From NCBI RefSeq assembly GCF_001941345.1, contig NZ_CP009251.1, positions 2,418,001 through 2,482,000 on the forward strand: a stretch of 64,000 nt of DNA, read 5' to 3'. How positions within the stretch are numbered: the stretch's first letter is position 1; every line of letters begins with the position of its first letter. Origin of the DNA: Corynebacterium stationis. GTDB taxonomy: Bacteria; Actinomycetota; Actinomycetes; Mycobacteriales; Mycobacteriaceae. A program made the translations under genes and the position numbers. Below are positions 1-64,000 of this stretch, in pieces. Below the pieces are notes generated by a model that did not search any database, was not told where the DNA came from, and worked only from the letters and a program-made list of their open reading frames with translations.

Positions 1-1991
1 TCCGTCAGACGACCATCTTCCAGAACCTGCAGCAAGGTGTTGTAAATCTCCTTGTGAGCCTTCTCGATCTCGTCGAAAAGCACCACGGAGAATGGCTTGC
101 GGCGAACCTTCTCGGTCAGCTGGCCACCTTCTTCGTAGCCAACGTATCCCGGAGGGGCACCGAAGAGACGCGACGCGGTGAAGCGATCATGGAACTCACC
201 CATGTCAATCTGGATGAGGTCATCATCAGAGCCGAAGAGGAAGTTCGCCAAAGCCTTGGACAACTCCGTCTTACCAACACCGGATGGACCGGCGAAGATA
301 AACGAACCGGAAGGACGACGTGGATCCTTCAGACCTGCACGGGTACGACGGATGGCGCGCGAGACAGCCTTGACTGCTTCGTTTTGGCCAATGATGCGCT
401 TGTGCAGCTCGTCTTCCATGTTGAGCAGACGGGAAGATTCCTTCTCGGTCAGCTTCAGAACTGGGATACCAGTCCAGTGCGCAAGAACTTCTGCGATGTG
501 GTCTTCGGTGATCTCTGCAATCTCTTCCAGGTCACCAGAACGCCACTGCTTTTCCTTGGTGGAACGCTCTTCGTGGAGCTTGCGCTCGGTATCGCGCAAG
601 CCAGCTGCCTTCTCGAAGTCTTGCGCATCAATCGCAGCTTCTTTTTCCTTGCGAACCTCTGCGATGCGGTCATCGACGTCGCGGATGCTCTTTGGAGCAG
701 TCATGCGCTTAATGCGCATGCGAGCGCCGGCCTCATCCAGCAAGTCGACTGCCTTATCTGGCAAGAAGCGGTCGTTGATGTAGCGATCGGACAGCGATGC
801 CGCTGCCTTCAAAGCCTCATCGGTGTAGGAAACACGGTGGTGCGCCTCGTACTTATCGCGCAGGCCGCGCAGGATGGTGACGGTGTCTTCCATGGAAGGC
901 TCGTCTACCTGTACCGGCTGGAAACGACGCTCCAACGCCGCATCCTTTTCAATGTGCTTGCGGTACTCATCCAAGGTGGTTGCACCAATGGTCTGCAGCT
1001 CACCACGAGCCAGCTTTGGCTTCAGCAAGGAAGCTGCGTCGATGGCACCTTCGGCTGCACCTGCACCAACAAGGGTGTGGATCTCGTCGATGAACAAGAT
1101 GATGTCCCCGCGCTGGTTAATCTCCTTGAGAACCTTCTTCAGGCGCTCTTCGAAGTCACCACGGTAACGGGAGCCTGCCACCAAAGACCCCAGGTCAAGC
1201 GAGTAAACCTGCTTGTCCTTCAAGGTCTCTGGAACCTTGCCATTAACAATATCGAGAGCAAGGCCTTCTACAACAGCGGTCTTACCAACGCCGGGCTCAC
1301 CGATAAGAACAGGGTTGTTCTTGGTACGGCGAGACAGCACCTGCATGATGCGCTCAATCTCAGACTCACGTCCAACGACTGGGTCCAGCTTGCCGTCCTT
1401 GGCAGCCTGGGTGAGGTTGCGGCCGAATTGATCTAATACCAGCGAGTTAGAACGCTCGCCTTGGTTACCTGGGCCCTGGCGGCCCGGGTTCTGGGCACCA
1501 GTGCCAGCACCTACTGGGCCAGAGCTTGCCTCTGGCTTATCGCCCTGATTGCCTTCATAGCCAGACAGCAGCTGAATAACCTGCTGACGCACGCGAGGCA
1601 GGTCAGCGCCCAGCTTGGTCAGGACCTGGGCTGCAACGCCCTCGCCTTCGCGGATAAGACCGAGCAGCAAGAACTCAGTACCGATGTACTTGTGTCCCAT
1701 CTGCAGCCCTTCGCGCAAGGAAAGCTCAAGAACCTTCTTTGCACGTGGAGTAAACGGAATGTGGCCGTTGTGCGGCTGGGTTCCGTGTCCAATAATTGCT
1801 TCTACCTCACCACGGACGTCCTCGAGAGAGATTCCCATGGACTCCAGTGCCTTGGCAGCAACACCCTCACCTTCTTGGATGAGGCCGAGCAAGATGTGCT
1901 CGGTACCAATGTAATTGTGGTTGAGCATCCGCGCTTCTTCTTGCGCCAAAACTATGACGCGACGAGCACGGTCCGTAAACCTCTCGAACAT
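1..1991 (-). CDS. clpC: ATP-dependent Clp protease ATPase subunit ClpC (3' end cut by window)
   Basis: ClpC is the Hsp100 unfoldase that feeds substrates to ClpP. The reading frame runs from ATG at 1991 to the window edge, about 663 codons. It shows a double Clp N-domain (residues about 1-145), a first AAA module with Walker A GEPGVGKT (about 230), a UVR-type linker (about 445-465) and a second AAA module with GPSGVGKT (about 567). The UVR linker separates ClpC from ClpA and ClpB. An AAGGGG ribosome site precedes the start. The C-terminal part lies outside the window, so the ClpP-docking loop may not be included. A ClgR-like operator lies about 130 bases upstream, which fits heat/proteotoxic stress control known in C. 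glutamicum. Confidence 0.97.
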
Positions 1992-2123
1992 GACTCTTAC
2001 CCCTTGGATGTGGATTATTTTTATTGCTAAGTTGTCACCCACTCTAACGCGAGTTTGCCTGGACTATTTCCCCTCCGCTCAACAATAAAGCTGTTTTCAA
2101 CGATTTCGGCAGGTCATAAGGGT

Positions 2124-2141
2124 GTACGCCGGTAGCGAACA
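2124..2141 (-). promoter_or_regulatory. Candidate ClgR operator upstream of clpC
   Basis: Read on the minus strand the site is TGTTCGCTACCGGCGTAC. It has the CGC-N5-GCG core with T/A-rich flanks reported for the activator ClgR, which controls clpC and clpP genes in C. glutamicum. One central position differs from the pattern I remember. The operator assignment is inference; the inverted core is seen. Confidence 0.5.
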
Positions 2142-2272
2142 GGTTGGAAAACTGCCATAATTGATGAATTTTTGTGGCTGGAATTGGGCATGGAAAAGCC
2201 GGCATCGATAAGCAATGCTTCCAGCTTGTGCGAAGCTGAGGCTTACTGATACCGGCGGAGAAAGTGAAGGTT

Positions 2273-3745
2273 CTACGCAGCTGGTACTTCTACGTGTTCC
2301 GGTTCATTGTTGACGCGCTTTACAAATGGCACCAAGCACACGACGATCACCATGCACGCTGCAGCGAAGGTAAACGCCATCGTGGAGCCTTGCGCAGTTG
2401 CGGCGGCCTCAGACAGACCTGCTTCGGTGCCTGCGATAGTGCCGCGAGTCAAGAAAACCACGAGGATCGCGGTGCCGGTTGCACCGGCAAGCTGCTGCAA
2501 GGTGTTCATGCCAGCAGAGCCGTGGCTGTAGAGATTATCTGGCAAAGAGCTCAATGCCGTGGTCATCATCGGGGTCATCATCATGGCCATACCGACGGAG
2601 AATGACACGTGCATGCAAATAACCATCCACACTGCGGAATGCTCATTGAGCAAGATCATCGAACCAACGCCCGCGAGCATCAAGATGGCGCCTGGAATAG
2701 CCAGCGGGAAAGGACCGTAAGAGTCAAAGAGACGGCCTACAAATGGCGACATAATCGCCTGCAGCACGCCACCTGGCATGACCACGAGACCCGTCACCAG
2801 TGCGGTAACGCCCAAAGAAGTCTGCAGGTAGATAGGCAAGACGGTGGCAAAGCCCAACATCGCGCCGAAAGACACCAAGATGACTGAAACTGCGAGGGTG
2901 AAGTTACGGATAGCAAAAGGGCGCAGGTCCAAGAAGGCTTTATCTTTCTTACCCAACTGGAGCTGACGCAAAACAAAAAGCACCAGGGATACAACGCCGA
3001 TAGCCAGGATGATAAGGGCAACTGTGCCTTCACCGGCCAGCATCGATTCAATCGAGGACAATGCGTAGATCAGCCCGCCGAAAGCGAAAGCGGACAGGAA
3101 GAAGGACAGGATATCTAGCGGTACGTTGCGGTTTTCGCCGACGTTGCGCAGCTTCCACCAGCCACCGAGCAGCACCAGTGCAATCAATGGCACCATGAGC
3201 CAAAATACCCAGTGCCAAGTCATGGAGTTAACAATCGCGCCACCAACTGTGGGCCCAAGTGCTGGTGCCACGGAAATAACAATGGCGATAATGCCCATCA
3301 CAGAACCGCGACGCTGGCGCGGAACCAAGGTCATGGTCACCGTCATCAGAAGTGGAATTACCAACGCAGTACCTGCTGCTTGCACAACGCGGCCAGCGAG
3401 CAAGAAGATAAAGGCTGGCGCTAACGCTGCCACCACGGTGCCAACGATAAAGAGCAGACAGGCGGTAATAAACACCTGGCGGGTGGTAAAACGCTCAATG
3501 GCGAAACCAGTTGTAGGGATAACCACGGCCATGGTCAGCATGAATCCGGTCAGTAGCCACTGCACAATAGTTGCTGGCACCTGGTATTCCGCCATAATTG
3601 CAGGCAGTGCGACCGAGAGGGAGGTTTCATTCAAGATCATGATGGTCGCTGCTGCAACCAACACGGCCAAGGTGAGCTTAACGTCAGCGGACATCTTTTC
3701 TGGGGCGGCTGCAGTAGAAGCTGCAGGCGAATTATTCTGTGCCAC
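2273..3745 (-). CDS. MFS drug exporter, DHA2 (14-TM, EmrB/QacA/LmrB-like) family
   Basis: Predicted proton-driven multidrug exporter of the cytoplasmic membrane, about 490 residues. About 14 hydrophobic segments are visible, and the DHA2 signature regions are present: LNETSLSVALPAI in TM1, QWLLTGFML in TM2 and the APALGPTVGG motif C typical of antiporters. The frame is open back to a TTG at 3763, but GTG at 3745 is preferred because GAGAAAG lies about 9 bases before it. LmrB-type lincomycin/multidrug resistance proteins are the closest relatives by pattern; the true substrate cannot be read. No regulator gene is adjacent, but a perfect 18-base palindrome lies about 45 bases upstream of the start. 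Confidence 0.88.
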   Translation of the reverse strand: MAQNNSPAASTAAAPEKMSADVKLTLAVLVAAATIMILNETSLSVALPAIMAEYQVPATIVQWLLTGFMLTMAVVIPTTGFAIERFTTRQVFITACLLFIVGTVVAALAPAFIFLLAGRVVQAAGTALVIPLLMTVTMTLVPRQRRGSVMGIIAIVISVAPALGPTVGGAIVNSMTWHWVFWLMVPLIALVLLGGWWKLRNVGENRNVPLDILSFFLSAFAFGGLIYALSSIESMLAGEGTVALIILAIGVVSLVLFVLRQLQLGKKDKAFLDLRPFAIRNFTLAVSVILVSFGAMLGFATVLPIYLQTSLGVTALVTGLVVMPGGVLQAIMSPFVGRLFDSYGPFPLAIPGAILMLAGVGSMILLNEHSAVWMVICMHVSFSVGMAMMMTPMMTTALSSLPDNLYSHGSAGMNTLQQLAGATGTAILVVFLTRGTIAGTEAGLSEAAATAQGSTMAFTFAAACMVIVVCLVPFVKRVNNEPEHVEVPAA

Positions 3746-3788
3746 GCAAATTTTCTTTCTCAACTAAACATGTATTTATTTAAAGACA

Positions 3789-3806
3789 CTTCACCCACGG
3801 GTGAAG
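3789..3806. promoter_or_regulatory. Perfect palindrome in the exporter promoter region
   Basis: CTTCACCC-AC-GGGTGAAG is a perfect inverted repeat with 8-base arms, 43 bases upstream of the exporter GTG. Its position suggests a dimeric repressor operator (TetR or MarR type); this is inference. The remaining sequence of the 3746-4067 gap is A/T-rich and shows no convincing gene. A weak imperfect hairpin (GCCAC / GTGGC) lies near 3838-3865. Confidence 0.45.
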
Positions 3807-4067
3807 GTTTGACCACTTAAATAAGGGGAATAGGCACCGCCACCCACAAATGTAGGAAGTGGCCCTTAAAGCAAAAGTGCCCGTGCGGGATTTCAATCAA
3901 AAGTTCTGTTTATGAAAAATAAGAACTTCAACCGCTTTAGAGCTAACAAGACCTTAGTGATTTTTCTTCCATTTCGGTACCCGCAGCCGAAAGTTGTAAC
4001 TGAAAACACGGAAGTAACCCCAGTGTGTGGTGCACGTTCAGCATCCTACCGCAGCCACCACCGTGAT

Positions 4068-4814
4068 TCAGGCTTCAGAAAATCTCGACGCAGTTGGTAA
4101 GGGCCCCGTGGTGTGGTCTTCGCGTAGCCGCTTGATGATATTTTCTGCAGAGATTAAACACAGCGGCACGCCCACTCCTGGAACGGTGGTTGCTCCAGCG
4201 TAATACAGGTTATCGATCTTGGAAGAGATATTCTTCCCGCGGAAAAATGTTGACTGTGCCAAGGTATGTGCAGGTCCTATTGCCCCGCCATCCCATGCGT
4301 TAAAGCGCTGCGCGAAATCTTGTGGCCCAACGGTTTTAGAAATCACGATTCGCGAAGCTAAATCTTCAATTCCTGCCCAGCGTGCGATGACGTCAATCGC
4401 TTGCTTTGCGATGTCATGCACTCGCGGATCTTCTTCACGTACTTCCATGCTGTTGCTGGCGTTAATATCCTCGGCGGCTTCTAGAAAAGCATTACCGTGG
4501 CCAAGATCTGGCTCTGCAGCGGTGGGAATGAGCACGAAGAGATTTTCATAGCCTTCAGGAGCCACATTGTCATCGGTTGCGGAGGTCTTCGAGACATACA
4601 TCGACCGCGACCACTTTGAATCGAGCGGGGAGGCTTCTTTGCCAAAGACAGCGTCAAAGTCCGTGCTTAAGAACAAAGATTAACGCGCTAACTCTGAGAG
4701 CTTTCCTGTCTCCCGGTGTAGATGAGGACGGTTCCCAAACCAGGGTCGCGCTTGTCCCAGTATTTTGCGGGATAAGTACGCAAGTGTGGTGGGCGTTCAG
4801 TCCTGCGCCATAGC
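4068..4814 (-). pseudogene. crtI: Phytoene desaturase remnant (C-terminal part of CrtI)
   Basis: The last 200 or so residues (4068-4676) are clearly CrtI: the motifs GAIGPAHTLAQSTFFRG and YYAGATTVPGVGVPLCLIS are the conserved C-terminal FAD-fold segment of bacterial phytoene desaturases. The N-terminal dinucleotide-binding GxGxxG region is missing. Just upstream, another frame reads LGTVLIYTGRQESSQS and then stops, and the next frame picks up LSTDFDAVFG, which is the order expected in CrtI (membrane segment, then DFDAVFG). So at least one frameshift and a large N-terminal loss are visible. It abuts an equally broken crtB, implying an internal deletion fusing the two. The upstream boundary is approximate. 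Confidence 0.85.
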
Positions 4815-5024
4815 CGGCACCGTCAGCAATCTCATCGGCGATGCGCACTACTGCATACATACTGCGGATGTCAGTTTTACGTGACCGCGCAGCAAATTAG
4901 AAGCTAGGAAAAAGCTGCTGGAATAGCGACGAATAATCTCATGCGCTGCATGCTGAGCGGAGCGGTCATAGTGGTGCAACAACTTAGCAGGCTGTTCCTG
5001 CCAGGCACCCGACATGCTTTCCAT
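4815..5024 (-). pseudogene. crtB: Phytoene synthase remnant (N-terminal part of CrtB)
   Basis: The fragment encodes the start of a squalene/phytoene synthase: EIIRRYSSSFFLASNLLRG followed, in another frame, by MYAVVRIADEIADG, which contains the beginning of the first Asp-rich motif. The two pieces are adjacent in every known CrtB, so the frame switch near 4860-4870 is a one-base loss (GTAAAACTGAC where one more base is needed). After about 70 residues the homology stops and CrtI-like sequence begins. Both catalytic DxxxD regions cannot be present, so the gene is dead. ATG at 5024 or 5015 would be the ancestral start. Confidence 0.82.
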
Positions 5025-5417
5025 ACCTCCGTGAGAAGCACTCAACGCATTGTGATCCACGCGTCGTGCTCCGTTCAATCGCTAACTCATATTCGCTAAT
5101 TTTTCCATCATTAGCACTCAATGACTATAAGCCGGAGGGTGAAAATCTTAAGCATTGGGTCAAAATCCGAGGCGGGAAAAGCCCTTTTTCCGCCCTCGAA
5201 CATGAGCCGAAAATAAACCCCTCTAACCACATGAACAACATGAAAACACACAGGTCACAGTAGTGTACCCCTTGTTTACCCCTGTTGCTCGCACCTGTTT
5301 TTATTCGGTTCTAAGGTTCCTTTATAGACCTTGATAACGATTAAATAACGAACCCCTTGCGCTACCGCACTTTATCTTCACGGCAGTTACAGGCAGGGTT
5401 CGAGTGGAGCGAATTCG
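5025..5417. other. Intergenic region between crtB remnant and CAP gene
   Basis: No gene is supported here. An imperfect hairpin, GAGGCGGGAAAA ... TTTTTCCGCCCTC, lies at 5169-5197 and could be an old terminator. The region nearest 5418 should hold the promoter for the CAP gene; GGAGCG ahead of its ATG is the ribosome site. Confidence 0.4.
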
Positions 5418-5957
5418 ATGAACGCTATTCAAACTCAGATCGCTGGCATCGTCGCCGTTATAACAGCCGCGACGGGTAGCCTTACCGGCGGCGTCCAAGA
5501 CGTTGTGCAGTCTATTGGCGCTCACGTCGGTGGCTCTTCGCAGTCAATCACCGCCACGGCGAACGCTGCTACGCCACCGTCCTCTAGCAACATAGTCAAC
5601 ACCCAGTCTGTCTACGTAGCTATCAATGAGTACCGCATCCGCCACGGCGTAGCACCAGTGGCACCTAACCCGCAGCTCGATAGCATCGCACAGCGCTGGG
5701 CTAATCACATGGCTCGTACAGGCGTTCCTGCGCACAACCCAAACTACTTGAAGCAGTACCCAGCCGGCTGGAAGGAAGGCGGCGAGAATGTTCACCAGAA
5801 CTGGCGCGGCGCTTCCACCCAGGAAGTAGTCCAGGCATGGCACAATTCGCCATCCCACCGTCAGAATCAGGCAGACCCCTACTTCAACCAGATCGGCGTG
5901 GGCGTTGCTTATAGCTCCGATGGACGCATGTGGGTAGTTACAAACTACATGCGCTAA
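5418..5957 (+). CDS. Secreted CAP-superfamily (SCP/PR-1) protein
   Basis: 179-residue protein with a hydrophobic N-terminus (IAGIVAVITAATGS), a Ser/Thr-rich linker, and a CAP domain from about residue 65 to the end. CAP signatures are visible: the N-terminal helix with VAINEYRIRHGV, the GENV motif, and HNSPSHRQN, which supplies the conserved His/Glu cavity residues, then a final strand WVVTNYMR. In bacteria these domains are usually exported and of unclear enzymatic role. TGGAGCG precedes the ATG by about 7 bases. It is a single gene that ends at a strong bidirectional terminator. Confidence 0.85.
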   Translation: MNAIQTQIAGIVAVITAATGSLTGGVQDVVQSIGAHVGGSSQSITATANAATPPSSSNIVNTQSVYVAINEYRIRHGVAPVAPNPQLDSIAQRWANHMARTGVPAHNPNYLKQYPAGWKEGGENVHQNWRGASTQEVVQAWHNSPSHRQNQADPYFNQIGVGVAYSSDGRMWVVTNYMR

Positions 5958-5988
5958 TTTATAAAGGCTTCAGGCGTTTAAACCAAAA

Positions 5989-6030
5989 GCCGCGGGCAGC
6001 AATTTTACGTGATTGCTACCCGCGGCCTTT
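5989..6030. terminator. Bidirectional terminator between CAP gene and FMN reductase
   Basis: Arms GCCGCGGGCAGCAAT and ATTGCTACCCGCGGC pair over 15 positions with one mismatch and an 8-base loop. A T-run follows on the plus strand and AAAA precedes, so it can end the convergent genes on both strands. Confidence 0.85.
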
Positions 6031-6046
6031 GTGATGTTTAAAAGTA

Positions 6047-6598
6047 TTAAGCGTTAACCTTCTTGAGCATTGCTTCAAGGTCGGTAAACAGGTTGGCTGC
6101 TTCTTCAATCTTGCGATCAGCTGGAGCAAATCCGCTCTCGTTAAACTCGGTGAACAGGTTGAACTCTAGCGCTGCACGAACCTGCAGCATCTGGAAGTTG
6201 GAAACAATCAGACGCCATGCCTCGATGGCGCGAACTCCGCCGGAAGCACCGTAGCCAACGAAAGCTACAGCCTTGCCGAACCACTCGGAGCCCAGTGCGT
6301 CGAACGCGTTCTTGAAGCCACCTGGAACGGAGTGGTTGTACTCAGGGGTAACGAAGATAAAGCCATCGAAGGAATCGATCTTGTCGGACCATGCTTGGAC
6401 CTGCTCGTTGTCGTACTGCTTGTTAGCAGCGCCTGGGATAACTGGGCTCTCCAGCAGTGGAACGTTAAATTCCTTCAAGTCCACCAGCTCGTACTCAACG
6501 CCGGTGTCGCGGCCCTGAGCTAAGTCATTAACCCAGCGTGCAACGCCTTCGCCCATACGACCTTCACGGATTGAACCAAGAACAATTCCGACCTTCAT
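6047..6598 (-). CDS. NADPH-dependent FMN reductase / flavodoxin-like oxidoreductase
   Basis: 183-residue flavoprotein of the NADPH-dependent FMN reductase family. The phosphate-binding loop GSIREGRMGE lies at the N-terminus and the flavin-binding loop TPEYNHSVPGGFKNA at about residue 80-95, both diagnostic. Such enzymes reduce FMN, quinones, azo dyes or chromate using NAD(P)H; the physiological acceptor cannot be read. ATG at 6598 is chosen because GAAAGG stands 9 bases before it; a TTG two codons earlier has no ribosome site. It ends at the shared terminator with the CAP gene. Confidence 0.88.
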   Translation of the reverse strand: MKVGIVLGSIREGRMGEGVARWVNDLAQGRDTGVEYELVDLKEFNVPLLESPVIPGAANKQYDNEQVQAWSDKIDSFDGFIFVTPEYNHSVPGGFKNAFDALGSEWFGKAVAFVGYGASGGVRAIEAWRLIVSNFQMLQVRAALEFNLFTEFNESGFAPADRKIEEAANLFTDLEAMLKKVNA

Positions 6599-6661
6599 TA
6601 GCAAAAACCTTTCGATAGTTGATATGTCACGAACTACCCTAATTGATTAAAGGTTTAAGCG

Positions 6662-8245
6662 CTAGTTCTGTGATTCAGGTTTCACCAATGGGAAGAGTAC
6701 GGTCTCGCGGATACCCAAGCCAGTCAGCGCCATGAGCAGGCGATCGATGCCCATTCCGGCACCGCCTGTTGGCGGCATGCCCTGTTCCATGGCTGAAAGA
6801 AAGTCCTCATCCAGAACCATTGCTTCGTCGTCGCCGGCTGCAGCCAGGCGCGCTTGGTCTTCAAAACGCTCGCGCTGAATGACTGGATCGACAAGCTCGG
6901 AGTAGCCAGTTGCCAACTCAAAGCCGCGGACATACAGGTCCCACTTTTCGGTAACGCCTGGTTCGCTGCGGTGTGAACGGGTCAAAGGTGAGGTCTCCAC
7001 TGGGAAGTGCTTAACAAATATTGGGCCTTCCAGCTGGTCTTCGCACAAAAGCTCCCAGATTTCTTCAACCAACTTGCCGTGGCCCCAGCCGCCGTCCTTC
7101 GGAACATCCAGGCCAACAACCTTGGCTAGTTCCTTGAGCTCTTCGACGGTGGAGTCAATGGTGACTTCCTTTTGGCCTGGGAACTTCTTCTGCAGTGCCT
7201 CATTAAGAGACGGGTACATTTCAATCTCTGGCCAGGTCTCGCCGCCAAGGTCATATTCGGTGCCATCGGCAAGCGTGACAACATGCGATCCAAAGACTTC
7301 CTGAGCTACCGCTTGGATGGAATCCTTAATGGTCTTAGCAATACCGTTGTAGTCGCTCCAGGCATCATAAATCTCCAACATCGCAAACTCCGGGGAGTGG
7401 GACTTATCGATGCCCTCATTGCGGAAGTTGCGGTTGATCTCAAAGACCTTATCGATACCGCCAACAACAGCCCTCTTGAGGAAAAGCTCAGGTGCGATAC
7501 GCAAGTACAGATCAATGTCAAGCGCGTTAGAGTGGGTGACGAATGGACGCGCTGCTGCACCACCGTGCAAGGTCTGCAGCATTGGGGTTTCAATCTCATT
7601 GAAACCATCATCTTCTAAGTGATGACGCAAGGCCCGAATGACCTTAATGCGGGTCATGGCGTTCTTGCGGGCTTCTTCACGCAGAATCAGGTCATTGTAG
7701 CGCTGACGCACGCGCGTATCTTCTGCCATATCCGCAAATGCCACTGGCATCGGGCGCAGTGACTTGGAAGCCATCTGCCATTCACTCGCCATGACGGACA
7801 ACTCACCGCGGCGAGAAGAAATCACACGACCAGTTACGGAGATGAAGTCTCCTAAGTCGACGTCAGACTTCCATGCAGCTAGGGATTCCTCGCCGACCTC
7901 GGCAAGCGACAGCATCGCTTGCACCTGGGTGCCGTCACCATCTTGCAAGGTGGCAAAGCACAGCTTGCCGGTATTGCGCATAAAGATAAGACGGCCGGCG
8001 ATGGAAACAACATCCTGGGTTTCCTGGCCGACTTCCAAGTAAGTCACGCCGTCTGCATCGCCTGCGGACTCACCTTCTGCAAGCACCTGGTATTGGCCAC
8101 GAAGGTCGCGCAAAGAAGTGGTGCGCTTTACGCTAACGGGATAAGCCTCAATGCCGTTGTCTATCAGACGGGCGCGCTTATCGCGGCGGATCCGCAGCTG
8201 CTCGGGAACGTCTGGGGTCTGGGTATTTTTCTTCTGCTCGCTCAC
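6662..8245 (-). CDS. lysS: Lysyl-tRNA synthetase, class II
   Basis: About 527 residues. An N-terminal OB-fold anticodon-binding domain (residues about 60-180) is followed by a class II catalytic core: motif 2 [18 protein letters not shown] and motif 3 GMGIDRLLM at the C-terminus are clear. It charges tRNA-Lys in the cytoplasm. GTG at 8245 is preferred to GTG at 8251 because TAACCT lies 7 bases upstream, the spacing expected for a leaderless transcript. In mycobacteria and corynebacteria lysS sits near clpC and the pantothenate/folate genes; here a four-gene block on the opposite strand separates it from the PanC-like gene. Confidence 0.97.
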
Positions 8246-8345
8246 GCCCACAAGGTTAGTCGATCAACCACACCCACGTTAAACACAGGCCAAGCAGGAC
8301 TTTCGACCTTAAGTATGGACAGACCTCGACCACAGGAAAGTTAAT

Positions 8346-8384
8346 TCATCTAAGTGTCATCTCAAATTATTTATTAGGTCATCT
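8346..8384 (+). promoter_or_regulatory. Helically phased TCATCT repeats upstream of phoX
   Basis: TCATCT occurs at 8346, 8357 and 8379, that is at spacings of 11 and 22 bases, with a degenerate copy near 8389. OmpR/PhoB-type response regulators bind direct repeats at 11-base periodicity, and PhoX phosphatases are usually phosphate-starvation genes. A Pho-box function is inference. Confidence 0.4.
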
Positions 8385-8461
8385 GAAGTATCTAGTTTAG
8401 ATGCGTCCTCCCCAGACAAAGATCTTCACACTTTTTATGTTTTCAGACTGGAGCTAGTTTC

Positions 8462-10552
8462 GTGGATCTCAAAGGTCGTAACCTTCTAAGTTCACTATTT
8501 TCATCGTCTCGTTCTTCTTTGACGTGTACCTATAAGTGCGGCAACGCATGTTTTGGAGCATGCGACAATACCTCGAGTAATCCGTATTTTGGTGACCAAT
8601 TTTCTCGGCGTAAAGCGCTCCGTGCGGGCGGGCTAGCCGTTGTCACCGTCGGCGGCGGTGCCGCTTTAGCAGCATGTGCTCCACCAAGTTCAAACGGCTC
8701 TTCTGCGGCAACGTCTACAACTGGGACGCCCGGAAGTTCGTCTTCACAGCACATCTCGGATAAGGGCATGCAATTTACTCCAGTGGAGCCGAACACTGAG
8801 GACGTGATTGTCATCCCAGAAGGCTACGAGCAATCTATCCTCATCGCCTGGGGCGACCCAGTCATTGAGGGTGCGCCAGAGTTTGATGTGCAGAATCAGA
8901 CCGCAGAGGCTGCTGAGAAGCAGTTCGGTTTCAACAACGACTTCGCTGGACTGCTAGAACACCCAAGTGATGACTCTCGCATGGTGTACGTCTGCTCCCA
9001 CGAGTACACCACCGAGCCGCAAATGTTCCCGGATTATGATCCAGAGAATCCTTCAGAAGAGCACGTCAAAATTGGCTGGGCAGGTCACGGCCTCACAGTT
9101 TTAGAAGTCTCCAAAGTCAAAGGTTCCGGCGATCTCAAGCGCGAGTTTGGACCACTCAACCGCCGTATCACCGCAACTACACCATTTAAATTAGTCGGAC
9201 CTGCCGCCGGTTCTGATTACACGAAGACCAAAGCTGACCCCACCGGAGAGACGGTGTTGGGCACCCTGAATAACTGTGCAGGTGGCGTGACCCCGTGGGG
9301 CACCATCTTGTCGGGCGAAGAAAACTTCGACCAATACTTCGCCAATGCCAAGTCTGATAATAAGCGCACACAGAAATCTCTGGAACGCTTTGGCTTTGGC
9401 GATGAAGCATCAGATCGCAAGTGGGAAAACTTTGATGACCGCTTCGATGTCTCCAAAACTCCTAATGAGGTCAATCGTTTCGGATACATTGTGGAATTCG
9501 ATCCTTTTAATCCCGAGTCCACCCCTATCAAGCACTCCGCTAACGGCCGTTTCAAGCACGAGGCTGGGAACATCCACATCACCGATGACGGCACCGTAGT
9601 CTGCTACTCCGGCGATGACTCCCGGTTTGAGTACATCTACAAGTTTGTCTCTTCCAAGAAGATGGTCGAAGGCGACCTCGAGCACAACATGTCCATCTTG
9701 GACAACGGCACTTTATATGTTGCTGTCATGGAAGGTAACTCCCCCGAGGAAGAAATCGACGGCTCTGGCGTCTTGCCGGAAGACGGCGCGTTCGATGGCA
9801 CCGGCTCTTGGAAGCCGCTTTTAACCTGTGAAGACGAAAAGTATGAGTCTCACGTTGATGGCTTTACCGCTGAAGAGGTAGCAATCTTCACCCGCGAAGC
9901 AGCCGATGAAGTGGGAGCAACGAAAATGGATCGCCCTGAAGATATCGAAGTACACCCCACTTCTTCTAAGGTCTACGTTGCTTTGACCAACAACTCCTAC
10001 CGCGGTGCAACCGGCGAAAATGCTGATAGCAATAAGGAAGACCCACGGGAGTGGGCACCGGTCAAAGAAAATAAAAACGGCCTGGTCATGGAAATCGAAG
10101 ATGACCACGCTGGCGAGAGCTTTACTTGGAACCTACTTCTAGTCTGTGGCGATCCAAAGGAAGCAGCAACTTATTTCGGTGGCTTTGACAAAGAGAAGGT
10201 ATCCCCCATCTCCTGCCCAGACAACTTGGCTTTCGATAACCACGGATTGATGTGGATTTCTACCGACGGCAATGCTCTCGGTTCCAACGATGGTCTTTAC
10301 GCTGTAACCACCGAAGGCAACAATCGAGGTGAACTCAAGTGCTTCCTCACCGTTCCCGCTGGCGCGGAAACCTGTGGCCCGATCGTCACCGATGAACGTG
10401 TGATGGTCAACGTTCAACACCCGGGTGAGTCCGACGACGCGACGTTTGCAAAGCCAACCTCCAACTGGCCGGATGGTGGCAACTCCACCCCGCGCCCAGC
10501 CGTCGTCACCGTCTGGCGCACCGACGGCAATATTGGTATCCAGGACGCTTAA
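8462..10552 (+). CDS. phoX: PhoX-family phosphatase (DUF839), Tat-exported
   Basis: 696 residues. A Cys-rich leader (CTYKCGNACFGAC, about residues 22-34) and NPYFGD precede a twin-arginine signal SRRKALRAGG with hydrophobic stretch ending LAACAP, which resembles a lipoprotein Tat signal. The body has the PhoX motifs: NCAGGVTPWGT, SGEENFDQYF, RPEDIEVHP and CPDNLAFD. PhoX enzymes are calcium/iron-dependent alkaline phosphatases that release phosphate outside the membrane. GTG at 8462 is used because GGAG lies 8 bases before it. No partner gene is obviously linked; phased repeats upstream suggest phosphate control. Confidence 0.92.
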   Translation: MDLKGRNLLSSLFSSSRSSLTCTYKCGNACFGACDNTSSNPYFGDQFSRRKALRAGGLAVVTVGGGAALAACAPPSSNGSSAATSTTGTPGSSSSQHISDKGMQFTPVEPNTEDVIVIPEGYEQSILIAWGDPVIEGAPEFDVQNQTAEAAEKQFGFNNDFAGLLEHPSDDSRMVYVCSHEYTTEPQMFPDYDPENPSEEHVKIGWAGHGLTVLEVSKVKGSGDLKREFGPLNRRITATTPFKLVGPAAGSDYTKTKADPTGETVLGTLNNCAGGVTPWGTILSGEENFDQYFANAKSDNKRTQKSLERFGFGDEASDRKWENFDDRFDVSKTPNEVNRFGYIVEFDPFNPESTPIKHSANGRFKHEAGNIHITDDGTVVCYSGDDSRFEYIYKFVSSKKMVEGDLEHNMSILDNGTLYVAVMEGNSPEEEIDGSGVLPEDGAFDGTGSWKPLLTCEDEKYESHVDGFTAEEVAIFTREAADEVGATKMDRPEDIEVHPTSSKVYVALTNNSYRGATGENADSNKEDPREWAPVKENKNGLVMEIEDDHAGESFTWNLLLVCGDPKEAATYFGGFDKEKVSPISCPDNLAFDNHGLMWISTDGNALGSNDGLYAVTTEGNNRGELKCFLTVPAGAETCGPIVTDERVMVNVQHPGESDDATFAKPTSNWPDGGNSTPRPAVVTVWRTDGNIGIQDA

Positions 10553-10630
10553 GTACCCGGACTGCCCGTGCCTCCAGCAACCACCTTTAAGGTTGTCCAT
10601 TTGCAAAATTAGCTGAATGCTTTGCTGAAC

Positions 10631-10676
10631 GATGCCCCCGTCGCCCACAAATTCCGCGTGGAAGATAGGGGGCATC
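10631..10676 (+). other. Stem-loop in the phoX-cstA intergenic region
   Basis: GATGCCCCC (10631-10639) pairs perfectly with GGGGGCATC (10668-10676); the loop can form a second short stem (CCAC/GTGG). No T-run follows, so it is not a classical terminator. It could close phoX transcription factor-dependently or be part of a cstA leader. The rest of the 10553-10860 gap holds no gene. Confidence 0.35.
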
Positions 10677-10804
10677 CCTGGTTCTCTTATGTTTCACATT
10701 ACGGCGGGGGTACCCAAATCCGCAGCCGACTGAATTTTAGTTCGCAAAAGCTAGCCCTAACTCCCCATATGTTCTACGCTAATTTCACAACTTTCTTTAA
10801 TCCG

Positions 10805-10824
10805 GATCACAGGTCCTTGTGATC
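10805..10824. promoter_or_regulatory. Inverted repeat 37 bases upstream of cstA
   Basis: GATCACA-GGTCCT-TGTGATC is a perfect inverted repeat with 7-base arms. The half-sites are those of the CRP/GlxR family but in everted order (TCACA first), so it is not a standard GlxR box (TGTGA-N6-TCACA). GlxR and RamA are known to act on cstA in C. glutamicum. Function here is inference. Confidence 0.35.
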
Positions 10825-10860
10825 TTTCCTTGACACCTATGCCCCTGGGGAGCACTTCAG

Positions 10861-12576
10861 ATGAACTCATTACTCCTTGCCGTTATCGGCGTAGCCATGA
10901 TGATTGGCGGCTACCTCCTCTATTCCAAATTCCTGGGTAAGAAGGTTTTCCAACTTTCACCAAGCTACAAAACTCCAGCCCACACCATGGAAGATGGCGT
11001 GGACTTTGTTCCTACTAACAAGTACGTGCTGTGGGGACATCACTTCACCTCCGTGGCAGGTGCCGCGCCAATCATCGGCCCCGCAGTTGCCGTCATCTGG
11101 GGATGGTTTCCGGCGTTTCTCTGGGTGACCATCGGTACGGTTTTCGCTGCCGGTATGCATGATATGGGTGTTCTTTGGGCGTCACAACGCCACCGCGGCC
11201 AGTCTATTGGACTGTTGTCTGGACGCTACATTGGTAAGCGCGGCCGCATGCTCTTCCTCGTGGTTATCTTCTTACTGCTGCTCATGGTCAACACTGCCTT
11301 CGGCGTGGTTATCTCCGGACTACTGATTTCCACCCCGTCATCAGTCATCCCAACTTGGGGAGCCATCGCCGTCGCCCTGTGCATTGGGCAGGCTATCTAC
11401 CGTCTGAAGTGGAACCTGCCGCTGGTTTCCGTTGTTGGCGTGGTCGCGCTGTACTCCCTGATGCTCATTGGAGATAAATATCCAATCTCTTTGCCAGAAA
11501 CTGTGCTGGGAATCCCAGCAGCTGGTGTTTGGATCATCATCTTGTTCATCTACGCATTCTGCGCTTCGCTGCTGCCAGTGTGGATGCTGCTTCAGCCACG
11601 TGACTACATCAATGGTCTGCAGCTGTTCATCGGCCTGGGTATTCTCTACGCATCTTTCTTGTTCACCCGCCCTGACCTCGTTGCACCGGCATTCCGTGAA
11701 GATGTTCCTGCCGGCACCCCAGGCATGTTCCCACTGTTGTTTGTGACTATTGCCTGTGGCGCGATTTCAGGCTTCCACGGAATGGTTGCTTCCGGCACCT
11801 CGTCGAAGCAGTTGGATAAGGAAACCGATACTCGCTTCGTCGGCTACTTCGGTGCTGTTGGTGAAGGCCTGCTGGCGCTGGGCACCATCATTGCAACCAC
11901 CGCCGGTTTCCGCACGTACCAGGAGTGGGAATCCATTTACTCCGAGTTCAACGCCGGCGGTGTTAACGCTTTCGTTGAAGGCGGCGGCAACTTGCTCAAT
12001 GAAGGCCTCGGAATTTCCACTTCCCTGTCAGCGACAATCCTGGCAACCATGGCCGTGCTGTTTGCCGCAACAACCATGGACTCCGGCGTGCGTCTACAGC
12101 GCATCGTAGTGCAAGAAATTGGTGATACCGCAGGTATCAAGATCAATACCTTCCTAGCAACGTGTATCGCCGTGCTGGTCGCCTTTGGTCTGACTTTCTC
12201 CCAGGGCACCGACGGTTCGGGCGGCATGACCATTTGGCCGCTGTTCGGTACCACGAACCAGCTCATGGCAGGCCTGTCTCTGTCCATCCTGTTGCTGATT
12301 CTGATGCACCTGCGCCGACCAACGTGGCCAATTCTTATCCCGCTGCTCTTCCTGACAGTGATGTCCCTGTGGGCTGCGTTCATCCAGTTGGGTACGTTCT
12401 TCCAGCAAGGCAACTGGTTGCTGTTTATCATGGACGTCATCATCGTTCTCGCAGCAATCTGGATCATCGTGGAGGTCTTCCTCGCGGTTGGCCGCATGAA
12501 GCATACAAAGCAGATTGAGTGGAGCGACGAAGACGTCGATGCTCCCACACCGGAGCCGATAAGCAGCGAGGCTTAA
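10861..12576 (+). CDS. cstA: CstA-family peptide/pyruvate transporter
   Basis: 571 residues and about 16 hydrophobic segments. Family motifs: VLWGHHFTSVAGAAPIIGPA near residue 57-76, the GMHDMGVLW loop, HGMVASGTSSKQL near 308-320, and the DSGVRLQR motif. CstA proteins and the related BtsT/YjiY import pyruvate or peptides during carbon starvation. It is shorter than the roughly 690-760-residue E. coli type and belongs to the shorter subgroup. GGGGAGC precedes the ATG. The next gene starts 3 bases after its stop, so the following two genes are in one operon with it. Confidence 0.93.
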   Translation: MNSLLLAVIGVAMMIGGYLLYSKFLGKKVFQLSPSYKTPAHTMEDGVDFVPTNKYVLWGHHFTSVAGAAPIIGPAVAVIWGWFPAFLWVTIGTVFAAGMHDMGVLWASQRHRGQSIGLLSGRYIGKRGRMLFLVVIFLLLLMVNTAFGVVISGLLISTPSSVIPTWGAIAVALCIGQAIYRLKWNLPLVSVVGVVALYSLMLIGDKYPISLPETVLGIPAAGVWIIILFIYAFCASLLPVWMLLQPRDYINGLQLFIGLGILYASFLFTRPDLVAPAFREDVPAGTPGMFPLLFVTIACGAISGFHGMVASGTSSKQLDKETDTRFVGYFGAVGEGLLALGTIIATTAGFRTYQEWESIYSEFNAGGVNAFVEGGGNLLNEGLGISTSLSATILATMAVLFAATTMDSGVRLQRIVVQEIGDTAGIKINTFLATCIAVLVAFGLTFSQGTDGSGGMTIWPLFGTTNQLMAGLSLSILLLILMHLRRPTWPILIPLLFLTVMSLWAAFIQLGTFFQQGNWLLFIMDVIIVLAAIWIIVEVFLAVGRMKHTKQIEWSDEDVDAPTPEPISSEA

Positions 12577-12579
12577 TCA

Positions 12580-12843
12580 ATGTCGCTGAAAGACAAACTG
12601 GCGCGGTTCGGTGCGGAACTTCAAGAGTATTATTCCGCGCCTTACCGGGCAGCGTTTGCAAAAGCGCAGCAGCAAGAAGATGACCTTTTTATGCTGCTAG
12701 TAATGTCCGAGGCTCTCGGTATTCCGAACCCCGCTAGTTTCTATACCCTCGAGCTTCTTCCCGTCATTTATGAGGATTTCCACGCCTGGCACCGCCGGAT
12801 GGGGATGGCTAACTCACCGTTGGAGAATATTCAGTGCTGTTAA
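12580..12843 (+). CDS. Small protein ending in Cys-Cys (cory-CC-star type), CstA-associated
   Basis: 87 residues, acidic/amphipathic, no membrane segment or signal. The C-terminus is IQCC followed directly by the stop codon. I recognise it as the small corynebacterial family named for this Cys-Cys-stop ending. Visible features are aromatic residues in EYYSAPYRAAF, the helix DDLFMLLVMSEALG and YEDFHAWHRRMGM. Function is unknown. The last two Cys codons overlap the GTG start of the ATPase gene, so translation is coupled. In E. coli the CstA-family genes are followed by YbdD/YjiX, unrelated small proteins that also end in Cys-Cys, suggesting an analogous partner of the transporter (inference). 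Confidence 0.8.
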   Translation: MSLKDKLARFGAELQEYYSAPYRAAFAKAQQQEDDLFMLLVMSEALGIPNPASFYTLELLPVIYEDFHAWHRRMGMANSPLENIQCC

Positions 12844-13802
12844 ATATTCCTACCACCCCCGTGATGTTCTTTGGTGGTAAAGGTGGGGTGGGTAAAACAA
12901 CCATCGCTAATGCAACCGCACTGAAGCTTTCGGCTCATGCTTCCACGTTGGTGGTTTCAACGGACCCCGCGCACAACGTTGGCCACCTGTGGAATATGCA
13001 GGTAGGAGATACTCCAACCACGGTGCGCCCAGGCATTGATGTGTTGGAGCTCGACCCCGCACGTGCTACGAACGAGCATCTCAAACAAGCTGGCGACACG
13101 ATGCGCCGGATGATGCCGGAGCATTTGCACAAAGAAGTTAGCAAGCACCTCAACTTAGCCAAGCATTCGCCGGGCACGCATGAGGCCGCACTCTTGGAGC
13201 GCATCGCCATCTTGTTGGAAGAATACGGCGAAAGTTATGACCACATCATCTTTGATACGGCGCCTTCAGGCCATACCGCACGCTTGATGGCCTTGCCGGA
13301 GCTCATGTCCGCGTGGACTGATGGGTTGTTGGAACGCCGCGCGAAATCAGAGAAGTTCTCCGAGCTGGTGCGCGGGATGTCACCGACGGGTAAGGACACT
13401 ACGGTGACCACGGCTATCGATCCAGTCGACCGCCGCAACCAAGAGTTGCGTTCCATTTTGCTCAAGCGCCGTCACCGGTTTGAACGTCTTCGCGCAGTGC
13501 TTAACGATGCCACCGCGTGCACCTTCAACATTGTCCTCACCGCGGAGCGTCTGCCGGTGTTAGAAACAGATGAATTCCACGCCGAGCTCACCGCCAATGG
13601 CGTGCACGTCGGCGCGCTTATTGTTAACCGCCGCTCACCTGCGGACCAGGGCGAATTCTTAGCTTCCCGCCGCCACTACGAGGACGAGGCCTTGGCCGAA
13701 TTACACCGGCGCCTGCCGAATCTCCCTGTCGTCGAAGTTCCACTGCGCGCTCACGATGTTGGTTCACCGCAGGCGCTAGAAGATATCGCTGCTTACCTTT
13801 AG
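12834..13802 (+). CDS. ArsA/Get3-like ATPase
   Basis: 322 residues, a single SIMIBI-class ATPase domain. The deviant Walker A GGKGGVGKTT with signature lysine lies at residues 14-23, switch I DPAHNVGH follows, and switch II is DTAPSGHTARLMALPE near 136-151. ArsA proteins power arsenite pumps; Get3 proteins carry tail-anchored proteins. No arsenic genes and no zinc CxxC pair are present, so neither function is supported. The gene overlaps the small CC protein by 10 bases; GGAG lies 8 bases before the GTG. Context says it acts on CstA or the CC protein. Its stop codon overlaps that of the convergent PanC-like gene by four bases. Confidence 0.88.
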   Translation: MLLNIPTTPVMFFGGKGGVGKTTIANATALKLSAHASTLVVSTDPAHNVGHLWNMQVGDTPTTVRPGIDVLELDPARATNEHLKQAGDTMRRMMPEHLHKEVSKHLNLAKHSPGTHEAALLERIAILLEEYGESYDHIIFDTAPSGHTARLMALPELMSAWTDGLLERRAKSEKFSELVRGMSPTGKDTTVTTAIDPVDRRNQELRSILLKRRHRFERLRAVLNDATACTFNIVLTAERLPVLETDEFHAELTANGVHVGALIVNRRSPADQGEFLASRRHYEDEALAELHRRLPNLPVVEVPLRAHDVGSPQALEDIAAYL

Positions 13803-14650
13803 AACGATCCCGCTGCGTTGTCAGCGCCCTCAGCATGCGCTTCGATATTGCGGAAGCCAATGCCCAAAGGCAGGCCAACATTATCAGTTAGGCGCACGCC
13901 CCCGATATTCGCTGCAACAAGCAGGCGGGCATCGCCAATTTCGGGGGCGGGGCCAAGGTCTAAGCCGCGCAGTTCAACATACTCAGGCTCAATGCCGGCG
14001 GCGTCTAATACGGTATTGACTACTTCCAAGACCTGTTCTGCACCAGCTTCGGCAGCGTGCGCGCCGGCGGTCAGCGCGGCGGACAAGGTGCTGGCTTTAT
14101 CACGCGCAGATTCTTCGACGTCCAGGTTGCGCAAAGACAGCGCTAGGCCATCGGGCATGCGCACGGTAGGAACACCTTGCAGACGCACCTGAATGTGGAA
14201 GTCACGAATCGCCTGGTTGAGTGCGATAAGCAGTTCATAATCTTTTTCGCCGACCACGACATCGCTGGGGGCAAGGGCGCCGATTAAGGCGAGATTGCGG
14301 GTGAGGGCATCGGAAAGCTCATCGGCAGGCTCTAGCGCCTCTTGCTTCGCGGTAAGGTGCAAATGCTGACCCTTGGGCCATAGCTTGTCATCCGTGTACT
14401 GCCAGATGACATCCACGGACTCCGTGCGCAACGCGTTGAGATCGTCTTCGTCTTCGGAGGCAATCGCCACAACCACGACGGCGCCGCGGATGGCTTTGGC
14501 TGCGCGCACCAAAGCGATATGGCCAGCATGCACCCCGCGGCCAAGCGGCACCAGCACAACGGGTGCTCCGGTCTTTTTGAAGGCCGAGCCCACCTTAGAA
14601 ATCATATCGAGCTCGGTTACTACCGTTGCTTGCCCGCGACCAATGCTCAT
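13799..14650 (-). CDS. Divergent PanC-like (pantoate-beta-alanine ligase family) protein
   Basis: 283 residues with the PanC fold: HAGHIALVRAAK (the HxGH nucleotide-binding site), GEKDYELLIALNQAIRDF and PDGLALSLRN. It sits where mycobacteria carry panC, next to the DUF2520 gene. However, several hallmark residues are missing: there is no NPxQF pantoate/beta-alanine loop, no HFxGV segment, and the GEKDYQQ glutamine is replaced by Glu. Either it uses another substrate or it is a degenerate paralogue with a true PanC elsewhere. ATG at 14650 is preceded by AGGAGG at the right distance and overlaps the upstream stop (ATGA). Confidence 0.75.
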   Translation of the reverse strand: MSIGRGQATVVTELDMISKVGSAFKKTGAPVVLVPLGRGVHAGHIALVRAAKAIRGAVVVVAIASEDEDDLNALRTESVDVIWQYTDDKLWPKGQHLHLTAKQEALEPADELSDALTRNLALIGALAPSDVVVGEKDYELLIALNQAIRDFHIQVRLQGVPTVRMPDGLALSLRNLDVEESARDKASTLSAALTAGAHAAEAGAEQVLEVVNTVLDAAGIEPEYVELRGLDLGPAPEIGDARLLVAANIGGVRLTDNVGLPLGIGFRNIEAHAEGADNAAGSF

Positions 14651-15333
14651 CGAAGCTCCTCCTGCAATCCCCACATCTCTAATTCCATATTGTGTTCCAA
14701 TTCGCCTACTCGGCGTGCCGCTTCGACAAAAGCTTTTCTAAACCCTGGGTCCGTAATTGACTGGAACGCCGCATAAATATCGCTGATTTCAAAGCGCGGC
14801 GCTAAGAATTCGCCTAGTTCTTGCTCTGAAGGCACAGCCTGTTCATCGAGCAGTTCTTTCAAATCCCGATGGGCTGCGCGCGCTAATTGGCGCACCATCT
14901 GCGCGTAGGCAATCTTTGGCGCAAGTTCAACTCGCTCAGCATCCGTCTTCGGCATACTGACTTGGGCTGATTCAAAAAGCAGCACTTCTGCAATTCCCTG
15001 CGCGAGCTCGTCACTGGTAGTCACCACCCACCTATCAGCGCCGACATGGGCTATCGCCATGGCTAATGCGCCGTGCACTTCAACCGGATCGAGGACTTGC
15101 ACGCCCAAGCCGATACTGGTGTGGATGACAATTTGTCCGCGGCGAATGTGCGGTTCGAGCGCTTCAACAATGCCTTCTATCTGCGCTTGGGACGTAGCAA
15201 TGACAAGGGCTTCACAATCTACTGCCGCAGCAGGCGATGAAAGCTCAACAATGTCATGGCCTTGGGCTTCGAGCAGTGCTCGAAATCGGTTTTCGCGGCC
15301 AAACCAACCGACAACCATGCGTGGTGCTGGCAT
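14647..15333 (-). CDS. Rossmann-fold DUF2520 protein (Rv3603c-like)
   Basis: 228 residues. The N-terminal half begins with a beta-alpha unit resembling a dinucleotide-binding site (VVGWFGRENRFRALLE), then VIATSQAQIEGIVEAL and the loop IHTSIGLG, as in reductases of the 6-phosphogluconate/ketopantoate type; the C-terminal half is helical. In M. tuberculosis the corresponding gene precedes panC, so a role in pantothenate synthesis, perhaps as a reductase, has been suggested by context; not proven. It overlaps the PanC-like gene by four bases and starts 6 bases after the preceding stop, so it is part of the folate-pantothenate operon. Confidence 0.72.
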   Translation of the reverse strand: MPAPRMVVGWFGRENRFRALLEAQGHDIVELSSPAAAVDCEALVIATSQAQIEGIVEALEPHIRRGQIVIHTSIGLGVQVLDPVEVHGALAMAIAHVGADRWVVTTSDELAQGIAEVLLFESAQVSMPKTDAERVELAPKIAYAQMVRQLARAAHRDLKELLDEQAVPSEQELGEFLAPRFEISDIYAAFQSITDPGFRKAFVEAARRVGELEHNMELEMWGLQEELR

Positions 15334-15339
15334 TGAACC

Positions 15340-16545
15340 TTAAGAATCCTTCTGACGCTTTTTCGCCGCCGCAAGCAACTCAGCAACGGAAACGGTGCCT
15401 TCGCGGTGAGCATCGCTGCGACGACGTCCGCGACGTGGCTCGTCTTCTTCTGCTACCTCGGCGGTCTCTGCCTTCTCTGTGTGCTTCGCGCCCGTCTTAG
15501 CGGCATCATCGCCGCCCGTGTCCCAACGAACTGCCTGGAACGAACCAGTGTTAAATTCCTTGGGCTTATCGCTGGAAGCTTCCTTGGTCTTTGCCGCAGG
15601 CTTTTCTTCTGCTGGCTTCGCCGGCTTAGAGTCAGCCTTCGCAGAAGCAGCGCTTGTCGATGCCATCTTTGCTTCTGTCTTGCCACCTGCGCCAGCCGCG
15701 CTGCTCTTGTCAGCCTTCTTCGGCGTCTCATTGGTGGATTCGCTATTCATCTCATTGATGAATTCCGCCAGTGGATTGTCATTGCGGGAATAAGTCGGAG
15801 TATTACCGATTCGCCCCGCAATCGCATCAGCCGAAGGCTTGCCGCCGGAAGGCTGCGTAAATTCCACGACTGGAGCCTCTGGCTCAGCATCTACATCTGC
15901 GCCATAGCTGGAGGTATAGCTAGAATTATTCGACTCTGCAGCTTTTGCGCGCGCTTCAATTTCCATGATGCGACGTGCCTCTGCCTGCAAAGCAGCTGGT
16001 ACATAGGTAAATTCGCGGCCCGAGAGTTCCTCGAGTTGCTCACGAATAGATGCCAGCTCGGCTCGAATTTCAGCCAGCACATCCATGTCCACGTGTGGAG
16101 AGTTTTCTAAACGCTCCAGCGCCTGGTTGGTCTCCGCTTCGGCGCGCAGCTTATCTAGTTCCGCGTAGTAGAGATCCTCGCGAACATACATTTCTTCTTC
16201 GCGGTCACGGACTTGGTTGCGGTAGCGCGTAACTAAAAAGATTCCGCCAACGGCTGCCCACAAGGCTGCGAGCAAAGCGATCTTTAGCGCAGCCGTGGAA
16301 CTGGCAATCAGCATCACAATGGAGGCGATAACAGCGAGCGCCACCAAGACAATTACTACAATCGACCCATTGTCCAGGTTCAACTTCTTCCCGGCCGAAG
16401 AACCGGTTGAGTGATCATCGCGAAAATCGTCGTTAGAGTACGAATCGACATCGTGGCCAGCAAACTCATCAGATGAGCGATCAGAGCTGCCTGAGTCTTT
16501 AAAGCGTTCCGAGTCGATTGTCTTCTCTTCGTCGTTGGCGGTCAT
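15340..16545 (-). CDS. Membrane protein with coiled coil and disordered tail (DUF6779-like, Rv3604c position)
   Basis: 401 residues. A Ser/Asp-rich cytoplasmic N-terminus (1-52) is followed by two membrane segments (about 60-82 and 86-105), a charged coiled coil (about 110-200, REEEMYVREDLYYAELDKL onward) and a long disordered Ala/Lys/Glu-rich tail ending in RRGRRRSD and KKRQKDS. This matches the conserved transmembrane gene between folK/DUF3180 and DUF2520 in mycobacteria. Function unknown; a scaffold or envelope role is possible. Four bases separate it from the DUF3180 gene, so it is co-transcribed. Confidence 0.72.
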   Translation of the reverse strand: MTANDEEKTIDSERFKDSGSSDRSSDEFAGHDVDSYSNDDFRDDHSTGSSAGKKLNLDNGSIVVIVLVALAVIASIVMLIASSTAALKIALLAALWAAVGGIFLVTRYRNQVRDREEEMYVREDLYYAELDKLRAEAETNQALERLENSPHVDMDVLAEIRAELASIREQLEELSGREFTYVPAALQAEARRIMEIEARAKAAESNNSSYTSSYGADVDAEPEAPVVEFTQPSGGKPSADAIAGRIGNTPTYSRNDNPLAEFINEMNSESTNETPKKADKSSAAGAGGKTEAKMASTSAASAKADSKPAKPAEEKPAAKTKEASSDKPKEFNTGSFQAVRWDTGGDDAAKTGAKHTEKAETAEVAEEDEPRRGRRRSDAHREGTVSVAELLAAAKKRQKDS

Positions 16546-16549
16546 GTGT

Positions 16550-17026
16550 CTACTCTATCGCGTGTGCACCATCAGTTGGAGGTGGCACCTCACAGTGTCG
16601 CTCCAAGATTAACCCAGCAATTGCCATCGCCACGCCACCAAGAACGGAGCTTACGACCCCAGTTATATCGTCTTGAGCTGCGGCAATCTGCCCCGCCATG
16701 GGGACGACATACAGTGCGATACCAAGGTAGGCGGCACCGACGATGGTGCCTGTCCAGGCCGAAGCTTTTCCGACCACCATAAAGCGCGCGATGGTCATAG
16801 GATTCATCTGACTACGGTCTAGACCAATGCCATGGGCGTCCTCGCCTTTAGCTTGGTGTACCTTCCAGGCCAGGCCAGCGCATAGAATTGCCATGGCCCA
16901 CAAGGTGATTGACACTGTGGTGGGAATGGCCATCATGGAGCCATAAAACCCACGGGTGAGAATAAACACCGCCAGGGTGATAAAGACAGCAACGCCTACA
17001 AGGACGGCAATTGATGTCCTTTTCAC
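16550..17026 (-). CDS. DUF3180 membrane protein
   Basis: 158 residues, four hydrophobic segments (about 6-25, 32-52, 90-110, 122-142) and the segment DRSQMNPMTIARFMVVGKASAWTG-like core typical of DUF3180 proteins, which in actinobacteria are found directly after folK. The GTG start overlaps the folK stop (GTGA). Function unknown. Confidence 0.78.
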   Translation of the reverse strand: MKRTSIAVLVGVAVFITLAVFILTRGFYGSMMAIPTTVSITLWAMAILCAGLAWKVHQAKGEDAHGIGLDRSQMNPMTIARFMVVGKASAWTGTIVGAAYLGIALYVVPMAGQIAAAQDDITGVVSSVLGGVAMAIAGLILERHCEVPPPTDGAHAIE

Positions 17027-17508
17027 AGCTTCTCGATTCGACCCAATACTTTAATGCCGGCAATATCTTCCTGCGGGATATTGCCAATGATTCCGGCGAC
17101 TGGTTTACCACCCAAGGTAGCGTGTACATCCGCTGCAAGCCATGGAATGAGAACAAAGCCACGCTCAGCGGCATGCGGGTGCGGCACAGTCAGCTCTTGC
17201 GTATCAGAGCTAAACCCTTCGATTTCTACGATATCGACATCGAGCGTGCGCGGTCCCCAGTGACGCTCCCGCACACGGTCGGCCGCCTTTTCTAAGGCCT
17301 GCCCGCGGTGCAGAAGCTCCAACGGGGTTTGGTCGACCTCAACGATGATGATCGCATTGTAAAACTCGTCTTGGTCAGTATCTCCCCACGGCGGAGTCGA
17401 GTACACCGATGACGATGCAACAATTTCATCCTGAAATTCAGCAAAGACTGACTTGAGGTGTTCCACGCGGTCTTGCATATTAGACCCGATTGATAATACT
17501 GCGCGCAT
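17023..17508 (-). CDS. folK: 6-hydroxymethyl-7,8-dihydropterin pyrophosphokinase
   Basis: 161 residues. Transfers pyrophosphate from ATP to hydroxymethyldihydropterin, the step before DHPS. Motifs: SIGSNMQDRVEHL at the N-terminus, the GPRTLDVDIVEI metal-binding segment (two Asp) and HPHAAERGFVLIP. Start is ATG at 17508, 3 bases after the folB stop. Part of folE-folP-folB-folK. Confidence 0.95.
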   Translation of the reverse strand: MRAVLSIGSNMQDRVEHLKSVFAEFQDEIVASSSVYSTPPWGDTDQDEFYNAIIIVEVDQTPLELLHRGQALEKAADRVRERHWGPRTLDVDIVEIEGFSSDTQELTVPHPHAAERGFVLIPWLAADVHATLGGKPVAGIIGNIPQEDIAGIKVLGRIEKL

Positions 17509-17511
17509 GAT

Positions 17512-17889
17512 TTATCGCCGTCCTGTCTTCCGGGAGCGGCGCGCCACTACGGACACGTCGCGGAAGGTGCGCTCAATCGGTGCATCCGGTTTGTGCACGG
17601 TAACTTCTACGGCGAATAATAGCGGGTCACTAGCCATGATCTTGTCAGCGATTTCAATCGCAACCGTTTCAATCAAATCGCGCGCAGGACCTTCGACGAT
17701 ATCGGCTGCGATATCAGCCAAGTCGGCATAGCTGACGGTTTTTTCTAGATCGTCAGTAGCCGCGGCTTCCTTGAAATCCAGCCAACAGGTGAGATCCACG
17801 ATGAACTTTTGACCTTGCTGCTTTTCGTGGTCAAAAACGCCGTGGTAGCCGAAGCATTCCAGGCCTTTTAATTCAATACGGTCAGCCAT
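17512..17889 (-). CDS. folB: Dihydroneopterin aldolase
   Basis: 125 residues, normal for FolB. Cleaves dihydroneopterin to hydroxymethyldihydropterin and glycolaldehyde. The conserved N-terminal block [19 protein letters not shown] and the substrate-binding Tyr/Glu region SYADLADI are visible, with [10 protein letters not shown] near the C-terminus. It starts immediately after the folP stop with no spacer, so translation is likely coupled. Confidence 0.94.
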
Positions 17890-18765
17890 TTAGCTCTTTC
17901 CTCCTGAGACGTAATTTGCCCCTGCTGCCCATGCCGCAGCAACATCCACTGCGTCACGGGAGACGGGTACATCGTGAACGCGCACGGCCCATGCACCAAG
18001 CTGCGCTGATAATGCGGTCACCGCAGCAGTTGCAGGATCCGCGAGGTGCGGGCCGTGTTCTGCACCGCGGTCTTCGCGAATCGCAGATAAAAATCGCTTA
18101 CGCGATGCACCCACCAAGATGGGATAGTCACCGGCAATAAATTCTGGCAATGATTTCAGCAGCGCCCAGTTATCCTGCGGGGTCTTGGCAAATCCCAAAC
18201 CTGGATCCAAGGAAATAAGTTCTGGTCCCACGCCTGCTTTGAGGGCGTTATCCGTCAGCCGTGCCAAGGTTTCATGCACGTCTTTGACGACATCGCCATT
18301 GTGGTCAGCAGAACCTGCTGCATCACCAAAGCGCACGGTGCGCCAGTGCATCAAGCACACCGGCACCTGGGCCTGTGCCATGACTTTGTACATATTGTCA
18401 TCAGCAAGCCCACCGGAGACATCGTTAAGCAGCACTGCGCCTGCCTCCACCGCAGCTTCGGCCACGCTAGCGCGCATCGTATCGACAGAGACCATGATGC
18501 CTTCTTGCGCCAACGCCTCCACGACGGGTGTCACGCGCTCTCGCTCAACATCTGCCTCCACGCGGGTGGCACCTGGACGAGTAGATTCGCCGCCGACATC
18601 AATCATGTCCGCGCCTTGTGCAACTAGCTCGCGGCCATGTGCAATAGCTTTGTCGATATTTATCCACTTGCCGCCATCAGAAAAAGAATCTTCCGTGACA
18701 TTGACAATGCCCATCACCAAGGTGCGCTTGCCTGCGGCATCGGGACAAATTTCTGAAACCTGCAT
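17890..18765 (-). CDS. folP: Dihydropteroate synthase
   Basis: 291 residues, TIM barrel. Condenses the pterin pyrophosphate with p-aminobenzoate; the sulfonamide target. Signatures: MGIVNVTEDSFSDGG, DVGGESTRPGATRV, DPGLGFAKTPQDNW and LVGASRKRFL. All catalytic motifs look intact, so it is the true DHPS and not the FolP2 paralogue. Third last gene of the folate set; 58 bases separate it from folE upstream. Confidence 0.96.
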   Translation of the reverse strand: MQVSEICPDAAGKRTLVMGIVNVTEDSFSDGGKWINIDKAIAHGRELVAQGADMIDVGGESTRPGATRVEADVERERVTPVVEALAQEGIMVSVDTMRASVAEAAVEAGAVLLNDVSGGLADDNMYKVMAQAQVPVCLMHWRTVRFGDAAGSADHNGDVVKDVHETLARLTDNALKAGVGPELISLDPGLGFAKTPQDNWALLKSLPEFIAGDYPILVGASRKRFLSAIREDRGAEHGPHLADPATAAVTALSAQLGAWAVRVHDVPVSRDAVDVAAAWAAGANYVSGGKS

Positions 18766-18823
18766 GTTTAAAGCTTTCTTTGCGGTAGGGACACGTGCCA
18801 GAAAACCTCCGGCGTATAAGGGC

Positions 18824-19417
18824 TTAGCTGCGAATTAAGCTTAAGACTTCTGCACGTGATGCAGCATTCGACTTAAAACCACCGCGTACTGCCGAGGTCG
18901 TCGTAACAGAGCCTGGCTTCTTCACTCCACGCATGCCCATGCACAGGTGCTCGCACTCAATGACCACGATGACTGACTGCGCCTGCAGCGATTCCGTAAG
19001 AGCATCAGCAATCTGACGCGTCAGACGCTCTTGGACCTGCGGACGCTTGGCAAAACCATCGGCCAAGCGCGCCAGCTTCGAAAGACCGGTGACGTGACCG
19101 TCCTTGCCCGGGATATAACCAATGTGGGCAACGCCGTAAAACGGCACCAGGTGGTGTTCACAGGTGGAGTAAATAGGAATATCACGAACCAGAACTAGTT
19201 CCTGGTGATCTTCATCGAAGGTCTTGTGCAACACTTCGGTGGGATCGACGTGCAAACCGGCAAAGACTTCCGCATATGAGCGCGCAACTCGGGCGGGGGT
19301 TTCTAAAAGTCCCTCGCGGTCAGGGTCTTCACCAACTGCAATCAGCAGTTCGCGAATTGCTGCTTCAGCACGCTCCTGGTCAAAAGGCCCACGGGCTGGA
19401 ATCAAGCTTTCACTCAT
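18824..19417 (-). CDS. folE: GTP cyclohydrolase I
   Basis: 197 residues. Converts GTP to dihydroneopterin triphosphate, the first step of folate synthesis. Zinc ligands are in [12 protein letters not shown] and [11 protein letters not shown]; the C-terminal [10 protein letters not shown] segment is also typical. ATG at 19417 is preceded by AAGGAAA. It follows ftsH with an 80-base gap, as in other corynebacteria and mycobacteria. Confidence 0.96.
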
Positions 19418-19497
19418 AATGTCGGATTTCCTTGTGTTTAAAAACTTTTCTTGGTGCTTCCCACGCTAATGCTTGGGCAGCACACGGCTAAATTCCC

Positions 19498-22083
19498 CTA
19501 GTAATTATCTTCACCTGGGTGGCGGTCTTTGCCTTGCTCCGGTTGCTTCGCCTCTGGCTTGTTGGCCCCAGGCCGGTTAGCCTCAGGCTGTGGTGCATAA
19601 GGGTTACGGGAGGCATCGCGGTTGTTAAAACCTGGAGACTGCCAGCCCTCGTCATCGCTCATCGGCGGCTTATGGTGGCGGCCAATTGGAATCTCTGTGG
19701 TGTCATCTTCGCTTGGACGACGCTCAGATTTCTTCTCAGCTTCCGCAGGCTTCTCTTCTACCGACGGGCGCTCAGCAGGCTTGCGCTCAGCAGGCTTGTC
19801 CTCTGCCTTCTGCTTCGGGGCTTCTGGTTTCGGGTCTTCAGACTTCGAGTCCTTCGGCTCAGACATAGCAAAGGAAGGCTTCGGGGCGGTTTCGGCGTGG
19901 TCCTTTGGTTCCGACATCGCAAACGATGGCTTCTGAGGTTTTGCTGGCTTAAAGCCTTCTTCGGTCCAGTCACCGGCGTGCTGGCCAAAGCTAAAGCCAA
20001 TCTCTGGCTCATTGGCGGACTTTTCCTGCGAATCCTTGTCAGCATCGGATTCATTGCCGGAGTTTTCTGCAGCTTCTTCCAGCGCGAGGCGGCGCTCACG
20101 CGCCTGGCGGGATGCATCCAGCAAGGTAAAGCGGCGAGGTGGCTCTTCGCCGCGTTCTATTGCAAGCTCCACGGGGGTTTTCACTGGTTCGCGGCCTGCT
20201 TGGGCTGGGAAGCGCACGCTTTCCCCAGGGAAGACCTCATGCGATTCGCGTGGCTCGATGCCATCGAAAAGTGCCTCCAGGTCAGGACGACGCAGGGTTT
20301 CCTTTTCCAGCAGGGCTTCTGCCAGGGAATCCAGGTAGTCACGGTGCTCGGCCAAAATGTCATAGGCCTGCTGGTGCGCAGAGTCCAGAAGATAGGAGAT
20401 CTGACCATCAATCTTCGCCGCAACAGCATCGGAGTATTCCAGCACTCCGCCGCCGCCCATGTAGGACATGGGGTCGCCTTGTTCTTGACCGTATTTCACG
20501 GTGCCCAATTCGGGGCTAAAGCCGTATTCGGTAATCATGGCGCGAGCAATCTTGGTAGCTTGCTCAATATCAGAAGATGCACCCGTAGTTGGTGTGCCAA
20601 AGACGAGCTCTTCGGCGGCGCGACCACCCATGGCGAAGATAAGACGCGCGAAAAGTTCATCGCGGGTGTACATGCCCTTGTCGTCTTCTTGCGCGGTCAT
20701 GGCATGACCACCAGTGCGACCACGGGCCAAGATGGTCACCTTGTAGACGCGCTCAATATCCTTCAGTGCCCACGCAGACAGGGTATGTCCGCCCTCGTGG
20801 TAGGCAGTGATCTTCTTTTCTTGCTCAGAAATCACCTTGGATTGACGGCGTGGTCCACCCACGACGCGGTCGGTGGCTTCTTCCAGGGCGTCAGCGGTAA
20901 TGACATTGCCGCCAATACGCGCGGTCAACAGCGCTGCCTCGTTCAATACGTTTGCAAGGTCAGCACCGGACATACCGGCGGTACGCTTGGCCAGCTGAGT
21001 GACGTCAACGTCTTTCGCCAAAGGCTTGTTCTTTGAGTGCACGCGCAGAATCTGCTCACGGCCTGCCAAATCAGGCGGCGTGACAGGAATCTGCCGGTCG
21101 AAACGGCCTGGGCGCAACAGCGCAGGGTCCAAAATATCAGGGCGGTTCGTCGCAGCGATCAGGATAACACCTTCGCGATCGCCGAAGCCGTCCATCTCTA
21201 CCAGCAGCTGGTTGAGGGTCTGCTCACGCTCATCGTGTCCACCACCGGTGCCGGATCCACGCTGGCGACCAACCGCGTCGATCTCGTCCACGAAGATAAT
21301 ACAAGGGCTATTTTCCTTAGCCTGCTTAAACAGGTCACGCACGCGCGATGCACCAACACCGACGAACATTTCTACGAAGTCCGAGCCGGAGATGGAGTAG
21401 AAAGGAACGCCTGCCTCGCCCGCAACCGCGCGAGCCAGCAAAGTCTTACCTGTACCCGGAGGGCCATAGAGCAGCACGCCGCGTGGAATCTTTGCGCCGA
21501 GTTCGTGATAGCGCGTTGGGTCTTCAAGGAAGTCCTTGATTTCTTGCAGTTCATCAACTGCTTCATCAGCGCCGGCAACATCCTCAAAGGTGTTGGTCGG
21601 CATGTCTTTGGTCAGTTCCTTGGCCTTGGAACCGCCGATGCCGAACATTCCGCCGGCACCGGATTGCATGCGCGACATGAACCAGAACAGTACTGCGAAC
21701 AGGATCAACATCGGCAGCAAGAACGAGAACATCGACATGAAGATCGAGTCTTGCGTGACGTTGGTCTGGTAATTTTCGGCACCAGAATTGCGCACGGAGT
21801 CAAAGATTTCTGGCGAGGTCCGCGCTGGATACTTCGCGATGACTTCTTCGACGCCTTCTTGCTCTTCGACCGTGATCGGCTCGCGCAAGGTCAGGCGAAG
21901 TTGTTGTTCGCGGTCGTCGATTTGAGCTTCCTCAACGTTTTGGTTGTTGAGCTGCTCAATAGCGATTGAGGTATCCACCCGCATGAAAGAGCGGGTGTCG
22001 TCAGAGAAGAAGGTGAAGATGTACAGCGCTACAAGTACTACTGCAGCGATGCCACCGTATTTAATCCAAGAAGAGTTTTTCAT
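19498..22083 (-). CDS. ftsH: Membrane AAA zinc metalloprotease FtsH with long disordered tail
   Basis: 861 residues, against about 650 in E. coli. Two membrane segments (about 8-25 and 115-137) flank a periplasmic-type domain; then the AAA module with GPPGTGKT (about 207-214), Walker [10 protein letters not shown], the SRH region and the zinc site HEGGH (about 430-434). The last 190 or so residues are an acidic, Pro/Lys-rich tail with a tandem [10 protein letters not shown] repeat. It degrades membrane and regulatory proteins. ATG at 22083 is used, one codon after an in-frame TTG; TAAACT lies 10 bases upstream, so the transcript is probably nearly leaderless. Confidence 0.95.
19850..19935 (-). 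repeat. Tandem [10 protein letters not shown] coding repeat in ftsH tail
   Basis: Two near-identical segments, about 19850-19883 and 19900-19932, encode the decapeptide [10 protein letters not shown] twice in the FtsH C-terminal extension, separated by HAETAPK. The duplication appears recent at DNA level. Confidence 0.7.
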
Positions 22084-22096
22084 CAAGCGTTACAGT

Positions 22097-22705
22097 TTAG
22101 TGGTTGGAGTAAACGTCTGGGTGCAAAGTGCCGATGTATGGCAGGTCGCGGTAGCGCTCTGCATAATCCAGGCCGTAGCCGATGGCGAATTCATTAGGGA
22201 TGTCAAAGCCCACGTCATAAAGGTCAATCTTGGCGGTGACTACTTCTGGCTTACGCAGCAAAGTAATAACTTCCAAAGACTTCGGGTGACGGCCCTTGAG
22301 GTTGCGCAGCAACCAGGACAGGGTCAGGCCGGAGTCGATGATGTCTTCCACGATGAGCACATCGCGGTTTTCAATCTCGCGGTCTAGGTCCTTCAAAATG
22401 CGTACGACGCCAGACGATGAGGTGGAGTTTCCGTAAGAGGAAACAGCCATGAATTCAATCTGGGAAGGGATAGACAGTGCTCGCGCAAAGTCGGTAAGGA
22501 AGTAAACCGCGCCCTTGAGTACGCAGATGAGCAGCAGGTCCTCTTCTGTGTCTGCGTAGTCTTTGGAGACTTTGTCCGCGAGTTCCTGGATCCTTGCTTG
22601 GAGGTTCTCCTCGCTAATCAGGACTGCTTCAACGTCGTTGCCATAACGGTGTGGTGGGACGTTAAAGTCTTTGGATTCTACTAGCGCAGTTTCATTGTGA
22701 GCCAT
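22097..22705 (-). CDS. hpt: Hypoxanthine(-guanine) phosphoribosyltransferase
   Basis: 202 residues. Salvages hypoxanthine and guanine to IMP and GMP with PRPP. The PRPP-binding motif [18 protein letters not shown] (two acidic residues then DSG-T) and the [10 protein letters not shown] flexible loop are clear. Start ATG at 22705 has GAAAGGGCG before it. As in mycobacteria it lies between tilS and ftsH on the same strand. Confidence 0.95.
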
Positions 22706-22749
22706 GGTCGCCCTTTCTAATGAGCCGGTTTTAGGACCTTTAAGGTGGC

Positions 22750-23814
22750 TTAGGGTGCGTTAGAACGCAATAGTCTCAGTTTGCCACCATCTCGCACGAC
22801 TTCCAACCTACTATCCGGGTTTTTCGCGTGCGCATCACCCACGGCTACACCGCCTTGTCCGCTCCAGGCGCTGCATAAAGCGTCAATTGCTGCGAGCCCG
22901 GCGCGCGAAACGAAGATATCTTTGGCAACTAACCAGCGAGCAATTATTCGCTTTCTTACAGGTTGGGCAAGGGCGCTCAGGTTGTTGCAGTCCAGCTCTT
23001 CGCTCTTTTCGATGCTTTTTCCACCACCCTTCTCATATTCTGAAATCACGGTGGCAAAGAAATCCTCATCGGCGGCGATATCATCTCCTGCTGCGGCCAA
23101 AGGTGCGATGGCGTCTCCGCCGATGATCTCTGAGAGCATTGGCAGAATCTGCTTGCGCATGGCCACGCGACGAAATTCTTCGCGCTCATTGTGCGGATCC
23201 TGCCAAGCTTCCACTTCCAGTTCAGCACATGCGCCTTGGGTATTGGCCCGACGAATCTGTAGCAGCGGGCGCACAATACGCGCGCCTTCAATCTCGGTTT
23301 CATAAGACATGGAGTTGGCATGCCCGCGTAGCGCGCTCAAAAGCAGCGTCTCAGCTTGATCTTCAGCGGTGTGCGCCACCATCACAGCGGGGGGATTCGC
23401 TAAACGCTCATCCCCAGTGGACCGATCAGACCGCACGGCGTTTGAGGATTCCGAAAACGCCGCGTAGCGAACCCGGCGCGCTTCGGCTTCCATGCCATCG
23501 GCAGCATCAGGTGCAACGTGCACTGGAATCACTTGTGCCTCGGCACCCCAGCGTCGCGCCTGGGCGGCAGCGGTTTCTGCGACCTCACGTGATCCTTCCT
23601 GCAGTCCATGATCGATGCACAGCGCAAGAACTCTCGTCTCTCTTTCACGGGTTTCAGCGCATAAGGCTGCACACAGCGCTAAAGAATCTGCGCCGCCGGA
23701 TAGCCCGACGCACACGACCTCGGGGTATGCCAAGTCATCAAGGCTGCGCCGGACTGCGACGCGCACTTGCAGAAAGTGCGGGGATTTCCGGGGCCAAAAA
23801 GGTGCGCTAGACAC
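22750..23814 (-). CDS. tilS: tRNA(Ile)-lysidine synthase
   Basis: About 354 residues. Converts C34 of the AUA-reading tRNA-Ile to lysidine, an essential modification. The PP-loop [15 protein letters not shown] lies near residue 35 and [19 protein letters not shown] and the N-type ATPase core follow; the C-terminal third is divergent. GTG at 23814 is chosen as it starts 4 bases after the preceding carboxypeptidase stop; the longer open frame would run through that gene. Operon: dacB-like, tilS, hpt. Confidence 0.92.
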
Positions 23815-23818
23815 GTTC

Positions 23819-25114
23819 TTAGTACTCCCGCAGCACACTCGCCATGGCGTCTTGAGCCTGACGAGCACCTAAGATATCGCCATCATTAACTAAGAAGGTA
23901 AAGGCATACACGGTGCCGGATTCGCCCAAGGCGGTTCCACTTAGTGCTGATACGCCCGTCAAAGTGCCAGTCTTTGCGCGCACAAAGCCCTTGCCCGATA
24001 GGTCTGCGTAGCGGTCAGTCAAAGTGCCTTCACCGCCTGCCACGGGAAGATATCCCAGTACTTCTCGCAGCGGTTCATTCGCGGCAGCATCAGCAATGAT
24101 GCGCGTAAGCAAGTCCGCGGTGATGCGGTTATCTTTCGACAGCCCCGAATTGTCCATAATCGTGATGCCCTCAGTATTGAAGGAGGCATCCGAAAGAGTC
24201 TTTAAGGTTGCTTTGGTAGCACCCTCAAAGCTCGGCTCAGCACCAGCGGCTCGAGCAAGCTCACGAGCGATAGCTTCAGCCATGACATTGTCAGAGTGCT
24301 TCATCATTTGTTCAGCACGAATGCCAAAAGGTTCGGATTCCACGGCAGCAATAGGTTCAGCACCTTCGGGAACTTCGCCCGTGCCGACATTGGGGGCATC
24401 GATACGCTCAGCGAGCGCGCTGGCCACATCCACAGCTGGAGTGTGTGAGCGCGGCACATCACCTTCCGTATCGCCTAAACGACCGCCGTACAACATCGCT
24501 GGCTGCATAGGTGCAACGAAGCCGCCATCCACATTGCTCGGATCCCAGCCAGGTGCCTGGTCATCGCCGGACCAAATGCTGGTGTCAATCAAGACAGTAT
24601 CTATACCGTCTGCGCCTGCACCGCTGGATTGAATTTCTTCGGCCAGCTCATCCATTTGCTCAGCAGTCATCCACACATCACCGGCGGCCTTAATAACCAC
24701 CGTATTACTGCCCGGGGTGTGCAGGACTTCGGTTTTCAGCTTCTCGTTGTCATCGATAAGCAATGCGGCAGCTGCCGCGGTTAAGACCTTGGTCGACGAT
24801 GCCGGAATCAACGCCTCTTGTGAATCATGCTCCCACAGCACTTCCCCCGTTGAGGTGTTGATGACTTGTGCGCCCAAGGTCGGCAGCGCTGGGCTTTGTG
24901 CCATCTCATCTAAACGCGCGGGCATATCCGCGGTGTCCACCGCTTGTCGCTGTTGCGGCTGCACCAACTGACTTACCTCGGGCGACTGCGGAGCCTGGCC
25001 ATGATCCAGCTCGCTGTACTCCTGATGCACAGCAACTCCCAGCGCCGCGGTCGAACCGACAGCTGCGGCGGTGATAATTGTTACTGCAATCCAGGCGACG
25101 TGTTTAGCTTTCAT
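23819..25114 (-). CDS. D-alanyl-D-alanine carboxypeptidase/endopeptidase, PBP4 (S13) family
   Basis: 431 residues, one N-terminal membrane anchor (about 7-28) that may act as an uncleaved signal. Penicillin-binding motifs: SSTK (catalytic Ser), SDN and KTG (in RAKTGTLTGVSALSG), in S13 spacing. It trims or cleaves peptidoglycan stem peptides outside the membrane. The equivalent M. tuberculosis gene also lies beside tilS and ppa. ATG at 25114 has AAGGGCG before it and a possible TAGGCT -10 box. Confidence 0.93.
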   Translation of the reverse strand: MKAKHVAWIAVTIITAAAVGSTAALGVAVHQEYSELDHGQAPQSPEVSQLVQPQQRQAVDTADMPARLDEMAQSPALPTLGAQVINTSTGEVLWEHDSQEALIPASSTKVLTAAAAALLIDDNEKLKTEVLHTPGSNTVVIKAAGDVWMTAEQMDELAEEIQSSGAGADGIDTVLIDTSIWSGDDQAPGWDPSNVDGGFVAPMQPAMLYGGRLGDTEGDVPRSHTPAVDVASALAERIDAPNVGTGEVPEGAEPIAAVESEPFGIRAEQMMKHSDNVMAEAIARELARAAGAEPSFEGATKATLKTLSDASFNTEGITIMDNSGLSKDNRITADLLTRIIADAAANEPLREVLGYLPVAGGEGTLTDRYADLSGKGFVRAKTGTLTGVSALSGTALGESGTVYAFTFLVNDGDILGARQAQDAMASVLREY

Positions 25115-25261
25115 CGCCCTTTAGCCTAGCGCGCGGCAACTTACAGGGCGGCAAAAGGTAGACTATGGCAAGTACTGTCTCCTCCCACGGTAGAGCAACT
25201 ACCACCACTGGTAGCCGCCGTCGGGAATTTACAACGTATACAAGGAAAGGACGCGTCAATC

Positions 25262-25738
25262 GTGAGCGTTGAAGTAACCATTGAAATCCCAAAGGGTTCG
25301 CGTAATAAGTACGAGATCGATCATGAAACCGGCAAGGTCTACCTGGACCGTTACCTGTTTACCCCAATGGCTTACCCAGCAGACTATGGCTTCATTGACC
25401 ACACCTTGGGCGAAGACGGCGACCCACTAGACGCACTGGTTCTGCTGCCAGAGTCTGTCTTCCCAGGTGTAGTTGTGAAGGCTCGCATCCTCGGCGTCTT
25501 CAAGATGACCGATGAAGCTGGCGGAGACGACAAGTTGCTGTGCGTTGTCGACGACCCACGTTCCGAGCGCTACCAGGACATCGGCGATGTTGAGCAGCAC
25601 ATCAAGGATGAAATCGAGCACTTCTTCACCCGCTACAAGGACCTCGAGCCAAACAAGGAAGTAACCGGTTCCGGCTGGGGCGACAAGGCTGAAGCAGAAG
25701 AAATCCACAAGGAAGCCATCGAGCGCTTCGGTAACTAG
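25262..25738 (+). CDS. ppa: Inorganic pyrophosphatase, family I
   Basis: 158 residues. Hydrolyses pyrophosphate, driving biosynthetic reactions. The family I active site is intact: [22 protein letters not shown] and [10 protein letters not shown] (metal-binding Asp residues). GTG at 25262 follows GGAAAGG. Divergent from the carboxypeptidase; TAGACT near 25158 could be its -10 box, giving a leader of about 90 bases. A palindrome and terminator follow. Confidence 0.97.
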
Positions 25739-25752
25739 TCGCAAACATCTAC

Positions 25753-25770
25753 AAAGTAAGTACTTACTTT
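25753..25770. repeat. Perfect 18-base palindrome downstream of ppa
   Basis: AAAGTAAGTACTTACTTT reads the same on both strands. It lies 15 bases after the ppa stop and just before the terminator hairpin, about 85 bases upstream of the rhodanese -10 box. It may be an operator or the start of a compound terminator. Confidence 0.55.
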
Positions 25771-25772
25771 GC

Positions 25773-25820
25773 ACCCGGGTAGCACGACCGCTTATTTAAC
25801 GGTTGAATTGCTACCCGGGT
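25773..25820 (+). terminator. Terminator hairpin after ppa
   Basis: ACCCGGGTAGCA pairs perfectly with TGCTACCCGGGT, 12-base arms, 24-base loop that can itself fold (ACCG/CGGT). A T-run is not strong, but arm length and location after ppa support termination. Confidence 0.65.
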
Positions 25821-25859
25821 CTTGCGATCTCTGGGCAAAACAAACGTAAGATGGTGGAC

Positions 25860-26162
25860 ATGTATGAGGTATCACCAAAAGATGTTCCCGCCAACGCACA
25901 GCTAATCGATGTCCGCGAGGACGACGAATACGCAATCGACCGCGCCCAGGGCGTCATCCACATTCCCATGGGAGATATCCCCGAGCGCTACAAGGAAATT
26001 GACCCGGACAAAGATATCTACGTCATCTGCAAAGCAGGTGGGCGTTCCATGCAGGTCTGTGGCTACCTCGAAAATGCTTTGGGTTGGGACAATGTCATCA
26101 ACGTCGCCGGCGGCACCGATGCATGGCGCGATCAGGGCTTACCGATGGAAACGCCCAGCTAA
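25860..26162 (+). CDS. Single-domain rhodanese-like sulfurtransferase
   Basis: 100 residues, one rhodanese domain. The active-site loop is CKAGGRS with the catalytic Cys near residue 57, preceded by LIDVREDDEYA and IPMGDIPER. Such proteins move sulfane sulfur; the partner is not evident. ATG at 25860 is chosen over ATG at 25851 because TAAGAT ends 7 bases before it, the geometry of a leaderless start. Confidence 0.85.
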   Translation: MYEVSPKDVPANAQLIDVREDDEYAIDRAQGVIHIPMGDIPERYKEIDPDKDIYVICKAGGRSMQVCGYLENALGWDNVINVAGGTDAWRDQGLPMETPS

Positions 26163-26232
26163 GCACCTAAAACAATTAGTGGACAACCACAATCATTTAG
26201 ACAACGAATGGTAGGGGCGCTACTATCGTCTT

Positions 26233-26697
26233 ATGAGTTCCACTAATTCCCACGCAGTGCCAACTTCACTGCTGCAATCCCCATCTTTTCAATTAGAACG
26301 CCTGCGCCGCCGCACCCGCGATTGCGTCGACGCTGCCCTTGCTGCGCATAAGACCACCATCCGTGAGTTCTGGGTTCTAACCTGCTTGGTGGAAGAAGAC
26401 GCTGCCTCCCAGTCGTTTCTTTCTGAAACGCTAGCTATCGATGCCTCCGATATGGTGCGTTTGATTGACGCACTGGAAAAGCGTGGCTGGGCCAAGCGTG
26501 AGCGCGACCCGAAAGACCGCCGCCGTCAGATTGTGGCTTCCACAAAGAAGGGCACCAAGACCCAAGGAGAGCTCGCCGAGCTGGTTGTTGCTGCTGAGGA
26601 TGAGGCTTTGAATGATTCCACCTCGAAGCAGCTGAAGCATTTGCGTAAACTGGCGCAGGTCATTATTGATGCCGACTCAGAAGATGAGGGCCAATAA
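26233..26697 (+). CDS. MarR-family transcriptional regulator
   Basis: 154 residues with a winged-helix domain: FLSETLAIDASDMVRLIDALEKRGWAKRERDPKDRRR-type arrangement of recognition helix and wing is standard for MarR. It begins 6 bases after TACTAT (26221-26226), so it is probably leaderless. The stop is 3 bases from the start of the large synthetase gene, so the regulator likely controls that gene and itself. Ligand unknown. Confidence 0.9.
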   Translation: MSSTNSHAVPTSLLQSPSFQLERLRRRTRDCVDAALAAHKTTIREFWVLTCLVEEDAASQSFLSETLAIDASDMVRLIDALEKRGWAKRERDPKDRRRQIVASTKKGTKTQGELAELVVAAEDEALNDSTSKQLKHLRKLAQVIIDADSEDEGQ

Positions 26698-26700
26698 GAA

Positions 26701-29700
26701 ATGAGCGACCCCCTGGCCACTATTCCGGACCAGTACCTCCTACAAGACAAAGCTCCCGCCCCTCGAACCCTCTGGGATGTAGTGCGCGCTTCTGCTGCGC
26801 AGTATCCCGAAGCCGCCGCCATCGATGACGGCGAAATTTTGACCTATGCCGAGCTCATCCAAGATGTGGAAGCCTGGGCAGCTGATTTACGCCAGCATGG
26901 AGTAATGCGCGGTGACCACATCGGCATCCGCATGAGCTCTGGCCAGCGCGATCTCTACCTTGCGATTTTGGCAACCCTTGCCGCAGGTGCTGCCTACGTG
27001 CCTGTCGATGCCGACGATCCCGATGAGCGTGCCGAGATGGTCTTCGGTGAAGCAGGGATCAACGGCATTTTCACCGACGAGGGCTTTCGCAAGCTCAACC
27101 CTTCCACCGGCGTTGACCAAGATGAACCGCATCTAGAAGATACCGCGTGGATCATTTTCACCTCCGGCTCCACGGGCAAGCCCAAAGGCGTTGCGGTTAC
27201 TCACCGCTCCGCTGCTGCCTTTGTTGATGCCGAGGCAGCCTTATTTTTGCAGGATAATCCCCTCGGACCTGAAGACCGCGTGCTTGCGGGATTGTCTGTG
27301 GCTTTCGATGCCTCCTGTGAGGAAATGTGGCTGGCCTGGGGCCACGGAGCGTGCTTGGTTCCTGCCCCACGCGCTTTGGTGCGCTCGGGCATGGATCTTG
27401 GCCCGTGGCTGATTCGCCGAGACATCACTGTGGTCTCCACCGTCCCAACCTTGGCAGGCTTGTGGCCAGCAGAAGCTTTGGATAATGTCCGCCTGCTTAT
27501 CGTCGGCGGCGAGGCGTGTTCTCAAGAACTCGTCAACCGCTTAGCTACCTCGGACCGGGAAATGTGGAACACCTACGGTCCGACCGAAGCAACGGTTGTC
27601 GCCTCAGCAGCCATGCTGCAACCCGGCCACCCTGTATCCATTGGCCTGCCGCTTAATGGTTGGGACCTTGTTGTCATCGATAGTGAGGAGAACCCTGTTC
27701 GCCCTGGCGAAGTCGGCGAACTCGTCATCGGCGGCGTGGGTCTTGCCCGCTACCTCGATGCCGAAAAGGACGCGGAAAAATATGCACCGCTGCCTTCTGT
27801 CGGGTGGGAGCGTGCCTACCGCACCGGCGACCATGTGCGCTTGGAAGAAGATGGTCTGTACTTTGTCGGGCGTGTCGATGAACAGGTCAAAATCGGTGGC
27901 CGCCGCATTGAGCTCGGTGAGGTCGAAGCCAACGTCGCTGCCTTGCCGAACGTCTACAACTCCGCTGTCGCGGTCAACAAGACTGCCGCTGGGGAATCGG
28001 TGCTTGTCGGCTATGTCTCTTTGGAAGACCCCGAGGCAGGCTTTGACCACCGGGCAGCCAAAGAACGCCTGGCTGAAACCATGCCTGCTGCATTGGTTCC
28101 ACGCATTTGCGTGATGGATGAGCTCCCGATTCGTACCTCCGGCAAGGTTGATAAAAAAGCTCTGCCGTGGCCACTACCTGGTGTTGGTATCGAAGCAGTA
28201 GGTCTCAGTGAGACTGAAGAATGGCTTGCCCAACTCTTTGTTGATGTTTTGGGAGTCTCCGTTGAAGACGAAGATGCCGATTTCTTCACCCTCGGCGGTA
28301 CTTCACTAGCGGCCGCGACTTTAGTGGGTCGCATCCGTGAGCGCTTTCCTACCGTTGCGGTGCGTGATCTTTACGATCATCCACGCCTTGGCTCATTGGC
28401 AGAAATCATTGATGCCACAGCACCGTCGGCACAAAATGTGAAAGAGCGCCACGTAAAACCCGTCGGCGCCGGCACACGTTTGCTGCAGTTTTTATGGCAG
28501 CTGCCGACGATGACTTTGACTGCAACCAATTGGTTAGCCTGGCTGCTCTTCGGTTCTAATATTGCCGCTGCGCTCGGCGTGGATTTTGCCCCGCATACTT
28601 CCTGGCCGCTGGTTATCGTATTCCTCCTTGTCTTTGCATCCCCCTTGGGTCGCATTCCAATCGGAGCGTTCGGCGCACGGTTACTTACCGCTGGGATTAC
28701 GCCTGGCAATTATCCACGCGGCGGCTCCGTGCACATGCGTATCTGGGCGGCAGAACGCTGGAGCGATGCCTCGGGCGCCCGCGCTATTGCGGGTGCCACC
28801 TGGGTTTTAACCTATGCACGCCTATTAGGCGTAAAAGTTGGCAAATCCGTTGACTTACACTCACTCCCACCGGTCACAGGCCTATTGACTTTGGGCGAGC
28901 ACTGCGCAATCGAACCGGAAGTCGACTTAGCTGGCTACTGGCTTGACGGCGATATCTTGCGCGTCGGTGCCATTGAGGTTCGAGCCGGCGCGCGCATTGG
29001 TGCGCGCTCGCACTTGATGCCGGGCACAGTCATCGGCGAGGAAGCCCACATCGAAGCTGGCTCTACCGTCACTGGTGAGAAGAAAGTCAAAGCGCACGCA
29101 CGCTGGTCGGGCTCTCCTGCGAAGAAGGTGGGCCGTTCTAAGCACCGCTTCCCGGACCACGCACCTGCCCGTCGCACTTGGTGGGTACCTATTTACGGTG
29201 CAACCTCTATGCTGCTCGCGGCTCAGCCTTTGGTAGCGATTGCACTCGCAGCTTTTGTCATCATCTCTTTAGTTCAGCTCACCGATGGCAATGGGTTTGT
29301 CGGCGCGGTGCTCTTTGCCCCTGTCGGCGCGCTTGCGGCCTTCGCCTTCTACATGGTGCAGACCTGGCTCGGCGTGCGCATTTTATCGATCGGGCTGCAG
29401 CCGGGAGTCTTTCCGGTTCGTTCTGCGCGTGGTTGGAGAATTTGGGCCATCGAAAAGCTGATGGACGATGCCCGCACCTACCTCTTCCCACTCTATGCCG
29501 GTCAACTCACCCCGCTGTGGCTGCGTTCTTTGGGCGCGACAATTGGCAAGGATGTAGAAATTTCCACTGCCGTGATGGTTCCGAAATTCACCGAAGTTAA
29601 AGACGGCGCTTTCCTTGCCGATGACACGCTTATCGGCGGCTATGAACTCGGCGGCGGCTGGATGTCCTCCGGACTTACCAAAGTGGGCAAGCGTTCCTTC

Positions 29701-30558
29701 GTTGGTAACTCTGGCATTACGGCACCAGGGCGCAAGCTGGCAAAGAACTCCCTGGTGGCAGTTCTGTCTTCGACACCAAAGAAGACTAAGTCAGGTGCGA
29801 ACTGGTGGGGATCCCCACCAGAGCGTATGCGCCGTGTGGAAGCATCGGTAGGCGAAGGCGAGTCTTTGACCTACAACCCGCCACTGCGTGCAAAGGTCGC
29901 TCGCGGTGTGGTGGAAACTCTGCGCCTATTGGCTTCTGCTGCCTCTGCCATGCTACTTGCCGCGGTGCTGAGCACCATGGTCATCTTGCTCAATTCCGTT
30001 GGTTTTGGCCTGACCTGGCTGCTTTCTGGTCTGGTGCTTATTGCCGCTGGCATCATCGCCGTGACGGTAACAATCGTGGTCAAGTGGGTTTGCGTGGGTA
30101 AGCATAAGGCAGCGGACCACCCATTGTGGTCGGCATTCGTATGGCTTAATGAACTCCAAGATGCCTTTGTGGAAACCGTCGCCGCACCGTGGTTTTTCAA
30201 CCACTCCATGGGTACTGCAGAACTTAATACTTCCCTGCGATTACTCGGCGTTAAGATCGGCCGCGGCGCCTGGATTGAGTCTTATTGGTTCCCCGAAACG
30301 GACCTGTGTCACATTGGTGCCGGTGCCACGGTGGGACCGGGCACGGTCGTGCAAACGCACCTTTTCCAGGACCGCGTGATGAGCTTGGACACCGTCACCG
30401 TTGATGACGGAGCTACCTTGGCCGCGCACTCGGTCGCACTGCCAGCAGCTCGTATTCATGCCGGCGCGACGGTTGCTCCTGGCTCTTTGGTAATGCGCGG
30501 GGACCAAGTTCCGGGTCACACCACCTGGCAAGGTAATCCGATTGAACCCGTGAATTAA
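26701..30558 (+). CDS. Pls/PosA-type non-ribosomal peptide synthetase (membrane-bound, three hexapeptide domains)
   Basis: 1285 residues. An adenylation domain (about 20-490) has TSGSTGKPKG, the FDAS motif whose Asp203 binds an alpha-amino group, YGPTEATV, YRTGD and GKVDKKALP. A carrier domain follows with LGGTSL (Ser535 for phosphopantetheine). Then membrane segments alternate with three left-handed beta-helix domains (about 710-810, 945-1045, 1180-1280), the layout described for epsilon-poly-lysine synthetase: A-T, then TM pairs and C1, C2, C3. There is no classical condensation or thioesterase domain. The expected product is a homo-oligo or poly-amino acid; the monomer is unknown. It is co-transcribed with the MarR gene. 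Confidence 0.88.
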   Translation: MSDPLATIPDQYLLQDKAPAPRTLWDVVRASAAQYPEAAAIDDGEILTYAELIQDVEAWAADLRQHGVMRGDHIGIRMSSGQRDLYLAILATLAAGAAYVPVDADDPDERAEMVFGEAGINGIFTDEGFRKLNPSTGVDQDEPHLEDTAWIIFTSGSTGKPKGVAVTHRSAAAFVDAEAALFLQDNPLGPEDRVLAGLSVAFDASCEEMWLAWGHGACLVPAPRALVRSGMDLGPWLIRRDITVVSTVPTLAGLWPAEALDNVRLLIVGGEACSQELVNRLATSDREMWNTYGPTEATVVASAAMLQPGHPVSIGLPLNGWDLVVIDSEENPVRPGEVGELVIGGVGLARYLDAEKDAEKYAPLPSVGWERAYRTGDHVRLEEDGLYFVGRVDEQVKIGGRRIELGEVEANVAALPNVYNSAVAVNKTAAGESVLVGYVSLEDPEAGFDHRAAKERLAETMPAALVPRICVMDELPIRTSGKVDKKALPWPLPGVGIEAVGLSETEEWLAQLFVDVLGVSVEDEDADFFTLGGTSLAAATLVGRIRERFPTVAVRDLYDHPRLGSLAEIIDATAPSAQNVKERHVKPVGAGTRLLQFLWQLPTMTLTATNWLAWLLFGSNIAAALGVDFAPHTSWPLVIVFLLVFASPLGRIPIGAFGARLLTAGITPGNYPRGGSVHMRIWAAERWSDASGARAIAGATWVLTYARLLGVKVGKSVDLHSLPPVTGLLTLGEHCAIEPEVDLAGYWLDGDILRVGAIEVRAGARIGARSHLMPGTVIGEEAHIEAGSTVTGEKKVKAHARWSGSPAKKVGRSKHRFPDHAPARRTWWVPIYGATSMLLAAQPLVAIALAAFVIISLVQLTDGNGFVGAVLFAPVGALAAFAFYMVQTWLGVRILSIGLQPGVFPVRSARGWRIWAIEKLMDDARTYLFPLYAGQLTPLWLRSLGATIGKDVEISTAVMVPKFTEVKDGAFLADDTLIGGYELGGGWMSSGLTKVGKRSFVGNSGITAPGRKLAKNSLVAVLSSTPKKTKSGANWWGSPPERMRRVEASVGEGESLTYNPPLRAKVARGVVETLRLLASAASAMLLAAVLSTMVILLNSVGFGLTWLLSGLVLIAAGIIAVTVTIVVKWVCVGKHKAADHPLWSAFVWLNELQDAFVETVAAPWFFNHSMGTAELNTSLRLLGVKIGRGAWIESYWFPETDLCHIGAGATVGPGTVVQTHLFQDRVMSLDTVTVDDGATLAAHSVALPAARIHAGATVAPGSLVMRGDQVPGHTTWQGNPIEPVN

Positions 30559-30729
30559 TCGGGTAGAGCTCGACAGTGTGGCGTTTTCGTTTCGGCAAAA
30601 ATGTCGTTCACCCCCACGTGGCCTGCATATTTACCGGCTCAGATCGCGAACTTTCACAGATTCCTAGATTCCCCAGGGGCGCGCCTTTACAGTAATCCAC
30701 ATCACCTTCTGGTGGATGAGAGGAGCAGT

Positions 30730-30861
30730 ATGGCGAAACAACTTCTGCCTTGCAAGGGCGTCACAGCTTTACCAAATCCCGTACCTATTACTGCCGGAGT
30801 GCTCGCAGCTCTCGGCAGCGGGCAAGGCCATGTACGCAAATCTTCAGTTGGAAAAGGATAA
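30730..30861 (+). CDS. Possible small protein upstream of the SDR gene
   Basis: 43 codons from ATG at 30730; AGGAG lies 5 bases before the start and the stop is 3 bases before the SDR ATG. The peptide (MAKQLLPCKGVTALPNP...) contains one Cys, a Pro-rich middle and a basic end, and I do not recognise it. It may be a real small protein, a leader or a chance frame. The rest of the 30559-30864 gap holds no other gene. Confidence 0.3.
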   Translation: MAKQLLPCKGVTALPNPVPITAGVLAALGSGQGHVRKSSVGKG

Positions 30862-30864
30862 ATC

Positions 30865-31623
30865 ATGGATATCTCTGCAAAGACCGCACTAGTAACCGGT
30901 GGCGCTTCCGGGCTCGGGCTTGCCACCACAACCATGCTGGCACTTGCGGGCGCCCGTGTTGTGGTAATCGACCTGCCGAGCGCCGATCAAAGCCTTCTCA
31001 ATGACATTGAAGGAGATGTTGTCTTCGCGCCTGCCGATGTCACCAGCGAGGACGAGGTGCAGCGCGCTGTTGATATCGCGAATGAAAACCACGACCTGGC
31101 TATCGTAGTCAACTGCGCTGGAATGCTTAATGGATTTAAGACTGCGGGTTCTAAAGGCCCATTTCCCTTCGAAGATTTCACCAAGGTCGTCGACGTAAAT
31201 CTGAATGGCACTTTTAATGTTATCCGCTTGAGTGCCCAAGCAATGCTGGATAATCCTGCCGATGGCGAAGAACGCGGCGTGATTGTTAACACGGCATCGG
31301 TCGCAGCATTCGACGGTCAAATGGGGCAAGCTGCTTACGCTGCCTCAAAGGCTGGCATTGCTGGATTGACTCTGCCTGTTGCGCGTGACCTTGCGCGTTC
31401 GCTCATTCGGGTTGTTGCCATCGCACCCGGCACTTTTGAAACGCCCATGGTGGCGACTATGTCCGACGAGGTTAAAGACTCTTTAGGTAAGCAAGTTCCG
31501 CACCCTGCACGTTTGGGAAAGCCCACTGAATACGCTCAGTTGGTGGAATCCATCATCCGCAATCCGATGCTCAACGGGGAAACCATTCGCCTAGACGGCG
31601 CCATCCGCATGGGAATGCGTTAG
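30865..31623 (+). CDS. Short-chain dehydrogenase, 3-hydroxyacyl-CoA dehydrogenase (HSD10-like)
   Basis: 252 residues. Classical SDR: cofactor motif TGGASGLG at residues 9-16 with an acidic residue (VVVIDLP) indicating NAD, NCAG, and the Ser-Tyr-Lys triad in TASVAAFDGQMGQAAYAASKAG. The C-terminal ETIRLDGAIRMGMR is typical of type-2 3-hydroxyacyl-CoA dehydrogenases acting on fatty-acid or branched-chain intermediates. GAAAAGG precedes the ATG. No beta-oxidation genes are beside it, so the exact substrate is open. Confidence 0.85.
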   Translation: MDISAKTALVTGGASGLGLATTTMLALAGARVVVIDLPSADQSLLNDIEGDVVFAPADVTSEDEVQRAVDIANENHDLAIVVNCAGMLNGFKTAGSKGPFPFEDFTKVVDVNLNGTFNVIRLSAQAMLDNPADGEERGVIVNTASVAAFDGQMGQAAYAASKAGIAGLTLPVARDLARSLIRVVAIAPGTFETPMVATMSDEVKDSLGKQVPHPARLGKPTEYAQLVESIIRNPMLNGETIRLDGAIRMGMR

Positions 31624-31805
31624 CACAAGTACGTCAAAGTTCTCCTTCCTGCCCACCAAATAAGTTCACAGTCAGACCTGCATACTTTTGGTAATTCGGC
31701 TCTCCATTTGGATGCCGTGCATTCGTCACAGACAATAGGACTGATGATTACTTCCAGATAAATTGCAGTCTGGGTGACGTGAGTGAGCGTAGAAGGGACA
31801 AATAG

Positions 31806-33383
31806 ATGACCGGCAATCTTCACGATGGCCTCCCTAATAAAGAAGGCAACGTACCACCGCCTTCTGCCCCTCCTGCTCCCACCGCTGACGTGCCTTCAGC
31901 TCCGTCTGCTCCCACCACTCCAACTACATCTGCCGCATCGGCCGTACCTGCCGCGCCCGCACCTCCAAGCAATACGGCACCTACTGTGCCCAGCGCACCG
32001 AGTGCGCCTCAAGCACCAGCTGCTCCGACACCGTCGACACCACCGGAAGCTCCGTCGGCGCACGCCTCCGCTGTACCTGCCGCACCAAATGTACCTGCTG
32101 CTCCGACGGCCCCCAATGCTCCAGCTGCACCACAAGCACCGGCAACACCTGCTGCGCCGGCTGCGCCCGCACCTCCAACTAGTACGGACACACCTGTGCC
32201 CGGCGCACCGAGTGCGCCCCAAGCACCAGCTGCTCCGACGCCACCGGCAGCGCCTGCATCCGCGGCACCGGGGGCTCCCGCTGCCCCGAGCGTTCCCGGC
32301 TCACCGTCCGCCCCTGCGGCACCGAGTAGCCCCAACGCACCTTCCACTCCGGCTGCCTCACAAGCAAGTGCGCCTTCCAAGCCAGCGGCTCCAGCAACGC
32401 AAAAGCCAGCAGCAACGAAGTCGACTGCAAAGCCCGCCGAGGCAAAGAAGGCCGCTGACAAGAGTTATGGTCGCTTCACGCTAAAACAATGGATCGGCGG
32501 AGGAATCCTCGTGATCATCGGCCTGGCAGTTCTTCTTGCATTAGCAGTTTTCGGGGCAAGGTATTTCTTCACGACAGAGATGGGTACAGATTTCCTTAAC
32601 CGCTACTCCGGACACACGGCGCTGCCTGATGATGCGCCAGTCGGCATCCCTGCTTGGATGAGCTGGCAGCACTTCTTCAACTTCTTCTTCATCGTGCTGA
32701 TTATTCGCAGTGGTCTGCAGATCCGGTACGAGCGCAAACCAAGCGCTTATGTCACACCGAAGCTGTCGAAGAAGAAAATCAGCTTGACCATGTGGTTCCA
32801 CCTCTCGCTGGATATCCTTTGGGTTGTCAACGGTCTAATTTTCATCATTCTGCTGTTTGTTACTGGTCACTGGATGCGTGTTGTTCCAACCAGTTGGGAT
32901 GTGTTTCCGAACGCCCTATCGGCCGGTCTGCAGTATCTGACCTTAGATTGGCCAACTGAAAATGGCTGGGTCAATTACAACGCGCTTCAGTTGCTGTCGT
33001 ACTTTGTCACGATTTTTATCGCTGCTCCCCTGGCTATCATCTCTGGTTTCCGACTCAGCAGCTTCTGGTCAAAGAAGTGGACAAAGGCATCCCAGTTCTA
33101 CCCAGCTCCGGTGGCACGCAAGATTCACCTACCGGTGATGCTCTACTTCGTCATCTTTATCGTGATTCACGTAGTCCTTGTCATTAGCACCGGAATGCTA
33201 CGAAACCTCAACTCAATGTTTGCAGCACAAGGCGATGTCGACCCAACCGTTTATGCGAACAACTGGACAGGGTTCTTTATCTTCTTGGGTGCATTGGTTG
33301 TCATTGCCGCAGCATGGATTGCCGCGCGGCCAATGGTGCTGGCACCAGTTGCGCGACTGTTTGGCAAGGTGACAGCCCGCTAG
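31806..33383 (+). CDS. b561-like membrane protein with Pro/Ala repeat N-terminus
   Basis: 525 residues. Residues 18-218 are an extreme Pro/Ala low-complexity region. A first membrane segment lies at about 228-250, then four or five more. The membrane domain resembles cytochrome b561 / formate dehydrogenase gamma subunits, with candidate haem ligands His289, His332, His355, His441 and His455 at helix positions (for example SWQHFFNFFF, KIHLPVMLYF and IVIHVVLVI). Likely an electron-transfer membrane subunit whose soluble partner is not in the window. GAAGGGA precedes ATG at 31806. It ends at a long perfect hairpin shared with ppk2. Confidence 0.72.
   Translation: MTGNLHDGLPNKEGNVPPPSAPPAPTADVPSAPSAPTTPTTSAASAVPAAPAPPSNTAPTVPSAPSAPQAPAAPTPSTPPEAPSAHASAVPAAPNVPAAPTAPNAPAAPQAPATPAAPAAPAPPTSTDTPVPGAPSAPQAPAAPTPPAAPASAAPGAPAAPSVPGSPSAPAAPSSPNAPSTPAASQASAPSKPAAPATQKPAATKSTAKPAEAKKAADKSYGRFTLKQWIGGGILVIIGLAVLLALAVFGARYFFTTEMGTDFLNRYSGHTALPDDAPVGIPAWMSWQHFFNFFFIVLIIRSGLQIRYERKPSAYVTPKLSKKKISLTMWFHLSLDILWVVNGLIFIILLFVTGHWMRVVPTSWDVFPNALSAGLQYLTLDWPTENGWVNYNALQLLSYFVTIFIAAPLAIISGFRLSSFWSKKWTKASQFYPAPVARKIHLPVMLYFVIFIVIHVVLVISTGMLRNLNSMFAAQGDVDPTVYANNWTGFFIFLGALVVIAAAWIAARPMVLAPVARLFGKVTAR
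31947..32260 (+). repeat. About 210-base repeat in the Pro/Ala coding region
   Basis: The segment encoding residues 48-76 (PAAPAPP ... APSAPQAPAAPTP) recurs at residues 118-146, a period of 70 codons. Copies start at 31947 and 32157 and are closely similar in DNA, especially the block encoding APSAPQAPAAPTP. The coding strand is C/G-rich, which also produces long spurious open frames on the other strand. Confidence 0.7.
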
Positions 33384-33398
33384 TTTCCCCAAGTTCTA

Positions 33399-33442
33399 AA
33401 AAGTGATGGTCGCTGCGAAGATTCGCAGCGACCATCACTTTT
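33399..33442. terminator. Perfect 21-base inverted repeat, bidirectional terminator
   Basis: Arms AAAAGTGATGGTCGCTGCGAA and its exact complement are separated by only GA (33420-33421). T-runs occur at both ends. It separates the convergent b561-like gene and ppk2. Confidence 0.9.
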
Positions 33443-33465
33443 CTTTGACTGACACTAAGCCCGTA

Positions 33466-34365
33466 TTAATCACCAATCTGGTTACGGCCACGCTTGACGA
33501 TATTCTCGTCAGGCTCCCCCACGACCGCATGGTCTTTATTGGTGTATTCAAACTTGCTTAAGACATAGCGCATCGCATTAATACGAGCGCGTTTCTTGTC
33601 ATTCGACTTGATCGTAATCCACGGAGACTCATCCGTATCCGTGTAACGGAATTGCTCCTCTTTGGCGCGGGTGTAGTCATCCCACTTATCCAAAGATGCC
33701 AAGTCCATAGGAGATAGCTTCCATTGACGCACCGGGTCAATCTGGCGGATAGCGAAGCGCGTGCGCTGTTCTTTACGAGTGACAGAGAACCACAGCTTTG
33801 TCAGGGAGATTCCAGATCCTAAGAGCATATTTTCTAGCATCGGTACTTCACGCAAGAATTCCGCGTGCTGTGACTCGGTGCAAAAGCCCATGACACGCTC
33901 AACGCCAGAGCGGTTGTACCAAGAGCGGTCGAAGAATACGATTTCTCCGCCGGCTGGCAAGTGCTTAATGTAGCGCTGGAAGTACCACGACGTAGATTCG
34001 CGCGGCGATGGCTTTTCTAAGGCCACCGTGCGCGCACCACGCGGATTAAGGTGCTCATTAAAGCGCTTGATAGTTCCGCCCTTACCGGCGGCGTCACGGC
34101 CTTCAAACAAGATGATGTGGCGCTGTCCTGTCTCCTTGGTCCAGTTCTGCCACTTCAACAGCTCAATTTGAAGAGCACGTTTAGTAACTTCGTACTCCTC
34201 ACGCGACATGCGCTCTTCATAAGGGTAGTTCTCACGCCAGGTTTGCACGGCGGAGCCATCCGGCATGATCAGGTTCGGATCATCCTCGTCCGAGTCGTCA
34301 ACTACATAACCGTCTGTCTTTGCCAGATCGATTACTGGTAATTTATCATCTTTAATATCAGCCAT
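33466..34365 (-). CDS. ppk2: Polyphosphate kinase 2
   Basis: 299 residues. PPK2 enzymes use polyphosphate to phosphorylate nucleoside diphosphates or the reverse. Walker A is GRDAAGKGGTIKRF (about residue 88-101); the lid and Walker B region FFDRSWYNRSGVERVMGF and the TDTDESPWITIKSNDKKRAR block are typical. Length suits the single-domain class. In C. glutamicum a ppk2 copy also lies next to porA-porH, supporting the genus assignment. Confidence 0.94.
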   Translation of the reverse strand: MADIKDDKLPVIDLAKTDGYVVDDSDEDDPNLIMPDGSAVQTWRENYPYEERMSREEYEVTKRALQIELLKWQNWTKETGQRHIILFEGRDAAGKGGTIKRFNEHLNPRGARTVALEKPSPRESTSWYFQRYIKHLPAGGEIVFFDRSWYNRSGVERVMGFCTESQHAEFLREVPMLENMLLGSGISLTKLWFSVTRKEQRTRFAIRQIDPVRQWKLSPMDLASLDKWDDYTRAKEEQFRYTDTDESPWITIKSNDKKRARINAMRYVLSKFEYTNKDHAVVGEPDENIVKRGRNQIGD

Positions 34366-34437
34366 GCTGCTAGTTTAATCGCTAAAAGTACTTCCGGCGC
34401 GGTGAGCTATCTATTTTTATCGCTAAGTTTGATCAAC

Positions 34438-34464
34438 AAAGCCCCCGCTCAAAAGCAGGGGCTT
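34438..34464 (-). terminator. Terminator after porA
   Basis: On the minus strand AGCCCCTGCTTTTGAGCGGGGGCT folds as a 7-base stem (AGCCCC/GGGGGCT region) followed by TTTG. It closes the porH-porA transcript 40 bases after the porA stop. Confidence 0.75.
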
Positions 34465-34503
34465 CGGGTTAGCTACTACAAAGTCAGTAGCTACAGGCTA
34501 CTA

Positions 34504-34629
34504 CTAGGAAACCAAGCCGATGAGCTTAGCAGCGGCGCTAGCCCACGCGCCAGCTGGTTCCAAGATTGCGATGAGGGAACCGATTACGCCGTCAGAGGAC
34601 AGGGTGTCCCAAGTTTGAAGAAATTCCAT
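34504..34629 (-). CDS. porA: Outer-membrane (mycomembrane) pore protein PorA
   Basis: 41 residues, beginning MEFLQTWDTLSSDGVIG and ending AKLIGLVS. C. glutamicum PorA is 45 residues and shares the pattern ME-FL ... LSG-GLIG ... W-AG-A-LIGLL, with no signal peptide. PorA pairs with PorH to form the main cation-selective channel of the mycolate outer membrane, and both are O-mycoloylated in C. glutamicum. Several Ser residues are available. AAAGGAG precedes the ATG. Located 90 bases downstream of porH. Confidence 0.82.
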   Translation of the reverse strand: MEFLQTWDTLSSDGVIGSLIAILEPAGAWASAAAKLIGLVS

Positions 34630-34718
34630 TGTTGTACTCCTTTAAGGGTGTAGTGCGCTAAGTTTCATACCATGCGCTGAGAAAGAACAAAATCATTTGT
34701 GCCTGAGCGGCAACTGAA

Positions 34719-34940
34719 TTACTCGGAGTCCTTGGAGGAACCAAGCAAGCTAGAGGTAAGTTCTAGGTCGCTGTCGATAGTGTGGGTTACAGCGTCCTCG
34801 CCCTCACCAACCGTGTAGCCGTCACCCAACCAGCCAAATACGAGCTGAAGAATCTCAGCAGGCTTTTGCAGGAAGTCACCGATAGCGCCTGCGAAGGTAG
34901 CGAAGGTTTCGAGCTGTTCCTTGACGAAAGACAGATCCAT
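34719..34940 (-). CDS. porH: Outer-membrane (mycomembrane) pore protein PorH
   Basis: 73 residues. The N-terminus MDLSFVKEQLETFATFAGAIG closely follows the C. glutamicum PorH pattern (57 residues, MDLS-LKE-L--Y-TF-G-IG). An amphipathic helix covers about residues 1-40. The protein is acidic and has about 16 extra residues at the C-terminus, rich in Ser/Asp (LLGSSKDSE), which may add acylation or surface sites. No signal peptide, as expected for this family. AGGAG lies before the ATG. Transcribed ahead of porA. Confidence 0.85.
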   Translation of the reverse strand: MDLSFVKEQLETFATFAGAIGDFLQKPAEILQLVFGWLGDGYTVGEGEDAVTHTIDSDLELTSSLLGSSKDSE

Positions 34941-35535
34941 GTGTGTCTCCTATGTGAAGTCCGGACTCTTGCCCGGAGGTGTTTGCGGATTTGCAGACAC
35001 CCTATCGGGCGTCACTCCATGTATCTTGTCACAATTGGGTCACTTTTCAAGGGCAAAACAGAAAAAAGTTTTTAACAAAAATAACCCGGGACACTAAAGG
35101 CAGCCTTACCTTCCTTCGGAAGCTTAACTGACAGTAATTACTGGGCATAAAGTTGAGATCCTGAACTGCGGTTTTAATATGGTGTTTACGTGGAGTTTCG
35201 CAGAATTTACCAAGGTAAATAATGGTTTACGCTTAAACTATTGACAGACGGCCGTTAAGTGCCGGAAATTTTGGTCAACAATTTTCAAGAATCAAGGCAC
35301 CACTACCCAAATTCGGGGCTAGTTTAAGCCCACTTCAAATCTTCAACCCGCCAGAGGTAGCGAAAATTGATTGAAAGCTTATGGGAAACTTGGGGCTTGG
35401 AATAGGTTTGTATCTTTAATTGATACGCGACAGTTAGCTAGTTTTGGGGGCAAATCTACATTTCGTTACCAATTTGAGATGGTGACGATCCTGACACTGA
35501 TGCCTGTGCCCTTTCTGCGCTTCAGTCGGCACGAC
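34941..35535. other. Long intergenic region upstream of porH
   Basis: About 600 bases, A/T-rich, with no gene I can support on either strand. It holds a perfect palindrome ATTTACC-AA-GGTAAAT at 35205-35220 and two GTTTACG copies at about 35184 and 35225. It must contain the porH promoter, probably with a long leader; a small RNA is possible but not shown. Confidence 0.5.
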
Positions 35536-35575
35536 AAAGCCCACCGCTCCCGAGAAGAGGAAACGGTGGGCTTTT
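35536..35575 (-). terminator. Terminator after groEL2
   Basis: AAAGCCCACCG pairs with CGGTGGGCTTT (11-base stem, loop of 17). T-runs on both sides allow termination of groEL2, whose stop is 47 bases away. Confidence 0.82.
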
Positions 35576-35621
35576 AAACAAGCGCTAAAAGCGCTGTGCC
35601 GCGTTTATAGCGGGGATGGAC

Positions 35622-37265
<1,644 letters not shown>

Positions 37266-37372
37266 TTAATCTCCTAGATTGGGTTTCACTCAAGGTTTAT
37301 GTTCCACGCAGGCGCCCGCGACGGCAGGATTGGTGAGTGCGTACCAACCTCAACCTGGTGTCAGCAACCATT

Positions 37373-37399
37373 CTGGCACTCAGCCCCCTCGAGTGCAAG
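37373..37399. promoter_or_regulatory. CIRCE element (HrcA operator) upstream of groEL2
   Basis: CTGGCACTC-N9-GAGTGCAAG matches the CIRCE consensus TTAGCACTC-N9-GAGTGCTAA in the inner six bases of each arm. HrcA binds it to repress chaperonin genes. The rest of the 37260-37579 gap holds no gene. Confidence 0.8.
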
Positions 37400-37579
37400 A
37401 AAAAAGGTACTGGCGATCATAAATCTCCAGCTCACCAGCGTGGCTGCACATGTCATTATTTTCTCTCCTGGTTGGCAGCATCGGATCAGAAGCTCCCGAC
37501 ACAGTCAATTTCGTCGCATTCCCTGCCATTCTTGGTCGTTCCATGTAATGGAACAAGCCCGCGGTGTAAGTTGGGGAAC

Positions 37580-38920
37580 ATGACTGATATTAAGGAAATT
37601 ATTCAAGGCGATCGCGAGAAAATCTTCGCCCAATTATCTGAACTTGTTAGTTTCAATTCGGTTCACACTTTTGCCGAACTCAAAGACCAGATGGACGGCG
37701 CGAAGACGTGGGTTTCCACGGCCCTGCAAGAAGCAGGTCTTGAGGTAGAAGAACACGTTACCGAAGATGGCTCCGTCACGCTTCTGGGCACCCGCGCCGG
37801 CAAGGAAGGCGCCAAGACTGTCCTTCTCTATTCGCACTATGACGTGGTTCCGGCAGGTGACCTCGATAAGTGGGAATCTGATCCGTTTACCCTCACTGAG
37901 CGCGATGGCCGTTGGTATGCCCGCGGTGCAGCAGACTGCAAGGGCAATGTGATTATGCACCTAGCCGCGTTGCGCGCGCTAAATGAAGCAGGCGGTTCAG
38001 ACCTTAATATCAAGGTGCTTATTGAAGGCTCCGAAGAAATGGGCGGCGCTGGCCTATCCAAGTTGATTACACAAAGCCCAGAAGCATTTGCTGCCGATGC
38101 CATCTTGATTGCCGATTGTGGCAACTGGGCCGTGGGTGAGCCGACCTTGACGTCTTCTCTGCGTGGCTCGGCCCAGGTTCGCGTGCAGATGGATACGCTC
38201 TCGAGCCCCGCACACTCCGGCCAGTTCGGTGGTGCAGCACCAGATGCAGTTAAGGCGTTGATGCGCACGCTAGATTCGCTTTACGATGCCTCCGGTGCCA
38301 CCGTTATCGACGGCACCGATTCCGCAGCTAAGTGGGAGGGTCGTCCTTACCCAGCTGAAGAATTCCGTAAAGATGCCCGTTTGCTGGAAGGCACAGAAAT
38401 TGCCGGCGATGAAAACACCAATCCTGGCGACTTGGTCTGGGCGCGTCCTTCGGTCACCGTCACCGGTTTTACCTCCACACCTGTTGACCAAGCGGTCAAT
38501 GCAGTGCCTGCAACAGCGGAAGCATTGCTCAATGTACGCGTGCCCGCAGCCTCCGACCCACAGGAAATTGCCGAAGCTGTTGTTGCACACCTAAAGGCAC
38601 ACACTCCTTTCGGCGCACACATCACCGCTGAGATTATCGAAGCTGCACGCGGCTTCGAAACTGACCTCACCAAGCCTGCGCTGAAGGTTCTCGAGCAGTG
38701 CCTGGCTGATTCTTATGGCAAAGAAACCACGACCACCGGCATGGGCGGTTCTATTCCGCTGACGGTCGAGCTCCAAGATGCACACCCGAATGCAGAGATT
38801 GCACTGTTCGGTGTCGAAGAGCCACTATGCGCTATCCACTCTCCTAATGAATCCGTCGATCCATCAGAGATTGAACATATCGCTATTGCCGAAGCACTAT
38901 TTTTGCAGCGCTACCTGTAG
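37580..38920 (+). CDS. M20-family metallopeptidase / dipeptidase (copy 1)
   Basis: 446 residues. Zinc peptidase fold: YSHYDVVPAGD (first metal His-x-Asp), GRGAADCKGN-type (RGAADCKGN, bridging Asp), EGSEEMGG (catalytic and metal Glu) and a C-terminal GMGGSIPL ... AIHSPNE (last His). Family members hydrolyse dipeptides or act on N-acyl amino acids. ATG at 37580 is used because GGGGA stands just before it; the open frame to 37337 overlaps the groEL2 control region. A closely related gene follows in tandem. Confidence 0.9.
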   Translation: MTDIKEIIQGDREKIFAQLSELVSFNSVHTFAELKDQMDGAKTWVSTALQEAGLEVEEHVTEDGSVTLLGTRAGKEGAKTVLLYSHYDVVPAGDLDKWESDPFTLTERDGRWYARGAADCKGNVIMHLAALRALNEAGGSDLNIKVLIEGSEEMGGAGLSKLITQSPEAFAADAILIADCGNWAVGEPTLTSSLRGSAQVRVQMDTLSSPAHSGQFGGAAPDAVKALMRTLDSLYDASGATVIDGTDSAAKWEGRPYPAEEFRKDARLLEGTEIAGDENTNPGDLVWARPSVTVTGFTSTPVDQAVNAVPATAEALLNVRVPAASDPQEIAEAVVAHLKAHTPFGAHITAEIIEAARGFETDLTKPALKVLEQCLADSYGKETTTTGMGGSIPLTVELQDAHPNAEIALFGVEEPLCAIHSPNESVDPSEIEHIAIAEALFLQRYL

Positions 38921-38960
38921 TTACAGCAGCAATTACAGTACCTACGTATAAGGGTCTTTC

Positions 38961-38996
38961 TAGCTTGGCCACATTTATTGGGGCTAAGCTATTTTT
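38961..38996 (+). terminator. Terminator-like hairpin abutting the second M20 gene
   Basis: TAGCTTGGCC pairs with GGCTAAGCTA (one bulge/mismatch) and is followed by ATTTTT; the next ATG begins directly after it. TAAGCT within the arm could also act as a -10 box. Confidence 0.6.
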
Positions 38997-40334
38997 ATGT
39001 TTAGCCCCTCCAGACAACGTATCTTTGATGACCTCTCGCAGATGGTTGCCTTCGAGTCCGTACATGTGAACTCCTCACTGCGCGCGCACTATGAAGCCTG
39101 CGCGCAGTGGGTACACGATGCGTTTGTCAAAGTCGGCGCCACAACCCAGATCATCGAAGGGATTGATAAATCCCTAGCTATCCTCGGCGAGATACCCGGT
39201 GACCCAGCCAATGAGCGCACGGTGTTGCTCTATGCCCACCATGACATTGTGCCTTTAGGTCCACGCGAAGACTGGGACCACGAGCCTTTAGAAATAACCG
39301 AAAAAGACGGAAGGTGGTGGGGACGCGGAACCGCGGACTGCAAAGGGCACATCGCCATGCACCTGGAAGTTCTGCGCCTCATCAAGGACGAACCTAACCT
39401 ACCGACTATCAAATTCGTCATTGAAGGCTCGGAAGAAAACGGCGGACTCGGCCTCAAGCACCTTTTAGAAGAGCGCCCAGAACTTTTCGAGGCTGAAGCC
39501 ATCTTCGTCGTCGATACCGGCAATACGGAGCCTGGGGTGCCATCGATAGTCACCTTGCAACGCGGATCGGCGCAAATCCGCGTGCACTGCGAAACCATGG
39601 AAGCGCCTGTGCACTCCGGCAAATTCGGTGGCGCTGCTGTCGACGCCGTCGCAGCACTCATTCGCACCCTCGATTCCGTCCGCGATGAAGAAGGCCGCTG
39701 CGTCATCGATGGCGTAGACTGCACCGGCGAGTGGGACGGTGAAGAATACCCTGAAGAAAAATTCCGCGCAGATACCGGCATGCTCGACGGGACCGAATTG
39801 CCCGAGGGAGATATCGCGAGTTTCATCTGGGCACGCCCAGCGGTTTCTATTACCGGGTTTTCTTCCACACCCGTCGAAGACGCCATCAACGCCGTCCCCG
39901 CCACCGCCCAGGCACACTTGAACCTGCGTGTGCCACCACGGCAACGCAATAGCGCCGGCAAGCGCATCACCACCGCCAAAACTGCGAAACTACTTATCGA
40001 ACACCTGCAAAAGCACACGCCATGGGGCGCGCAGGTCGATGCCGAAATCTTAGCCATCAACCGCTCCTATGCTGCCGATGAAGATGGGGAGATTCTCAAC
40101 CTCTTGCGCGAGTGCATGTCCGATGCCTACGGCATGGATGCCAGCGAAATCGGCACCGGCGGTTCCATCCCCTTGACGGTGGAGCTACACGAAGCTTTCC
40201 CCGACTCAGAGATAGCCCTTTTCGGCGCAGCTGATTTGACCTCTGCCATTCACTCCCCACAAGAATCCGTCGACCCCACAGAAATTGAGCACATGGTGCA
40301 AACCGAGGCGTTATTTCTCACGCGCTTCCACTAG
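38997..40334 (+). CDS. M20-family metallopeptidase / dipeptidase (copy 2)
   Basis: 445 residues, about as long as copy 1 and aligned with it from IFDDLSQMVAFESVH onward. Motifs: LYAHHDIVPLG, GRGTADCKGH, EGSEENGG, GTGGSIPL and AIHSPQE, so all metal ligands are kept. It has an extra short insertion RQRNSAGKRI near residue 320. The ATG lies immediately after a terminator-like hairpin and lacks a ribosome site, so a leaderless transcript is likely. Tandem duplication followed by divergence is inferred. Confidence 0.9.
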   Translation: MFSPSRQRIFDDLSQMVAFESVHVNSSLRAHYEACAQWVHDAFVKVGATTQIIEGIDKSLAILGEIPGDPANERTVLLYAHHDIVPLGPREDWDHEPLEITEKDGRWWGRGTADCKGHIAMHLEVLRLIKDEPNLPTIKFVIEGSEENGGLGLKHLLEERPELFEAEAIFVVDTGNTEPGVPSIVTLQRGSAQIRVHCETMEAPVHSGKFGGAAVDAVAALIRTLDSVRDEEGRCVIDGVDCTGEWDGEEYPEEKFRADTGMLDGTELPEGDIASFIWARPAVSITGFSSTPVEDAINAVPATAQAHLNLRVPPRQRNSAGKRITTAKTAKLLIEHLQKHTPWGAQVDAEILAINRSYAADEDGEILNLLRECMSDAYGMDASEIGTGGSIPLTVELHEAFPDSEIALFGAADLTSAIHSPQESVDPTEIEHMVQTEALFLTRFH

Positions 40335-40338
40335 CCAC

Positions 40339-40357
40339 CCACTGCTCCATGCAGTGG
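40339..40357 (+). terminator. Hairpin after the second M20 gene
   Basis: CCACTGC-TCCAT-GCAGTGG is a perfect 7-base stem a few bases after the stop. No T-run follows, so termination strength is uncertain. Confidence 0.4.
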
Positions 40358-40498
40358 CAAAGATTACAAAAGGGGCGAATGGGCCATCGAAAAGCCCTGA
40401 TCCGCATCCCTAAAAGCCCTCAGACATCCACAACGAACCAGCGCACAGCATGATCACAGCAACATCACGTCAACTGTTGATCGACAGAAAGTCCGCAC

Positions 40499-40750
40499 GT
40501 GCTCCATATAATACTGAATATTTTTAAGTTATCTTTCAAACTAGCCCACGTCACGCTACTATTGGCTGTGTTGGCCGCGCCGTTTTCTATCGACGCCGCC
40601 TCAACATGTTTCCTTGAGTAACCCTCGTCACGAGATGCACAAGTCCATGTTGGTGATTCCTTAGATGTTGCAGTAATTCAAGGTGAAACAGCACTATTTC
40701 AAAAAGGTTGCTTTGCCGCCGCTGGGACAGCGCGGGTTGAAAGTCGATAA
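40499..40750 (+). pseudogene. Possible decayed small secreted protein
   Basis: From GTG at 40499 (GAAAG 8 bases upstream) the frame encodes a signal-peptide-like segment, KLAHVTLLLAVLAAPFSIDA, then STCFLE and a TAA at 40619. The same frame continues open for 42 more codons (SSRDAQVHVGDSLDVAVIQG onward) to TAA at 40748. So this may be a small exported protein with an in-frame stop, or a 40-residue peptide. I do not recognise a family. The remaining 40358-40831 sequence shows no other gene. Confidence 0.3.
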
Positions 40751-40831
40751 ACGAAAACCTATGGCCCCTACCCTGTCCGTTTTAAGGAGCTCTATTGCTT
40801 CGCTAACTAAAGTAGGAGAGCACCGAATACT

Positions 40832-43800
40832 GTGCTGATATTGCTGTTAGCTCTAATTGCCGCGACGCTGTGTGCACCTTTTTTGATCCACACGCTCGGT
40901 CGGCCTGCCTTCGGAATCCTCGCACTCGTGCCAGGGGGAGGCTTTATCTGGGTTGTGCAACAGCTGGTCCAAGGCAACTTAGACCATAAGGCCAGCATCG
41001 AATGGATGCCGGCTGCGCACCTCAACCTAGACTTTCGCCTCGACGGTCTAGCTGCGCTTTTCTCCCTCATCATCTTAGGAGTCGGCGCGCTGGTTCTAGT
41101 TTATTGTTGGGGCTATTTTGATTCCGTCCCCCGGCGCCTGAACCTCTTCGGTGCGGAAATGATCGGCTTTGCCACCGCGATGTATGGCCTGGTCATCTCT
41201 GATTCCCTGCTGTTGATGTACGTCTTTTGGGAAATCACCTCGGTATTGTCCTTCCTCTTGGTGGCGTACTACGGTGAGCGCGCATCCTCGCGACGCTCTG
41301 CCACCCAGGCGCTGATGGTCACTGCTGCAGGTGGTCTGGCCATGCTGGTCGGCATCATCATCTTGGGCCGTCAAACTGGTGTCTGGAACTTTAGCCAAAT
41401 CACGGAATACGACGGTTGGGCCCAAACCCCATATGTCACCGTGGCGCTGTGTCTGATTCTGGCCGGTGCGCTGACCAAGTCCGCGAATATCCCCTTCCAC
41501 TTCTGGCTGCCCGGCGCAATGGCTGCCCCGACTCCGGTTTCGGCATACTTGCACTCCGCTGCCATGGTCAAGGCCGGTATTTACCTGGTTGCACGTCTTG
41601 CCCCGGAATTCAACGGCGTCTCTGCCTGGCACTTGGTGGTCATCCCCATTGGCTTAGCCACCATGTTAATGGGCGGCTGGATGGCGCTGAAACAGATCGA
41701 CCTCAAACTGGTACTGGCTTACGGTACTGTCTCCCAGCTGGGCTTTATCATCTCCATTATGGCCGTGGGCTCCCGCGAAGCCATGCTGGCTGGACTGGCC
41801 TTGACCTTTGCGCACTCGTTGTTCAAGGCAACGCTGTTTATGATTGTCGGAGCCATTGACCACGCCACGGGAACCCGTGAAATTCCAAAGCTTTCGGGTC
41901 TCGCGCGCAAAGAGCCTTTCATCTTTGGTCTGGCAATTCTCTCCGCTTTGTCCATGGCGGGCATCCCGCCGCTCTTTGGCTTTGTCACCAAAGAAGCCGT
42001 CATTGATTCGGTGATGAACGAGCCACTGCTCATTGGTATGCCCCGCAATTTGATGCTCATCGCAATCATTCTGGGTTCGGTCTTTACCATGGCTTATGCC
42101 CTGCGCTTTTTGTGGGGAGCGTTTGCCACCAAGAATGGCGCAACCTCTGAAGCCGTGGAGAAGATGCACAAGATTGAACCAATCTTGTGGATTGCACCAA
42201 CTGTCTTGACGGCGCTAACCGTGTTTTTCGGCCTCTTCCCGAAGTTCATGTCGAACCCCATCAACCAGCATTTAGACCGTCTCTACAGCGCCGAAGGTTC
42301 AGATCTGTCCCTGTGGCACGGGTTTAACCTAGCGCTCGGCATTTCTGCCGTCATCATCCTTGCTGGTTGCTTACTGCACTGGCAGCGTCACCTGCTCAAG
42401 CCCTTCCAAGGCGAATATGCTGCCTTGGGCAATGCGGATAATGCGTACGATGCCGTCCTAGTTGGCCTACGTAATCTTTCGCTGCGCATTACGGCAAATA
42501 CCCAGCGTGGCTCACTGCAGCTGAACTTGACCACGATTTTCGTGTGTCTAATCCTGCTGCCAACCTTCGCCATCGTCTTCGGCGATCTCACCAATGTGCG
42601 CATGATTGTCGCGGAAAATCCGTGGCAGTTCTTCGCGGCATTTATCATCATCGCCGCAGCACTCGGCTCCACGATGACGCACAACCGTTTATCCGGCGTC
42701 ATCATCGTCGGTATTACCGGCTACGGGTTGTCCTTTATCTTCGTGCTGCACGGCGCCCCAGATTTGGCGCTCACGCAGCTGCTGGTGGAGACCATCATCA
42801 TGGTCTTGTTCATGTTGGTACTGCGCAAGATGCCCCCGAATACCGAATGGCGCGGCGAACCCCGCCACAACCGCATGCGCGCCTGGCTGGCGATTGGGGT
42901 CGGCCTGCTCACGGTCATTTTGACCATGTTCGCCGTCAACGCCCGCACGGAAGAATCCATCTCCATTCACATTCCGGATTTGGCCAAGGAAATCGGTCAC
43001 GGCGCCAATGCCGTCAACGTTCTTCTGGTTGATATCCGTGCGTGGGATACCTTCGGTGAAATCACCGTGCTGGTTATCGCTGCGACCGGTGTTGCCTCGC
43101 TTATCTACCGCACGCAGTCCTTTACCCGCGAATCCCGCCGCCCTACCCTGCGCGTGACCGGTCGTCGCTGGTTGGCAGCGGGCGTCGAGACCGAGCAGCA
43201 GCTCAACCGCTCGCTGATGGTTGATGTGTCAACGCGCGTGCTCTTCCCATCGATGATTGCGCTGTCGCTGTACTTCTTCTTCACAGGCCACAATGCCCCA
43301 GGCGGCGGTTTTGCTGGCGGCCTGGTCGCGGCATTGGCATTTATTCTGCGCTACCTCGCCGGCGGCCGCGCGGAGTTGGAAGAAGCATTGCCTGTCGATG
43401 GCGGCCGCATCATGGGCGTAGGCCTCTTCTTCGCGATTGCCGCAGCACTTGGACCAATGCTGTGGGGTCTGCCGCCGCTGGCTTCTGCCTACGGCACGAT
43501 TGATATCCCGCTGGTCGGTTCAGTCTCCTTGCCTTCGGCTTTGGTCTTCGACCTCGGCGTCTATCTCGTAGTCATTGGCTTGACGATGCATATCCTGCAC
43601 TCCTTGGGCGGCAAACTCGATGAGGAAGAAGAAATTCGTAAGCAGCGCGCCCGTGACCGTGCACGTTCACTGGCGCGGAAAAACCGTCAGCGTAAAGCAC
43701 GCGTCAAAGCCGCAGCTTCCGCGCGCACCACGGCACCTATGCCTTCCTCCTCAACGTCAGAGGCACCAACGGATACAACCGGTACAACAGAAATAGATAT

Positions 43801-43891
43801 GCCGACGGAAGTCCCGCCACGCAAAGAAGGGCCAGATTCACCATCTAGTCCAAATGCCCAAAACCCCAATAATGACGGAAAGGAGAAGTAA
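40832..43891 (+). CDS. mrpA: Mrp Na+/H+ antiporter subunit A (fused A+B)
   Basis: 1019 residues. The first 600 or so form the NuoL-like proton-translocating subunit (for example YVFWEITSVLSFLLVAYY, PFHFWLPGAMAAPTPVSAYLHSAAMVKAG). A MrpB domain lies at about 800-940 (FFFTGHNAPGGGFAGGL), so subunit B is fused, as usual in actinobacteria. The last 70 residues are a charged, Pro/Ser-rich tail not needed for the fold. GTG at 40832; GGAGAG lies about 12 bases before. First of six tightly packed genes forming a Na+/H+ antiporter complex for sodium and alkali tolerance. Confidence 0.95.
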   Translation: MLILLLALIAATLCAPFLIHTLGRPAFGILALVPGGGFIWVVQQLVQGNLDHKASIEWMPAAHLNLDFRLDGLAALFSLIILGVGALVLVYCWGYFDSVPRRLNLFGAEMIGFATAMYGLVISDSLLLMYVFWEITSVLSFLLVAYYGERASSRRSATQALMVTAAGGLAMLVGIIILGRQTGVWNFSQITEYDGWAQTPYVTVALCLILAGALTKSANIPFHFWLPGAMAAPTPVSAYLHSAAMVKAGIYLVARLAPEFNGVSAWHLVVIPIGLATMLMGGWMALKQIDLKLVLAYGTVSQLGFIISIMAVGSREAMLAGLALTFAHSLFKATLFMIVGAIDHATGTREIPKLSGLARKEPFIFGLAILSALSMAGIPPLFGFVTKEAVIDSVMNEPLLIGMPRNLMLIAIILGSVFTMAYALRFLWGAFATKNGATSEAVEKMHKIEPILWIAPTVLTALTVFFGLFPKFMSNPINQHLDRLYSAEGSDLSLWHGFNLALGISAVIILAGCLLHWQRHLLKPFQGEYAALGNADNAYDAVLVGLRNLSLRITANTQRGSLQLNLTTIFVCLILLPTFAIVFGDLTNVRMIVAENPWQFFAAFIIIAAALGSTMTHNRLSGVIIVGITGYGLSFIFVLHGAPDLALTQLLVETIIMVLFMLVLRKMPPNTEWRGEPRHNRMRAWLAIGVGLLTVILTMFAVNARTEESISIHIPDLAKEIGHGANAVNVLLVDIRAWDTFGEITVLVIAATGVASLIYRTQSFTRESRRPTLRVTGRRWLAAGVETEQQLNRSLMVDVSTRVLFPSMIALSLYFFFTGHNAPGGGFAGGLVAALAFILRYLAGGRAELEEALPVDGGRIMGVGLFFAIAAALGPMLWGLPPLASAYGTIDIPLVGSVSLPSALVFDLGVYLVVIGLTMHILHSLGGKLDEEEEIRKQRARDRARSLARKNRQRKARVKAAASARTTAPMPSSSTSEAPTDTTGTTEIDMPTEVPPRKEGPDSPSSPNAQNPNNDGKEK

Positions 43892-44383
43892 ATGGAAGCC
43901 AACCTCATGTTTCTCCTCGCTTCCGGGACATTGATGGCCGCGGGCGTGTACCTGGTGCTGGACCGCGCCATGACAAAGATGTTGCTGGGTAGCTTGCTCA
44001 TCGGTAACAGCGTTAACCTGATTATCATTCAGGCCGGTGGCGATGCCGGATCGCCTCCGATTATGGGTCGCGATTCCCAACCACACGGCGAAGAAATCGC
44101 GGATCCGCTGGCGCAGGCGATGATTCTGACGGCGATTGTTATTTCCATGGCGTTGACGGCGTTTATCTTGACGCTTGCTTATCGTCAGTACCGCTACCGC
44201 ACCGATGACGTTATTGAAGATGATGTGGACGACGTAGCGGTGGCATCGATAGCTACTCGCCCCTCTGCTGCCCCTGACTTGGACGCTTCTTCCGATCCAA
44301 CGACCGGACGTGACACCAAGCAAGGCGATACCTTCGGCCCACGCTTCTTCGAAGAGCCCGTAAAGGGGGTCAAGGATGAGTGA
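43892..44383 (+). CDS. mrpC: Mrp antiporter subunit C
   Basis: 163 residues, NuoK-like, three membrane segments in the first 105 residues (for example MLLGSLLIGNSVNLIIIQAGG and DPLAQAMILTAIVISMALTAF), then an acidic cytoplasmic tail (IEDDVDDV) longer than usual. Starts directly after mrpA and overlaps mrpD by 8 bases. Confidence 0.94.
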   Translation: MEANLMFLLASGTLMAAGVYLVLDRAMTKMLLGSLLIGNSVNLIIIQAGGDAGSPPIMGRDSQPHGEEIADPLAQAMILTAIVISMALTAFILTLAYRQYRYRTDDVIEDDVDDVAVASIATRPSAAPDLDASSDPTTGRDTKQGDTFGPRFFEEPVKGVKDE

Positions 44384-46142
44384 TTTGATTACCTCCTTTG
44401 TACAGCTGCTTCTTCCTTATATCAGCTTCCTCATTCCACTGCCGGTCTTGATTCCTGTCACGGGCGCGGCATTAACGCTGCTGCTAGCGCGTTTCCAGCG
44501 TTTGCAGTCCCAGGTAGCCTTCTTCATGCTGGCCTTCTCTTCCCTCGTCAGCCTGACTTTGTTGTTGATTGCAGACATCGACGGCATTCAAACCCTGCAA
44601 GTCGGCGGCTGGGATGCACCCGTTGGTATTACTTTGGTCGCGGACCGCTTGTCAACGGTTATGCTCTTTACCTCATCCATCGTGCTCTTTTCCGTGATGT
44701 GGTACGCCATTTCGCAAGGTGTGCGCGATGGCGGCAAAGATGAACCGGTAACAGTCTTTTTGCCTACCTACATGCTGCTGACGATGGGCGTGAATGTATC
44801 TTTCCTCGCCGGTGACTTGTTCAACCTGTATGTCGGCTTTGAGATCTTCTTAGTGGCGTCCTATGTGCTGCTGACCTTAGGCGCTTCACCCGCCCGCGTG
44901 CGCGCTGGCGTTGGCTACGTCATGGTCTCCATGGTCTCCTCCATGATCTTCCTGCTCGGCATCGGCCTGACCTATGCCGCCGTGGGCACCGTGAACATGG
45001 CGCAAATCGGTATTCGCATCCAAGAAATCCCCGAGGGCACACGCACCGCAATTTTCGGCGTGCTGCTGGTTGCCTTCGGTATCAAAGCTGCCGTGGTGCC
45101 ACTCGATGCCTGGCTGCCCGACTCCTACCCCACCGCACCCGCGCTGGTTACCGCAGTCTTCGCAGGCCTTTTGACCAAGGTCGGCGTCTACTCCATCATC
45201 CGCATGCGCTCGGCTGTCTTTACTGACGGCTCACTTGATGGGCTCCTGATGTGGGTGGCCCTAGCGACGATGATCGTCGGTATTTTAGGCGCGATGGCGC
45301 AGACCGACATCAAGCGTTTATTGTCATTTACTCTGGTCAGTCACATCGGTTACATGATCTTCGGTGTCGCACTCGGTACCGCGCAGGGACTGTCCGGCGC
45401 CATCTTTTACGCCGTGCACCACATTTTGGTGCAAACAGCACTGTTTTTGGTCGTGGGTCTCATCGAAAGGCAATCTGGCACCTCCTCGCTGCGGCGTTTG
45501 GGCTCTTTGATCTACACCGCGCCCGTGATTGCCATCTTGTACTTCATCCCAGCCATGAACCTCGGCGGCATCCCGCCTTTCTCCGGGTTCATGGGCAAAG
45601 TTATGCTGCTGCAGGCAGGCGCAAATAATGGCACCTGGATGTCCTGGGTTCTCATCGGCGGCGCCGTGGTTACCTCGCTGCTGACCCTGTACGTCATGGT
45701 TTTGGTCTGGTCGAAGGGCTTCTTGCGTGACCGCGCCGATGCCCCCGAAGGCCATGTCGCCCTGGCTCGTCCAGCACCGCTGGCCGATGTCACCGACGAA
45801 GTCGCCTACTCTGAACGCGCCGATGTCGGCCGCCTGCCTTTTGGCATGTTTGGCTCTACTGCTTTGTTGGTTCTGGCATCGACCATCATTACGTTTGTTG
45901 CAGGTCCTGTCTCCGGCGTGACCTCGCGTTCGGCAGAGTCCGCGCAAGACCAGTCGATTTACCAAGATGCCGTCTTAGGCGATCACTCCGAAGACCCCAT
46001 CCGGCACTTGGACCCGCAAGATCGCTATCTGGACCGAGATTCGATTGAAAACCGCACTCATCCGCTTCCAGAACCTGAGCCGGCAGCTAATGGCTCCGCT
46101 TCATTTGCGGATACGGCAACTGATGCTGGGGAGGAAAACTAG
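44376..46142 (+). CDS. mrpD: Mrp antiporter subunit D
   Basis: 588 residues, NuoN/NuoM-like. About 14 membrane segments; conserved Lys/Glu regions such as FNLYVGFEIFLVASYVLL, VPLDAWLPDSYPTAPALVTAVFAGLLTKVGVYS and RLLSFTLVSHIGYM are present. The last 75 or so residues are acidic and probably cytoplasmic, an extension also seen on subunits A and C of this locus. Works with MrpA in proton/sodium exchange. Overlaps mrpC by 8 and mrpE by 1 base. Confidence 0.95.
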   Translation: MSDLITSFVQLLLPYISFLIPLPVLIPVTGAALTLLLARFQRLQSQVAFFMLAFSSLVSLTLLLIADIDGIQTLQVGGWDAPVGITLVADRLSTVMLFTSSIVLFSVMWYAISQGVRDGGKDEPVTVFLPTYMLLTMGVNVSFLAGDLFNLYVGFEIFLVASYVLLTLGASPARVRAGVGYVMVSMVSSMIFLLGIGLTYAAVGTVNMAQIGIRIQEIPEGTRTAIFGVLLVAFGIKAAVVPLDAWLPDSYPTAPALVTAVFAGLLTKVGVYSIIRMRSAVFTDGSLDGLLMWVALATMIVGILGAMAQTDIKRLLSFTLVSHIGYMIFGVALGTAQGLSGAIFYAVHHILVQTALFLVVGLIERQSGTSSLRRLGSLIYTAPVIAILYFIPAMNLGGIPPFSGFMGKVMLLQAGANNGTWMSWVLIGGAVVTSLLTLYVMVLVWSKGFLRDRADAPEGHVALARPAPLADVTDEVAYSERADVGRLPFGMFGSTALLVLASTIITFVAGPVSGVTSRSAESAQDQSIYQDAVLGDHSEDPIRHLDPQDRYLDRDSIENRTHPLPEPEPAANGSASFADTATDAGEEN

Positions 46143-46666
46143 TGAACAAGTATTTAACTGGCGCACGGCATCGTTTCCGTCCCACGTTCATCCTGTGGCT
46201 AACCATCATGTGGTGCCTGCTGATGGGCGAGGTCACCTGGGCTAATGTCTTCGGCGGCATGCTGGTCGGCTTTGGCATTGTCTTCTTCCTGCCGCTGCCG
46301 GCGATGCCGATTTCTGAGCTCAATGTCTCTTGGGGTCGACTCATCCGGTACATGTTCATCTGGACTGGGGACCTGTTATGGGCGTCGGTCAAGGTGGCCT
46401 GGATTGCTGTTCGTCCCGGCGAAAAACCTAAGAACGCTATTTTGCGCGCTCCGATGCGCGTGGAAAATGAGCTGGTCCTAAGCCTCGCCGTGGTTTTGTA
46501 CAACCTGCAGCCCGGCGGCACGGTCGCAGAAATTGATATTGCGAACCGAATGCTCACCGTGCACGTTCTTGAGGCCACCACACAAGCTGATATCGACCGC
46601 GAAGTCGCCAACTTAGTCAGCCTTGAGCGCCACATGATTTCTATCTTCGAAGGGAAACACAAATAA
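46142..46666 (+). CDS. mrpE: Mrp antiporter subunit E
   Basis: 174 residues with two or three N-terminal membrane segments (ILWLTIMWCLLMGEV, VFGGMLVGFGIVFFLPLP) and a soluble C-terminal domain with the family motif LSLAVVLYNLQPGG...VHVLE. GTG start shares its G with the mrpD stop. Confidence 0.92.
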   Translation: MNKYLTGARHRFRPTFILWLTIMWCLLMGEVTWANVFGGMLVGFGIVFFLPLPAMPISELNVSWGRLIRYMFIWTGDLLWASVKVAWIAVRPGEKPKNAILRAPMRVENELVLSLAVVLYNLQPGGTVAEIDIANRMLTVHVLEATTQADIDREVANLVSLERHMISIFEGKHK

Positions 46667-46938
46667 TGGATCCCGCAATTTATAACTCACTTTTGTCTAT
46701 CGCTGCGGCGATGTTTGTTATCTCCTTCCTTCTCACCACCTGGCGCATTGTCAAAGGCCCAAACTCCATGGACCGCCTGGTGGGCATGGATGGTTTCGTC
46801 GCAATGTGCCAGTGTGCCGTAGCCGTCTACATCTGCTGGACGCTGGATACCACGGTGACTAATGCCATGCTGGTCGTTGCGTTACTGGGCTTTATTTCCA
46901 CGGTTTCTGTCACTCGCTTTAGAAAGAGGGATAACTAA
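46666..46938 (+). CDS. mrpF: Mrp antiporter subunit F
   Basis: 90 residues, three membrane segments, with the family signature WRIVKGPNSMDRLVGMDGF between the first two. Overlaps both neighbours by one base, so the whole unit is translationally coupled. Confidence 0.93.
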   Translation: MDPAIYNSLLSIAAAMFVISFLLTTWRIVKGPNSMDRLVGMDGFVAMCQCAVAVYICWTLDTTVTNAMLVVALLGFISTVSVTRFRKRDN

Positions 46939-47318
46939 TGAGTTACGCATTTTTTGCCGATGTTGTTTCCCTTATCTTGATTTTCGCCGGTGCACTGCTG
47001 GTGCTATCCGCGGCGATTGGCGTGGCGCGTTTCCAAGATCCGATGTCGCGCATTCACTTTGTCACCAAGCCGCAGACCGTGGGCTTGATTTTCACCATCC
47101 TGGGCGCAGGTATTCGCGTGACCGGATCCGAATCTTTCGGCGTTGCTGAGCGCGCTGACTTAGGCATTTTATTCTTGCTGGTTGTCTTTGCTTTGGCCAC
47201 CAGCCCGGTCACGGCGCAGCGCATGACACGTATTTCGCGCCGCGAAGGTCTCTATGCTGACGATGACCACATGTCGCGCAATGACCAGCCTGCGACAAAG
47301 CAGATGCGGCGCAAATAA
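46938..47318 (+). CDS. mrpG: Mrp antiporter subunit G
   Basis: 126 residues, three membrane segments; GVARFQDPMSRIHFVTKPQTVG and TSPVTAQRMTR are the family motifs. Last gene of the operon; the C-terminus is a short basic, disordered tail. Confidence 0.93.
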   Translation: MSYAFFADVVSLILIFAGALLVLSAAIGVARFQDPMSRIHFVTKPQTVGLIFTILGAGIRVTGSESFGVAERADLGILFLLVVFALATSPVTAQRMTRISRREGLYADDDHMSRNDQPATKQMRRK

Positions 47319-47387
47319 AAATCTAGGCGTACGCTTGGCGTAGTTCTAATGCAAATATTGCCACCCGAGTAGATAGAGATATCAAGC

Positions 47388-48599
47388 GTGAAAAAGACCT
47401 GGGGCGTCACTTCGCTAGCCCTTGCCCTAGCCGCGTTTGCGGCGTGGGCAGTTTTTCAGATTCTCCACTTTGATGGCCACCATGCTTTGACGTGGCGTGT
47501 GCCTTTAGACCTTTATATCTATGCTGCGGCCGGCACAGATGTTGCCTCCGGCGGGCAGCTTTACGATGCAGCCTACGTCGGCAAATTGCCTTTCACCTAC
47601 CCGCCGTTTGCGGGCACGGTATTTATGGCGCTTAGTTATTTGAGCGAAAATTGGCTGGTTATTCTCTGGCAAGGTGGCACAGCGCTCGCGCTTTTCACTG
47701 TCTTTCTACTGGTCTTTCGCGAGCGCGGCTACGGCTACCGCGCCTCCAATTGGCTGCTGTCTCTCTTGTTAACTGCTGCGGCGCTAGCTTTCGTGCCTTT
47801 TCACGGCACGCTATTTTTCGGCCAGATCAATATCTTCTTGATGTTGCTGGTGGCCCTAGATTTCTTGCCCAAGCGCCGTCTGCCCGGCATCGGCATTGGC
47901 CTTGCCGCGGGTTTGAAACTCACCCCTGCATTTTTGGGCCTGGCCTTGTTATTTCAGCGTCGCTGGTGGTCGGCAGCCATCTCCGTGGTGACTTTTGCGC
48001 TAACCGTGGGCGTCGGCTTTCTTACTATTCCCGATGCCCAAGACTTCTGGGAACGTGCCATCTTTGATTCTTCGCGCGTGGGCGATCACAGCAATCCCGG
48101 TGCGCAATCGATTCGCTCGCTTCTCGAGCGCGAATTCAACATCGAAGGCGGCCTCTGGTGGGTCATTGCCATCGTGGTGGTCTTCGCACTGACCTGCATC
48201 GCGGTGCGTCTTGCCTGCAAACGACACAATGGCACCGTGGCGATGGCGCTGACCGGTATCTCTTCGTGTCTGATTTCCCCGTTTTCCTGGTTCCACCACT
48301 GGGTGTGGGTGCTTCCGCTACTGCTGGCACTCATGCTGACAGTCAATCAGTGGTTGGGACATCGCCTACCCGGCATTTTCGGCGCGCAAGTCGCGGGCTT
48401 GGCTTCATTCGTGGTGTTGATTATCTTCGCGCTGCCCTTTGTTGCCAAGCAGGCCTGGGAAGGCACGGCTTATCAGCACCTCGATGACTTTGGAACCTTA
48501 GGCGCGCTAGCTTTTACCGGCACCGGCATAATTTTTATCGCTGGCTACGCACTCACTGGTCTTCTCCGCACGCGCCCATCCGAAAAATCGATCACCTAA
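47388..48599 (+). CDS. GT87-family polyprenyl-phosphate-mannose mannosyltransferase
   Basis: 403 residues with 9-11 membrane segments. The GT87/DUF2029 pattern is present: an early acidic loop (PLDLYIYAAAGTDVASGGQLYD), FTYPPFAGTVFM, the FFGQINIFLMLLVALDF segment, AAGLKLTPAFLGL, and FSWFHHWVWVLP. Members are GT-C enzymes adding alpha-1,2-mannose to lipomannan/arabinan lipoglycans from decaprenyl-phosphate mannose on the outer face of the membrane. It follows mrpG by about 70 bases and may have its own promoter. Acceptor unknown. Confidence 0.85.
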   Translation: MKKTWGVTSLALALAAFAAWAVFQILHFDGHHALTWRVPLDLYIYAAAGTDVASGGQLYDAAYVGKLPFTYPPFAGTVFMALSYLSENWLVILWQGGTALALFTVFLLVFRERGYGYRASNWLLSLLLTAAALAFVPFHGTLFFGQINIFLMLLVALDFLPKRRLPGIGIGLAAGLKLTPAFLGLALLFQRRWWSAAISVVTFALTVGVGFLTIPDAQDFWERAIFDSSRVGDHSNPGAQSIRSLLEREFNIEGGLWWVIAIVVVFALTCIAVRLACKRHNGTVAMALTGISSCLISPFSWFHHWVWVLPLLLALMLTVNQWLGHRLPGIFGAQVAGLASFVVLIIFALPFVAKQAWEGTAYQHLDDFGTLGALAFTGTGIIFIAGYALTGLLRTRPSEKSIT

Positions 48600-48642
48600 T
48601 CGGCTAACCAGCCCGGTTGGCTAGTTAGCTCTTGCTAGCTGT

Positions 48643-48660
48643 GGGGATCTCCCCGGTTTT
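48643..48660 (+). terminator. Short terminator after the GT87 gene
   Basis: GGGG-ATCT-CCCC followed by GGTTTT, 43 bases after the stop. A second overlapping inverted repeat (CTAACCAGCCCGGTTGGCTAG) lies at about 48604-48624. Confidence 0.5.
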
Positions 48661-49780
48661 AAATCAGATCCATTGCTCCCATGCTGCTCACGTGGTGCGT
48701 GTTCTCCACGAGCCTGCCGCCTGGGGTGTGCAGGCGGACTTTGCCGCGGTGTCGGCGCATCCTGCCGCGCTTGGGTTTACCCGGACTTGGTCGTTTCCGT
48801 TTCTTGCGCGGACCATCATCATTGACACCGTTGTGGTACTTACACAGCATCGTCAGATTCGATGGCTTGGTGTGTCCGCCGTGTTTGTGAGCGTCGATGT
48901 GGTGAACTTGGCATCTATCGGCCGGTACGGTGCAGTCCGGCCACGGGCACACCAGGTTTTCCGCCATGGCCAAGGTGCGCAGCTTCTCTGATGCGAAACG
49001 GGCTTCGTAGAGATTCACCGGTCCGGCGGTGGGGTGGAAAAGACCGACATAGAGCTTGTCACCAAGGGAGCCGGCCATCGCAGCGTTGATGAATTCAGCG
49101 CCAGTCATTGTCGTGCCGTCGGATAAAGCAACAATGACGTCCTCGCCTTTGCCGCAGGAAACTTTCGCGAAATCATCAAGACCAATAGCAATCACGGTGC
49201 GGTATTCCGGCTTGATGAGCCCAGTGCCGGTGCCTTCAACAAGGTCCCAGAAGGGCTCCAGAAGTGCTTCTGAGCGTAGCTGGTCATCATCCTTGATGGC
49301 GGCGTCAGGCGTCTTTTCTAAATCGGTAATACGACGTTGGGTATCGGTGATGCTGATAGTTCGTAGGCCGTCTACAACGCGACCTAGGCGTACACCGCGC
49401 TGTTTGGGTTTGTCGCCGCCTTCTTCCATAACGCGCTTTTTCGCGTAGGCTTCGACTTCTTCGAAGGTGCCCTCAAACGCGATAAGTTCAGCACGCAAGC
49501 GCCAGGCGGCACCGCGCTTCTGCAACTTCTTGGCGTGCTTTTCCACCATCTCTAAATACTCAAGGCTTAACCCTCGCTCTTCAGCAAGCGCTACTGATTC
49601 GCGTTGGAGGCGAGGTGAGTCGGTGGGGCCGAAAAGGACATCGGAAAGCTGGGTGAAACTCTTCGCAGTCTTGCGAGCCATGCCATCGCTTGCCATGTCA
49701 TATGGCGAGCGTTTAGACATGTCTTTTAAGATGCCTATTGCTTGGCTGGTAAGAGCCATAAATTCTTCGTATTTATCCAT
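48659..49780 (-). CDS. HNH-endonuclease-domain protein (DUF222-type, corynebacterial family)
   Basis: 373 residues from ATG at 49780; the frame is open 28 codons further without a ribosome site. The N-terminal two thirds are helical (DUF222-like). The HNH motif is near residue 300: CPWPDCTVPADRCQVHHIDAH ... KPSNLTMLCKYHN, with zinc Cys pairs and the HH-N-H catalytic signature. The last 50 residues are strongly basic (PRKKRKRPSPGKPKRGRMRRH). Such genes occur in many scattered copies in corynebacteria; they may belong to mobile or repeat families. Activity not known. Confidence 0.8.
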   Translation of the reverse strand: MDKYEEFMALTSQAIGILKDMSKRSPYDMASDGMARKTAKSFTQLSDVLFGPTDSPRLQRESVALAEERGLSLEYLEMVEKHAKKLQKRGAAWRLRAELIAFEGTFEEVEAYAKKRVMEEGGDKPKQRGVRLGRVVDGLRTISITDTQRRITDLEKTPDAAIKDDDQLRSEALLEPFWDLVEGTGTGLIKPEYRTVIAIGLDDFAKVSCGKGEDVIVALSDGTTMTGAEFINAAMAGSLGDKLYVGLFHPTAGPVNLYEARFASEKLRTLAMAENLVCPWPDCTVPADRCQVHHIDAHKHGGHTKPSNLTMLCKYHNGVNDDGPRKKRKRPSPGKPKRGRMRRHRGKVRLHTPGGRLVENTHHVSSMGAMDLI

Positions 49781-49892
49781 GCCTTCGACACTAAAACGCA
49801 AACGCAAGCCCGCGCTAGGGGAAGGACAAAAACCTGTGGATGACCACGTTGACACATCACGCAACAGGCAAAGTTATCCACAGGAGGGAGTT

Positions 49893-51050
49893 TTAGGAGT
49901 CATCGACAAGCGGCAATAGAGTGTCTAGCTCATCGCACGTCATGTCAACAACGCTCTTCCAATCGCCGCTAGCTCGGAATTGCTTGCGCTGGCGTTCGTA
50001 ACCGGCGCCGCGGTCGATGATTTCCAGCACCAGCTGCAGCTCCCGCGCGCACCCTAGTTCCTTCGCGAGCGGGGTTAGTTCATCGACCAAGTCGGCGAGT
50101 TCGTCTTTAACCCAGCGTTCATCGGTAGCGCGCGAGGTAATCACCAAAGCATCCATGCCATAACGGGCACCGCGCCACTTATTTTCCGCAACATGCCACT
50201 GCTGCAAGATAGGCAGCGGTTTGCCCTCATCAATCATGCGGTCATAGTGAACTACCAGGCAGTGGGTTAGCGCCACCACGGCGGCTAACTCCCGCAGGTT
50301 CGAGGAAGCATCAGACACGCGGACTTCCACGGTGCCCCACTTCGAGGCCGGGCGGATATCAAAGTGCATGGAACCGGTGTGGTTGATAACGCCGGAAATA
50401 GACTGGTCCCGCATGTAGTCCTGCCACGCGGCCCAGTCCTTGAATTGATAAGGCATGCCGGCTGTTGGCAACTGCTGGTACAGCATCGTGCGGTTGGAGG
50501 CGTAGCCGGTGTCCAAACCATCCCAGCCCGGCGAGCACGCGGAAATCGCCAACAAGTGCGGGTACTTTGTCATCAACGCGTTAATGATGGGCCACACGCG
50601 GTCCTCATGGGAAATGCCCACATGCACATGCGTTCCCCACAGCAGCATCTGCTGGCCCCAGTATTGCGTGCGGTTTATGATCTCAGAATAGGATTCCTTT
50701 TCCGAGACCGGGTTCTTCCGAAAATCCGAAAAAGGGTGCCCGCCGGATCCCCAGACGCGGATATCGTGTTGCTTCGCAGCGGCTTGCACGGCGCGAATGC
50801 CAGTGTTGAGCTCAGCAATTGCTTCCGGAACGGTGTTGCAAATGCCGGTGACCAGCTCAACTGTGTTTTGCAGAAATTCTTTTTCAAGGTGAATATCGGG
50901 CGCAATGTCTGCAACCGCATCCACAATTTCTGATGCCCGTGGCACCAGGTCACGGGTTACGGGGTCAACAAGCGCGACTTCCCACTCAACCCCCAGCGTG
51001 GGCTGCGGGGAGCGGGCGAAGATTTCTTCGACGTATTCCGTGTTACTCAC
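49893..51050 (-). CDS. Carboxylate-amine ligase, glutamate-cysteine ligase family 2 (YbdK-like)
   Basis: 385 residues. The GCS2 fold shows [12 protein letters not shown] (metal Glu), [35 protein letters not shown] and [13 protein letters not shown]. YbdK-type enzymes have weak glutamate-cysteine ligase activity; the real product is uncertain. GTG at 51050 is preferred to ATG at 51074 because TACGAT ends 6 bases before it (leaderless spacing). In mycobacteria the homologue is also near def, DUF3263 and LytR_C genes. Confidence 0.85.
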
Positions 51051-51104
51051 TAATCCATCGTACCCAACCGACATGGGGCCAGGCGTGATTACATTCTTTA
51101 ATTT

Positions 51105-51797
51105 TTAGTTGTCAGTTAAGACAATGGTCACGCCGTCGCGGGTGTTATCAGGCAAAATATTGCTGTGCTCGCGGGCAACGCCGTGGTATTGATCGGCGAG
51201 CTCGCGCGCGGTTTGTTCGGCAGCAGCGTTGCCTTTGGGGAAAAATACGGTGGTTTCGGGCAGGATTTCATCGGCGAAGTTTCCTACCTCGCCCAACTCT
51301 CGGCCATCGGCGCGCAGGCGGTCGGCGACATCGGCAGCTAGGCCTTGGGTCATCGAGTTATTCAAGACATTGACCTTCAGCGGCGCAGCAGGGGCGGCAG
51401 GAGCAGCAGCGGGTGCATCATCGCCTGTCGATGCCCGCTTGGCCTTTTCAGCATCACCACGGTCTGCGTCATCTTGCTCAGGCTTGGCTTCTGGATTGTC
51501 CTTATCGGCGTCAGCCTGCGCATCACCGGCTTCGTCCCCTGGAATATCTGTGGATTGCTCGGCAGTATCGGCGCCGACAGTGCCTGGTTCTTGCTCGCTG
51601 GATTCGTTGGTTTGCTCAGCGGCTTGCTCAGAACTGTCATCTTGGGTGAAGGCATATAGCGCCCACAGGCCGAACATGACCGCAACGGCAATGAGCACCA
51701 TCGCGAAACCGCGCAGCGGCAACGTGGTGGCGGTAGCTCCTGCACCAGCAGATTGGCTAGCTTCGTTCCCTGAATTGTCTACAGTCTCATTAGTCAC
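51105..51797 (-). CDS. Membrane-anchored LytR_C-domain protein
   Basis: About 230 residues. One membrane segment (PLRGFAMVLIAVAVMFGLWALYAFT) near the N-terminus, then a 100-residue acidic disordered linker rich in Asp/Glu/Ala, then a LytR C-terminal domain (KVNVLNNSMTQGLAADVADRLRADG ... TIVLTDN). Without a LytR-CpsA-Psr catalytic domain it is likely a cell-wall accessory protein. The M. tuberculosis homologue is in the same neighbourhood. The start is uncertain: GTG at 51797 overlaps the DUF3263 stop slightly upstream side; the frame is open to 51866. Confidence 0.75.
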   Translation of the reverse strand: MTNETVDNSGNEASQSAGAGATATTLPLRGFAMVLIAVAVMFGLWALYAFTQDDSSEQAAEQTNESSEQEPGTVGADTAEQSTDIPGDEAGDAQADADKDNPEAKPEQDDADRGDAEKAKRASTGDDAPAAAPAAPAAPLKVNVLNNSMTQGLAADVADRLRADGRELGEVGNFADEILPETTVFFPKGNAAAEQTARELADQYHGVAREHSNILPDNTRDGVTIVLTDN

Positions 51798-51807
51798 ACC
51801 AGTAACA

Positions 51808-52095
51808 CTAGTTGTCAGAGGATGAGTTTTCGTGCGCGGCACGCCGGATTTCCTCGCGTTCTCCACGTTTTCTAAGCAGTCTTTTTACCAACACCGGGTT
51901 ATATGCCAACGCTGCTGGCAATTCCACAATCACGTTGAGACGCTGGTGGTAGCGCACTGGGGAAATATCCAGCTCAGCGCGAATCGCTTTTTCTTTCAAC
52001 GCAATGGCTTTGGGCGCGTGGGCCTCAAAATCCAAAATTTGCTGATCTAAGGGGCTTAATTCTTCATGCCCGTTACTGTCGCTGGCGCTAGTCAT
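51808..52095 (-). CDS. DUF3263 protein
   Basis: 95 residues from ATG at 52095. The sequence [39 protein letters not shown] has the helix-turn-helix-like layout of the DUF3263 family found next to def in actinobacteria. Probably a small DNA-binding protein; function unknown. The start is 16 bases from the divergent def start, with TACAGT 6 bases before it, so it looks leaderless. Confidence 0.8.
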
Positions 52096-52111
52096 GCTTA
52101 AACTGTATTCC
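52096..52111. promoter_or_regulatory. Divergent overlapping promoters of DUF3263 gene and def
   Basis: Only 16 bases separate the two ATG codons. On plus, TAAACT (52099-52104) ends 7 bases before the def ATG; on minus, TACAGT ends 6 bases before the DUF3263 ATG. The two -10 boxes share bases, and TAGTCATG/CATGACTA form an inverted repeat over the two starts. Confidence 0.55.
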
Positions 52112-52702
52112 ATGACTATCCGCGCAATTGTGATCCATGGCGACCCTGTCCTTCATAACCCCACTGAACCGGTCACGGAGCCGATCGATTCCCCTGAATT
52201 ACAAACACTTATTGCAGACATGTATGAAACCATGGCTGCTGCCCACGGTGTGGGCCTGGCGGCAAATCAGGTTGGCATCGCCAAGCGTCTTTTTGTGTAT
52301 GACTGCCCTGATGATGAAGGCCACATGCATAAAGGCTGCGTTATCAACCCCGTGCTGGAAACTTCTGAGATTCCAGAGACCATGCCTGCCGATGACGGCT
52401 CTGACGACGAAGGCTGCCTGTCTGTGCCGGGCGAAGGATTCCCAACCGGCCGCGCCGACTGGGCCAAGGTTACAGGCCTGAATGAAAAGGGCGAAGAGAT
52501 TGAGGTTGAAGGCACGGGCTTTTTCGCACGCTGTCTGCAGCACGAAGTTGGCCACCTCGATGGCTTGGTGTACACCGATACTCTCATTGGCCGCAATAAG
52601 CGCGCCGCCAAGAAGGCCATTAAGGCTAATGGCTGGAATGTTGCCGGTTTAACCTGGATGCCTGGTGAAGATATTGACCCATTTGGACACGACGACGAGT
52701 AA
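52112..52702 (+). CDS. def: Peptide deformylase
   Basis: 196 residues. Removes the N-formyl group from nascent proteins. The three motifs are present: [18 protein letters not shown] (metal Cys) and QHEVGHLDG (HExxH metal site, with Gly in place of the more common Asp, as in mycobacterial deformylases). ATG at 52112 is used because the protein family begins there ([13 protein letters not shown]) and a -10 box sits directly upstream. Confidence 0.96.
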
Positions 52703-52720
52703 AGACGACACTTTTTAATT

Positions 52721-53689
52721 ATGGCTAAGGCATTTCGCTCCGACCCGATTACCGTTGATGATCGCGTGGTCGCACGCCGCAAATTCAAAGGCGGTGGGCA
52801 CAGCGATGTCATCGGCCATGTCGTGGCAGTCGAGCCTCTGACTATCCGTCCGCAGATGGTCGGTGGGTTTCCTTCTGCACTCCCGGAGGTAGTCATCCCG
52901 GCAGAAGAGCTTTATGTCGTGAAAAAGCTGTCGCCGCGCACGGTGCGTAATTCTGATATTCGCCATGTTGAAGTCGCCTCGGCTAAGTCCTATCTTGGGC
53001 ACGCTACTCAGTGGACGAGCAATGGCCAGTGGCTTATGCGCGCAGGCGATGGCATCACCAAGCGCACCAACTCGGCAGTTCCTTTGGGGCCTTCGGCAGG
53101 TTTTGAGCGCGCGCCGATTGCGGAACTCATGGCCTTTTACGCAAGCCATAATTTGCCGTGTGTGTTGTTGGTTCCAGAGCGCATCGGCAATTCGGCGCTG
53201 AAGCTTGCGCACGAGCATATCGATGTGGAAAAGATCGTCATGACCCGCACGCTGGATGATTTAAGCGATATCCAGCCCTACCTCGACGACACCCTCGAGG
53301 TTGATATTTCTTCCGAACCCACCCCCGCCTGGCTGGAGATTACTGATCACGTAGGCACTGATCTCACAGATGCATCGCTCATCGATTCCCCCCTCGCCTT
53401 TTTCACCGCCTCTGCCGGCGCAGTGCTTCGCGCGACCATCACGGAGTCCGAAGACGGCACCAAGTGGTTGGGTATTGCATGTGTGAAGGTCAGCGAATCT
53501 GCACGTCGTCAACGCTTGGCTGCGCGTTTGGTTGCCGCTGCCATGGCCTGGGGTGCTGCCGAGGGCGCGGAGAAGTCCTACCTGCAAGTCAGCGTAGGAA
53601 ATGATGCTGCGGTGGCGCTGTATGAGAAATTGGGGATGCTAGAGCACCACCGGCATCGCTATATCGAAGTTATTCCAGGTAACCTATAA
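52721..53689 (+). CDS. GNAT N-acetyltransferase with N-terminal extension (Rv0428c-like)
   Basis: 322 residues. The first 80 or so residues form a small beta domain (ITVDDRVVARRKFKGGG ... IPAEELYVVKKL). The C-terminal GNAT domain has the acetyl-CoA signature in SARRQRLAARLVAAAMAWG (RRxxxA-type loop) and the final SVGNDAAVALYEKLGM segment. Substrate unknown. It lies between def and xthA as in mycobacteria, 18 bases after def and 3 before xthA, so it is in one operon. Confidence 0.85.
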   Translation: MAKAFRSDPITVDDRVVARRKFKGGGHSDVIGHVVAVEPLTIRPQMVGGFPSALPEVVIPAEELYVVKKLSPRTVRNSDIRHVEVASAKSYLGHATQWTSNGQWLMRAGDGITKRTNSAVPLGPSAGFERAPIAELMAFYASHNLPCVLLVPERIGNSALKLAHEHIDVEKIVMTRTLDDLSDIQPYLDDTLEVDISSEPTPAWLEITDHVGTDLTDASLIDSPLAFFTASAGAVLRATITESEDGTKWLGIACVKVSESARRQRLAARLVAAAMAWGAAEGAEKSYLQVSVGNDAAVALYEKLGMLEHHRHRYIEVIPGNL

Positions 53690-53692
53690 ATC

Positions 53693-54502
53693 ATGCGGAT
53701 AGCCACGTGGAATATTAACTCGGTACGCACTCGCGGTGAGCGAGCATTGAACTTGATGGACAAGCACGACATCGACGTGTTGTGTCTGCAAGAAACCAAA
53801 GTCGCTGATGATAAATTTCCCCAGGCTCTGTTTGAAGACGCCGGCTACCACGTCGTGTTCCACGGTTTAAACCAGTGGAATGGTGTGGCGATTGTAAGCC
53901 GTGAAAAGCCCACTGAGATCTTCACGGGGTTCCCGGGCCAGCCGGGATATCACAATGATGAGGAAAAAGAACAGGCCCCAGAAGCACGTGCTTTGGGTGC
54001 AGTGATTCGCAATGTCGAAATCTGGTCGCTGTATGTTCCAAATGGTCGTGAAATCACTCACCGCCACTATGACTATAAATTAGATTTCCTCTACGGCTTG
54101 GCGCGCTATGCCGAGAGCAAAAAACGCGAGAAGCTGCTGCTCACCGGTGACTTTAACATTGCGCCGCGCAATGAAGATGTGTGGGATTTGGAGCTATTCC
54201 GCGGCAAGACGCACGTCACCGAACCTGAGCGTGCTGCTTTTCAGAGCTTAGAAGAAGCAGGTTTGGAAGAAGTCACCCGGCGCTTTACGGAAAAAGATCG
54301 CTGGACTTATTACGACTACAAGTCGATGCGCTTTCAAAAAGACGAAGGCATGCGCATCGATTTCCACATGGCTTCTGCCTCCCTTGCCGAAAAGGTCACG
54401 GGCGCGGGCTTGGATAAAAAGGAGCGCGCAGAGAAAGGCAGCTCTGACCACGTACTGTTGTGGGCAGATTATGACCTCCCCGATTTCGACTCCGTTCGTT
54501 AG
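53693..54502 (+). CDS. xthA: Exodeoxyribonuclease III / AP endonuclease
   Basis: 269 residues. Repairs abasic sites and 3' blocked ends. Catalytic segments: TWNINSVR (Asn), LQETKV (metal Glu), GDFNIAP (Asp/Asn) and SSDHVLLWADYDL (final Asp-His). Starts ATG at 53693, 3 bases after the GNAT stop. Confidence 0.95.
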   Translation: MRIATWNINSVRTRGERALNLMDKHDIDVLCLQETKVADDKFPQALFEDAGYHVVFHGLNQWNGVAIVSREKPTEIFTGFPGQPGYHNDEEKEQAPEARALGAVIRNVEIWSLYVPNGREITHRHYDYKLDFLYGLARYAESKKREKLLLTGDFNIAPRNEDVWDLELFRGKTHVTEPERAAFQSLEEAGLEEVTRRFTEKDRWTYYDYKSMRFQKDEGMRIDFHMASASLAEKVTGAGLDKKERAEKGSSDHVLLWADYDLPDFDSVR

Positions 54503-54511
54503 TGCCCTTTC

Positions 54512-56014
54512 ATGAGCTTTTCTTCAGATTTAAGTTTCTGGCAGGCGGCGTTTTTCATTTTGGATTACGCCATCAAAATCTTTGCTGTCGGATTCGTTCC
54601 CGAAGGCCGTCGACCTTCTTCTTCCACGGCGTGGCTGCTGGCTATTTTGCTGCTGCCTTTCATCGGCCTGCCGCTATTTTTGCTCATGGGTTCTCCGCAG
54701 ATCAACAGTCGCCGTCACCGCATCCAGCAAAAGGCAGATGATGCTATCGACGATGCGCACAAAGAGGTGCCGGACCACCCTTTTGAGATTATCCAGCCCG
54801 AAGTCGAATCCATCATCAAGCTCAACCGCCATCTCACCGGATTTCCCGCGGTCGTGGGCCACAATATCGGCATTCACGCTGACTATAAAAAGTGCATCCA
54901 GGCCATGGCCGATGCCATTGACAAGGCGGAGCGCTACGTCTATGTCGAAATCTACATCGCCAGCTGGGACGAAGAGACCGACCCCTTTTTCCAAGCGCTT
55001 GCACGTGCGCGCCAGCGCGGAGTGGAAGTAAAATTCCTCTTCGACCAGATTGGCAGTTTCAAGTACAAAGGATATCGCACGCTCGGGAAAAGACTCAGCG
55101 CCATCGACGTCGACTGGCGTCTCATGCTGCCTATCCAGCTGCATAAATTCCGCTTCCGCCGCCCTGATCTGCGCAATCACCGCAAGCTGGTCATCATCGA
55201 CGGCAACCGTGGTTTCATCGGCTCACTCAATCTCATTAAGCGCGCGTATAAGAGCAAAGACCGCGCCTGGATTGACTACATGGTGGAGCTCACGGGCCCC
55301 ATCGTGGTTTCTTTGCAGTCTGTTTTCGCTGTGGATTGGTATACCGAGTCGGGCGAATACATCGAAATGATCACCGAGCTCGAAGACTTAGGCGAAACCC
55401 CCGATTCCAACTACCTGCAGCTGATTCCTTCCGGCCCGGGCTATACCACCGAGCCGAACCTGCGGATGTTTACCTCGCTCATCCACCACGCCAAGAGCCG
55501 GTTGATTATCTGCTCGCCGTATTTCGTGCCTGATGAAGCGCTACTCGATGCCGTAACCACCGCCGCCTACCGCGACGTCCGAGTTGAGCTGTACGTTTCC
55601 CGGCGCGCTGACCAATTTGTCGTCGACCACTCGCAGTCGTCGTACTACCAAACCTTGCTCGAAGCCGGCGTGCACATTTATCAATTCCCCGAGCCTTTTG
55701 TACTGCACTCGAAGTTCGTGCTCGCCGACCCCGATGCCGGCCGCGCCGACCCCGAAGAAACCCACGATGGCCTGCGCCTGAAGTCTCATCCGCTGGCAGC
55801 GTTTGGTTCTTCTAACCTGGACATGCGTTCTTTCGGCCTCAATTATGAATCCACCATGTTGGTTGCCCAGGGAGATTTGATTACAGAATTTAATGAGCTC
55901 GCCGCCAATTACCGCGCGGTCTCGCATGAATTGACCTTGGAAGAGTGGAATAAGCGCAGTTTCGCACGCCGCTACATCGACAATGTCATGCGCCTATCTT
56001 CCGCTCTCCAGTAG
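54512..56014 (+). CDS. cls: Cardiolipin synthase (PLD family)
   Basis: 500 residues. Two N-terminal membrane segments (about 8-30 and 38-58), then two phospholipase-D motifs: NHRKLVIIDGNRGFIGSLN and HSKFVLADPD ... FGSSNLDMRSFGLNYE. It joins phosphatidylglycerol molecules to make cardiolipin at the membrane. Start ATG at 54512 is 10 bases after xthA, so it may be co-transcribed. Confidence 0.94.
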   Translation: MSFSSDLSFWQAAFFILDYAIKIFAVGFVPEGRRPSSSTAWLLAILLLPFIGLPLFLLMGSPQINSRRHRIQQKADDAIDDAHKEVPDHPFEIIQPEVESIIKLNRHLTGFPAVVGHNIGIHADYKKCIQAMADAIDKAERYVYVEIYIASWDEETDPFFQALARARQRGVEVKFLFDQIGSFKYKGYRTLGKRLSAIDVDWRLMLPIQLHKFRFRRPDLRNHRKLVIIDGNRGFIGSLNLIKRAYKSKDRAWIDYMVELTGPIVVSLQSVFAVDWYTESGEYIEMITELEDLGETPDSNYLQLIPSGPGYTTEPNLRMFTSLIHHAKSRLIICSPYFVPDEALLDAVTTAAYRDVRVELYVSRRADQFVVDHSQSSYYQTLLEAGVHIYQFPEPFVLHSKFVLADPDAGRADPEETHDGLRLKSHPLAAFGSSNLDMRSFGLNYESTMLVAQGDLITEFNELAANYRAVSHELTLEEWNKRSFARRYIDNVMRLSSALQ

Positions 56015-56041
56015 TTTTTAGGGATTAGGACCTACCGGTGA

Positions 56042-57226
56042 CTAGTCCACGAAATTGCGGGTTGCCAGCACGGCACCTGCCGCTGCAATCGCAATACATG
56101 CTGACATGCCCAGGGACATCACCACCGCGGTATTTCCGCCTAGGCCCATCAACGGACCGACGACAGCGGCGAGCACCGATTGCCCAAAGCCCATAATCGC
56201 GGTGACCGAGCCGGCGCGCGTGCGCATGAGCCCAGTTGCCATCGCCGTGGAATTGCCCATGATGACTCCGTTAGGCGAAATACACAGCAGCAGCGCAAGA
56301 ATAATCCAGACCAGTCCTGCGCCGGATAGCACCGCAATCAGCAGCAGCACATTGCCCAAGAGCGCCAGGCTCAGCCCGCCCAGCATGACTTTCTTGGTGC
56401 CTAACTTGTCGATGCACCGTGAGTTCACAAAACTTCCCACGCACATGCCCAAGGCGTTGAGTGCAAAGACTGCAGCATAGCCGCGCGGACTGAGCCCAAA
56501 TTCCTGCTGGAATACGAACGACGATGCTGCGATATAGCAAAACATGGAAGCGAAGGCGAAGACCATCGCCGCAAGAAATCCCCAAAAGCGCGGGCTTTTG
56601 AGCACAGCGGCGTAGTTAGAAAGCACGCGCGCCAAAAATCTTTGTCCTGTGGCACCTTGGCCGCCAGGGCTTTGTCCTCCAGTTTCGGGAACGATCTTTA
56701 GAACCACGAGCAGCTGGACTGCGTGCAGTCCGGTAAGCACCCAGTAGATGCCACGCCAGCCAATTGGCTCCGCCAACAGGCCGCCGACGATTGGCGCGAC
56801 GGCGGGGGCAATCGCCAAGATGGCCATCAACAGCGAGTAAGTCTTGGCGGCTTCGCGCCCAGATAGCAGGTCCGGCACCATAGCGCGCGCGAGCACCACG
56901 CATGCCCCGCCGCCTAAGCCTTGTAAAAAGCGCGCGGCGACAAAGATCGCGATACTCGGTGAGAGTGCTGCGATAGCGGAGGCTAAAAGCGCCACTATCG
57001 CGCCGGCAATGAGCAGCCGGCGCCTGCCGATGACATCTGAAATCGGGCCCACCATCAGCTGCCCCAGCGCCATGCCGACGAAGAACCCTGAGAGGGTCAG
57101 CTGCACTACCGAGTCAGGGGCGCCGAATTCTGCACCCACCGCTGGCAGGGTGGGAAGATACATATCAGTCGCAAAAGGCGCTGTTGCGGACAACAGCGCC
57201 AATGCCAAAAGTAAAGAAACGGCCAT
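56042..57226 (-). CDS. MFS drug exporter, Bcr/CflA family (12 TM)
   Basis: 394 residues, 12 hydrophobic segments. Family motifs: ATDMYLPTLPAV in TM1, VGPISDVIGRRRLL (MFS motif A), RFLQGLGGGACVVLARAMVPDL. Bcr/CflA proteins export bicyclomycin, chloramphenicol, sulfonamides or cysteine. The start follows the ABC permease stop with no gap, so the exporter is in one operon with the ABC system. Confidence 0.9.
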   Translation of the reverse strand: MAVSLLLALALLSATAPFATDMYLPTLPAVGAEFGAPDSVVQLTLSGFFVGMALGQLMVGPISDVIGRRRLLIAGAIVALLASAIAALSPSIAIFVAARFLQGLGGGACVVLARAMVPDLLSGREAAKTYSLLMAILAIAPAVAPIVGGLLAEPIGWRGIYWVLTGLHAVQLLVVLKIVPETGGQSPGGQGATGQRFLARVLSNYAAVLKSPRFWGFLAAMVFAFASMFCYIAASSFVFQQEFGLSPRGYAAVFALNALGMCVGSFVNSRCIDKLGTKKVMLGGLSLALLGNVLLLIAVLSGAGLVWIILALLLCISPNGVIMGNSTAMATGLMRTRAGSVTAIMGFGQSVLAAVVGPLMGLGGNTAVVMSLGMSACIAIAAAGAVLATRNFVD

Positions 57227-57991
57227 CTATGCGTCTCGTTTGACCAACATAACTAGCCCGATAATCCAGGCTGCCAGTGCCCAGACCGCAAAGACCAGTC
57301 CGGATCCGGTCACGGAATCCCACGGTGCACCCGCAACATCACCATCCATGATCCACGTGTTGAGCGCGGAAAATGGCATGTAGTGCACGATGTCCTCGCC
57401 GATTTTCGGAATCATGGTCACCATGCCGTCGATACCTAAGTACAAAATCAGCGACAGCGCCACCGCGCCGGTGGTCTGACGCATAATCAGGCCTAAGCCC
57501 TGGCTAAAGATAACGAGCATGAGCATGCCCAGGGGGAAGACCCACAGCGCGCGTTTGGTGAAATCGTCAAAGATCTCAAATTGCTCGCCCATCTCACCAG
57601 CCAGCAACAGCTTCGCTAGCACCAGGACTGCCAAGATAGCGACGACCACGAGGATTGCGGCGATAGCCGCGTACATCACGGCTTTCACAATCACGACCAT
57701 CGCGCGGTTTTGATTCGCCATATACGTGTTGGTTTGGACCCCGAAGCGGTATTCGGTGGTCACGACCATGACGGCTTGGATGAGCAGCACTGGCATAGCC
57801 AAGCTGTAGACACCCGTGACTAAAGCATTAGGTGGCACAGGAATCTGCTCTTCCACCGGCTGGGAGTTGCCCGGAAGAACCATCAACAACGTCCAGCCGA
57901 TGGCGAGGAAAAAGAATACTCCGGTTGTCCACCACACCGAGCGGGTAGTAAATAACTTGGTCAGCTCTGAGCGAAAAGTATTAAGAAGCAT
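57227..57991 (-). CDS. ABC-2 type transporter permease
   Basis: 254 residues, six membrane segments. N-terminal TFRSELTKLFTTRSVWW is the usual start of this family (permease attached to a Ser/Thr-Lys cytoplasmic helix). Paired with the ATPase encoded just upstream (11-base overlap); GAGAGGA precedes ATG at 57991. Substrate unknown; drug or lipid export is likely by type. Confidence 0.85.
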   Translation of the reverse strand: MLLNTFRSELTKLFTTRSVWWTTGVFFFLAIGWTLLMVLPGNSQPVEEQIPVPPNALVTGVYSLAMPVLLIQAVMVVTTEYRFGVQTNTYMANQNRAMVVIVKAVMYAAIAAILVVVAILAVLVLAKLLLAGEMGEQFEIFDDFTKRALWVFPLGMLMLVIFSQGLGLIMRQTTGAVALSLILYLGIDGMVTMIPKIGEDIVHYMPFSALNTWIMDGDVAGAPWDSVTGSGLVFAVWALAAWIIGLVMLVKRDA

Positions 57992-58925
57992 CGGAGTCCT
58001 CTCCCGGTAGAGCCTCGGCATGGTACTGCACGGAATCGCTAGTGAGATCCATAAAAGCGTCTTCCAGCGAAGCGCGCTTGAGCGTTAGCTCAGTCAGCGG
58101 CACGCCCACCGAATAAGCGAGGTTGCCCACGTAATCGGTGGTTTGGTCGCGAATGAGCAGCTGCTCGCGGCCTTCTTCGTCGTGGGTGGAAGTAAATTCC
58201 ACGTTCTCATTTTCCAAAGCTTGGGAAAATTCCGGCACGAAATCGGTGCGTACCAAAACATTGGACGCTGAATGCTCTTTCACGAACTCATAAGTTGGCT
58301 GGTCCGCAATCAATTTTCCGCGTCCGATGACAACCAGGTGATCTGCGGTCAAGGCCATCTCTGAGAGCAGGTGGGAGGAAATCAAAACCGAGCGGCCTTC
58401 TGCCGCCAGCGCGCGCACCAGAGAGCGCACCCAGCGGATACCTTCGGGGTCAAGGCCGTTGACCGGCTCATCCAGAATCAAAATCTCTGGGTCACCCAGC
58501 AAAGCACTGGCAAGGCCCAAGCGTTGGCCCATGCCGAGTGAAAAGCCGCCGGCTTTCTTCTTGGCCACATCACTCAAGCCCACAAGTTCTAAGACTTCCT
58601 TCACCCGTGAGGTCGCAATGCCGTTGGATTGCGCCATCCACTTTAAGTGCGCCGCCGCAGAGCGGTTCGGGTGCACTGCCTTGGCATCAAGCAAACAGCC
58701 GATGGTGCGCAGTGGGTTCTTCAGCTTCGAATAAGGCGTGCCGTGAATGAGCGCGCTACCTGCGGTTGGCTCATCAAGTCCGACAATCATGCGCATGGTA
58801 GTGGACTTGCCCGCGCCGTTAGGACCTAAAAACCCAGTTACTTTCCCGGGCTTGACTTCAAAAGAGAGGTCATCAACCGCACGGACTGACCGATATTGTT
58901 TCGTCAATCCTTGAACTTCAATCAT
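57981..58925 (-). CDS. ABC transporter ATP-binding protein
   Basis: 314 residues. Walker A GPNGAGKS near residue 38, signature LGMGQRLGLA, Walker B ILILDEPVNGLD and the H-loop SSHLLSEM are intact. A C-terminal extension of about 90 residues is usual for drug-export ATPases of the CcmA/DrrA type. ATG at 58925 (third codon of the open frame) begins IEVQGLTKQY. Operon: ATPase, permease, MFS exporter. Confidence 0.92.
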   Translation of the reverse strand: MIEVQGLTKQYRSVRAVDDLSFEVKPGKVTGFLGPNGAGKSTTMRMIVGLDEPTAGSALIHGTPYSKLKNPLRTIGCLLDAKAVHPNRSAAAHLKWMAQSNGIATSRVKEVLELVGLSDVAKKKAGGFSLGMGQRLGLASALLGDPEILILDEPVNGLDPEGIRWVRSLVRALAAEGRSVLISSHLLSEMALTADHLVVIGRGKLIADQPTYEFVKEHSASNVLVRTDFVPEFSQALENENVEFTSTHDEEGREQLLIRDQTTDYVGNLAYSVGVPLTELTLKRASLEDAFMDLTSDSVQYHAEALPGEDSDAS

Positions 58926-58982
58926 GCACACAACGTTGCCATAAAATCCTCTCGCGTGGCCGCTGACCCCACCGATTACCCC

Positions 58983-59498
58983 TTAAATCAATGGTTCAAT
59001 CAACTGCCTAATCCTTGGCAGTGCCTGCCGAAACGGCGCAATGAGCTGCAACTCTTCCAGCTGGTCTACTGGCACCCAACGCAGCTCCTTAGATTCTTCA
59101 TTTGCCGTGGTAGCAAGCGTATTTCCATCACTGGTTTGGGCAATAACAGTGGTATAAGTCCACCCACCAGGTAAGCCCGCTACTGCCTCAAAAGGACCGG
59201 CGGTTACTTCCGCCCCCACCACCAAGACGTGATTTGGATCTATTGCACATTCTTCTACGGTTTCACGCACAGCTGCATCTTCGGCACTTTCGTGAAGGTC
59301 GCGCGCGCCCCCTGGGATGCCCCATGTATCACCGAAATTGGTCCACGCAGCGCGATGCTGCATCAGCACCACTGGCCCGGAACTATTCCGCGCGAGAAGA
59401 AATAACCCGGCAGCGCCATAGCGTCCCCACATGCGAACCCCACCGGGCCCTGCTGCCCAACCGTCACCATTTGCGTGTAGTGCTTCCCGTCCAGCCAT
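58983..59498 (-). CDS. NUDIX hydrolase
   Basis: 171 residues. The NUDIX box is in GGARDLHESAEDAAVRETVEE (G-x5-E-x7-RE-x2-EE), preceded by FGDTWGIPGG. Hydrolyses a nucleoside-diphosphate-linked substrate not readable from sequence. ATG at 59498 has TAGGAT 8 bases before it. Divergent from glnX. Confidence 0.88.
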   Translation of the reverse strand: MAGREALHANGDGWAAGPGGVRMWGRYGAAGLFLLARNSSGPVVLMQHRAAWTNFGDTWGIPGGARDLHESAEDAAVRETVEECAIDPNHVLVVGAEVTAGPFEAVAGLPGGWTYTTVIAQTSDGNTLATTANEESKELRWVPVDQLEELQLIAPFRQALPRIRQLIEPLI

Positions 59499-59616
59499 AG
59501 TTATTTATCCTACTCGAGCATCTTCGCGCGCGAAGCGAATCACATCAGCCCCAATTTTCACAACATTTCGTGTCAGTGGGTAGAAGATCACACTTTGATT
59601 GCGTTAGTCTTAAGCA

Positions 59617-61100
59617 ATGACCGGGCATCGGGATGCGCAGCGAAATGTGCAGCTTAAAGACGAGGATTTCCCCTCTCCTGAATCAACCGATCCCGGCTCC
59701 CATGACCACTGGCTAGATGAGGTCACAGAACCCTCGGATCCAGTGTTCAACCCCGCCACGCAATTCGCGCTCTCCACCTTCTCAGGTCCCGTGCGCCTTT
59801 TGCGTCGCATTTGGAATTTCATGACGACCACCCCTGGTCGCATGTTCGCCATCACCGTCGCCCTTTCTATTGCTTTGGCCGCTGCCGGTGTATCCATGTC
59901 GAGTTCTTCCGCTGAGCGCCAAGACGATCTCGATCGGTTGCTCACCATTACTGAGCCCACCGCTAATGCCGCGCATAATCTCTATACCTCGCTGTCACTG
60001 GCGGACACTGTGGCATCGACAGGCTTTGTGCAAGGCGGGGTGGAATCATCGCAAAGCAGGCAAAAGTACAACGAGGCCATCGACCGTGCTGCCGTGGCTG
60101 CCACCCAAGCCGTTCAAGGCGCTGGCACCGCCGACCATGAAATCCGGCAACTTGTGCAATTTATCCAGCGCGAATTGCCGGTTTACACCGGCACGGTCGA
60201 AAACGCGCGCGCCAACCACCGCATGTCCAATGCTGTTTCCGCAGCATATATGTCGAATGCTTCGGCCATCATGCGTGAAGAAATCCTGCCTGCTGCCTCC
60301 CGGCTGTACTCGATAACCTCCTCGCGCGTAGCCGATGAACAACGCAGCTTGACCTCCCCACAATGGGTGCCACTCTCCGGGCTTTTCGCCGCCGTATTCT
60401 TCCTGCTGCTGGCGCAATGGTGGCTGTGGCGAGTTACCCGCCGCCGGCTCAACCGCGGCTTTGTCACCGCCACCTCGCTGATGACCCTGGCTATTTTCTG
60501 GGTCTCAATTGCCAATATCGCCACCTGGTCCGCGGGCTCCCAGGCCTTTGAAGAAGCCTCCAGCCCGTGGAGCTCATTGACCACCTCGCGCATTGCCGCC
60601 CAGCAAGCCCGCACCACCGAAACCTTGGCGCTAGTGCGCCGCGATTCCGAAGACGAATCCGTACCCTTCGTGCAGGTCGAATCCTCTATCCGCGAAGCCC
60701 TTGACGAATTCGAAGCCACCACCCCGGCCTCCACCGAACCTGATGATCTAACCAGCACCCAGCAGGCCATTAACACCGCGCGCGAAGCACTCGATGCCTG
60801 GAGCGTATCCCATGAGGAATTTGTCTCCGCGCTGCGATCTGGCCGCTATGACGATGCCCTGCACATTGCCACCGCCGCCAACCCCGACCCGGGCGAAGAG
60901 GCCACCGCTGCCTCTGCCTTTAACTCCTTGGATAACGCTTTGACCAAGCTGATTGCCGATTCGCGTGAAACCATGCGCGCCTATATCTTGGAAGGTCTTG
61001 CCGCGATGACCTTTGTGGCCTCTGCCGTCATGATCCTCACGGTCCTTGCGCTCTTTGCCGTGTGGCTGGGTATTCGCCCTCGATTGCAGGAGTACCTCTA

Positions 61101-61101
<1 letters not shown>
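59617..61101 (+). CDS. glnX: Membrane protein GlnX (glutamate-signal branch of the PknG pathway)
   Basis: 494 residues, four membrane segments (about 74-92, 246-268, 285-305, 465-490) with a large extracytoplasmic helical domain after TM1 and another between TM3 and TM4; short cytoplasmic ends. This is the layout of corynebacterial GlnX and M. tuberculosis Rv0412c, which links the GlnH sensor to PknG. TAGTCT ends 6 bases before the ATG, so the operon mRNA is probably leaderless. The stop overlaps the glnH start by one base. Confidence 0.88.

Positions 61102-64000
<2,899 letters not shown>

Follow-up and report, generated by a model that had tools for sequence, protein, structure and literature searches.

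In E. coli a very small Cys-Cys protein accompanies a pyruvate-type importer, and a locus of Corynebacterium stationis shows a comparable arrangement. In the window, by which we mean the whole analysed stretch of 64,000 nucleotides, three genes follow each other on the forward strand: a CstA-family transporter of the short type (571 aa, 10861..12576), an 87-aa protein with a C-terminal Cys-Cys (CstX, or cory-CC-star protein; 12580..12843) and a single-domain ArsA/Get3-like ATPase (322 aa, 12834..13802). Three bases (TCA) separate the cstA stop from the CstX start (ATG, 12580), and an SD-like GAGG inside the cstA end lies 8 bases 5' of that start (12568..12571). CstX terminates in NIQCC followed by TAA (12843), and the alignments show its His68-x-x-His71 (12781..12792) to be conserved along with the terminal Cys86-Cys87 (12835..12840). 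The GTG of the ATPase at 12834 takes its first base from the end of the Gln codon and its other two from the beginning of the first Cys codon, which gives the two ORFs a 10-base overlap (12834..12843); an SD-like GGAG is located 8 bases 5' of this start (12822..12825), and the P-loop GKGGVGKTT (12876..12902) has a pattern present in 33/33 relatives checked. Later ATPase starts at 12861 or 12864 are possible in the window. The 10-base geometry is possible in many relatives, being for example the position of the sole listed ATG/GTG/TTG start of the ATPase in six loci, and RefSeq annotates an identical overlap in Paracoccus and Pseudochrobactrum. Fusions of CstA with CstX or of CstX with the ATPase were not found among the collected relative loci, no known RNA element reached its gathering score in the window, and a promoter scan returned a single match, on the opposite strand, which is fewer than in shuffles.

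The transporter matches PF02554 with 431.9 bits (E 5.3e-129; gathering score 27) and reaches 215.5 bits against the E. coli CstA equivalog NF011590, below its cut-off of 1188; judging from the family and from residues common with E. coli CstA and BtsT, its substrate may be pyruvate. CstX, which combines a Cys-Cys-stop terminus with linkage to CstA and a single-domain ArsA, scores 133.1 bits with NF041419 (curated cut-off 80), an entry that carries only the name cory-CC-star and gives no function, and no Pfam family matched it up to E 1, PF04328 (YbdD/YjiX) included. The ATPase matches TIGR00345 (GET3/ArsA/TRC40) with 205 bits (cut-off 135) and PF02374 with E 1.2e-57, and falls below the arsenical pump ArsA equivalog TIGR04291 (136 vs 650 bits). 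Arsenical ArsA is known for a Cys triad; the window protein, with 1 Cys, has neither this triad nor the two-domain layout. A CxxC zinc site is a hallmark of Get3; CxxC occurs in 0/33 relatives of the ATPase, which have no conserved Cys column either (best column 12/33). By sequence, its PDB relatives include single-domain archaeal ArsA/Get3 proteins (3zq6, 3ug6) and Get3, and a search of solved structures gave no convincing relative of CstA or CstX.

The trio itself is not new. CstA-CstX-ArsA operons have been described, and a coupling role proposed, by Castillo & Saier (2010; PMC2963123), who found 26 ArsA-CstA clusters, 24 of them with CstX, and two organisms with two CstX. These operons hold the same three components as the window unit, including a single-domain ATPase, and their CstX is probably NF041419, with which size, context and duplicates agree. 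The available text of their account mentions neither a Cys tail nor YbdD. It presents CstX as a single-TMS protein, whereas hydropathy gives no support for this in the Cys-tailed proteins: the Kyte-Doolittle maxima of 72 Cys-tailed CstX are 0.82-1.54, with no stretch of TM strength. In a distant branch of CstX the maximum reaches 1.74 (one copy).

How tightly the three genes belong together was assessed in 131 Corynebacterium genomes. CstX is present in 44, a YbdD-type protein in 39 and both in 2 of them; together they cover precisely the 81 CstA-bearing genomes, the remaining 50 having neither of the two. The order cstA-cstX-ATPase on one contig and one strand is found in all 44 CstX genomes and is therefore not a chance arrangement, and the CstA adjoining CstX is of the short type in 44/44. 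The ATPase family exceeds its cut-off in 48 genomes, namely the 44 with CstX (adjacent in every one) and four others in which 592-608-aa frames are matched twice, so the ATPase tracks CstX and not CstA. Other ATPases give weaker matches, below the cut-off, in 130 of the 131 genomes. Genomic comparison thereby shows one co-inherited unit, whose ATPase accompanies CstX rather than CstA in general. The cassette has moved between phyla; DNA similarity begins at cstA and leaves out the last 40-50 bases of the ATPase gene. Several claims of the sequence-only reading stand up well here: the ORF coordinates confirm the packing of the three genes with a start inside the Cys codons, the neighbourhood survey yields a CC-ending gene and an ArsA-like ATPase linked to CstA in 44/131 genomes, the constant order agrees with one functional unit, and the trio occurs far outside close relatives, across phyla. 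CstX is rare in some groups (1/114 genomes in the class of G397, that one being G397 itself). Plasmid searches gave no matches for a distant CstX query or for the REWD protein described below, and a further CstX query returned the same 6 records as an earlier one. A CstX match of 23 bits in G240, which has no CstA, was counted (among 28) but is taken as a chance match, and a CstX-like match in Haloferax lies below the cut-off.

A close comparison is with CstA-YbdD and BtsT-YjiX-YjiA of E. coli, where a CstA-family transporter is likewise followed by a small Cys-Cys-tailed protein, and where YbdD is needed for full uptake. Pyruvate uptake in E. coli is given as 13% without cstA, 20% without ybdD and 25% without both, and in growth on 3-fluoropyruvate the ybdD effect is smaller than the cstA effect (0.61 vs 0.96), the authors allowing for indirect effects (PMC5847655); a pyruvate phenotype has also been reported for cstA of Desulfovibrio (PMC10102598). 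The E. coli systems differ from the window unit in their long-type CstA and in a small protein without detectable homology to CstX: hhalign gave 2.8% with only 7 tail columns aligned, from shallow alignments, and at this sensitivity we rejected homology. What CstX and YbdD/YjiX have in common is a resemblance only, namely CstA linkage and the Cys-Cys tail (also Cys-x-Sec in YbdD-type proteins). The NTPase differs as well, being a G3E GTPase that, among the YbdD-type loci tested, is linked only in the btsT and Rahnella loci, where YjiA adjoins YjiX. YjiA is absent beside E. coli cstA-ybdD and in four further annotated CstA-YbdD/YjiX plasmid loci, and tblastn of about 1.5 kb of flanking DNA found a YjiA- or ArsA-like gene beside 0/58 sampled YbdD-type loci. 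The sequence-only reading, which called the small proteins non-homologous, agrees with the lack of detectable homology, and CstX does take the place of the YbdD-type protein; of its E. coli analogy, the interchangeable Cys-Cys protein accompanying CstA survives, but the general triad of CstA, Cys-Cys peptide and SIMIBI NTPase finds no support.

The YbdD/YjiX family, and not CstX, is the one known as DUF466 or KCU-star selenoproteins (also NF033934; PMC13188914, PMC9312934), which resemble the CstX tail in carrying Cys-Cys or Cys-Sec at the extreme C-terminus and for which a redox role was proposed by analogy with thioredoxin reductase (PMC4607533). CstX tails read Cys-Cys before the stop. Among the 36 extracted YbdD-type tails, 5 were misread and two further loci were read separately; in some tails Sec probably replaces the last Cys, which would point to active chalcogen chemistry. 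In other Actinomycetota CstA is accompanied by a third, unnamed Cys-Cys protein (REWD), in four cases with neither CstX nor the ATPase. It shows sub-threshold Thioredoxin_3 matches in 6/18 sequences, and an hhalign comparison based on two ArsD sequences only did not establish homology to ArsD (7%, E 0.005). Three kinds of Cys-pair protein, mutually without detectable homology, accompany CstA, and for two of the kinds no ATPase is linked; genomic comparison shows that such proteins go with CstA whether or not an ATPase is present. There are also CstAs without any detectable Cys-pair neighbour (12/19 genomes inspected of 38 CstA-only Actinomycetota genomes), and 4/7 CstA-bearing control genomes gave no match to either partner family, so the fold does not require the tail in every case. 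In a small number of sequences, column R325 of CstA tracks the Cys-pair partners (R in 39 and K in 1 of 40; R in 3 and K in 1 of 4; R in 29 of 31), as opposed to L in 3/3 and V, L or Q in 8/8 of the contrasting groups.

Within CstX, the Cys-Cys tail is kept in 62/62 rows outside the distant branch (own locus counted twice), and H..H precedes it in 58/58 Cys-tailed proteins, being invariant in an alignment of 36 sequences. That the tail could be a side effect of the overlap with the ATPase start, an NTG sitting in the Cys codons, is hardly credible, because Cys-Cys is kept in 7/7 loci that have no overlapping ATG/GTG/TTG start. Where CstX is duplicated, the neighbouring ATPase is duplicated too, one locus holding CstA with two CstX and two ATPases and two others being likewise duplicated. 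Eight distant CstX copies from four genomes with duplicated CstX all lack Cys and the aligned His pair and still retain the ATPase, which implies that the association of the CstX body with the ATPase is separable from the tail. One of these copies has H..H at another position. The CstAs accompanying Cys-less CstX (3 sequences) are altered at several otherwise conserved core residues, so the loss of Cys may reflect another substrate.

With slightly less than even confidence, we favour a model in which CstX is an accessory subunit of short-type CstA that is cycled by the ATPase while its Cys tail acts on CstA. The CstX body would dock on a homodimer of the ArsA-like ATPase, which itself would carry no Cys ligands, and the His-x-x-His...Cys-Cys tail would act on CstA as a thiol or metal-thiolate element and fill the role of the YbdD/YjiX Cys-Cys or Cys-x-Sec tail in other CstA systems. 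By using ATP, the ATPase could then attach CstX to CstA and release it, or shift it between an inactive and an active state, and so switch the transporter. Contacts, homodimer, direction of action and tail chemistry are proposed here from sequence comparison. Co-occurrence is compatible with activation, energization and assembly alike, and the ATPase could still prove to be the binding partner of the tail.

The published proposal that an ArsA homodimer powers CstA with ATP as ArsA powers ArsB, with CstX as linker, is doubtful in our judgement, although it comes with congruent trees (Castillo & Saier, 2010; PMC2963123), although TIGR00345 is described as transport-energizing, and although distances correlate across 33 loci (r 0.93 for CstA-ATPase, 0.88 for CstX-ATPase and 0.77 for CstA-CstX; five loci left out, no species-tree control). 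An ArsA-like gene is linked neither in YbdD-type nor in REWD-only CstA loci; BtsT, a member of the same family, bears the name pyruvate:H+ symporter; and the window ATPase, like those of the non-arsenic clusters (PMC2963123), lacks the Cys triad that E. coli ArsA needs. We regard it as unlikely that the ATPase is a Get3-like assembly factor for CstA folding or insertion, or one that directs CstX to CstA: the archaeal and Get3 structures among its relatives and the translational overlap, which fits a chaperone-client pair, are set against the missing CxxC, a Cys-tailed CstX without TM-strength hydrophobic stretch, and YbdD-type CstA loci that manage without the ATPase. The hand-over advanced in the sequence-only reading, in which the ATPase loads the tail with metal or thiol and passes the load to CstA within a general triad shared with YjiA, is distinctly unlikely. 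His-x-x-His with Cys-Cys is a plausible site, and two His are also kept by 19/19 Cys-tailed YbdD-type proteins checked in the genus. ArsD-ArsA-ArsB likewise unites a small Cys-pair protein, an ArsA-fold ATPase (here of about 570 codons) and a transporter in one operon, and a Cys-Cys lies near both ends of ArsD, but ArsD is not detectably homologous to CstX (0.35%). Against hand-over stand YbdD-type and REWD partners that have no linked ATPase, ATPase-linked CstX without any Cys, and the lack of a conserved Cys in the ATPase.

Tentatively, and extending the subunit model, CstA-family transporters may have repeatedly recruited unrelated accessory subunits with a vicinal Cys pair or Cys-x-Sec (CstX, YbdD/YjiX, REWD), forming a possible class of thiol- or selenol-switched carboxylate transporters in whose CstX branch a dedicated ArsA-fold ATPase would recharge or re-dock the subunit. 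Within one genus, two CstA subtypes differ exactly in which of two unrelated Cys-tailed proteins they are paired with, which is a natural experiment; an ATPase that goes with one partner only and a third Cys-pair partner provide further ones on the tail, be it redox switch, metal site or docking peptide. The comparison parts two questions that had been joined in earlier proposals and in the sequence-only reading, what the ATPase acts on and what the cysteines act on.

The tight packing of cstA, an 87-residue Cys-Cys ORF and an ATPase gene, as described in the sequence-only reading, was borne out on the window sequence. cstA (PF02554, E 5e-129) ends at 12576 and is separated by TCA from the start of cstX (12580-12843), which encodes 87 amino acids, ends Cys-Cys-TAA and matches cory-CC-star (NF041419, 133 bits versus a cut-off of 80). 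The ATPase (TIGR00345, 205 versus a cut-off of 135) starts with GTG at 12834 within the Gln/Cys codons of cstX, the ORFs overlapping by 10 bases; an SD-like GAGG and a GGAG lie 8 bases 5′ of the cstX and ATPase starts, respectively. No terminator-like site was listed 3′ of the ATPase in a scan to 14000, and a convergent minus-strand ORF (13799-14674) overlaps its stop by 4 bases. A PhoX-family alkaline phosphatase gene (8462-10552) precedes cstA in the same orientation; PhoX was also present in 12 of 37 CstX loci from genome_contigs, none of the 12 with a proteobacterial title.

Among 396 Actinomycetota genomes, CstX gave a match in 28, of which 21 exceeded the cut-off; the match in G240 is probably due to chance. 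In this phylum search, Cys-tailed CstX (L002-L024, own locus included) was accompanied by the ATPase in 23/23 loci and by CstA in 22/23, the contig of the remaining locus (L020) starting 540 bases before the CstX match. Both partners were found by tblastn in all 37 genome_contigs loci; in L059 a CstA of 32% identity follows the ATPase gene rather than preceding it, and in two loci (L039, L049) a tandem pair of CstA genes precedes CstX and ATPase. One Corynebacterium CstX (L032) is 97% identical to that of the window, in line with a Corynebacterium genome. The trio also co-occurs outside close relatives: the genome_contigs loci include Arthrobacter, several contigs titled Gammaproteobacteria and one Burkholderiales MAG. 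CstX is found on plasmids of Paracoccus, Pseudochrobactrum and Cytobacillus as well. In the class of G397, CstX was found in one of 114 genomes (G397, the centre itself) and the YbdD-type protein in eight.

One contig titled Granulosicoccaceae (L034) carries the three genes at 4295-7232. Its DNA similarity to Corynebacterium alimapuense (L046) and C. pollutisoli (L044) is found only at 4292-7184 and 4286-7192, respectively, overshooting the three genes by no more than a few bases, at their start. Its CstA, CstX and ATPase proteins all nest in one and the same Corynebacterium group. Because similarity is confined to the three genes and the proteins share this nesting, the trio would, if the record title is correct, have been acquired as a cassette by transfer.

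Excerpts of Castillo & Saier (2010; PMC2963123) report 26 ArsA-CstA clusters, of which 24 include a small CstX, and congruent trees, with CstX proposed as the link between transport by CstA and ATP hydrolysis by ArsA; they mention neither the Cys tail of CstX nor any comparison with YbdD/YjiX. A search under 'cory-CC-star' returned no papers, and searches on CstX/CstA/ArsA, Corynebacterium cstA/pyruvate uptake and the KCU-star/CC-star names gave, among the matches listed, no further triad paper.

That the small protein is not homologous to YbdD/YjiX, as initially proposed, agrees with the profiles, which align at the tail only (2.8%). Among 131 Corynebacterium genomes, 44 have CstX, 39 the YbdD-type protein (PF04328), two both (G415, G452) and 81 CstA; genomes with either partner are exactly the CstA genomes, neither occurring in the 50 CstA-less ones (Fisher 2e-37, uncorrected for relatedness). 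CstA frames are mostly 567-637 aa, matched as two pieces, in CstX genomes and 710-862 aa in YbdD-type genomes. Across the phylum sample, CstA is present in 107 of 396 genomes, 27 with CstX and 43 with the YbdD-type protein (G171 with both) and 38 with neither; a partner without a CstA match was seen in G240 (CstX) and G345 (YbdD-type). PF04328 was absent from all six CstX genomes tested from genome_contigs.

The ATPase tracks CstX, including through duplication and Cys loss. The family is above cut-off in 48 of the 131 Corynebacterium genomes, 44 of which are the CstX genomes, and adjoins CstX in all 44; the other four (G408, G414, G478, G524) have 592-608-aa frames matched twice, and some weaker match occurs in 130 of the 131. 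Eight distant CstX copies from four genomes (G034, G179, G213, G037) are homologous to CstX (96.6%), contain neither Cys nor the aligned His pair, and stand in tandem pairs adjoining tandem ATPase pairs and CstA. Such Cys-less CstX paralogues were located in L117-L119, L121 and L122, tandem ATPases in L117-L119 and L122, and CstA in L117-L119 and L121; the three CstA proteins compared (L117, L121, L204) differ at several core residues that are conserved elsewhere. The P-loop is present in 33/33 ATPase relatives and a DTAPSGHT-like motif in 31/33, with no conserved Cys (best column 12/33) and no CxxC.

The general triad including a SIMIBI NTPase did not hold: no YjiA-like, ArsA-like, REWD (a third Cys-pair protein) or CstX gene was found within ~1.5 kb flanks of 58 YbdD-type loci (20 in the genus, eight in the G397 class and 30 across the phylum; the flanks of L105 and L179 are shorter), the search detecting YjiA in both positive controls. 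YjiA is annotated beside E. coli btsT-yjiX and in Rahnella, and is not annotated beside E. coli cstA-ybdD or in the Pseudomonas, Xanthomonas, Paracoccus and Paraburkholderia loci; the Pararhizobium stretch is unannotated, and no CstA is annotated in that of Mycetohabitans.

Cys-pair or Cys-x-Sec proteins track CstA, also where the ATPase is absent. Outside the distant branch, all 62 CstX rows (own locus counted twice) end Cys-Cys, His-x-x-His precedes the tail in 58/58 Cys-tailed sequences (57 deduplicated plus L024), and Cys-Cys is kept in seven loci without any ATPase ATG/GTG/TTG overlapping the cstX end. YbdD-type tails read Arg-Cys-Cys in 20/20 loci of the genus. Inspection covered 19 of the 38 CstA genomes lacking both partners, as well as a second CstA copy in G326 that stands without a partner. 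In four genomes (G258, G308, G183, G236) a ~135-aa REWD protein (LVREWDxQ..GSGCCGRLGG...VDPRN...DGkVl) at the end of short-type CstA is the sole Cys-pair partner found; the genes lie beside CstA on the minus strand (L191:2705-3103, L192:2313-2738, L193:2217-2624, L194:2305-2697). It also matches 15 phylum loci (L005-L015, L018-L020, L023), between CstA and CstX in 14 and before CstX at the contig edge in L020. No match was obtained in the 37 genome_contigs loci, and the copy in Cytobacillus is divergent and lacks the Cys part. No member passes a family threshold (18 scanned in Pfam, four in NCBIfam). In three of the 19 genomes the contig stops at or just past CstA, and in 12 no Cys-pair neighbour was found by tblastn with the known partners and REWD or by scanning for Cys at the C-terminus or adjoining it, with frames read by eye in only some; two of these (G142, G355) have a CstA of only 24% identity.

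In 12 loci of one Actinomycetota family, f18 (L161, L166, L169, L171-L173, L176, L178-L180, L183, L184), the YbdD-type tail reads ...NPGSRCP-TGA-stop, with TGT (Cys) replacing TGA in the homologue L170. A conserved GCGGGCC-GGTC-GGyCCGC hairpin lies just downstream, with two-sided changes in one of seven pairs and one pair broken in one sequence. These tails thus probably end in selenocysteine as Cys-Pro-Sec, judging from codon and hairpin. A terminal Cys-Sec in DUF466 is already published (PMC4607533), in excerpts of which the Cys-Pro-Sec form was not met. tRNA-Sec is above cut-off in 9/12 TGA-tail genomes (not G290, G184, G354); because it also occurs in 5/17 Cys-tail controls (the tail of control G008 was not read), in 8/8 CstX genomes of f18 and in the window's genome, it marks the clade and not the tail. 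Given the strong match in the latter (G000:C1:1813611-1813701, minus strand, 77.7 bits), the window's Corynebacterium may make selenoproteins.

That the ATPase tracks CstX and Cys-pair proteins track CstA suggests, from genome comparison, a division of roles in which the CstX body would pair with the ATPase and the Cys-Cys tail with CstA. Counting against this division, CstA without any partner exists. The tail of CstX may act in redox switching, in metal binding or as a docking peptide.
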